From Lagopus muta (lineage: Eukaryota; Chordata; Aves; Galliformes; Phasianidae), in the NCBI RefSeq assembly GCF_023343835.1, contig NC_064437.1, forward strand, positions 5,408,001-5,472,000: a DNA stretch of 64,000 bases, read 5' to 3'. Positions 1 through 64,000 of this stretch are shown in pieces (position 1 is the stretch's first letter; the number at the start of each line of letters is the position of its first letter). Both the position numbers and the translations under genes were made by a program. The notes under the pieces were generated by a model, which did no database searches, was not told the DNA's origin, and worked only from the letters and a program-made list of their open reading frames with translations.

Positions 1-351
1 GTGCACAGAATGTACTGCCTCTACTGCCACGTACATGACAGCCCCAGCTGCTGGGTCAGCCCTGGCTGTAGTAGCTACAAACAAACCTGAGACACTGAGA
101 CCTCAAACATGTCAGGTGGGTGACAGAGCCCTGTAGGGAGCCAAAGAAAGAGGTTGTGCCTTGGCTCCCCAGTGCTCTGTGTCTGCGTCAGGTGAGATTT
201 TCAGACATATTGTCTATTCCTACCGCACAAAGATCTATATTCAGCCAGCTATGTCCCATTTAGTTTACCTTGAGTTATGACAGGGAGGGAAAGCTCTGGG
301 GGTATGCATGAAGTCACAGGAGAATTTAAACACAAATGTCTACGTTTGCAG
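1..351 (+). other. SLC1A7 intron (partial)
   Basis: This is intron sequence leading to the tttgcag acceptor at 345-351. No other feature was seen. Confidence 0.7.
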
Positions 352-16593
<16,242 letters not shown>

Positions 16594-17629
16594 CTGCTAC
16601 ACACAGTGGTATCTCATACCCCAGTGACCTGATACCCAATCTCTACCTCACAGCTGGGAGAGGGACTCTGCCTTGAACAGAAAAATGTGGAATTCTCGCC
16701 ACTCTGCTTGTATTGGAGCGAGGGGACCAGCTGTGAACGTCAGGAAAGGCACACAGCTTGCAAGAGACATGGGCTTCCTTAGGTGGAAGATTTCAATACT
16801 GAAAAACTAACTAACGGATGGCTGCTGTTTTATTCTGCACTCATTTGACTCCAATATAATATTTGACACTCCTTTGGCTTCGTTTTTTTTATTTTTTTTT
16901 TATTTGTCCCTTTCTGGTTTTCTAACCAAAGCCTTTTTTTGTGAATCTAAGTAATTGCAAACACTGTATTTATATCTTTTTTTGCTCTGTAAAAACGTTT
17001 CACCAAAACTGCTAAAGATACTAATTTTGTCTAGGATTCTTTATCTACAGACTTTGTGTTTAGTTTTAGAACAGCAGTAAGAAAATCACACTGATTTCCT
17101 GATCTCAAAATGTTGTACTTATCACCAAACAACACCTCAAGCCAAGGTGAAGCAAAGTGTGCATTTTTGCAAGCAAGCACAGCAAGGTAATGCTGAGGGG
17201 CAGCTTTCAGAGACAGGCATTCAAGTGTGATATGTAACACCACGATCCTAAGTCACTGAAGAGCACAGTTTGCCTTCCAAGTGCCAGATTTATGAACCTT
17301 TTTTTAACCTAACTCTTCAGTAGAGTCAGTACCATGCACACACAGCGGCAGAGGCAGTGTGAGCCCAAATCCATAAGCACTGGTGCTAATGCGTCCTCCC
17401 CTGCAGCCCATAGGCCCTTCTGTGTAAATATGTACCAATCTGAAGCTCGAGCTCTTGAACTGTACACTTCACCCTAAGGGCAGACTGAACTCAAACTAGG
17501 ACACGATGCTGGCTAATATTGGGGTTTTGTGGGGAGTCTCCCGGGGGAACTGGACTGCTATTTTTCGTGATTCAGTTGTCAAACTACATTGAAAGTTATA
17601 TCCCTTGCATAATCTACTGAATCAGTTAC

Positions 17630-17635
17630 AATAAA
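17630..17635 (+). terminator. SLC1A7 polyadenylation signal, proximal
   Basis: AATAAA about 1.04 kb after the SLC1A7 stop codon. Confidence 0.6.
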
Positions 17636-17679
17636 ATCTGCTGAGTACGTTTCCAATGTTTGTGATAGAGCACATTTTT

Positions 17680-17685
17680 AATAAA
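17680..17685 (+). terminator. SLC1A7 polyadenylation signal, distal
   Basis: A second AATAAA, followed within about 25 bases by a GT-rich element. The cleavage site is probably near 17,700. Confidence 0.6.
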
Positions 17686-20600
17686 CTTGCTGTTTCAAAA
17701 CCAGGTGTCTGTGCACTTCTACCATTGGTGCCTTCTTTCTCTGCCAGAAAGAACAGGGGAAGTGAGGAGACCTTTTCAAAATTGGAGGTTGATCCAGAGG
17801 TTACATACCAGTTCCTACCAAGACACTTGACATATTATATTAGCTACTCAGGACAGATCAGTTTCAAATAATACGTGCTTGCTATTCTAATACTCTTCTC
17901 CCACCTACAGCAAAAAAGAACCCAGTCAAAAAGGACAATGCCTACACTTAGCAGAAGCAGGAATGATTCATGCACATGATTAGTGGTTTTCCTGGTAAGT
18001 GCATGTACACCTCTTCTTTGAGGGGTCCTTGTTGAGAAAATTCTTTTCCTACACGCTAATTAGTTACCCCAGATGGCTGTAGAGTAGAGGTAGCTTAAAT
18101 TACAAATGGGGAAGCCAGAACCAACAAATACATTTTATTTGCCCATAATTCCAGAGGTCCAAGTCCCCGTTGCTTCCACAAGGTCTGACCTTGAGACTTG
18201 CTTCTTTTTTGTCCATTTCAAAACAGTGTATGCCACAATTCAGCAGTTTCCCACCACACAGGGGGAAATTTGTAGATTTTAAATGCAGCAATACAATTAA
18301 TACAGTTGTTTTTGTTGTATGGACACTTGCAAGAAGCCTCTTACTGCTGATCAGCCACTGCTGATGTGCCCTCTGCCCAATTTGCATGCTGCACAAACAC
18401 CCATCCCACACATCCCAGTGCAGTCACTCCTTCTGGTTGCTTGTTAAATAATCCCTTTTTGATTGTTCAGAGCTTTTCAGACAGTTGTCAGGTACTCAAG
18501 GCAATTAATCTGCAATCAAGAGATGTCCAACTTTAACAGAACTATTTTCCTGATTGATCCTAGAGTGTAGAACAATGAACACAGAACACATGGAATAAAA
18601 AAACTCTCACATTATTCAGAACAATTTGCTCTGAACAAGTCCTGTAATGCACCTGCTCTGCAGTGCCATTAAAATGTGTGATTTCAGGGGGCTGAAGCTC
18701 TCTGAGTGGGCAGCAGCACCAGCCAGCAGGCAGCATCTTGCTTTGACCTCAGCCCACCTGCTTCCCCAGGCCTCCCCTCCTCCTCAGCTGTACAGACCCA
18801 ACCAGTTAGAAGGCCAGATGAATAAGCAGATGAAGAGCAGTTTTAATTCAAACCAGTTCACATATGTTTTTAGTGCAGTCCTAACAAACAGTTGTGTCAA
18901 CACAAGTGGAGGGGTGACACAGGGACAGGAACAAACAGACAGGGATGAAGCAGTGTAAGCTCACATGGAGAGGGCAGGATCTCTGCACACTGGCTGTGCC
19001 AGCACAGTTACTTTACAGTCCCTTGGAATACAGAGAAATGATGAAGCAAAGCCATGTAGATCCACTACCTAGTTCCAAACTAGAAGATTTTGGATGGGTC
19101 TGCCCACACCCCATGCCAAAGCACCTTGGTTTGCCAAGCAGAAAGTGCTGCCAGCCTTACCACCACCTTCCTCTCCATCCACATATAGCTTTTGGCTGAC
19201 TGCAAAGTGCAAATCCCTTTGCCTGCTTGCCTGAGCCAGCTAACCCAGCGTGCCACCCTTTAGCTTAGGAACATCTCCAGATATCCAAGCCAACTCCAGT
19301 GCAAAGAAGCTGTGTGACTTCTACAAAGCGAACTTCAGATGAATAAATCAGCAACAGAAGCAGCTGGTTGTGGTGCACAAGCCCTGCACAATACTGAAAT
19401 CCACAGCTGTACCCCTTATACTCTATGGGAAGTCTCACGTGCGAAGGGCACAGTTTTATAGAATCAACAGGACATTTCAAAATCAGCCTTCTGCATACAA
19501 ACTCTATTCACAGACTGTCCAGTTCTGCTTTGCCACTTTGAAAAGAATCGTTACTTCATATTGTTTTATAGATATCTGTCTTAAACTTGGGCTTTATACC
19601 AATACTTGCCTCCATTCATCCTAAAAATTATGCCGATTTAGCAGACTGCAGCACTTTAGTTCTTCATTCTGGTAAATATGTATATGTAGCTCAGCATAGC
19701 ATGAGCTTGTCTGCAGCATCTGACTGCTACTGCAGTCATTCTGTGTTAAGAACACAAGACACTACTGTTAGCTGTACAGAATCAAAGACAGAGGTTATAG
19801 TCTTTTTTACTATGAGCTTTCCTCCATGTTTGCTATTTTTTGTGTCTCATGGTGTTTGTTGTCAAGCAGCTTGACACACGGTGCAATTAAGCTAGCAGCA
19901 GGTTCCACAGCATATTTGCATGTACAGATCTGTTCATATTTTCCAGCTTTCACTGCACTTCAGTCTGATAAAAATAATGGAGCTGTTCACCATTGAGCTG
20001 GAGTGCAGCTTTGTGTTGCTAAATATCTTCCTCCCACTGTCAGAGCATATAAGCAAGCACATGACCCTCACAAACTCAAAACATCTATGTAAAAATCAAT
20101 CAATCACTAATTGCAACAGTTTGCATGGAATACATTCAAGTACACGTGGGAGGAACATATTTCTTAACTGGCAACATTCAATAGCATTTTGAAGTTACCT
20201 CCCCCTGCTGAGAGGAAAGGGAACTTAGCTGTTAAAAGTAGACTCATGACATCCTAGGGGAATGTGCTGGAAGGAGAGGAGAAAATGAAGAAGGATGATG
20301 TATTAGATACAGCTATGGAAGAAATAATTGGGGAAATACCCAAATTAACACATACTTATCAGAGGCACTAGTTTTATGTTGGTTCATCTGCAGCTGCATC
20401 ATTCTGGAGATACTACTGAGAAGACATTGCTGATAAAACATCATCAAAGACATCTGACAGCAGGTTTCTGAGGATTTTGCCAACATCCAGGAAGCTCTGA
20501 AGTGCCAGATTTCTGTAATGAATCCTTGTGCAAAAATTAGAACTGAGAGAAGAAGCCCCAGCTGGGGCACTCACACATCCCACTGGCTCCTGGAGCTTCT

Positions 20601-22297
20601 GGTTGCCAACCCAAATAAAGTTGTTCATGGAACTGATGTCTTAATTGCAGCTAAGCTTATTTATAGCACCTGAATTGGCCCTATATACAAATCCCAATAT
20701 ACAAATAAAATAATTTAATAACTAGTTGAAGCAAATTGTGTAGTCTCTCTCCATGTTACACACGCAGTTCTAAAGCGCTTAGAAAACACAGTAGCTCTGT
20801 AGCATCCCTATTTGATGAGCTCTGTCTTTCAAAGCTACAACAAATATCAACATCAATATTAGTCCCTCTTTAACAACGGCAGAGAGATCTGACATATTTT
20901 CTGGGCAGTCGGAAAGTCAGGTCTTCGAGCCAGATGGACAGCCTTGAAAATGACCTCAGCCTTTCTTGTGCTTTCCACAAAAAAAATGAAGTAACTACTA
21001 ACAGAAGGTGGTTGCTGTGTGCAAGCAAAATGTATAACCTGGGAACTGAACTGGGTCTGGAAAACTCAGGCAGCCTTTGATCATGCACAATGCTGAGTAC
21101 TCCCGTGGCTGTCTCTAGTGAAAGCCCAGGTGCATTTTTACATCAATACAGCTCCCTTTCATTACAGTGGCAGTGGCCATGAGGAATTGCTGGTTTTCCC
21201 CTCCAGGTGCTGAGCTGGCTGAGACTGTAGCCTTCAAGCTGAGGAGAAAATCAAGGTAGGTTTTTCCAAGGTGATTCTACTGCACATCTTTTTGCAATGA
21301 TAATTTTTGCAATAATAATAACAGCTGAAAAATACCTGATTTTGCAGCACTCTTAAAGGAATCCACAGAAGAGATTACCTGAATGCATCCATTCTCTAAG
21401 GGCTGGGTTGCAAATGAAGTGGATGTATTAAATTTCTCACTTTAGCCTACAATGGCTAAAGATGCTCAAATTCCATCCCCTACTGAGTGCTCTGGAGCAC
21501 GCTGAATGATCCTTCAGGAATTTATAAGACAGTTTGTTCCACATAACCCCAAATGGGAAAGAGTAATAGAACAAGAAGGCTGACCACTGCCTTAGTGGTC
21601 ATTATTCACTACCTCAGACTTCTCATGTGATCCATGGTCAAAAGACCACAAGAATGTAGGGCTTGCTTCCCATCTGTAAACAAAGAAAACACACTTTTTA
21701 ATTCAACAGGGTGTTGCACAGCAAGGATGAATCAGCTGCCAACATGTCAACAATCAGGGGTCTCATCTGGTTACTTCTGTCTCGCTGGAAGCACAGAATC
21801 ACTATCCAGAATATTTACAGGAACTGTCACTTTTCTAGGTGACAAAACTTCAGATTCCATCATTTATATACTAACAGTTACATCTCCATATCCCACATGA
21901 TGATTCATGGCAATGGATTTGGCACAGCTGAGACCTTTGGCAGATCTGTGACACAGAATATTTCAGATATTTTATAGGCTGTGAAAGTAAAAACACAGCA
22001 GTCTGTTACTGAGTGGTATTTGGGGGAAGGAATGAAGAAGGCTTCAAAGAGACAAGATGGTGAGTACTGCTAGGTGAAGAGAGAATGCTTTTTGTGGGAC
22101 AGTGTGCGCTGCCATCCAAACCAGCACTGAACATTCAGTTCAGCACAAGTACCAGCAAGTGTTGTTGCTGAAGTGCTTTCAGTTAAAAGTCATTACAAAA
22201 CCCTAGATTTCCCATGTCGCTGGGAAATACAGAAGAGCTCAGGATAGGTCTTGGTTTTCCTTTTCAGGTTCCATCATAGCAGGGTGTTTTCTCTTTA

Positions 22298-22317
22298 AGA
22301 TATAGAGTTCTATATCT
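22298..22317. repeat. Inverted repeat, 9-bp arms with 2-bp loop
   Basis: agatataga, gt, tctatatct: perfect arms, in the SLC1A7-PODN intergenic region. Confidence 0.85.
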
Positions 22318-24999
22318 GTTTCTTTAAATGCAGTCATCTTTCATCACAAAGAGGTATCTGCGTTTCATTTAGAAATGAAACATATGCTTGTATGTGCATG
22401 CAAACAACACTAGCTGAAAGCCAGAATGTGACCCACCACATGAAACATACTGTAGTTAATTGTGGCCTTAGAACTTCCCTACCAAGGATGTAATACCTCC
22501 AGTTGGTGGTTATTTCCTCCCAAAGATGGGTATTTTAATAAGATGGAAAAAGCGGGGGAAGCAAAACAAGAAGTGTTTTATGTTCACAGATATCTCAAAT
22601 TACATCAGCTACAAATACTGTATGGGCTGGATGGCAAAACCAAAAGAAAAACAAAACTGACCTCAAGATCTTTCATTATGATTTCATTGCTTCTAGTGGT
22701 TTTATTGGGCTTTACCTCTAGGCTATTAAAGGCATATGGAAATTGTACAGAACTCAGTTAAACCATATCTTTAACCCTAATCTTCCACCTTCTTCTCTTT
22801 TTTAATACTATAAATAGTTTGAAGTGTAGAGATCTGGGCAGTGTGTGTGTAACTGATAGTTTACTCAATTAATGTGTATTCTTTCCTTTACAATAGATCA
22901 TCTAATCTTCCCCCTCTCCTAACTGAAGAAAATACCCCTCTGCCATTACGTCCTTTCTAACCAAATATGTGAAGAGAGTGGAACTAGGAGGCAGGAGGGT
23001 ACTGCAACCAGCACTCTGGTTGAACATAACTCCAGCAGGAAGTTCAGAATAGGAGTCTCTGAGCTCTCTTCTGATGGAGAGACCCTCCACTGAAATTTCT
23101 CATTCTCAGTTGTTTTATCATTGGAGCCACATGTAGGACTAAAGCATGGTTCCTTACGATATTTTTTGTGCAAGTGATCTGCAGTTCTCCAGAGGAAATT
23201 TCACAAAAGGAGATTATCTGCATCACAGATGTACTGTTCCTTCCCCCTGCATAAAGCAGGTGGGAACAGCCTGGCAGACTCATTTCAGTTGTTCCTATTT
23301 AGCGTGGCATTGAAAAATTCACTTCAGTTGTTCCTGCTTGCTTTAAAGAAAGAGTACAAACTACTGAGGTGGGTCTTCCAATGTCAAATCTTTGAAGCTG
23401 AGGATGATGAAGGCACATCATGCTGTAGCAGCTTTGTCTTAGGTGTGCCAATAAAGGGCCTATGGGTTTCATTTTGCAGCTGCATTTGAATTAAACAGCC
23501 CTGACTAAGAGGTACACAAAGAAGGAAACTGTGATGCATAAGCAATCAAAGTTCATTTTAATCCTGCAGAAAATATATACCCCAAGTAAAACCTCTCAAA
23601 GCTAATTACTGTCAACAAACACACAATTATATCCTAAGTAATAAAAGCAGGAGACTCACTCATTTCTTGTCTGCAACTGGAGCTGAGAATATTGTAAATC
23701 AATAAGGATTTTTATCAGAACCAACATTCTCAGTAAGATGATGATCACAGACTAAAAACAGATTCTGGAACTACCATGGGGAAAACTTGAGATAGCCTGT
23801 ACAACTGTGCTCTAAAACAGCTTTAGCCTGGTTTAAAACCATTTAAAGTTGGTATTTATTGATGGACTGTTTTATGTCCTTGGATACTACTGAAGAATTT
23901 TTATGGAAACACTGTATACTGCATTATTAGAACACATTTATCATCTGCTGCCTCCACATACATCTCATACAGCTGGCTGACTTTACAATAGCAGTATGAA
24001 TCAGAGCTACAGGGCACACCAATATTTTCCTCACTAAAGGAAATGGAGCTCTTTGGGGAGTTTACTCACTGTTTTTACATTAGCAACACAATAAAGCAAT
24101 CACAATGATAAATTAATGCCTTGAATAAAGCTTAATTCAGATTACATAAAACTCTAAATTTATTTGAAGTTTTTAGAACAATAGTCCCAAACCCACAGAA
24201 AAAGACTCACCAATAACAGTACATAGTGAAATCGATTAACAGAATATTGGAATGTATCACAGAAGAGACTGCTTCCCAACAAAAATATTGTTTGAAAAAT
24301 GTATCTACTCTTACTAAATTTTTGTAAGTAAAATTTGTAAAAATATCAGTGGGCTGGGCCAACACGGTGACAAATAGATCATGAACTATCAGGAACGACT
24401 GTCAAAAGAGAGCAAGCATGAAGCTTCAATCACAGTCTGCTGCCTTAAGCCACTGAAAGCATATGAAGAAGAGTCGATTGTGTCTCTGCTTTAAAAAGTT
24501 GCAGATAAATAGGCTCTTTGTTTCTAGGATTATCTAACAAGACTGACATAGGAAGCAAAGGAGCGTGAAGGCAGTTCGATCAGCTACCAGTAATATTTCC
24601 TTCTGCTGCCCTGAAAGAAATACAGCAGGGCCAACCTAAGAAGTTGCTACAGTGAAGTACAACTTCAGCCTAGATCCTTCCATGGCTGCTCAGCCCATGC
24701 AGCCAAGGATAACTGCTGGCAAAGCACCAGAAATTCAAGGCAGTTCAGCTGCTATGCTGGCACAAAGGAGGAGCTGAGAAGCACAAGGAAAGGCAGTGGT
24801 GTGCTCCTGCTTTCCCCTCTGCATGGACCAGCAAGGAGCAAGAAAAAGGCAATTGGGTCCTAAGGAAGACACTTCCTAACCTCACCTACTTTGTTAATGC
24901 ATATCCATAGCTTCACTCCTGACCATACGTAACTTCTACTACTCTGGATCCTAGTTCTTTTCAGAAGTTCCTTTCCTGCAAAGCAAATGATCAGGGGGG

Positions 25000-25900
25000 G
25001 TTGCACCACAGGCGCCTCAAGGGCCGGGCTGCCAGCCCAACCCCTCAGCACCTGCAGGGGTTGGAGGATCCTTCTCCAACTGCCCTCTTAATGGACACTG
25101 CAGTGATATTTGTGGGAGGGAGATAAGAAAAACAATCTCCAAGTCTCCAAAGCAACTTGTTTTCCACAGAACATCAACCGATCGTAGCAGGCTGACAGGG
25201 AGGGGGCTGCACAGAGGGTGGATGGTGACTGCTGGGGGAAGCAGCCCTGCAGCAGTGCTGTCACAACACAGAGCTGGGTGCTGGTGGCTCCCTAGGGTCC
25301 CCCACTCCCATCCTGACCCACCACAACTCACCTCTCCTGCCTGCACGCTGCTGGGGATGGCCGGTCACCTGCAGGTCCTGCTGTCCCTCACACTGGGCCT
25401 CGCTGGGCGCCATCTTGGCTGGAAGGACTCATCAGGCACCACCGCCCTCCCCACAGAGCGCTGCTGGGCTGCGCCTCTGCTCCTCACAGCACGCGGGATG
25501 GCGGCACTCCTCTGTGAGGCCTTTCTGCCCACCTGGGGCAGGGAGATCCCTTCACTTCTCTGAACACAGGGAGTGGAGGGGAACGGGCTCCCACAGATGG
25601 CCTCAGTGCCAGCCTGGCACCCAAAAAAGACAAATGGCCACAACCCCTCTTGGAGGGAGACAAAATCGCTGCAGATTACCTATCCTTCTATCCTTGGCCT
25701 TTTTTTCCAAGGAAATCCACAACAACAAGCCCCCAGGATTAGCCAGAGGGGAATGTGCTAAAGAGAGGGGTGCGGATGTGGGAGCAGGTGCTGGGGCCCT
25801 CCTTTGGACGGCATGGCCATGGGGCCAGGAGCTGAACACAGACAGACGGGAGAACGGCTGCAAAGGGCCCCATCCACACTGTAAGCACAGCTGGGCTATG
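25000..25900. other. GC-rich intergenic patch, possible orphan promoter
   Basis: This stands out from the AT-rich surroundings. From about 25,160 to 25,560 I count roughly 12 CpG, with a gcgccatcttggc YY1-type motif at 25,407-25,418. No known gene, splice structure or repeat was recognised. Overlapping open frames on both strands are expected from the GC content. Confidence 0.35.
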
Positions 25901-26972
25901 TGCCCACCATCTGAAGGAAAAGCTTGTTATACACAGGCTATTTTTGGCATCTACTCAGTTCTTTAAAGCTTATGTGCTGCATTTGCAGTCTTGCTGCTGG
26001 GTAAAACTGTATCCAGTCTCAGAAAAATGCCATTTTCTGCAATACCCTCTGTAATGAGGAAACATGGTCTTAAAAGAAACATAGCAAATAAACCCAGATC
26101 TCAGTTTACATACAGACCACACATGAATACCGAGCACGGCCAAATGCACACTTAGGATTAAAGTTGCCAACTGAATGTTTCAGACTTCAGCATTTCACTA
26201 TCCAGAACATCTATGTCAGCATTAAAAACTTGCTGTTCTTCTCTTTCTCAAATCTGAGCATCTCACAGGAAGAATGTCACATGGTTATGTTGTCTCTTTT
26301 TGCCCCAACTTTTTGGCCTAAAGAGAAGTCAGCTTCCCAGCTCTCCCCATTTTCAGTTGAAGGCCATAAAAAGCAAGATTTTGTATGTGGGTCCTGTTCC
26401 ACCAAAGGTTTGGGTTGGAACTTGGGAACAGAGTTACCATCCATAGCCAAGAAAAACGTGCGTGCTAAGTCTTGTGGACATGACTTTTCCTTATAATCTC
26501 TCAGGGCCTTTTATCCCTTTAAAGGAACTAAACAAACTACGAGCTTGATTTGGCTTTTAACGTGCTGAGGAGCAGTGGGTTGTTTTTCTTGTTGTTGCTG
26601 GGAAAAATTGTCCCATTCAAAGGACAGATTCCATATGCAGATTCTCACAGAATCACAGAGCAAGGCATCGAAGTTTAAAAATAATCAAACACTTCTACAT
26701 CAAACTGTATAATTGTGCAAACTGTCAGCTTGTTCAGGAGTATAATAAATAAATCTATTTCACCAAAGACTAGCAAAACTTGCCACTGGGGTTTGCCACT
26801 AGCAATTACTCATTGATTTGATCTACATTCTGTAAATATTTCACATAGAAATCTATCCCAAAAGTCAGAATGCTATTCTATTTCTCATCTGTATGGATGA
26901 TATTAAAAAATGTGTTTGTCTGGTTTGTTGGGTTTTTTTGTTTGCAATTGTTCAGGGCCAAGTTATGGGTTA

Positions 26973-26995
26973 TTTGTTTGTTTGTTTGTTTGTTT
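26973..26995. repeat. (TTTG)n microsatellite
   Basis: Five full TTTG units plus TTT. Confidence 0.9.
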
Positions 26996-28247
26996 CAATA
27001 ATTAATCTTTCCTTCTGTGACTTACAACCATCATAAATTGTCTAAGAAAATATCAGCTTGAAATTACTGTCATGTGCTACCCCAAAGGGAGAGTGTGGAA
27101 TTAAGCCTTCTCCATCAGAAAAACAGCTGGTTAAAAAGCAGGCCAACTGTTTCCAAGTAAATCCTGGAATACAGCATGCAAAACAACATGTGTTCAACCA
27201 GAAATCCTCAAAAGAAAAGAGCATTTCCTCAAACATATTAGCCACCTCAGATGAAGGCTATTATAAACAAATAGGAACCCTGCCATCCTAGTACCTCTGT
27301 AAATCTTCTTCTCCTTGGTTTCTTTATTTTCCATGATTTGGACAGGACCTGAAAATGACTCAACAGTGAGGTTTTAAATTAAGAGATTATGAGAACAAGT
27401 ACCGTCACGAGATTTGAAATAAACAAAGAAATTTCTGTTGACACTTCACAGTTTCCACTCACTTATCTCTTTTGCTTCATTAGTCTCAATTCTGATATAA
27501 AATATGTAAAAAACTCTACTGCATATATCACACTGCATACTGATATTCAGTCTTCTGGGTGTATCCTCCAAGACATTCACACCACTGCCACACGGTCAAA
27601 CAACAGCAACACACAAACTATACCAAACCTTTGGAAAGTAGGCATAGGTTTTTTATATATATTCATAAGACCAGTTGTTGTATCTTAAAAACTTTCTGAA
27701 AAGGCATATACTGCAGGCAGTGGCAGTAGAGATAAAATATTATGGGATCCAGCCTTATTTTTTTTTTCTCATCCAAATATACACATTGTTCTAGCAGATG
27801 AACAGTTTAATCCAGACTTATTGCTGCTGCTTGATGACTCAAATGCTTCATATACTGCCCCACACATGAAACTACTGCAAATATCCATCTCGTCTGATCA
27901 ACAACAGCTTCTTTGGGGTGCAAGAAAAGAAAAGAAGCATAATACATAGTTCACTTAAAATGCAGTGACAAAAACAGCATTTGAAGGCATGTGTTCAAAA
28001 TAGTTCCATATTGTTATTACAGATGGAAACAGTGAAGGAAGAGAAACAAGGAACAAAAGCCAGCTTTTGTGAGTTCCAAAGCAATCCCTTATGATCCCGG
28101 GTCTTGTATAAGATGATTTGGAAGCTTTGGAAAGGCATTCAGGGTCTCTCCCTGAATAAGGCACTGCAACACACTGTCTTCCATAAGCCTGGCCCAGTGC
28201 CATGACAGTTTCTGTATAATTCATTGCACATTCTGCTAAGTGTTCTA

Positions 28248-28269
28248 TATATATCTATATAGATATATA
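28248..28269. repeat. 22-bp perfect AT palindrome
   Basis: The sequence is symmetric about 28,258/28,259 (core atatctatatagatat). Confidence 0.85.
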
Positions 28270-29278
28270 CACATAGAAATATATGTAATTTTCCATATGC
28301 TTTGCTGCAAAACAAGAGAAAAACAAAATCAGTTACATAACAGAATACAGAATTCATAACAGGCTAAATTTAGTATCTGCTGAAAAGTTGCACATGCTCC
28401 AAACCACAGATGTGCTGATAAAGCTGCATATATTCTAATAATTATATTGGATTACATTTCTTTTTTTTTTTCTCACAAAGGTTTGACACAGCCTAGCCCA
28501 GAGGTCTACTGTTCGACTTTCTGAGTAGCTTTTGTCCTTTCCAATCCTCATCATTTTTTCAGTGAATTAGCACTATTTCTAGCAATTCCTTGTGTCACAC
28601 TCCATGACAAAATATTCATCTGGGACTAAGCTAAACATTTATTTCCATTTCAAAGTCTTGGAGCTTAAATCCTCAGCAGTAAACAGTAGTACCTTGAACC
28701 CCATCATCTCTTTTAAGTATGAAAAGCTTAAGAGATGTCTTTTCTTATGGAAAAATACATACTCTTCAAATACCAATTTATCCTCATTGTTTCTTTTGCC
28801 TTGGAAAACAAAAGAGTGGCTGGCCAGATTGGTTACGGAATACTGAGATCTTAAATTCAGGATTACCAGTCTGGAATTAAAGTCAACAGCAAACAATTTG
28901 TAACCACCCAGAGGCTTTTCAATAAGTCTGAGTGAAGTGATCGATGTACACTTGCCAAGACTTACCAGTAGCAAATCATAGGCTGTTTTAAGAACTTAAG
29001 CATGGCTATCCTGAACCAGGCATCAACTCAGCTGTGCGTACTGTCTCCCAAAGTGACCTGAAGTGGATATTCTTTCCATAAGAAATATTCCAAGTATAGT
29101 ACTATCTTCCTACACACTCCAGTGGTCAGTGATTTAAGGATTGTCTAAAATAGATGTTGCTTCTTAGCCTGGTGTTTAACAGACACTGATGGGCCTATCT
29201 TCCTTTAATTTGTCTTATTTTTTTAATCCACTTTCAGCTCACATGGTCTTCTGCATCATTGAACTCTGCAGTTTGTTC

Positions 29279-29284
29279 TTTATT
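29279..29284 (-). terminator. PODN candidate polyadenylation signal
   Basis: TTTATT on the + strand (AATAAA on -), about 400 bases beyond the PODN stop. It is the nearest canonical signal, so a short 3' UTR (29,285-29,681) is inferred. Confidence 0.45.
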
Positions 29285-29681
29285 TTCCTTTTAAACCAGC
29301 TACTTAATAATATCATGAAATATCTTCATTAAAAACTAAAAATTAAAAAAAGGAGAAAAAAAAACAGAGCTGGTAAATAAGATCCACAATCTTTACCTAC
29401 TGTATCTTTGTGGTTATAAGCAGGGGTCACCATGAGGAGTCCACTGCCTCCAATAAAATAAAGATATTTACTGATTGTTTCGTTTTAAAATTAATGTATT
29501 TTCTGCCTTTTTGTATTCTGCAATTCCTGGTCATACTGGGGTGAAAGACACCTCCTGTTAAGTTTCAATCATACTTGTAAATTGGAGTTATTTACACAAG
29601 TCTGAGAACTGAGTCCGTGATTTAACTAAACATCAGCTGTTACCTTCCACATGGCGTGCCTGTGTGAGTTCACATTTTATC

Positions 29682-29844
29682 TCAGTTTTCCTCATCTTCC
29701 TCATCTTCTAATTCCTCTTCTGAGTCATCCTTGTTCTTTGAAGTGTTGCTGAATTCAAGGTTCCCTTCAATATCCAGTACTTGTAAGTGCTGTAGACTTT
29801 GGAAGATATTTACCTTCAGTGCTCCAACTGCAATCTTATTAAAC
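29682..29844 (-). CDS. PODN: PODN last coding exon: final LRR and acidic tail
   Basis: It encodes [20 protein letters not shown], then [18 protein letters not shown] and the acidic tail [18 protein letters not shown] is at 29,684-29,682. The acceptor is tttgcttaaag. The exon is not obvious from open-frame length alone and was found by following the split Arg codon. Human podocan also ends in a poly-acidic tail after DIEGNLEF. Confidence 0.93.
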
Positions 29845-32800
29845 CTTTAAGCAAACAAAAAAAGACCCTCCTGTTAAAATAAGCCCATTCCCATATCCAA
29901 GAGAGAAATGAGAGGAAACTAGGAGGAAATCATTCAGCAGTCACTCTAATTTTACAATGGCACACAACAGCACTTAGAAATGAAAGCCTTTGTAAAGAAA
30001 GCAGAGCTGCTAAAACGCTGGCATTGAATTCTTCATGTGTAGAACTGAACAGTGTGGAACTGTGGAATGATGAATATGTGAAGAGAATTATCTTTCAAGG
30101 GTCCCAACAGTGTGCAAAGGTCCTGGCTGACAACAAAAAGCCAAAGCTCAAAACCAATGTTCCCCCTTCCAGATCCATCATTATTTTTTCCTCCAGACAC
30201 ACTGAGCTGCAGAGTACTGACTTTTCTGGAGAGAAAAAGAGAAGGAAAGTAGGTAAAGGTTATGAAGCAGGCAAACACAGTGACTGGACAAAGTTTTCTG
30301 ATGGTGCTATGTATCATTGCAAAGGACCTTGCAGGAAAATAATAGGAAACGTTAAGCATCTCACACTGATTTCTAGTTCACTACTCGAGCTCTCAGATTT
30401 CTGCCCAGCCCATATGACCACCTCTTTAACTGTATTCTGCAAGGAAAAAAATCATAGTATTGGAATTCCTCCCTCACAGATTCTTTCTCCTGGCATACTG
30501 CTTTCTCCTTCCCAGGCAGAATCTATCTGCCTCATAGCCCACATTTCAAAGTGCAACTTGCTTTTCCGTGAGATTCCATGTCATCCCTTGACAGCTGAAT
30601 TCTTCTCCCACAATTCATGCAATGCTGGTGCAAAGAATCTCCTTAGAAACATATGCAGAAACTTTTCATCTGTTACATTGTTTTCCAAAAATGTAAATAA
30701 GCAAATCTAAAGTCTCAGAACCCCTCACATTTCCTGCTTCATTCTTTTGAACATGCTTCAAATTGTATTTTGTCTAATATTCCAGATGTATGTCATTGTT
30801 TCACACTATTAAAGGGATTAATAGCCTCCCATTAGGAAATACAGTTTAACTTGGGTGGAGTTGCCTCCTAACCATGTTAGCAAAAAACAGATCTGCAATT
30901 TTTTTTTTCTCTTTATATAGAAATATAGAATGTGGAATGTGGTTTTTGGTTTGCATCCAGGCATTCACAAAAATCTCATAAATGTGAGCAGCTGAATAGA
31001 CAGACTGCTCTAATTTACACCAGGCTTTTTAATTTTATTTGCTTGGTATGGGACCTTTCATCTAAAAAGGTACGATTCCAAACTACAGAACAGTGCTGCT
31101 GCACACAGACAAAACAAGGCCATATTTAGTCTTGTGCTGAAGGGCATTCCAGGCTTTTTGAACACAACCACAGGATCAGCTTAATCACATATTCCATAGG
31201 TTTTCATAAGTTACTTCTAAGTACTATTTTCATTAATGTTCTGTTTGATTAAAATTGAATATATTATTTGGCCAGATCCTGGCTTCCCTTCTTGTGCTTA
31301 AGTCCTTAGTAACTCTGCTTAAAGTTACTTTATTGTGAGTTTACATTTGGTGTGAAACAAGTTTGGCATCTGCCACTTGTAAAATATTAGGTTTAATAAA
31401 CAAGGTTCTCATCCAGTTGACAGAATAGGAAAAAAAACAGAAAATCTTTCTAAATTTAGTTGCATAATTGTCACATTTGTGATAGCTGATAGCATTGACA
31501 TCTGTTTCTGACAAAACTATTGCAGAAGATCAGTCATGCAAGGCTCATGACAGGAGGTTTTTGTACACTATGAAAAGCCAGGGGCAGCAGACAGAGGCAG
31601 AGCTGTAGTCTTACAACTGAGCTGTATTTAGTCTGAATATTGGAATATGAGATAGTGTTAAACATTGACTTCCCAGAATTTCTAACATGCCTAATCCATT
31701 CTCATAAAGACAGAAAGGAAAATCTCTGAAGAGCACGTTTTATGTATCCATGTCTTTCCTCAGCAGATGAGCATAGCTTCATTGAATTTCTATAAAACAA
31801 AGATGCTTATTTAGAAAGTTAAAATTTTAAATAATTTCTAGAAAGTAAGCAACAATAAAGTGAATAAAAAAGAAAAATCTTGTGTGTTGAAGTGGAAACC
31901 TGAACTCACCTGAGGTAAATTCCCTTTAGTTTGGGTGTGGACTCAAAAACATCCTCTGAAACAACTGTGATCTTGTTGTTCTGAAGATACAGATACTCTA
32001 GAGATTCTGGCAGGCCTGAGGGGATGGAAGTCAGCTGGTTGCCAGCCATGTCTAGTGACTGTAAGAGACAGCAAGGGGTTAAATAAATGATCAAATGTGA
32101 ATATCAGCAACACTCCAAAAATAGAAGTTTAACAATACATGAGCTTTCAAAAGCTGGCTGTGTACATACACCTCTCCTTCTACATGTTATCCACTGTTTT
32201 TATGTATATATATACATGTAAATATACAAACATTCATGTGTGCATAACACACTTATAAAAAATTAGGATGATAACAGTACAGAAGTGATGTTAATGTAAA
32301 GCTCTATCCAGGATTTTTGTTTGCAAATCATCTGGAAACAAGCTTTATTTTTCAGATGTTGCTTTAGTGAGTCTGCTCACTACACCTTTCCCTTCTGGTG
32401 AGGTCAGGAAAAGCACACTGTGTGCAGAATGGAAACTGTAGGGTGTCATCCATGCAGAAAGGTTCTGTTTGAGTTCATAGTGGAAAACTGAAGCCATGTT
32501 TACTGTAGCATAAACTGAGTTCATGTAACTCGCGTCAAGGAAAAGGTGGCTGCTGCAATTCTGCTTTCTTGTGCTACCATTTAACATCACGATTTCACAG
32601 GACATGCCATGTATGCTGTTTTCTTAAGCAGTCCCAACACTTCTTTATCTCTGTCCTCAGGCTTTAGCCCATGACTACTTACAGTGGTTTACAGGCAGAC
32701 TGGGTTTCAGATATGTTGGGAAGTCCTTGGAAGCTGCTACTGCAAATGCTTCACTAGCTGTGGTTATATTAGATACAATCACACATAAAAACACACAGAG

Positions 32801-35800
32801 CAACATATGAAAACATCAGGACTACAGGTCATGACACTTCCTTATAAAAGTTTTCAGCATGAAAATTGATTAAAATAAGTGTTGTATGCTATATGTAGCA
32901 CTTCCCAAGCTGACATGCCAGTCACATTATTCAGCTACAGTTCTACAGACGATTGTCATGATTTCATTGTTCTTCTCCTCAGCATAATCCCAGTCTGGCA
33001 AACAATTATGCAAATGCCTAGCTTTGCAATTGCAAGCAGTCTTCAGTGATTTCCATGGTAACAGTGTGGACAGGACTGCATGCTAAGTACTTGCACAATC
33101 AGGATCTTAGACCTGACTGTTATTTGTCAAATCTCCAGTGCACCAACTCATTAACCTATTGCAGAGCTAAGCCCTTCACGGTGAAAAAAGATTAATACAT
33201 ACTATCGTGGAAATACTTAACAGGTAGTAAGGCTGCTCAAGAAGAAGTCACAACACCAAAAAAAAAGACTGTCAGTTTAACAGAATCTTGCATACATGCT
33301 ATTATCTTAATGTGAGTTAATATTATATTAATATTAATATACTTAATATGAGTCCTGCTTAATATGAGTGGGGTTTGCTGTGGAAAAGGTGCAGCTGAAA
33401 GGCCAGAGTTTGATTCAGCAGTGCATTACTCTGGCTTGACACCAACTACAAAAGAGCGACAGCAGCATAAAAGTGAGGTGAAACTGCAATGAATCAGGCC
33501 TTTCAAGAAGGTAAGCTTGTAATTTTTTAATTCCAACCAGTACTAAAGCTGGCAATAGGTCTCATGACCTATTTTTGTGTAGAGGGAAAAAAAAAAAGAC
33601 AGGTGACAATGGTTGCATTTCATTAAGCTACTGCAGGTAAATGGTGCCAGTATCTACAATTCTTATCAGCATCTTCCTTCCCAACTGCATTCTCTCTCTG
33701 ACATATTTGCACACACATCACTGAGGCACCAAACAAATGCAAAATATATCACTGGAATCATCAACCAAATCTACAGCTGATGCAAAGCAACAGTGCTACA
33801 GATGCTATTATTGCACTGCTGGTTTACATTAACTGAAAAATAAGCTCTTATTTATTCCAAGAAAATATTAACACAGATAAATGTTTACATTGTCTGAAAA
33901 CACACTGGGGGCCAGTAAAACATACATTCCACATCTTCTATCCCTTATCTGCTTTCAGAAGTATAAATTTTGCTTGTACAGTGACCTAACAGTAGGCATC
34001 ATAGATGGTTACCAGATGGCATAGGTAATGCCTTTTACTGCAGGAAACAGGCTGTTACCTAAAAGGAAATGCAGACAAATCCTTCAGCCAGTGTAACAAT
34101 TCTGAAAGGTCATTTTGCACAGCAGAAACGAGATTGTTCCTGACTGCCTTATGGTTTGTGTTTAACTTTCTCGAACAATTAAGCAAATGACGAGACTGCT
34201 GATTGAATCCAGACCTCCTAAGTGCTATCCAGGTGCCTTAGCCAGCTGAGCTGCTAAATCCTGTAGCTTGGCCTGTCTGACTATAAGCTGATGTGGGGGG
34301 CTTTGAGAATTAAGAGTGGTTTTGTTTATGCATTCCTTCTTCCTGCCGTCTCTCTTCAGAGCTGATTTCAGATCTTTTGGAAGACAAGCTATTTGAAACA
34401 CAGAGTTTCAGTTTTAATGACAACATTCATTAATATTTAGCTGAAAATAAAGGACACCATTAGGACTGAGAAACAAAAATGTCTTAACATTTCCCAGAAT
34501 TAGCAGTACACGGTGGACCACCGCTCCAGTCAGCAGTGGGAGGTACTCACCTCTGGCACCACAGCACAACCTTTCAGTTGCTAGAAACAGAGCACATGGC
34601 ACTTAAAATGCAAGCCCAATACATGCATTCCAAGCAAAGCTAGTATTGGTGCCACATAAACTGGCTTAGGCAGACAGAGGGGGACATTAGCAATATGACC
34701 ACAATAAGAGAAGGTGATGTTTCTACCTGGAGACTGCTGAGCTCCCTCCACGCTCTTGAATAAATGGAGTTTACTTTCAGTTTATTGTTGCTCAAATATA
34801 ATTCCCGCAGTTTTGTCATCCCAGACAGAGTCCCTTTGGGGATGTCACTTATCTCATTTTCCTTCAGCTTCAGAACCTGCAAGTTCTTTGGAAAGCCATA
34901 GGGCACCGTGTTGAGGTTGTTTCCAGAAAGATCCAAGGACTTCAGTTGCCTCAGTTTACGGAAGGCCTCCCGATGGATCTGGGGACTTTTGAGCTTATTG
35001 TAGCTCAGGTTCAGCTCTTCAAGGAAGTAAGTGGTAGCAAAGTCATTCCTGTTAATCTCAGAAATCTGGTTATGCAGGATCATGAGTGTTTTCACTCGTC
35101 GAGGCAGCCCACTGGGAATCCTTTCCAGGAGGTTGTTGTACAGATGGACAGTGTGCAGTTTCTTCAAGCCCTGGAAGGCTGACGGGTGAATTCCTCGGGC
35201 TTTTAATTTGTTATTATGGAGCAGGAGGTACTCAAGGTTCTTAATTTGGGTCAGGACATCTCTACCAATCACCTTAATTGCATTCTTCTCCAGGTGAAGG
35301 AGGACGATGTTTCGAGGCAAACCACTTGGGATTTGTGAGAGGTTATTGCTGGACAAATCCAGATATTCAAGACTAGAGAGTTTCCTTGAGAAAGCAGGAA
35401 AGAAAACACTCTCCATTTAGATTCTGCAAGGTGAAACAATATTCAGCCTTCCCTAGGATTTTACAGTCCATTTCACAGAAACAGCCTGAATAATTTTTGT
35501 CTCTCTGAAATTGCATATTGAAACTGAAAAGTAGGCCTGCTTTTGAGACGATGAAATGTTACTGTAATGAAAATTAGAAATGCTAATTCAGTGTCCTAGA
35601 CTAAGATACTGAACTTCTCCTGACCCTCCAGTATTATGGAAGTGAGTCAGGGGTAGATCTGCTTTGTGTAAGCTACTGAATCTGGATTCCATAGACTCAG
35701 TTGAAGCTAAAATAAATCCTCAGACCAGCCAGTTACACCAACTGGATGTGGATCAGTGATGTTACATGCCAAGACTGAGGCGCTCCTGTGAGGAGACTGT

Positions 35801-38800
35801 AATCTGCATGGCACTACATAGCTCACTGCAGATGACTATAAAGCTCTCAGGAAATACAAGAATTAATACATTACAGACATTTCTTACTGTTTACTACACT
35901 GTTGTTCAGAGCCCTCCAAGTACAGTCTGAATGAACAAACACACTTTCTGGGTAAAAAAGTACATTACTGCAGTCTGTACTGCTTCCTTAGCCTGGGTAC
36001 TGTACAGCAAAGAGTAGCATCCACCCCCATCTGCTGACTGTGATTGCTGCCTGAGCTACGGCCACTGCACCGTGTTCACTAGAATCTTAACAGAAATGTT
36101 ATGTCCAACATTACCTGTAGGGTGACACAGCAGAACTAAGGTAAATTACTCTGGGAGGTTTCTGGGAGTGGTTCATGGAAAAGAGCTTCCCATTTTTAGA
36201 GACCAGAGAAGTTTACCAGACCACAAAAGGATTCATGGCAAGTTATAGGCATGACAGATTATGTGGACTGGATTTTCAGGTAGAACTAGGACAGGACTCA
36301 GTGCAAGCAGAAAGAAAGGGTAAATAGGACAGCAAAGGCTATTCCAGTTGTATCAGTTTGTAGAAAAGCTTTTGCAGTCATCTGGCCATTGAGCAGCACC
36401 ATTACATCCCCTGTAACTCCAGCAATCCCTGCACACTGGGGTACAGCTATTAATTCACAACTGTGTATCTGTGGCTGCTTGCAAGTCACTAAAACAGAAC
36501 AAAACACAAGTGACATAGCAAAGGTAAAGGTCTGGCCTTAACTCCTAGTGAACTGCCCTGGAAACTGAGACATCTCAAGTAGCCTCACTTCTGTCTTGTT
36601 TGGAAAAATGGAGAGCAGCCTGCACCATCGTTCTAGATTGCCTTTTCTCAGAGGGCAATTAGCTCCTCCTGTGATTGGGTCTGCAGCAATCAAGCAGTGA
36701 TGTGGTCTGATGTTCAGTGATAATGGAACTCTGGTGTGTGAATTCAAAGCACTCACCAAGACCTGTGCTTTTCAATGACAGTATCTGAGTCTATGTCTTT
36801 TCATCTCAACCTACCAGAGGAATGCATAACAGCACAGCTTTTACTAAGTGTATTTTAAATACTTGTGCTTTTTTTTTTGTAGATGTACTACTATATCAGA
36901 GGAGGCAGACAGACACAGGTGCAAACTACAGGCCTGAATCTCACCAGAAAGTTTCGTTGTCCATTCCTTCATTAGTCAGGTAGTTATTCTGTAAGTACAG
37001 CTCCCGCAGGCCTGTAAGTTCACTGAAGGCTCCTTTGGGAATCTTCTCTAGCTTGTTGTTCTAGAGTCATCAGAAGCACATTGCACATTATTTAGCATGA
37101 AACAACATAGGACACACAGGTTCTGCTCAGCTATTACCAGGCAATTAAATTTCAAAAGAGCTAGACTTCAGGTGTTTCACTGGAAGTTTTAATTCCACCT
37201 AAGAAATAAATACAAATACTAGATAAAAAGTATTACAACTAAGCACAATAATTGATTTCCAGTTGAATTTTTTAGGCTAAGAAGTTACACTCTGGCACTC
37301 CAGAAGGGTTTCATTTTGTATTCATACAGCCCTTGTACCTATGTACACATCTACAGTGTAATCCAAGTAAGTGGCCCTGTAGTTTGCTCAGAATTTCTGA
37401 TTTGCTCAGATTTTACCATAAAGAAGAATCAGTTTGGAAGCTGGGAACCAGCCATCCTTCCAGTGTTTGACATTTGAAAAGGCTCAGTTCCTGCAGTGTA
37501 GATTCTGAAGCAATTATTCCTATTGCTTTAGTGCTGCTTTTGAGTAGCCAGCCAGCAGACATGAACAAAATGCAAAACTAAATTCCATTTATGAATTCCA
37601 TACAGGAACTGTAGGAATTATAAAAGTACACATAAAATATTGAAACTGAGTTTGTTTAACTTCCCACCCTTCACAGAATCACAGAATCACAGAATGGCCA
37701 GGGTTGGAAGCTCCAACCCCCTGCCACATGCAGGGCCACCAACCTCCCCATTTCATACTAGACCAAGCTGCCCAAGGCCCCACCTCTAGGGATGGGGCAT
37801 CCACAACCTCTCTGGGCAGCCTGTTCCAGTGCCCTTCAGGTACAAGCAATAATGTGAGGAGCAGACTAGACTAGGCATGGTCCCAATTCATGTAAAGTGG
37901 ACACCATCACAGAGAGACTTGGCTGCAGATTACAGTGAAGAGTGAAGAAAAAGACCTGTCACACCTACAAGTACTCTTTCAATCAGTATTTCGTTTCTCA
38001 CTGCTGTGTTCTGTTAACTTGTCCAGTTAGATGACAGGCAGTGCACTTGAAAACAAAATGCTTGTTTCCCTCTTTCATTTTTCTGCCCTGAACACAGCTG
38101 GGACAGCAGGGAAGAATATGAGTCCTGAAGAACAATCCCTGAAGGCTAAGCCTTCATCTAGGAGATAACAATTACTTATGAATTGCAACAAAATCCAGGG
38201 CTTTAGTAACTTCATAATATGGCAGACAAAATCTTTGCCTTCTTCAACCTACAGAAGTCTTTGTAGAAGTTTTGTAGAAGACTTTAATGGAATTTAGCAT
38301 GAAACCTTCAAGGGAAAAGGAAGCTGGGAGGCAACACAGAATGTCACAAGTCCAAGGGCTGGTAGCAGGTGTTCAATGACTTTTTTTGCCTTAGTCTTCA
38401 CAGGCACAGGCTCTAGCCATACCACCCAAGCTGCAGGAAGCAAAGGTAAGAATTTGGAGAAGGAAGATCTGGCTCTGGGGGGACCTGAGAGCAGCCTTCC
38501 AGTACCTGAATGGGGGCCTACAGGAAAGCTGGGGAGGGAACAGAACAGGTAGCAACAGGACAAGGGGAAACAGCCTTAAACTGGAAGAGGGTAGTTTTAG
38601 ACCATGTGTTAGGAAGAAATCCTTTACCTTGAGAGTGGTGAGACACTGGAACAGGTTGCTCAGTTAGGTTGCAGATGCCCCCTCTCTGGAAGCATTCAAG
38701 GCTGTGAATGACGTGGTCTAGTGGGCAGTGTCCCTGCCTACAGCAGGGGGTTGGAACTGGATGATCTTTAAGGTTCCTTCCAACCTAAACTCTTCTATGA

Positions 38801-41800
38801 TTCTATAAACAGACTGCAGACTACAGACGTCCAAGGAACTGTCAACACTGGGAACAAACAGAACCAGGATTCCCCACCACTGCAGCTCTCCCATTGTTAA
38901 CAAAGTTAAGAACAGACAATTATGAAGTATTTTTCATCAAAATCAGATGACAGAATTAAAAATGCTGAAGACTAGATAATACCACAACTTCTGCATTACA
39001 CGACTGCTGGAGAAGCTGTAGCAGTGAAGATTCACTGATCCAAACTTTCTCTGTGTTGACTGAATTGCCAGTTCAGTAGCAAACAAAATATCACTGGTGC
39101 TAGGGAACAGCAGTCTCCAGGATGGCAATTAGTGAGCACAGGCAATATCTAATGGGTAAGCAGCTGTCAGAAAAAACACCATCATCAGTGGCAACCTTGA
39201 CCAGCAGTCCGATTAGTGGATGGCCATGAAGAATGACCTGCCTTCTTGTACTAATATGCATTCATATGATTATTGCCAAGAAAGAGATCAACAGTACCAT
39301 CACACGCACATGCTTTTCATTCCCCTGAAAACACTGAAAAGTGATTTTTCCCCCTGTGAGCATTGTGATATTTTGCAAAAACACTCTATTCCTTATGAAC
39401 AAAATAGTAATGACTTGGGAAATAGCTACTGTGGCTACTGTGGCTACTAGAGCATAGCAGATGAGACTTACAGAGGGCCTGGGAATGTTTTCAAGTGAAA
39501 TTACATTACTTGGTTGTGTAGTTTGAATCTCACACAACACAGTACTTTTGTCACAGTTGTAAAACCCTGGTGTCATTACCTTTAAATGTAATTTGTATAA
39601 TGCTGGAGGGAGATTCTTTGGAACATATTTCAGGAAATTGCTGGACATGATGAGTATCTCCACATTGTTAGAGCCATTGAACATATTATCAGGTAAGCCA
39701 GCATCTGAAAGTTTGTTGTTATGAAGGTAAACAGACCTGCCAGAAGAAGAAAAAAGATAAACAGATATTTAGATCTGTTTGTTCATTTTACCAAAAGAAA
39801 GCTGTTTAAAAACTTATTTCAGCCTATTCTTCTTCCCTTAATTAGATTTGTTATCAAAACATGGCCTTTAATTTGGCAAGGCATATATATACAAGCACAA
39901 CCAAATGATTGGTCTGAATATTCTTTGAAATTTAGGTCTATTTAAATTCCATCCTGGATGTGAATATGAATTTCACAAATAGCCTCATTATCTTAACAAG
40001 AAAATGAATGTAAATCTGGGACTGCATTCCTTTTAAGTCTACATTTCAGTTTTGCCATTTGGACTTGGCTTTGCTTTCGGTTAAGAGAAATGAAACATGT
40101 CAGTGTGGTGGCCTCACTCAAAAGGGTCAGAAATCCTATCGGATTAATAGGTATCTTAACTTCTTAAGATATCTCCTTAACTCCAATCTTAACTTCTATT
40201 TGCAGTCAAATCTGGGCTTCTTCAACTTGCAAAATCAACCTGCGGATCTCTTGAGGAAAGGCTGTTTCACACCCCTCCCTTCTTTCTGCTGCCATGAAGG
40301 CTCAAAATACCTCAGGAAACAGTTTGCCTTCTACTTCTAGAATTCAAAAGGGCAAACAATAATGTCAGAAAGAACAAATCTGTAAGAGTTTCGTTTTTAA
40401 TGACCTTTTGGGATCTAGAGAAAGATAGTTTCTAGCTTCTTACTTTTCCCTTCTTACTTTTAACCTTTAATATTCACTAAAGAGTTTCTCCAATCAGTTT
40501 TAAAAATGATTTTATCTTCCTTACACAGGATTTAATTCTGTATAAAGCAACTGGCTTCTGTGAAGTAATTGCTGCTTTCATTGGTTTAACTCCTAAAGAA
40601 ATTAATTTGACTTCTTTTCAACAGAAGAAATTATGAGATTTTACATGCTTCCATTATCCCTTCATTTCCTGTGTGCACCCAAGATGCAGTAGCAGTTAAA
40701 GTCATGGACTCAGGTTAAAACTGCAAAAGAGTACAGTGTAAAGTTTTCTTTTACAGCTTATTCTTGGACTCTCTACTGGTGGCAGAGAACTTGGCATCTT
40801 TCTGGAAAGGAAGGAAAGGCTCAGTATGGAAACACAATAGTGTGACCAGACGCTCCAGGAGGTTCAGAGCCACATGAAAATACAGTTCACCTTTCATGGT
40901 CAGCTGTGCTTCTAACTCATAAATATTTGCCTTTCTGAAAATGTTATTTCCAAATAATGAGCCTAAGATCATTAACTCTGCTGGGGACAGAAACTCGGAA
41001 ATGGATGAATCAATTCTCAGAAGATTAAAATGAGCGCTGTTGTGGGAAAGTATGTGAAAATCACTTCTGAAGAGTGCAAGAATTTTAATACAAGATTGGA
41101 ACATAGTAACTTATGTAACTCAGATGAAGGAAGAATGTGTATAAATCTAGCTTTTTTCGTGATGAGATATTGCCTGAAACCAATGCCCAATTCAGTCTTT
41201 TCATCTACCAAGAGCTTACAAGACTAGAGGTCTAGTAAGTACTGAGTAGCTTCTGTTCTCAGTGAAACCAGAAGGAACTGAAAGCTCTTCAGTTCATCAT
41301 AAGATTGGGCTCTAGGAGCTCAACTGGGTTAGCCATTTTTAAGTAGTTCTGAATTTGGATGCATAAATTGCTATCAACAGAGTTTGTGACATCTCTGCAG
41401 GATTTAGATGCTGTACTGTCCCTATAAATAGATTACTCAAAATGCCTTTGGGAAAGACTGTATCTCACAGAAGGTCTGTCTACGTGCAGTTGAATTTGAG
41501 ATGGACTAAAGCATTACAATGGCTTCAGCTGACAAAATCAAAACCTGAAACTAGCAGAGAGGCCTTTGAAACCAGACCAGGGGGTATGAACCACTTGTGA
41601 AGGAAGGTTACTATGCTTAGGTTTAATACAGTTCAGTTATACTCAACTGTGTTGAGTATTGCATTCCCAACATGATTCTAATTTTTTAATGAATGGATTA
41701 TTAAAAAATGGGGATTTCTAACTATTAATCCACATTCTGGGAAACTAAAGCTGTTCCTGAAGCACAAACAAAATGGAAATAATTTAATTTTTATCTATGC

Positions 41801-44800
41801 AAAAGTTGGCAGCTACTAGAAGCCCTTGGAATGTGTTTGTCGGATCCTTCATGCTGAGATTAACAAGTAGTCAGCTTCCTTCCAAAAAATATCAGTAGGC
41901 AATAAAATGGCTTAGCCAGAAAATTTCTTAAACTTATCAAGAGCCTCCGAGCAGCGTCAGAACTCCAGTCTTATTTCACTTCCCAATCCCTTACCTCAAG
42001 TTTGGTTTCTGTCCAAATGTGAGCCCATATATCTTAGTGAGATAATTGGCTGCAAAATCTGCACTGATCAAGGTATTTGGTAGGAATTTTGGAGCCACTG
42101 TTAGCTGAAAGAGAAATACAGATGCGAATTTCAGTTAAATGCAACATTTTAAGCAAGCATTAGACCGTACACAAAACACTTGCAAATTTTTTTTCTCTGA
42201 AACAGAATGAATATTGCATGAAAAATAATTTAAAAAATAAATTGTCCTCACTTGCTAATCTCTCCAGTAAGGAGACAGATTTTTGCTCCAAGATATGTGA
42301 ACGTTTGTTTTGCTTGGAAGCATCCTGTCTCTTGGTGGAAGAAGTCAAGAAATTGTCCTAAGAGTAAATGCCATGCTTATTATTGTTCATAATCCTCGGT
42401 CTGGTGAGCCAAAAAAATCCAACCCACCTCATACTGGCCTACTATTTACTCCCATAAGGAAGTCTGTTGGTTCACAGGCTGGGAATGTCATTTCACATGT
42501 CTACCAGTATTGCATCCATTTAAAACGATCTCTTCAACAAAGGATGCAGGTTCCCAAAGTGCAGAGACGCTTCTGAGTCAAATGATGAAATATCAAATGG
42601 AATCCCAAAGCTGTACAATGATACCTTGCTCACTAAGCAAGTGAGGTATCAGAAACAAAACACGAAAAGTTCTTGTCTCTGCAAAACTTCTCAGTTGAAG
42701 AGAGGTAGGAGAGGTCCTGTTTGCTTTTGGTCTATTGCTGTTTCCATTGGTGATATAAAAAGAAATGCTCAGAACACTGTATTTGAGTAAAACTCAGTGG
42801 AGTGAGAACTAGTGATTAAAAAGCTTAGTTTTACAGAAGGTTTGGGTAATACAACAGCAAGCTTTGCTGTGTGGCTGCTAGTAGTAATTATTCATCTAGA
42901 CACCAAGATTACAGGTTGCATTTTTATGGGCTGGAGGGCAATTCTGTGGAAAGCATGAACCCAGAAGATTAAGCCCCGGGAAAGAAATTCTCAGCACAAT
43001 GCTGTGCTGGATACGAGCCTTCAGTCTCATATGCCTTCTTGTATGCTTATGCCTTCTGCATAAGCAGACTACTGAACTGCAATATGCATGTGCTACCATG
43101 GTTACATGTGTTAACTATAGCACCAGTGAGACAACTGATCAAATACTTTATGTACGCTCTGAAGGACTCTGAAGGAGTCTTCTACAGTCATTCTGACTTT
43201 TTTTGTTTCCTAAAGCCTTTGAATTTACTGGTAGTTTGTCACCTCCTGACCTGGGAAATAGGATATCGTGCAAGTGGACCCGTATCTGATTAGGAAGGTC
43301 TGACAGTGCCTCAGAAAGAACTAAGTCACTATCACGACATAACGGTGAAAAAAACAGGAAACAGAGTTAATCATTTTCATATATGGTGGCACATTAAAGC
43401 TTTTCTCCTGAAACCCAGTCTATTGGGTCATAACTTACACAAAACAAAAGGAATGGCTCAGATATATGAAATGAGAAACATCTGAACCACAAGAAAGGAA
43501 AAAGTTTCATTCAAAGAGAGTTTTCGCTTGCACAGGACTCATCTTTGGCATTTCGGCATTCAGCCACGAGACTGATGGATCTCCAGTGGCTGATTGCTTG
43601 AAGGATTAATGCTGGAGTGCTGTAACTTAGCAAAACCAAGGTGTCTGAGTAGCTTCATCTGATATGTTGCCTAACAAGAAGCAATCTGCATTTCTGCAGA
43701 TGCAATTTTCTTGCAGCTTTACTGTCGAATCTTCCTTTCCATGCCATATACTGTTTCTCCACTAATAACATACAGTAAAGCAATGAGCTTAGAAGGATTA
43801 TACAAAAGTTATTGCTTGTTTGAAACAAATTTTCTTGCTTACCATAAGCTTTGGTATCAACAAAAGCACTGGATCCAAGTGAATCCCCTGTCACTACGGG
43901 AATATTTGGAGATGCAAAACCTTCTGCCACCCAAATCACCAGCTTACAGTAAATAACAGTGGCAGCTCAGGACATGCTCTGTAGTTGGGTAGGAGAGCCT
44001 TCAGTTACGAGGCTCTCTGCAGCTACGATGTGATTGATACACACTGTGAGCGTGATGAAAAATTCAGAAGGAAACTACTGCATCCAATAAGCATTATTGC
44101 TAAAAAGCCACTTTAGTCTATTATGATATTTCATTTCTCCAACCAACCAAGCTCGTTTAATGAAAAACAATATCTGATGGGATCACAAGTGCAGATAACC
44201 CATAAAACAAGGAGCAAACTACCAGCAAATCCCTGCTCTCCTCCAGACACCACAGTTACTTGATCTGCAGCACTTCCCAGGGCAGAGTGATGCAGTTTGA
44301 AGCCAATATGGTTTCTCCTGGCTTGTGATTTATAAAGAAATGTGTTATTTCTGTGGGTCCACAACTTCTCACCATAACTAGTTCTGACATTCGCTGATGT
44401 TTGCATTTTCTATTGGGATCCTTTTCTCTCTGCAGTCAAGCCAGAAACCCCAAACATTTTGTTTTGTCACACAGGGAAAACTGGAGTGCAAAGTTCTGGA
44501 ATATGAGTCACAGTCTGGCTTATTCCTTTTTATGGAGTTATTAACTGCCAAGATTGTTATATGGAAATGGTGCTTGAAAGAGAGAAAAGAACACAATGTT
44601 ACTGTACTAAATAATGGGTTCTACTCTCAATAACTCCATACAGAAAATCATGGAGTGATTCTGGAAATGCCTTGGCCTGGCTGAAACCTCAGTGTGGCCA
44701 CGTGTATATAAATGAAACATCAAAGGGTCACAGATGTTAAAAGGATAAGAAAATATATCTGCAGACATGCATAGAAATGCATATAGAGAGAGAGAGAGGA

Positions 44801-47800
44801 AGGGAAGGGTATTAGGCAAAAGAAGGTCTGTCTGATGTTTCAACTCATATATTTTTTGTGGTATTCTAGTTCCTTCTGTAGCAAATATTTGTGGGGGATC
44901 ACCAGAGAAAAAGAAAACCACAATGGGAACCTCCAGATATAAACATATGTGAGAAGGCATTTCCTTTGGCAGGGAGGGAAGTGTTTTTCTGTCATTACAT
45001 CCAACTTGTATCCCCCAGTTGTGAACTTCTTCACTGAAAGAAGTCCAGCTCCTACCACTGCAGGTAAAACAATAAGTTAATGACCTGCTCAGTTTCACTG
45101 TGTGTGGGTATCCCCCCACAGCAAACCCAGTGAGAATGGGGGCCCAGGAAAATGGCATTTTGCTGATCTCGCTGGCACACACATACACAGGTAGCAGGAT
45201 GTGTTTGTTCACAGGTTTTTCAACCCAGCCTCATCTGATGAGACAGGCAACACTTTGCACCATTACCCCACAGCCTATTTGCATACATGCAGCTACCAAC
45301 TGTGTGTGCAGCTGATCCTAAGCCTACTGAGAACAGTGGCAATTTAAATTGCAGAGGCTCTCCATGCCTGCCTACACACACAAGGGCAAGTTTTCACTAG
45401 CTGCACAAAGTAGGCCTTGAAAATATACTGTTGTGTGAACCTTCTAAGTTTTTATAATACCCACTGCTTGCCTTGACCTTAAATGAACCTTCACTAGAAT
45501 ATCACTTCAGGACAATTTTACTTACACAGGATATACATTGTAAAAAAGAATAGAAGACTTGCTTGTTGAGCTTTCAGAACCCAATTAGAAAAGAATTCTG
45601 AAAGCCTTCTGAGCCTCTTACCTTATTGTTTGCCAAGTATAGGTAATTCAGGTTCTCCAGGTGCTCAAATGCTTCCTCTGGCAGCCCTTAAAAACAAGAA
45701 AAATTCTGATCAGAAACACTGGCATCCCATTGCCTCCCTGCTTGGAAGTACAAGAGGGTATTTTTCAGAGAATATTTTAAAACAAGATTTTAAATATTCT
45801 TCTTTGGCACTGAAGCAACCTGTTTCAGACCTATTGTTGCTTTTTTTTATAAAAAACCAACCAAACCAAAGCAGAGCATTAAGAGCAATGTAAGACCATT
45901 AGAAACACTAAGCAGGCAGGGCTGTTGGCCAACCCCTCTGGCAGGATTCATGTACAGAGCAGGTATAGACTTGCTGTACAGCTGATTATAAGTGCTTCAG
46001 CAACCACGCTATCTGATAAGTTTATTTTGTCACTTCCTAGATGAATCTGCAGATAACTTCTCTTGGTGGGACATAATCTGAGGTTGTTTAATGACCAGAT
46101 CAGTATGATGTATGACTATGATGCTGCCATCATAACATCAGTAGCTGCATGTTGTAACTCCTCTTTAATTCTGTTTCCCCACAATCCATATAACCATGCA
46201 GTAACCAGCCTAGAGTCAATCCAGTTCAAAGCTAATCATGCTCCAATAATTACTGTTTTTCAGCTGAATTGCTCCACACCCAGATGATCCCACAAGCACT
46301 GTTTCAGTCACAATGGCAAGTGTACAAAAGACACTTTCACCCAGCACTTAGATAACCAAAAGTGAAAGGTGAAGCTATTTCCCATATCAAAGCATACATG
46401 AAACCTAGGGTTGCACTGAGGTTTGTGAAAGAAACAGCACACCCAAAAGGTAATAATATGAAAGTCAGAATGTATTAAGCAGTCTTCTTTGTACCATGCA
46501 AGAATGATATGCTTTGGGTTCCATGAAACGTCTGCATTCTCAATCAAAGCTGTTCCCTATCTTTGCAATAAAGATAGCAGGAGCATTCAGAGCAACTGGA
46601 TGACATGAAAGCAAACAATTCTCTCTTTTGTATTGTGTGCCCTGCTCTCTTACTGTTTACTACAACTCCTGCTTTCCTGACTGGGGCAGTTGTCAGGTCT
46701 CTCCAATAAACACTAGACTTAGCAAGCAACACCTGCCTACAGAAGTCACAATGATTTTTAAAGGGCAGAACTTGCCTTATTTGTAATCTATATTATTTGT
46801 TTTTATATTTAATTCAGCAAGGACCAAACTGGACTAAACTGCAGTGACTGACTGAACGTTTAGTGGATTAAGAAACAAGGTCAGTCAAAAGGAAATCATT
46901 CAGCATGTAGACATTTCTGGTTCTCAAGTGCATTGCACTGATGTGCCTGAGGGACTGGAGGGAGTTTCCTGGATAAGCTCTCACACCACAGAACACAGTG
47001 CTGCTGCCAGGTCTCCTCCACTGGTTCAGTACGACTGCATTTTTATACACTGAGAATTATGTTTCAGACGATAAAATGCCTTCACGATCTGTGGGATGCT
47101 TACAGAAAACCACTACAGTCAAGTCGGCCCATGAAGTCTTACAGCTTTCCCTATCAGCTGTCACAGGGCTGCTGTTGTTCTGTGCACTTCACAGCTCTTC
47201 CACATTACCTTTTGAAGTCAGCCTGTTGTTTTGCAAATTTAGAGTTTCCAGTCTGTGAAGACGAGCAAGCTCTTCTGGAAAGATTTCTTCTATCTGGTTG
47301 TTCTAAGAAAACAGAGAGTGTTAATCATCAGCAAAGTGGTCCAAGAAAGTTCTCAATAAAACCCAGACTGTGAACTTCAATAAAATTTGGAAATTAACCA
47401 ACCATGTAAAATCACTGTCAACAGCTTTCTCTCCATAATGAGCCAAGTTTGGATCTCAAAACGAATACATCAAAACCCAGCAGCATTTGAAGGCTTGAAA
47501 CTAATTCTGCAGCCTGTGTCCATCCCTATAAATATCCAACTTATGCACTGGTAGCACAGTGCAATCATGCCTGGCAAGACCTATAATCCATTTGCCACAG
47601 CCTTGAAGTTGCAGCAAAGCATTTGCTACAAGGTTGGCACCGTGGAACTTCACATTTATTGCTGCTGTTATTTGAGTGTTGTTTTTAACACGAAGGATTT
47701 TTGTCCCACTGCAAACTTGTCATGAGCAGACAGTCAAACTGCACTCCTTTTTTCACTGGCCAGGAGTGACTACCATCAGATTTTCATTGACAAGTTTACT

Positions 47801-49043
47801 AACATTTAGATCATTTATGAATTTAGTGTTTTAGCATCTAGGAGGCTGAAAAAGGAGACCTGCTGTACTGGAAGCCAAGCTAATACACAGAAAGTGACAG
47901 CTGCTGTTCCAAAGTAGCTTTCCTGTTTTTGGCATTAGAGCAGGAGCCATGCCTAGCACATGCCTGGAACAGATCTGCTGAAGAGGGTGCCAGCTGACAT
48001 TACAGTTTTTCTAACTACACAGCACTTGGATGGAAAGCACTGTACAAAATCTGCATGCTACCCATTGACCAGCCTTGGTAAATAGGGGCAATAAACAAGG
48101 TTGAGGGCTAAAGTACAGTGAGTGAAGCACCAGCTGTCTGAACATCACAGCCAGCAGCACCCACAGCTGCAGCACTCTCTGGGCACCGTCCCTGGGCCTG
48201 CTGGTGGCTCCAGCCAAGCTTCAGGCGCCTCCCTGGGCACACTCTGCTTACAATACTTTAACTAAGATGTAGAATTGTGGAATCATGAGGGCTGGAAAAG
48301 ACCTGTAAGATCATCTGGTCCAACTGTCCACCTACTGCCAATACTGCCTGCTGACCACGTCCTGCAGTGCCACGGGGACAATATATCCAACCTGAACCTG
48401 CCTGGTGCAACTGGAGGCCATAGAGCTCCCACGTAGGGCTGCCAGAAAGTTTCTTATTAGCTAAAGGAGTCTAGTCCATGCTTTTCATAGACAACTCAAA
48501 ATCAAAGACCTTCACCATGAAAAGCAATTCATACTTTGGACAAAAATTCTTTGTTTGGACCTGGGGAGAGAATAAGGAGAAAAAAAAAATCCAACCTTTT
48601 TTCCTCCCTTGATGTGTGGGGAGAGAATTAAGGTGAAATCTCCCCTCTGCTCTGGGACAGGAATGGCGGGGTGGGGGAAAGGAGATCCTGAGATGGTGGG
48701 AGACCCACAGGTGGGCGAGGGGAACCAAGTGCAGCACCAGCATCGGGCCCGCTGCTTCCAGCACACAGCAAGGAGGCAGGATAGAACCAGGGTGGGCGAT
48801 GCAGACGCTTACCTGCAGCGAGAGGTGGTTGGTCAGCTCCGGCAGCAGCAGCGGGAACTCCTTCAGGTCGATGCCACCGCAGTCCACGACGCCCTCCTGG
48901 GTGCAGCCGCAGTCACGGGGGCAGCCGTGGGCCGGGCCTGGTGGGCGCCTTCGCCCCACAACACCCTCGGGGAAGTCGTTGGCGGCGGCACAGCCCAGCG
49001 CCAGCAGCCCCAGCACCAGCAGCTCCCGGCCCCCGGCTGGCAT
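29682..49043 (-). CDS. PODN: PODN (podocan), complete coding sequence, nine coding exons
   Basis: Podocan, a secreted class V small leucine-rich proteoglycan of the extracellular matrix; the family binds collagen and restrains smooth-muscle growth. Coding exons in transcript order: 49043-48813, 47302-47209, 45686-45622, 42104-41995, 39736-39580, 37060-36945, 35384-34727, 32058-31910 and 29844-29682. They sum to 1,743 bases, exactly 581 codons including TGA, and every junction is GT-AG and in phase. The protein has a signal peptide ([20 protein letters not shown]), an N-terminal cysteine cluster [15 protein letters not shown], about 20 LRRs of the LxxLxLxxNxL type, and an acidic tail ([15 protein letters not shown]). 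Sequons include NGS, NET, NLS and NTS. At 580 residues it is somewhat shorter than human podocan (about 613), mainly because of a shorter, basic N-terminal spacer. It lies tail-to-tail with SLC1A7 and in the same direction as SCP2. Confidence 0.96.
31910..32058 (-). CDS. PODN: PODN exon: [16 protein letters not shown]
   Basis: It encodes [20 protein letters not shown], then [20 protein letters not shown] and TPKLKGIYL. The acceptor is ctgtctcttacag and the donor is gtgagt. The last Arg codon is split with the final exon. Confidence 0.95.
32202..32217. repeat. 16-bp perfect AT palindrome
   Basis: atgtatatatatacat, in a PODN intron. Confidence 0.85.
33305..33370. repeat. AT-rich tract with 12-bp direct repeats
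   Basis: cttaatatgagt occurs at 33,342-33,353 and 33,358-33,369. A similar cttaatgtgagt lies near 33,306, and between them is attaat-type repetition. Confidence 0.7.
34197..34262 (-). other. tRNA-like sequence (SINE head or tRNA pseudogene)
   Basis: The reverse strand reads TTAGCAGCTCAGCTGGCTAA, then GGCACCTGGATAGCACTTAGG and AGGTCTGGATTCAATC. The first part resembles a tRNA D arm/A box (AGCTCAGCTGGCTAAGGC). CCTGG/TTAGG can close a 7-base anticodon loop with T33 and anticodon AGC. The last part resembles a B box with one irregular base. The T stem and acceptor stem do not pair well, so it is not a working tRNA gene. Confidence 0.4.
34727..35384 (-). CDS. PODN: PODN large exon: central LRR block
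   Basis: A 658-base exon encoding about nine consecutive LRRs, from [20 protein letters not shown] through [20 protein letters not shown] and [20 protein letters not shown] to [10 protein letters not shown]. The acceptor is cctgctttctcaag and the donor is gtagaa. The open frame runs on upstream and downstream of the splice sites, but phase and homology fix these boundaries. Confidence 0.96.
36945..37060 (-). CDS. PODN: PODN exon: [15 protein letters not shown]
   Basis: It encodes [20 protein letters not shown], then [18 protein letters not shown] and TG of a Trp codon. It contains the NET sequon. The acceptor is gatgactctag and the donor is gtgaga. Confidence 0.95.
37672..37840 (-). mobile_element. 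CR1 retrotransposon fragment
   Basis: It begins with three cacagaat repeats and reads through ggttggaagctccaacccc and ggggcatccacaacctctct to the ctgttccagtgccctt motif, all CR1 3' region in reverse. It is about 170 bases, in a PODN intron. Confidence 0.9.
38455..38807 (+). mobile_element. CR1 retrotransposon, longer 3' fragment
   Basis: About 350 bases ending in the CR1 tail ttctatgattctata. Typical inner motifs include gggggacctgagagcagcct, ttaaactggaagagggtag and gtggtctagtgggcagtgtc. It lies in the same PODN intron as the 37,672 copy, in the opposite orientation. Confidence 0.92.
39580..39736 (-). CDS. PODN: PODN exon: [16 protein letters not shown]
   Basis: It encodes [20 protein letters not shown], then [20 protein letters not shown] and [12 protein letters not shown]. 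It contains the NGS glycosylation sequon. The acceptor is tcttctggcag and the donor is gtaatg. It ends in phase 0. Confidence 0.95.
41995..42104 (-). CDS. PODN: PODN exon: [15 protein letters not shown]
   Basis: It encodes [20 protein letters not shown] followed by [16 protein letters not shown]. The acceptor is atttctctttcag and the donor is gtaagg. The last Arg codon is completed by the next exon. Confidence 0.94.
44785..44798. repeat. (AG)7 microsatellite
   Basis: A short pure AG run followed by a purine-rich stretch, in a PODN intron. Confidence 0.85.
45622..45686 (-). CDS. PODN: PODN exon: [15 protein letters not shown]
   Basis: A 65-base exon encoding [20 protein letters not shown] and a final K. 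The acceptor is ttgtttttaag and the donor is gtaaga. It ends in phase 0. Confidence 0.94.
47209..47302 (-). CDS. PODN: PODN exon: [15 protein letters not shown]
   Basis: It encodes [20 protein letters not shown] followed by [12 protein letters not shown], with the last codon split. The acceptor is tctctgttttcttag-like and the donor is gtaatg. Phases agree with both neighbours. Confidence 0.94.
48270..48440 (-). mobile_element. CR1-like fragment, divergent subfamily
   Basis: tagaattgtggaatcatgag, then gctggaaaagacc and agatcatctggtccaac is the CR1 3' end in reverse, followed by a body with the gtgccacgggg pattern of older CR1 types. It is about 170 bases, in the first PODN coding intron. Confidence 0.75.
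48813..49043 (-). CDS. PODN: PODN first coding exon: signal peptide and Cys cluster
   Basis: The start ATG is at 49,043-49,041. It opens a hydrophobic signal peptide ([14 protein letters not shown]), then an arginine-rich spacer ([11 protein letters not shown]), then the four-cysteine N-cap [15 protein letters not shown] and the first LRR up to NHLSLQ. The donor is gtaagc in phase 0. A good acceptor (ctctctctgttccag) lies only five bases before the ATG, so a separate noncoding first exon probably lies to the right. Confidence 0.93.
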
Positions 49044-49048
49044 CGCCC

Positions 49049-49320
49049 CTGGAACAGAGAGAGGGGTCAGCCCGAGGTGGGAGCCGCCCAGCAGCCCGGC
49101 CTCCTCCAGCCTTCGGCCCAGAGCCCTCCCTGAGCTGAGGGAACCACGTTCCTGCTCTCCCCACGTGCCCTGAGGTGTTCCCGCTCTCCCTGTGTGCTCT
49201 GGGGTGCTTTCGAGGCCCCGCAGCCCAACTGCTGAGGCCTGAGCTCCCCACAGGCCCCCAGCTGGGACCCCCGCCCCACTGCTGACCACTCACACTGTTT
49301 ATTGCATCTTTCATATTGAG
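49049..49320 (-). promoter_or_regulatory. GC-rich PODN upstream region
   Basis: The sequence just upstream of the first coding exon is GC-rich, with a GC box (ggggcggggg at about 49,265-49,275 on the - strand), a CACGTG E-box at 49,162-49,167 and an imperfect 29-bp tandem pair at 49,148-49,205. It is either the promoter or the last intron before a noncoding first exon; the acceptor at 49,049-49,050 favours the second reading for at least some transcripts. Confidence 0.4.
49148..49205. repeat. 29-bp imperfect tandem duplication
   Basis: Two adjacent 29-base units (49,148-49,176 and 49,177-49,205) differ at five positions. The first carries the CACGTG E-box; the second has lost it (tgtgtg). 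They lie upstream of the PODN coding start. Confidence 0.75.
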
Positions 49321-50962
49321 AAACACCAGATGATCCTGGAGATTTATACAGGAGGTTATGCAATGTTATTTCTGTAACTGCTGTCACACTGCTCCTCGCA
49401 GTGATGCACAGGGAAGCGAGTCTCGCTGAGGTACAACAGTGCCTCATCCTGCCGGCGCTGCCTGACACCGCCAAGCTCCACGACGGGCTTCCTGCTGCGC
49501 CTGGCAGTGCCCACCTGAACCTCCACAGCCTGGCTGCTGCTCAGCATTCGTCTTCCTGGCAGCAGGTTAAAATACTGCAAACAGCGGCGGAGCATCTGCC
49601 CAGCAGCCAGCTGGCCCTGCCCCAGCCCTCTGCCTCATTCCTTGCCCTTCTCACATTTCACACTTAACGATTTGCACTCAGAACGAGTCATGGCTTTTTT
49701 CCTTTTTTTTTTTTGCAAAATTATTTGAGAGTGATGAGCAATTCTTGTTCAGGCTGAACTTTTAAGGTAAAAAAGCAGAATGGATTCTTGACCTCAGTGT
49801 GAAATAAATCCTCCATTCACTCCACAGGCCGGGCTGGCAGCACCAGCACTGCTCCCTTTGCAGCCCCATGGTCTGTCACTTGCACCTGCTGAAATTCCCC
49901 AGACTCTGGGCCCTTGGGAAGCACTGGGGAAATCCTGCTGTGAGTCACAGTCGTGAAAATCTGAAGTTAATCTTTAAACATTGACTTACACTTGAGGAAA
50001 TAGGAGAAGGTGACATTACAGGACAGAGCTCTGGCTTGAGACACGGGCTGTTTTGGTTTGGTCCTGGTCTTTGCTACAAACATGCTGGGTAATTTTAAGC
50101 ATTTAACATTGTTTGCTTGATCCCTCTTACCCTGCTCCTTTATTCCACAGCTTCCATATCTGTAAAAGCTGCATGTAATGAAATTAATCTCCTTTATAAA
50201 ACATACCAGGGATCAGATGGTTTTCCTTAAACGGCAATATAGCTAGATATTAATAGTGAGATCAAAATTGGCCATATGAGTATGCCAACAGTGGATTAGT
50301 AAAATCCTTACTATTTGGTGACCTAACCTTAGAAAATATTTCAGAAATCTTAGAGAAAATAATCCCAGAAAATGATCTCAGGAAGTATGATATATCAGAT
50401 CTCCAACAAAATATTCCCCCCCTGTATCACTTCCTCTTACAGGTGTCTACAACCAAAACTAAACGAAAACAAAAATGCTGCATACAGATCAAACCCAGCC
50501 CTGCTGTAACAGTGCCAACACTTTCCATACCAAGTTACATCATGGTTAGTATCAGGCTCTGTGTTTGCTGCATGCTGACATTTCCACATCTGTAGCTGAA
50601 ACAATTGGCATGAAAACTAGCTAAGGAAAAAAAATAATAAATAAAAGCATGAAATACTGCATCAATTGTACAGCAAAGTTGCTGAGACAATCTCACCCCA
50701 CCGCCTTCAATATGCATGCTGCTGCTGTGATGCCTTTGAGGGGAATGCTGCCCTGGTGCCATCGGGAGACACTTCAGATACATAAACATGTGCTTGCATC
50801 TGGAGTGCAGGCAGTAAAACCAGGCATGGCTTTTTCTTTCAGTTCAAAGAAAGCCTGAAGAAACTCGATCCATTTAAATTCATTCCCATGAGCCTAATCC
50901 AAATCCTTATTAAGAAACCTTATGCAATGAGTAGCTCAAAACCAACTGGAAAGAGTATTCTT

Positions 50963-50994
50963 CCCTTGCTGTCAGACTCCCTTGCTGTCAGACT
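50963..50994. repeat. 16-bp perfect tandem duplication
   Basis: cccttgctgtcagact occurs twice in direct succession. Confidence 0.85.
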
Positions 50995-52989
50995 CATTCA
51001 CCCAAAGACTGAAGTTTCACTGAAACTGGTTTTCTGTGGCTGCATCTTTGTGCATCCAGACAGAACCACCGCTGATTTCTGCACTTTGCTGCTGCACAGC
51101 TCCAGCGGCTGCAAGCTGCACAAGGAACCTCTCAAAAAGCGAGCTGAAGCATCAGGAGTTCTGTAGTTTCTCAGTGCTTACAATTACCTCAGTAAACAGC
51201 AGAATCACGTTCAAAATACCTCACCTCTGTTTCTGTTGGTTCTCCACACACATTCTCACACAACACACACACAGCTGAGAAAACATCCTCTCCTTCAATA
51301 TCAACAGGTTAAGCAAATAACCTGACTTACACTGAATGTCCCCTCAGAGCTGCTGACTGGCAGGCTGCTGCATGGGGTCTGACCATCCAGCTTTTAGAGC
51401 AATGAAGTGCTGAGAAACTCACCTCTGCTGTCAGAGATCAGATGAATGGAGAAGAGCATTTCCCGTGCTCCCACAGGCTCCCTCGGCTCATGCCATGTCA
51501 GTTACACGCGCTGAGCTCAGAGCAAGTCTCCCCTTTCCAAGCCAGATCCGTTTCAGATGTGAGCAGCAGAAGCAGAGAGAGTAACAGGCAACCCCCTACC
51601 AACGAGTTTTCTGCACTTCCCAGCGAAATCAGGGAGGAATTTTCCAAAGTCACCATATGGGAAAATGTGAGTAGGAAAGAGGAAGCAGCTATAGTCTGAA
51701 TATAAAGACTTGGGCAAGAAACGATCTCCCACTGCTTTCTGTCAGTGCAGCTTGCGAGATCTGTGAGAGATGCCAAAAGAAAGCACGCTGGATTTGACAG
51801 AAGCAGAGGCGGTGTGTGTTTTAGCATTGCATTGCAGCTGCACTGCCTGTTACTAGATCTTTCATTTTAGCTGCCTTCAACACCAAATCTGAATTCCAGG
51901 TGGGAATGTCCTCCCGTTCCCTGGGGGCCTGGTTCAGATTAGCCAGGAGCAGACAGATCCACAGCATTTCCTGTATTTCATCTTACCCCCCTTTGCTTCC
52001 CCCTGATTTTAAACACATCAGCTGATCTTCAGAGACCAGGGGTATGAAGGTTGTGAAGTGACAAATGTCTCAGAAGCAAAGCCCTAACGTTCAACATAAC
52101 ACCTATTTACCAATCTCCTCTGTATTTTCTAAGCCCCATATTATAGCATTAAACATCAAAGCACTCCCCCTCAACTTGCTCCAGTCACAGTTAACCCCAA
52201 AATCTCACATTTCCTATTTCTTCCCCCTTGGTAAAAAGAGAGGAGCAGGCTGTTTATAACACAGCATGCTCCAAGTGCACCAGTACTTCCAAGAAAACAA
52301 TGCAGCTGTTTGTCATCGGCAGCAGAGTTACTTCTTCAAATACAAAGCCACCTGTTTTGGGAATGCCCTGCAATGTACTGTACCTTCACAGAATCTGCAG
52401 AGGATCTCTCCTCACCAAGAACACGACCTTCTTGTTGTATTCCAAACAAAAAATAAAAGGCACACCAATCCTTTCCTCTCGATTCCAGCTGAACTGAAGT
52501 CTAAAGCAATTAAGTTATTTCCTCCCTCTCTTCTTCCAGGCTCATATCAACTGGAACTGATCCCCCTCTGTGCCACGTGTAAGTTGCAGAAGTTATTGTG
52601 GGAAGTATGTTTTTACTGAAACAAAAACAAAAACAAAGCAAAGCTGGCTGCTTAGTCTTACTGATTGAGATCCAGAATGGATTTGCTTGCTCCTCTTTCT
52701 TTATTATAGCACCCTGAAACCATATCACAAGATTAATGCTCTGTTTTCAGGGAGGAGACAGAAGTGTGTTGTGTCCCCCATCTCACCCGTCTTCAGATAG
52801 AGAAGAGGAACAGGAGGGATCCCCAGCTCACTGCAGAGGCTGGAGCAGCCCAAGAGGGAGAGGTAGAGAGCAGGATTCACCCTCCTCCAGAAGAGTATTC
52901 CTCTCCATGTCTTTGCTGTAAAATTCTTAGATATCATAGAGCATCCAGAGGTACTGCTGTGCATTACCAAAGAAGTGTCTTACACCTCC

Positions 52990-53145
52990 TTTAGTGATGG
53001 GGAAACAGAGACACAGAGAGGTGCCACAGCCAACTCAGGACTATCTCACAGCACGGAGACTACCCAGCAGGACTGAAAATCAGGTATTTCACCTGCAAAG
53101 ATAACTACCTTTACACACTGTGCTACAGATTACCCACAGTCTGTT
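52990..53145 (-). mobile_element. MIR-like SINE, nearly full length
   Basis: In reverse it shows the MIR core (gatggggaaacagagacaca, gagaggtgccacagcc) and then a tRNA-like head region (aaatcaggtatttcacctgc up to tttacacactgtgctac). The order and spacing are those of the MIR consensus. It lies between PODN and SCP2. Confidence 0.65.
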
Positions 53146-54099
53146 TTTTTTCTAAGCATTCACTTCCTCCAGTCCTCTTGTATCAACATATCCCAAACTT
53201 AAGATCTCCTGTCTCCAATTCCAACAGGAAAACCAGAACCAGCATCAAACCTACCCAAAGTGTTCCGACCCACCGCTAAGCCGAGGGCTGTGCCCAGCAT
53301 GGTGTGAGGCAGCCACTGCTTCTGTCACTGCAGCTTTCTGCTGCTTTCAGAGGAAAGAAGCTCCACTGCAGGACTCTCAACTTAGAATCAGTTGTATTCA
53401 AAATCTCCAGTCCAACTCAACTCTTTCTGCCCTCGCATGTTCCCTGCAGTGGTAGCTGCAATCTAAACAAAGCAACATTCAGGTTCAAAACATGAAGCTG
53501 AAAATTCAGTTTAAATTCTGGTACGGTCATTTCTTTAGATCACGTGGACTGCATAAACAAATAAAGCACATCCCAGTCAAGAAACAACAGGGAAGAGAAC
53601 AGAAGGTGTAAGCAGATCTATTAAAGCATATTTAGGAAGGTGTAAGAACACTGGTTCAGTTGGCAGCATTACATCAGCTTCCTTGTGATAAGCATGGAGT
53701 GAGGCATAAGGCAGTCAGGAAAGTTAAGTTTTAGTTGTATCAGTGTGTCATAAAACGTTCTTTACTTTCAGCTTTATTTACCCAACTTAAATAAGACTCT
53801 GCAGAAACACTGATGTTCCTCAAGAGTCCAGTGCTGTATGCTGACATGTGCCTTTAATTGAAAGCAGAGAACAAAGCCTATTAACAATCTTTTAAGCAAC
53901 CTGCTGTCATTTGCTTTAAAAAATGAACAATCAAAACACTGAGAGCAAAAGGCGTTTTTGTCTCCAAGGCAGGAAAGGAAGTATTTTTCAAACCTAAGTA
54001 TGCACAGCAGAGCCTGGCTAACTGCCTATTGGCATCTGTGTGTTGATCCAAATGAATTTTAAGATGTTTGTTCTCCCACAGGATATGTACTATTCAAAA

Positions 54100-54113
54100 A
54101 ATAATAATAATAA
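54100..54113. repeat. (AAT)n microsatellite
   Basis: A short AAT/ATA run of about 14 bases in the PODN-SCP2 interval. Confidence 0.8.
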
Positions 54114-54974
54114 AGAAAGAATCCATGACTGTTTTTAATCTACCTGAAATATGGGACACAGACACAGCATATTTTGTACTTGCTTTATGCTATACATGTT
54201 CCTTTTAGCTTGCTGCAGCACTACTAGGATAATTCTGTTATTATACCAACAGTAAATAACTAACATTTCCCAAAACAACCACACAGTGTCTTATAAAGTC
54301 ATCTGCTTTTCTCTCAGCAATGAATTCTTGTTGCAGATATATGGTACAGCTCATGCTGTTACTCCAACAAATTATCCTGCTGTTTACTTAGGTAATAAGT
54401 GAATTTTTTCCACTTGTTGTGTTTTGTTTTTTTTCTTTCTCCAGCATTTGCTCTCCACATGTGGTTCCACAAGGGTTGATTTCTCATAGTTGAGACTTTT
54501 TCCTGTCTTTTATCCACCAGGCTAATTGCAATCTTACTCTTCTCCGTTTAACCAGAGCTGACATCCAGCTCAGCACTCTGTGAAACAGGAAGCAGTGGAG
54601 TTCCTGTTCCAAGGAGGTGACAGTTTAAACAGCTCTCAAATGAACTGGGCACATGAGGGCTGCAGCTTCGAGCCCTATAGAGCTGACCCTGTACTGGGGT
54701 CACAGCAGCCTTGGTGGCTCAGAGCTCTATCTCCCAACAAGCCTACAGGGACAGAGCCCTTTCTGAGCCTTCAGAAGGGCCGTAACACACAAGTTGTTCA
54801 CCCCTCATCCCAACTGGATACCCAACATGGCTACCCAGCACTGCAGCCCCAACAACTGACCTCCTTTGTGCCGCCGTGCCTCAGTGTTCCCCACCACCTC
54901 ACTTCACCACCACCAGTAAGCAGAGATGGGCAGAGAGCTAGCTTAATCCCAGAGCTTGTCCCTGTGTTGCAGGG

Positions 54975-55580
54975 TGCCCTAGAGGCCAGCAAGGCACCCT
55001 AGCATATTTTAGACACTATAGAAGATTCCTGCAACTGTCCAGCATGTTTTATAGCCCCCTCTGTACTCTCAGATGCATAAAACTCCGAAGAAACCTCACT
55101 GCTTTCAAGACTGCAGAGGCCTCCCTGGGTCAATAAATACACCCTCTGTGATCTAGTTTGTCCTAGAAGCTTCCTAGTATGCACTTAGAGAACTCCACAG
55201 AGCCCCCCAGGGTACTCTAGGGCATGCTAGAGTGCTCCCAGGGACACTGAATGTGCTCTAAGCCACATTAGAGGCTTCCTAGTGTGTCCTAGAGGACACC
55301 CAGGTCCTCCCACTGTAGTCTAAGACACTCTAGAATGCTCTCATAACTCTTAAATGCTCTACAGAGTGCCATAAAAACATCCTAGTGTCCAACAGAGGAC
55401 TTCCAGGACTTCTCAGGCTTACTCGAGACCACCATAGTACAAATACAGCCCCTCAAGTGAGCTCTAAAGCACCCTGGAGACCTTCCAGGAACACTCAGTG
55501 CACTCCAGGGTCTATTAGAGCGCTTTCAGTGCTCTTCACTGTGCTCTGGCACATCCTATAGGAGGTACATCCTACAGCCC
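54975..55580. repeat. Degenerate minisatellite-like region
   Basis: About 600 bases densely built from diverged copies of short blocks such as cctagag, gtgctct, actctag and ttccagg. One clear repeat is tagaagcttcctagtatg (about 55,165) against tagaggcttcctagtgtg (about 55,270), 105 bases apart. The unit is too diverged to define by eye. It stops where the SCPx remnant begins. Confidence 0.55.
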
Positions 55581-55611
55581 ATGTGCAGCCTGGCCCTGCT
55601 CATCCTGCTGC

Positions 55612-55705
55612 CTGACACCTGCCAATGTTGATGCGATTGAATTTCATGACTACTTCTTTATTAATGAGTTCATTACCTACGAAGCTCTTGGACTCTGCCC
55701 GGAAG
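55612..55705 (+). pseudogene. SCPx thiolase exon remnant, inverted relative to SCP2
   Basis: Read on the + strand, 94 bases encode [15 protein letters not shown], then [16 protein letters not shown] and the first base of Gly. This matches the SCPx thiolase segment that in the family reads ...DVIELHDCF...[11 protein letters not shown], by my estimate about two thirds identical. Directly after it comes a plausible donor (gtaaca at 55,706), and it breaks in the same phase that the next SCPx exon needs. The Cys of the HDCF motif is Tyr here, so the thiolase site would be damaged. To its left the sequence changes at once to a degenerate minisatellite. It is opposite in strand to SCP2, keeps an exon border and so is not a processed copy. 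Confidence 0.8.
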
Positions 55706-57422
55706 GTAACAGCATTACTGAAGCACACTGTTGTATGAAAATGGGAAGTCTTACAAATATCTTTTTACTTCTTCATATCAGTTGTGTACTGGACAGATCT
55801 CATATATCTGAATGCCATATTAGCTAACCTCACAGGAGGAAAAAGCAAGCTGCCTGTGTAGTAACATAAAGATGTGTAAATTGTAGGAAGTATTTAACAA
55901 ATTGGTGTATTATCGTGATTTCTAGAGAAGTACAGAAGGCAAATTAAAGTGTTGGACAACTGTATGAAGTAACATGGCAAGTTTGTGAGATTAGGAGCTC
56001 CAGGATTGCAGTATGATGTAGTCTTTCTCTGAATTGTTTTTGAGTGATTTTGAGAAAACTGCATACTTTTGTCACTAGATGGTGTATTTTACTAAGTCTG
56101 AGCATTGCCAATGAGACAACTTCACAGACCTTCAGGAAACATTGCTATGCAGCCCCCCAGTGTTGATGATAATTTTGCAAGTAATTCCTCTCAGAGACAG
56201 CAAGGCAAAGATACTTTCACAGCAGTCACTCATTACAACTAACCTTCCTTTTACAAAAGAAGACCCATACATTTCATGGTAGCTTCCTTAATATAACAAC
56301 AATAATAAAAGCTATTTCTGTTAAGTTTGGGATCTCAAAATACTTATCTGATATTATTCCAACAGACGGTCACTTCTGTCCCTGTTTCTCAGCAGCACAG
56401 GTTTTCCTTTGTGTTCTTTCACATGAGATGGCTCTTGAGGAGCATTGGGATTTGTGAGGATAATGCACCTTCTCTGTTGGGAATGAGCAGGTGGCAGGAA
56501 GCTGGAGAAGAAACCTTGTAAATAGCACACCTTAATTTAAATAGCTGCAACAGGTCGATCACCTGCTGTCAATTTGGGGTTAAAAAAAATAGTATTGGGA
56601 AAATTGGGAAGAAAAACACACCGGTTAAATGGGAGCATGGGTATCTGTGATGGAAGAATTCCATTGCTAGGGATGTGTTAATGCTTGGCAGTAGAGGCAA
56701 CTACTGGTGTCTGTGCCTCCCTCAATTTGAGAAGAGAACGCAATGCAGAACGTGCCGTGCCTGCAGGCAGTCATTTCCATTCCCTGCCCAGCAGCCATGA
56801 GGACAGCTATGTGCCCAGTAAGGGGCACACAAGTTCCCAAACCATTCCAGGACATGGCGCCCTGTGGGCACACAGTCCTTGGTGCTGGGGAGCTGGGGGC
56901 GTTTTGCTCAGTCTCAGACATGGATGAAATTACAAAACTTCTTACTGGTTCTTTCCATGATGTTTCCCTTAGGAACACATAAGATTCACTGCATTTAATG
57001 CAGGTTCTGCCTATGCCTTGCCCATGCAGCTGCTTATGGATAGGGATGGAGTTCTGCAGACAGTAAAAGGGAAGAAATTTGTCAGTGGAACTGAATCGTA
57101 ACTGCAGAATAGTACAGTGAGACAAAGAGAAAACTATCTTAAAACCAAGGCTGCACTGAAATGGGATTAATATTCATTTCAGGCCTCCTAAGAAAATATC
57201 TTCCGAGTTACCTGGGTGATAAAGTCTTGATGTTCTCAAATCATACCGCATGCATTTAATCTATTGTTAGGAAGGAAGATCACAGAGCACACCTGCAGTT
57301 CCTTCTGTCAACTAGCTAGGCCGACAGCAATTCCAATTGCAGTACAATTTGCAGTTGAGGAGTTGAGGAGTTTTTAATTCCATTGCAGTAGAGTACTACG
57401 TTCTTACGGCCATTTCTAATAG
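55706..57422. other. Interval between the two SCPx exon remnants
   Basis: If the remnants come from one duplicated block, this stretch holds the former intron(s) and the missing exon that in SCPx encodes the Gly-rich part up to GHPLGAT. I could not find that exon by eye on the + strand. Confidence 0.45.
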
Positions 57423-57600
57423 TCATAGAATCGTTTGAGTTGGAAAGAACACTTAAAGGCCATTGAGTCCAACCCCCCCTGCACTGAACAGGGACACCCA
57501 CAGCTCCATCAGGTGCTCACAGCCCCAACAGCCTGACCACTGGTGTCTCCAGGGACAGCCACACCAACAGCCCAGAAACATGGCTCGTAGGCACACACCA
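57423..57600 (-). mobile_element. CR1 retrotransposon fragment next to SCPx remnant
   Basis: catagaatcgtttgagttgg, then aaagaacacttaaaggcc and attgagtccaaccccccctg is a CR1 3' end in reverse. The body continues through gggacacccacagctccatc to the ggtgtctccagggacagcc motif. The right border is unclear, at or before the SCPx-like sequence at 57,610. Confidence 0.85.
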
Positions 57601-57609
57601 AGATGGCAG

Positions 57610-57711
57610 CCTGAGCACCATGCCCACAGCTCGTTCCAGCCACAAGGAGCCAGTGGGGCACAGCTGGTGCTGCAGCACAACCTGGGCCTCAGTGGGGGGA
57701 TGGCAGTGACA
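57610..57711 (+). pseudogene. Second SCPx thiolase exon remnant (+ strand)
   Basis: The + strand at 57,670-57,690 matches the real SCP2 exon (63,740-63,720, - strand) at 21 of 21 bases (LQHNLGL). The protein similarity runs on as SGGMAVTSL against GGAVVVTLY, then reaches TGA. To the left a looser match (cctgagcaccatgcc...agctc) begins after an AG at 57,608-57,609, where the real exon also begins, but with gaps and a lost frame. A CR1 lies immediately to the left. Together with 55,612-55,705 this gives two SCPx exon copies in the correct order on the + strand, 1.9 kb apart. Confidence 0.75.
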
Positions 57712-57776
57712 TCTCTGTGATGAAAGATGTGAAAGTTCATCAGTCCTGACCCACATACAGGAAGTGTGAGTAACAG

Positions 57777-57986
57777 TCTGAGGCAGAGTTGAAGAAGAAA
57801 AAAAGGATGGGCATGGAAGCCCTAAGTGACAATCTGTATAAAATACTCAATTTAGTGCACGAATATGAAATCTGTTTACAAATCCAAGGAAGAGATGCAC
57901 AGAAGAACAGGAAAATTATATTTAATTTTCTATTAAACTTCCAACCAGAATACATGTTCCCAAAACAGAAGTTAAAGCTTTTACAG
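57777..57986 (+). CDS. Unidentified exon-like open frame
   Basis: A 210-base frame of 70 codons lies between an AG and a strong donor (cttttacag|gtaaga). It encodes SEAELKKKKRMGMEALSDNL, then YKILNLVHEYEICLQIQGRD and further helix-like sequence to MFPKQKLKLLQ. A TAA lies just upstream in this frame, so the AG at 57,775-57,776 would have to be the acceptor, and its pyrimidine tract is poor. I do not recognise the protein. It sits 65 bases after the second SCPx remnant, on the same strand. It may be an exon of a decayed or unannotated gene, or chance. Confidence 0.3.
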
Positions 57987-58045
57987 GTAAGAAATTTATA
58001 ATGACCAACACCAGATTTTCTCAGGAGAAAACAGGTAAACATTGA

Positions 58046-58674
58046 TTTTATTCCCTCTCTGCTCTCCTGACAAACCTTACCTTTGTTCAAGATTAAGTGT
58101 GACCAAATTCTGTAAATCTCAAAGCAATCTCTAGCTACCTGTGGACAGCTTTAACTCCAAAGTAGTTATAAGAAAAGTATTTTATAGCAAATTCCTGAAG
58201 GCTAATTTAAAAACATTGTTAGAGATCCCCCTTAATAAGACCATTTTAATTTAAGCAGCAGCAGATTTGTTAGAAGTATGAAAGCATTCATATGATCTCC
58301 TATTACAGTCTTTCAAAAATGCAAATTTAAGTGATAAATCAAACTATTTCTAACCTTGCTCACTCTCTTCCCAACCTGAACAACACTATGCAGCCTCCAT
58401 CAACTCTGAGTTTTATTAAATTTTTCTTAGATTAAAAGAAAAATCTGTTCTCATAATACAAACCACAAAGCATTTGCAAGAGTTATTGCCTCAAGCTTAG
58501 CCTAAAAATCTTTGCCATCTACAAACTGATGGAATTTATTAAGCGTTAAGGTCTCTAATCACTGATTTTAGATGAGAGGTCCAAATAAGCCCTGTCTGTG
58601 TCATGTTATCAACATCCAGCATCATTCTAATTTGCTGTAAAGAGAATGAAGTAGCGACTGTTACTTCAGCAAGC
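58046..58674 (-). other. SCP2: SCP2 3' UTR
   Basis: The likely 3' UTR, AT-rich, with three possible AATAAA signals on the - strand (+ strand TTTATT at 58,535-58,540, 58,412-58,417 and 58,047-58,052). Which one is used cannot be seen from sequence. Confidence 0.5.
58535..58540 (-). terminator. SCP2 candidate polyadenylation signal (proximal)
   Basis: AATAAA on the - strand (cttAATAAAttcc), about 135 bases beyond the stop codon. Confidence 0.4.
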
Positions 58675-58770
58675 TCAAAGTTTAGCTTTCCCTGGCTGAA
58701 GTTGTAGGTTTTGAAGTTTCATTGCCATGCCCATGTTCCCAGATATCTTCAATTTGCCTTGAAAGAAGGC
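58675..58770 (-). CDS. SCP2: SCP2 last exon with AKL peroxisomal signal
   Basis: It encodes [20 protein letters not shown] and [14 protein letters not shown] is at 58,677-58,675 and the acceptor is ctctctctctag. The terminal Ala-Lys-Leu is a PTS1 peroxisome import signal. Confidence 0.96.
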
Positions 58771-61700
58771 CTAGAGAGAGAGAAAAAAACAAAAGCATGA
58801 AATGCAATAGCAATGCAACTCATGACCCAGTCATACTCCTCCCAAAAGTTGTGTTGTTATACTCCTGTAGGTGTTGGCCTGCAATACTGTAATTCCAACA
58901 GTCCTATCAGACTCCTGGCATTCATCAGCAATTGTTATTTTCTGACACTAAAAGGAAGAACAGAAGCCTGGGACAGTATACTGCCTATCTTTGTGATAGC
59001 TGAAGAGAATAGACTTGGTTCTGCACATCACTTGTGTTATCAGAAAGCCCTCCCAGCCATGCAGTTTTAGAGGAAGGGATTTATTCAAGTAATTTAAGCT
59101 GAAATATGCTTCCAAAATATCAGTATTATCACACTTTCATCTGTGTTACACTTACTGTCTGAGGATTCATTTTGCCAGTCATCAGAGCTAACAAATCAGT
59201 GTCAGCCATTGTAATTGTACAGTCTGCTTTCTTATCTGTAAAACAGAGATGACTATAAGATTCAAACAGACAGAACAGGAACACAAGCTGCAAATCCCCA
59301 AAGAATCTGCCAGCACTCCAGATCAGCACAATGGTACCTGAAGCACTCTGAAATAAAGGCCATTAAAAAACATCAATAAGAGATCACTTAAGAGCCAACA
59401 TGCATCTGAGCTGTATTGTAGCACAGACCACCTCAATGCTGAAGGAAGATGAAGCTTTCTGAAAAGTGCCAAGCAAACCCATCCGTTAAAACAAAATCTA
59501 CCTGTAATCACGTCGAATATTAATTACAAGTGTTCACAATCATCCTAAGTTTCACCAAGCTAGTAGTATAATCAACACAAAATGAAGGTGCTTTCCCTGA
59601 TGCTTTCCAAAGATACTTACCATTGAATTTCACTACCTTCTACTCAAGTGGGAACACGGGCATTCCAAAAGCTCTCATTTGAATTAATTGAAATAAAGAA
59701 GGTTTTTGCATCTTCTTACAAGAAATGACTGGATATTTTTAAACATCCAGATTTAAGTATTAATGCATATAGTAAAGGGCTAAAACCTTCACACACCTTT
59801 TCCTCCAGTCACTGTATTACTAAACCTAAGTCTTTGATAAAATCTTGCCCACGCAACAGAAAAGTGCTTTTCTCTCCATAATATCCTAGATAAATGAATT
59901 CCAAATCAATTTCTTCTCACGTTTTTAATTAAAAGCTTTATAACACAGGATCATGGGCAGACAAAATTTTGAGAACCGAATGTTATCTTTGGCCTGATCT
60001 TTACATTAAAAGGATGCAGGTATTAGACAAGACACTTCCATGGCAAAGGTACAAATCCTTCGCCTCCAATACTTTTATTGAAAACCCACCACCACCACCC
60101 AGTCCTCAAGTCTTATTTATTTATGTCCATGCAGTTGTTTTTAAAATGGACCTAAAGTTTATGTCAGCTAGTACAGCACTGAAATCAGATAAGTTTTATT
60201 GCTTAACTAGCTGCAGAGAAGGAACTAGACAAGATAGACCAGTCTACCACCTACTGGTGTCTCCCACAAAGCACCTGACAAAACAGAACAAAAACTAACA
60301 AATAAGAAGCCACACACACAAACCCACAGAACAAGAGTTCTGTTTACTTCCCTCCGGGTCCCTGTGGGAGTTGAGTGACCTGGCTGACAGGTACCTCTAA
60401 CAAAACATGCACCTACACACACAGAATTCACAGGAGGAGAAATCTTGGTCCTAAACACCATGGAATAGAAGTGTCAGTATTAAGAAAAGTTTATAACTAA
60501 AGTAACACTAACTCCAGTTTTGTTCAACATCACTATCGCTTCAGCAGAACAGAAGTTTATAATCACCTTATTCATCTTCTGCAATGACATGACAAAAATA
60601 ACACTGACCTGCATTAACTGCTACTGAGCCTTTACCATTCTTCACGTCTACTATCCAAGTCGCCTCCTTCCCACCAGGACCATCTTTTATTTTGAAGGCA
60701 AAGACACCACCAATTTTCTTGACAAACTGCTCTCCTTCCTGTAATGGACACGTAATATGCACATTAGTCATCTTCTTCAGAAGAATATTAAAACAGTTCA
60801 AATGCTTTAAAAAAACTTCACTCTTTCTACTAACAACTTCTATTACCTACAGAACTATTGCTTTCCTTCTACTAGCCTTTACTTAAACAACCAATGAGAA
60901 AACACACCCATGGCCATCTTTCTCTATTAAAATCTATCCAGCAAAACAAAAAAAGACAATTGCCCCAAAGGTCTTATCTTGCTGTCTACCAAAGTGTGAT
61001 TTCTTCTTTTACTCATGCCTACAAAGCAATAGATAACAAACACGTTGGTGTGAGTTCCTTGTATATGGCTTAAATGTGTCTCTACGCAAATACTCTTGTA
61101 CAGATAAGGGCTGTCTGAACAAAATGCTTTATGGTTCAGAACTGAAAGACATCTGACAGGGAACTGTTTCAACAAGCAGCACTGAAAAGGTGATTTATGG
61201 TACTGTATTTCCTCCAGGTTTTGCACATGTCCTGTCACAAATTAAAAAGGCTACAGGTAAAAGTAGTCCCAGAATACCTCTTGGAGCTTCTTTTCTATCT
61301 CTTTGAAGACCAAGTCTGACTTAAATCCATCAACAGCTGCGCTGAGAGGCACAGCCGTAACTCGGCCATCACTGGAGGGAAAAAAAGAAAAGAAAAACAC
61401 ATTTAATCACATTTTGAACATCTTCAAATTACTGCAAACAGGCCAACACCACTGAGAAGAGCCACACTGATACAACACAGGGCAACCCCACTAAATCCAA
61501 GCAGAACTGACTTCCTGAGGGTGAGGCAGCAGTGTCACAGCCACCTCCAGCACACAGCTGCTTCAGATGTGCAGGCAGGACTTGTGGCAAGGAAAGTAAA
61601 GCACCCAGATCAACCAGCCAACTCTATCGCCACACTGTGTGCAAAGACAGAAACAGCACAAACACCGCCTCAAGGACTACATGGACTACTTTTGGTTTTT

Positions 61701-63820
61701 TTTGTTGTCATCAAATAAACTCCTTTACAGAATGGATCCAGAAGTTCAGTTATTGTATTCCCAGAAACAATCCTAAGTTCTGCCACCTTGCTTAAGAACA
61801 TTTTGTAGTTAACATTATTTCTAGCTTCAATTTACAGTGGAAGCTTCAAAGATTCACTGCCCCATCACAGCTAATATGCCAGAAGTCTTTTCTTTCCCCA
61901 GAAGAGTGAGACTCAATCATTTTTATTGTTTCGAATACCTTCTATGAAATAGGTTGATACATTAAGTACCCAGTCAGTTGGTTACAACTTTTATTTTGTG
62001 TATTTAAAAAATTAACTGACTACAGTATCTATTTTGGGGGATTCTGCAACTGCCAAGAAAACCTTCAGCCCTAAGGGTCACTGGGCTCTGATTTACTTCC
62101 CACTTTCCCACTGAGAGCATTCCTGTATTTTGTGTACCTTCTCAACAAACCATCATCAAATCCAATGCTAAATGTCCTGCCCCAGCTCATACAAGACAGC
62201 AGTCATTCAGAGACCATCAGCGCTGCTTCCCCTTTTCCCTCACAATTCACATGCACCTGTTTGCTGTTTCAGAAGGTACTGAGCATTGCTCCTGATCCCG
62301 CAGAGCCATCAGCCCACATCTCTACTCTGCACACCCCTGACAGGAGCATGACAACTAATTCCACATTTGTGCAGGAGCACCTGGAGATTAATTGGGTATA
62401 GAAACATCCAAAGAAACAGCAATTCATGCAGTTTGTAATTATCATCATCTTCTCTCTTCGAACCAGAGTTCAAAGCTGTGGTCAGGTACGACACTGCTGA
62501 AGTGACAGAATCACTTAAAGAAGTGCTGCCAGAACTTATCTGCGTGGTGCTACGAGCAAAGCGCTCCAGTAGATGTTTGCTAGGGGAGCAATTGTAGGGA
62601 CTGTGTCATTTGAAGACAACACATAGCTGCTAATAAATGAAGGATGTACCTGCAGGATTTAAAGCTGCAAGGTAGCTATAAGAAGAAAAAAAAAAAAAGC
62701 AGCACTGTTTTAAGAACTAATCCATAACAAATCAAGTTCTATCATTTACATCTTAAATTCTTGGCAACTCTTACCAAACCCACAGGTTACGGGCAGGATC
62801 TGAATCTAATGAGTGGGTCTGTGCAGATCTCATAGCAGTGCAATGCTGCTGCCTTTCCCTCACTTACACAACGCACAGCACGGCTCAGTTACGTAACTGC
62901 TGCCTCAACACATCAGCTGCACTGTTTCATTCCAAAGTCTCTTACACGTTGATGGAACTCCCTGTGCCAAAGCCTTTCAGAGAGCAAGGGATCAGCAAAC
63001 AACATCAGTGCAGGTGAAACATGGACTGCAGAGGCTATGAGGCCCCAGCGCTACCAGGGCTGTGGTGTTCTGCCCCTGGAGGTGCCCACAGCCACGGCAG
63101 CAGAGCTGTGCTGGGAAGGCACTGAGGTGCCAACTCGACTGCTCTGTGAGTCTCTGCCTCAGGATGCACCTGTGAAATAATGAAGGCAATTCTCTATGCC
63201 AATGAAAGTGAATATAGGAAATATCGCCTATAGGAAATAAAGGCATTTCTTTGGGAGAACCTTCATCTGCAAAGCCTCCCACAGCTGACAGGAAGGCACT
63301 GTCCCTCGGCGCCTGGAGGTGCACCTTGTACCCACAGACAGCGCACTGCCCCCACAGCTCCCTGTGCTCACACGGAGTTTTACAAAGCTCAAAGCGACAG
63401 AAAAGCAGGGCACGGCCTACAGCATCGCCCTCAGAAAGCATCGCCCTCAGACTGCCAGCTGCGCCCAGTCGGGCTCTGAGCAGCAAGCCCCGGCTACAGC
63501 TCGTGCCTTTCCCCCACGGAAAGGCAGGTCGCGGTGCCGGCAGCAGATCGTCACGGACACCCGGCCTCGCGCACACACACGGTGCAGCCCCGCCGCTCGG
63601 AGCCGCTTCCCGTGCCGCACACACCACCCCATTCGGGGCTCTGTCCCCTTCAGGCCCGGCGCTCACCTGGCGGCTCCAGGGAAGCCCATGGCGTACAGCG
63701 TCACCACCACAGCCCCGCCGAGGCCCAGGTTGTGCTGCAGAGCCCGCCGCGCGCCGCCTACCTGCCGCTTCCCGGCCAGGCCGCGCAGCTGCCAGCAGAG
63801 TTCGGCGCACTGCGCCAGGC
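58675..63820 (-). CDS. SCP2: SCP2 (SCPx / sterol carrier protein 2), last five exons
   Basis: The gene makes two products: SCPx, a peroxisomal branched-chain 3-ketoacyl-CoA thiolase with a C-terminal SCP2 domain, and pro-SCP2, the lipid-transfer domain alone. Exons in transcript order: 63820-63667, 61371-61278, 60738-60609, 59235-59156 and 58770-58675. The first gives the end of the thiolase domain ([31 protein letters not shown]). Its internal ATG at 63,689-63,687 starts pro-SCP2 (MGFPGAAR). From that ATG the exons total 423 bases, 140 codons plus TGA, against 143 residues in human. The SCP2 fold is seen in [58 protein letters not shown] and [20 protein letters not shown]. The final AKL is a type 1 peroxisomal targeting signal. 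The remaining SCPx exons lie right of the window. Confidence 0.97.
59156..59235 (-). CDS. SCP2: SCP2 exon: [13 protein letters not shown]
   Basis: It encodes [20 protein letters not shown] and KMNPQT. The acceptor is ctgttttacag and the donor is gtaagt. It ends in phase 0. Confidence 0.96.
60609..60738 (-). CDS. SCP2: SCP2 exon: core of lipid-binding domain
   Basis: It encodes [20 protein letters not shown], then [20 protein letters not shown] and VNA. The acceptor is gtccattacag and the donor is gtcagt. It ends with G of an Asp codon. Confidence 0.97.
61278..61371 (-). CDS. SCP2: SCP2 exon: pro-peptide and helix 1
   Basis: It encodes [20 protein letters not shown] followed by [11 protein letters not shown]. 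The leading T completes a Ser codon. The acceptor is tccctccag and the donor is gtattc. In this family the first 20 or so residues are removed in the peroxisome. Confidence 0.95.
61372..63666 (-). other. SCP2 intron after the pro-SCP2 start exon
   Basis: A 2.3-kb intron. A run of A at about 62,685-62,698 and a GC-rich right end are the only notable features. A long frame over its right part is discussed and rejected below. Confidence 0.6.
63667..63820 (-). CDS. SCP2: SCP2 exon: end of SCPx thiolase domain and pro-SCP2 start codon
   Basis: The acceptor is tcgatgtttcag and the donor is gtgagc. The 154-base exon encodes [20 protein letters not shown], then [20 protein letters not shown] and [10 protein letters not shown]. 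The Met at 63,689-63,687 is internal in SCPx and is the initiator of pro-SCP2. Base composition is very GC-rich, unlike the other exons, because the exon sits in a CpG-rich promoter region. Confidence 0.95.
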
Positions 63821-63950
63821 CTGAAACATCGAGCACAGAGCGCGTGTGGGCGGGAAGGAGGGGCGGCGGGAAGGAGGGGGGCGGCGCCGGGCGGGAAGCT
63901 CACACGCGGCTGGGATCGCGGCTGTGGTAAATCTCTTCAAAAGCTCAGCT
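63821..63950 (-). promoter_or_regulatory. SCP2: Internal promoter of pro-SCP2 (GC boxes)
   Basis: Directly upstream of the exon that holds the pro-SCP2 start codon, 63,841-63,900 has at least four GC-box-like motifs (gggcggg, ggggcggcggg, ggggggcggcg, ccgggcggg) in a CpG-rich block of about 450 bases that includes the exon. No TATA box was seen. SCP2 genes are known to make pro-SCP2 from a second promoter inside the SCPx gene; this is the right place and composition for it. The exact start site is not visible. Confidence 0.65.
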
Positions 63951-64000
63951 TTAAAGCACGACAACGAATAAAAGTTATTGAAGCGAGTCCCGCTTTTGCC

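Follow-up and report, generated by a model that had tools for sequence, protein, structure and literature searches.

The DNA between the 3' end of SCP2 and the gene to its left holds what is very probably a small unprocessed pseudogene fragment, formed by an inverted, DNA-level copy of part of SCP2 that has since decayed. This relic reads on the + strand, whereas its parent lies on the - strand, 8-10 kb distant. It includes an intron of the parent, stands in the opposite orientation close to that gene and contains no intact gene, all of which are expected of an unprocessed inverted duplication. The window analysed here is a stretch of 64,000 nucleotides (C8:5,408,001-5,472,000) in a 1.03-Gb genome, whose repeat type and gene order seem galliform, and was extended rightwards with the adjoining DNA; coordinates above 64,000 refer to this extension.

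The SCP2 gene and the structure of the relic

The preliminary description placed a working SCP2 gene on the - strand, which was borne out by tblastn with zebrafish and human SCPx proteins as queries. A near-complete set of exons runs from ~69,132 down to 58,678 on that strand, and the 3' UTR extends to at least 57,893, as revealed by a processed SCP2 retrocopy on contig C1. To the left of the relic an LRRNT-bearing frame is found at 48,660-49,052 on the - strand (Pfam E 7.6e-05, 22.7 bits, below the cut-off of 25.8), and it suits the start of a gene that we take to be PODN. A separate match joins 48,280-48,373 to 81,724-81,631 on the minus strand, right of SCP2 (95 columns, 72.6%); it is probably an interspersed repeat, since locus L019 on contig C3 is matched as well. 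At gathering thresholds Rfam matched nothing in the window.

Features of the relic and of the working SCP2 gene, in window coordinates
Feature	Position	Strand	Basis
Relic: last 96 nt of the SCPx thiolase HDCF exon (reading HDYF), lacking the exon's 5' part	55,610-55,705	+	82/96 identical to 65,221-65,126
Relic: following SCP2 intron, opening with donor GTAACA	55,706-56,300	+	495/579 aligned sites identical to 65,125-64,484, 13 indel events
Interval lacking significant SCP2 homology; expected place of the GHPLGAT exon, which is absent; repeat at ~57,423-57,524	56,301-57,654	+	
Relic: middle of the SCPx LQHNLGL exon	57,655-57,710	+	ungapped match to 63,755-63,700 (-), 43/56 identical
Functional SCP2: HDCF exon	65,273-65,126	-	acceptor TTGCAG and donor GTAAAA, from sequence
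Functional SCP2: GHPLGAT exon	~64,193-64,086	-	tblastn match, borders from sequence
Functional SCP2: LQHNLGL exon (GLAQCAEL...LQHNLGL), parent of segment 2	63,667-63,820	-	tblastn, borders from sequence
Functional SCP2: 3' part, SCP2-domain exons ~61,364 to 58,678, then 3' UTR	57,893-61,364	-	tblastn; UTR via the C1 retrocopy

Two + strand segments had been described as consecutive parts of the SCPx thiolase C-terminus. The first of these is only the beginning of a longer block, as local alignment to the full SCP2 gene matched 55,610-56,300 (+) with 65,221-64,484 (-) at 577 identities over 754 columns (E 4e-155). The homology thus continues directly behind the relic exon into ~600 nt of the parent intron, which the first description had missed. 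Over 675 ungapped sites the block is 85.5% identical to the parent (K2P 0.165), with 73 transitions, 25 transversions and 13 indel events between them. This divergence is even, the exon part being 85.4% and the intron part 85.5% identical, and it is this copying of an intron at the identity of its exon, in reversed orientation, that identifies the relic as a genomic inverted duplication and not a retrocopy, as had been proposed. A search of the whole genome with the DNA of 55,560-55,800 returned three places: the relic itself, the C1 retrocopy, and the parent at C8:5,473,022-5,473,221 (-), where both exon and intron matched.

The order of the two segments is kept, and so is the donor of the first exon (AAG/GTAACA, the last exon base being 55,705), which looks as intact as had been stated. 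The claim that exon borders are preserved holds for that donor alone, as the homology starts 52 nt into the functional HDCF exon, the first 52 nt having no counterpart in the relic, and segment 2 likewise begins in the middle of its exon. Just upstream of the mid-exon break sits a degenerate repeat at ~55,164-55,540, which matches itself when shifted (152 columns at 68%) and which the tandem-repeat finder, run at its default threshold, did not report; a relative occurs at C2:106,750,985-106,751,174, at 71%.

The interval between the two segments has little to connect it with SCP2. Residual parent homology over 56,280-57,654 scored 19.5, in an alignment that starts in the tail of the first block, against a median of 13.5 and a maximum of 20.0 in 200 shuffles, and a genome search with 56,300-57,420, in which very common words were skipped, matched only the query itself. 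Neither tblastn nor alignment found a GHPLGAT exon between the segments. An interspersed repeat does lie there, at ~57,423-57,524, presumably a CR1 element, with relatives at 69-71% identity at window positions 38,700-38,800 and at loci L019 and L025.

Identity and coding state of the two segments

Segment 1 is clearly derived from SCP2. Its 31-residue translation (55,612-55,704) scores 53.5 bits against SCPx, where 100 dinucleotide shuffles of the window reached 30.0 at most, and a Pfam scan gave Thiolase_C_1 at 27 bits, slightly below the cut-off of 28. Another thiolase as the source was considered and rejected: amongst solved structures the best match is SCP2-thiolase type-1 with E ~1e-9, the next family following at 0.0017, six orders of magnitude behind, and beyond the relic itself the genome search recovered two places, one in the SCP2 gene and one in its retrocopy.

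When this translation is set against its 31-residue counterpart in the functional gene, the relic alone deviates at five residues that are common to that gene, zebrafish and human, these being D>N, V>A, L>F, C>Y and S>F, a pattern that fits the expectation of decay. NEF occurs in both the relic and the bird gene, in place of the NEL of zebrafish and human, and this fits an origin from the gene of this lineage. The C>Y change turns the HDCF motif into HDYF, as first reported. HDCF and YDCF are named as motifs of SCP2-thiolases and SCP2-thiolase-like proteins in a passage of PMC12329534, and the cysteine of HDCF might be catalytic in SCP2-thiolases according to a passage in an insect thiolase study that cites earlier structures (PMC7682436). 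The relic has therefore lost a cysteine that has been proposed as catalytic.

Comparison of the relic exon with its parent over 93 nt gave dN 0.127 and dS 0.335 (NG86), values that come from few sites and include the constraint on the parent. Selection on the relic exon was rejected as a reading of this dN/dS below 1, because 93 nt are too few and the parent is itself constrained. Exon and intron have diverged to the same degree, in which there is no sign of constraint on the relic; judged from its sequence, the relic would make no protein and appears to have no function.

Segment 2 is much shorter and needs more careful treatment. The 21 identical bases encoding LQHNLGL, which had drawn attention to it, are real and sit within the longer match to the functional exon (76.8%). 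As protein alone the segment is marginal, with 32.0 bits for the zebrafish query and 28.9 for the human query compared with 30.0 for the best of 100 window shuffles, and a Pfam scan of the segment gave no families. As DNA it stands well clear of background: its core scores 45.4 bits, whereas the same exon finds nothing better than 25.4 bits in 95,892 bases taken from elsewhere in this genome. With gaps allowed in a looser alignment, 57,540-57,780 scored 85.7 against the parent exon, where the maximum of 300 shuffles was 78.4. The flanks of the segment show no homology to the parent, their scores being attained by 114 and 483 of 500 shuffles, respectively. The frameshift attributed to segment 2 was not found within the ungapped 56-nt match; the frame instead ends at a TGA (57,718-57,720).

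In the functional LQHNLGL exon a 12-residue stretch includes RR, compared with GAKLALQHN in zebrafish, GAKVALQHN in human and GAQLVLQHN in the relic. From these readings RR may have arisen in the functional gene after the duplication.

Origin of the relic

It is very likely that a stretch of SCP2 was copied as DNA, from the middle of the HDCF exon through the next intron and probably as far as the LQHNLGL exon, ~1.5 kb in all, and that the copy was inserted in reverse into the gap between the 3' end of SCP2 and PODN, 8-10 kb from its source. Decay would then have removed or replaced the GHPLGAT exon and the adjoining intron, with a repeat landing nearby, and would have cost the relic the proposed catalytic cysteine and given it a stop codon. 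Both segments would on this account stem from one event, the middle having been lost later. Their spacing, 1.95 kb in the relic against 1.37 kb in the parent, with order and orientation kept, is in keeping with such a history.

The best-surviving alternative, which is nevertheless unlikely, confines the copy to segment 1 and its intron and makes segment 2 either a scrap of separate origin or a coincidental match. The small size of segment 2 (56 nt), its flanks devoid of homology and its weakness as protein are what might be expected of such a scrap, and a genome-wide DNA search with 57,570-57,800 returned the query alone. Set against this, the DNA score of segment 2 is far above background, and the segment lies on the right strand, in the right order and at a similar distance. 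Its lower identity compared with the first block (76.8% against 85.5%) would suit an origin in a separate event, and changes at CpG may account for part of this shortfall, 6 of the 13 differences falling at CpG positions of the parent.

The preliminary description also entertained the relic of a second SCPx-like gene, which would have been complete, once tail to tail with SCP2, and then lost. The tail-to-tail order and the retained splice donor are compatible with such a gene, but the + strand of the window yielded no upstream, GHPLGAT or SCP2-domain exons by tblastn, nor any further SCPx match above 22.7 bits (the best of 100 shuffles reaching 30.0). Moreover, the left end of the relic breaks within an exon, with the degenerate repeat just upstream, and no second intron-containing SCPx gene appears amongst the 13 best-candidate matches of the genome search described below. 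The existence of such a gene is accordingly considered highly improbable. A processed retrocopy, a class to which the SCP2 copy on C1 does belong, is ruled out to near certainty because ~600 nt of parent intron follow directly after the relic exon, where a processed copy would have exon joined to exon.

An inverted, local DNA-level duplication that has decayed is thus the preferred origin, and its age may be gauged from its divergence. The K2P distance to the parent is 0.165 for the relic, against 0.050-0.089 for four exons of the C1 retrocopy and 0.088 for its 3' UTR, and on account of its higher value the relic is probably the older of the two. The avian neutral rate is near 2e-9 per site per year, from which an age of some 40 million years may be estimated for the relic.

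Other SCP2 copies and comparison with known systems

The search of the genome with the zebrafish SCP2-thiolase, in which only the best candidates were scored, gave 13 matches, comprising nine in the parent gene on C8, two in the C1 retrocopy and one each in the relic and on C3. The C1 retrocopy (C1:37,381,609-37,383,411; L007 4110-5912) has its exons joined and followed by the 3' UTR, contains in-frame stops and carries a deletion extending from the GHP region almost to the stop codon. Its BLAST pieces are 86-96% identical to the parent, with the 3' UTR at 91.7%. A kinship between this retrocopy and the relic, for which AIEF in place of the gene's VIEL was considered, was rejected, as only two sites are common to them in ~100 nt. 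A passage of PMC3136929 reports 78 retrocopies in chicken, and by that figure the C1 copy is of a kind uncommon in chicken. The match on C3 (C3:24,853,134-24,853,349; L025 4735-4950) is one orphan SCPx exon with ~45 nt of parent intron on each side, identical to the parent, whose exon lies at ~67,010-66,886, in 171 of 219 columns (78%). By its sequence it can be classed as a dispersed unprocessed fragment, on a contig other than that of the parent.

Together the relic, the C1 retrocopy and the C3 exon present one gene shedding copies via both RNA- and DNA-based routes. The relic itself is an ordinary decayed local duplication, the importance of which beyond annotation is small. It serves as a caution for gene predictors and aligners, in that an exon that resembles SCP2 and has a good donor adjoins that gene, and as a datable inverted duplication it is usable in comparing related birds. 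A literature search with exact phrases such as 'SCP2 pseudogene' found no papers in the library searched. Since the relic is an inverted intron copy just past the 3' end of SCP2, read-through transcripts would hold the complement of that intron. That they might pair with the intron in the same pre-mRNA, and so provide double-stranded RNA for editing or affect splicing near the HDCF exon, is a very remote prospect.

With respect to SCP2/SCPx, that is, SCP2-thiolase type-1, two C-terminal thiolase exons of this gene have homologues in segments 1 and 2, whilst the HDCF cysteine, the GHP exon and the rest of a full gene are missing from the relic. The processed SCP2 retrocopy on C1 resembles the relic in being a dead copy of the same gene, but differs in having no introns, in including the 3' UTR and in being probably younger. 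The closest likeness is to unprocessed pseudogene fragments that lie beside their parents, as the relic is likewise local and cut short, keeps an intron, has diverged equally in exon and intron and forms no complete gene model. It differs from these by its inversion and very small size, and is otherwise nothing unusual.
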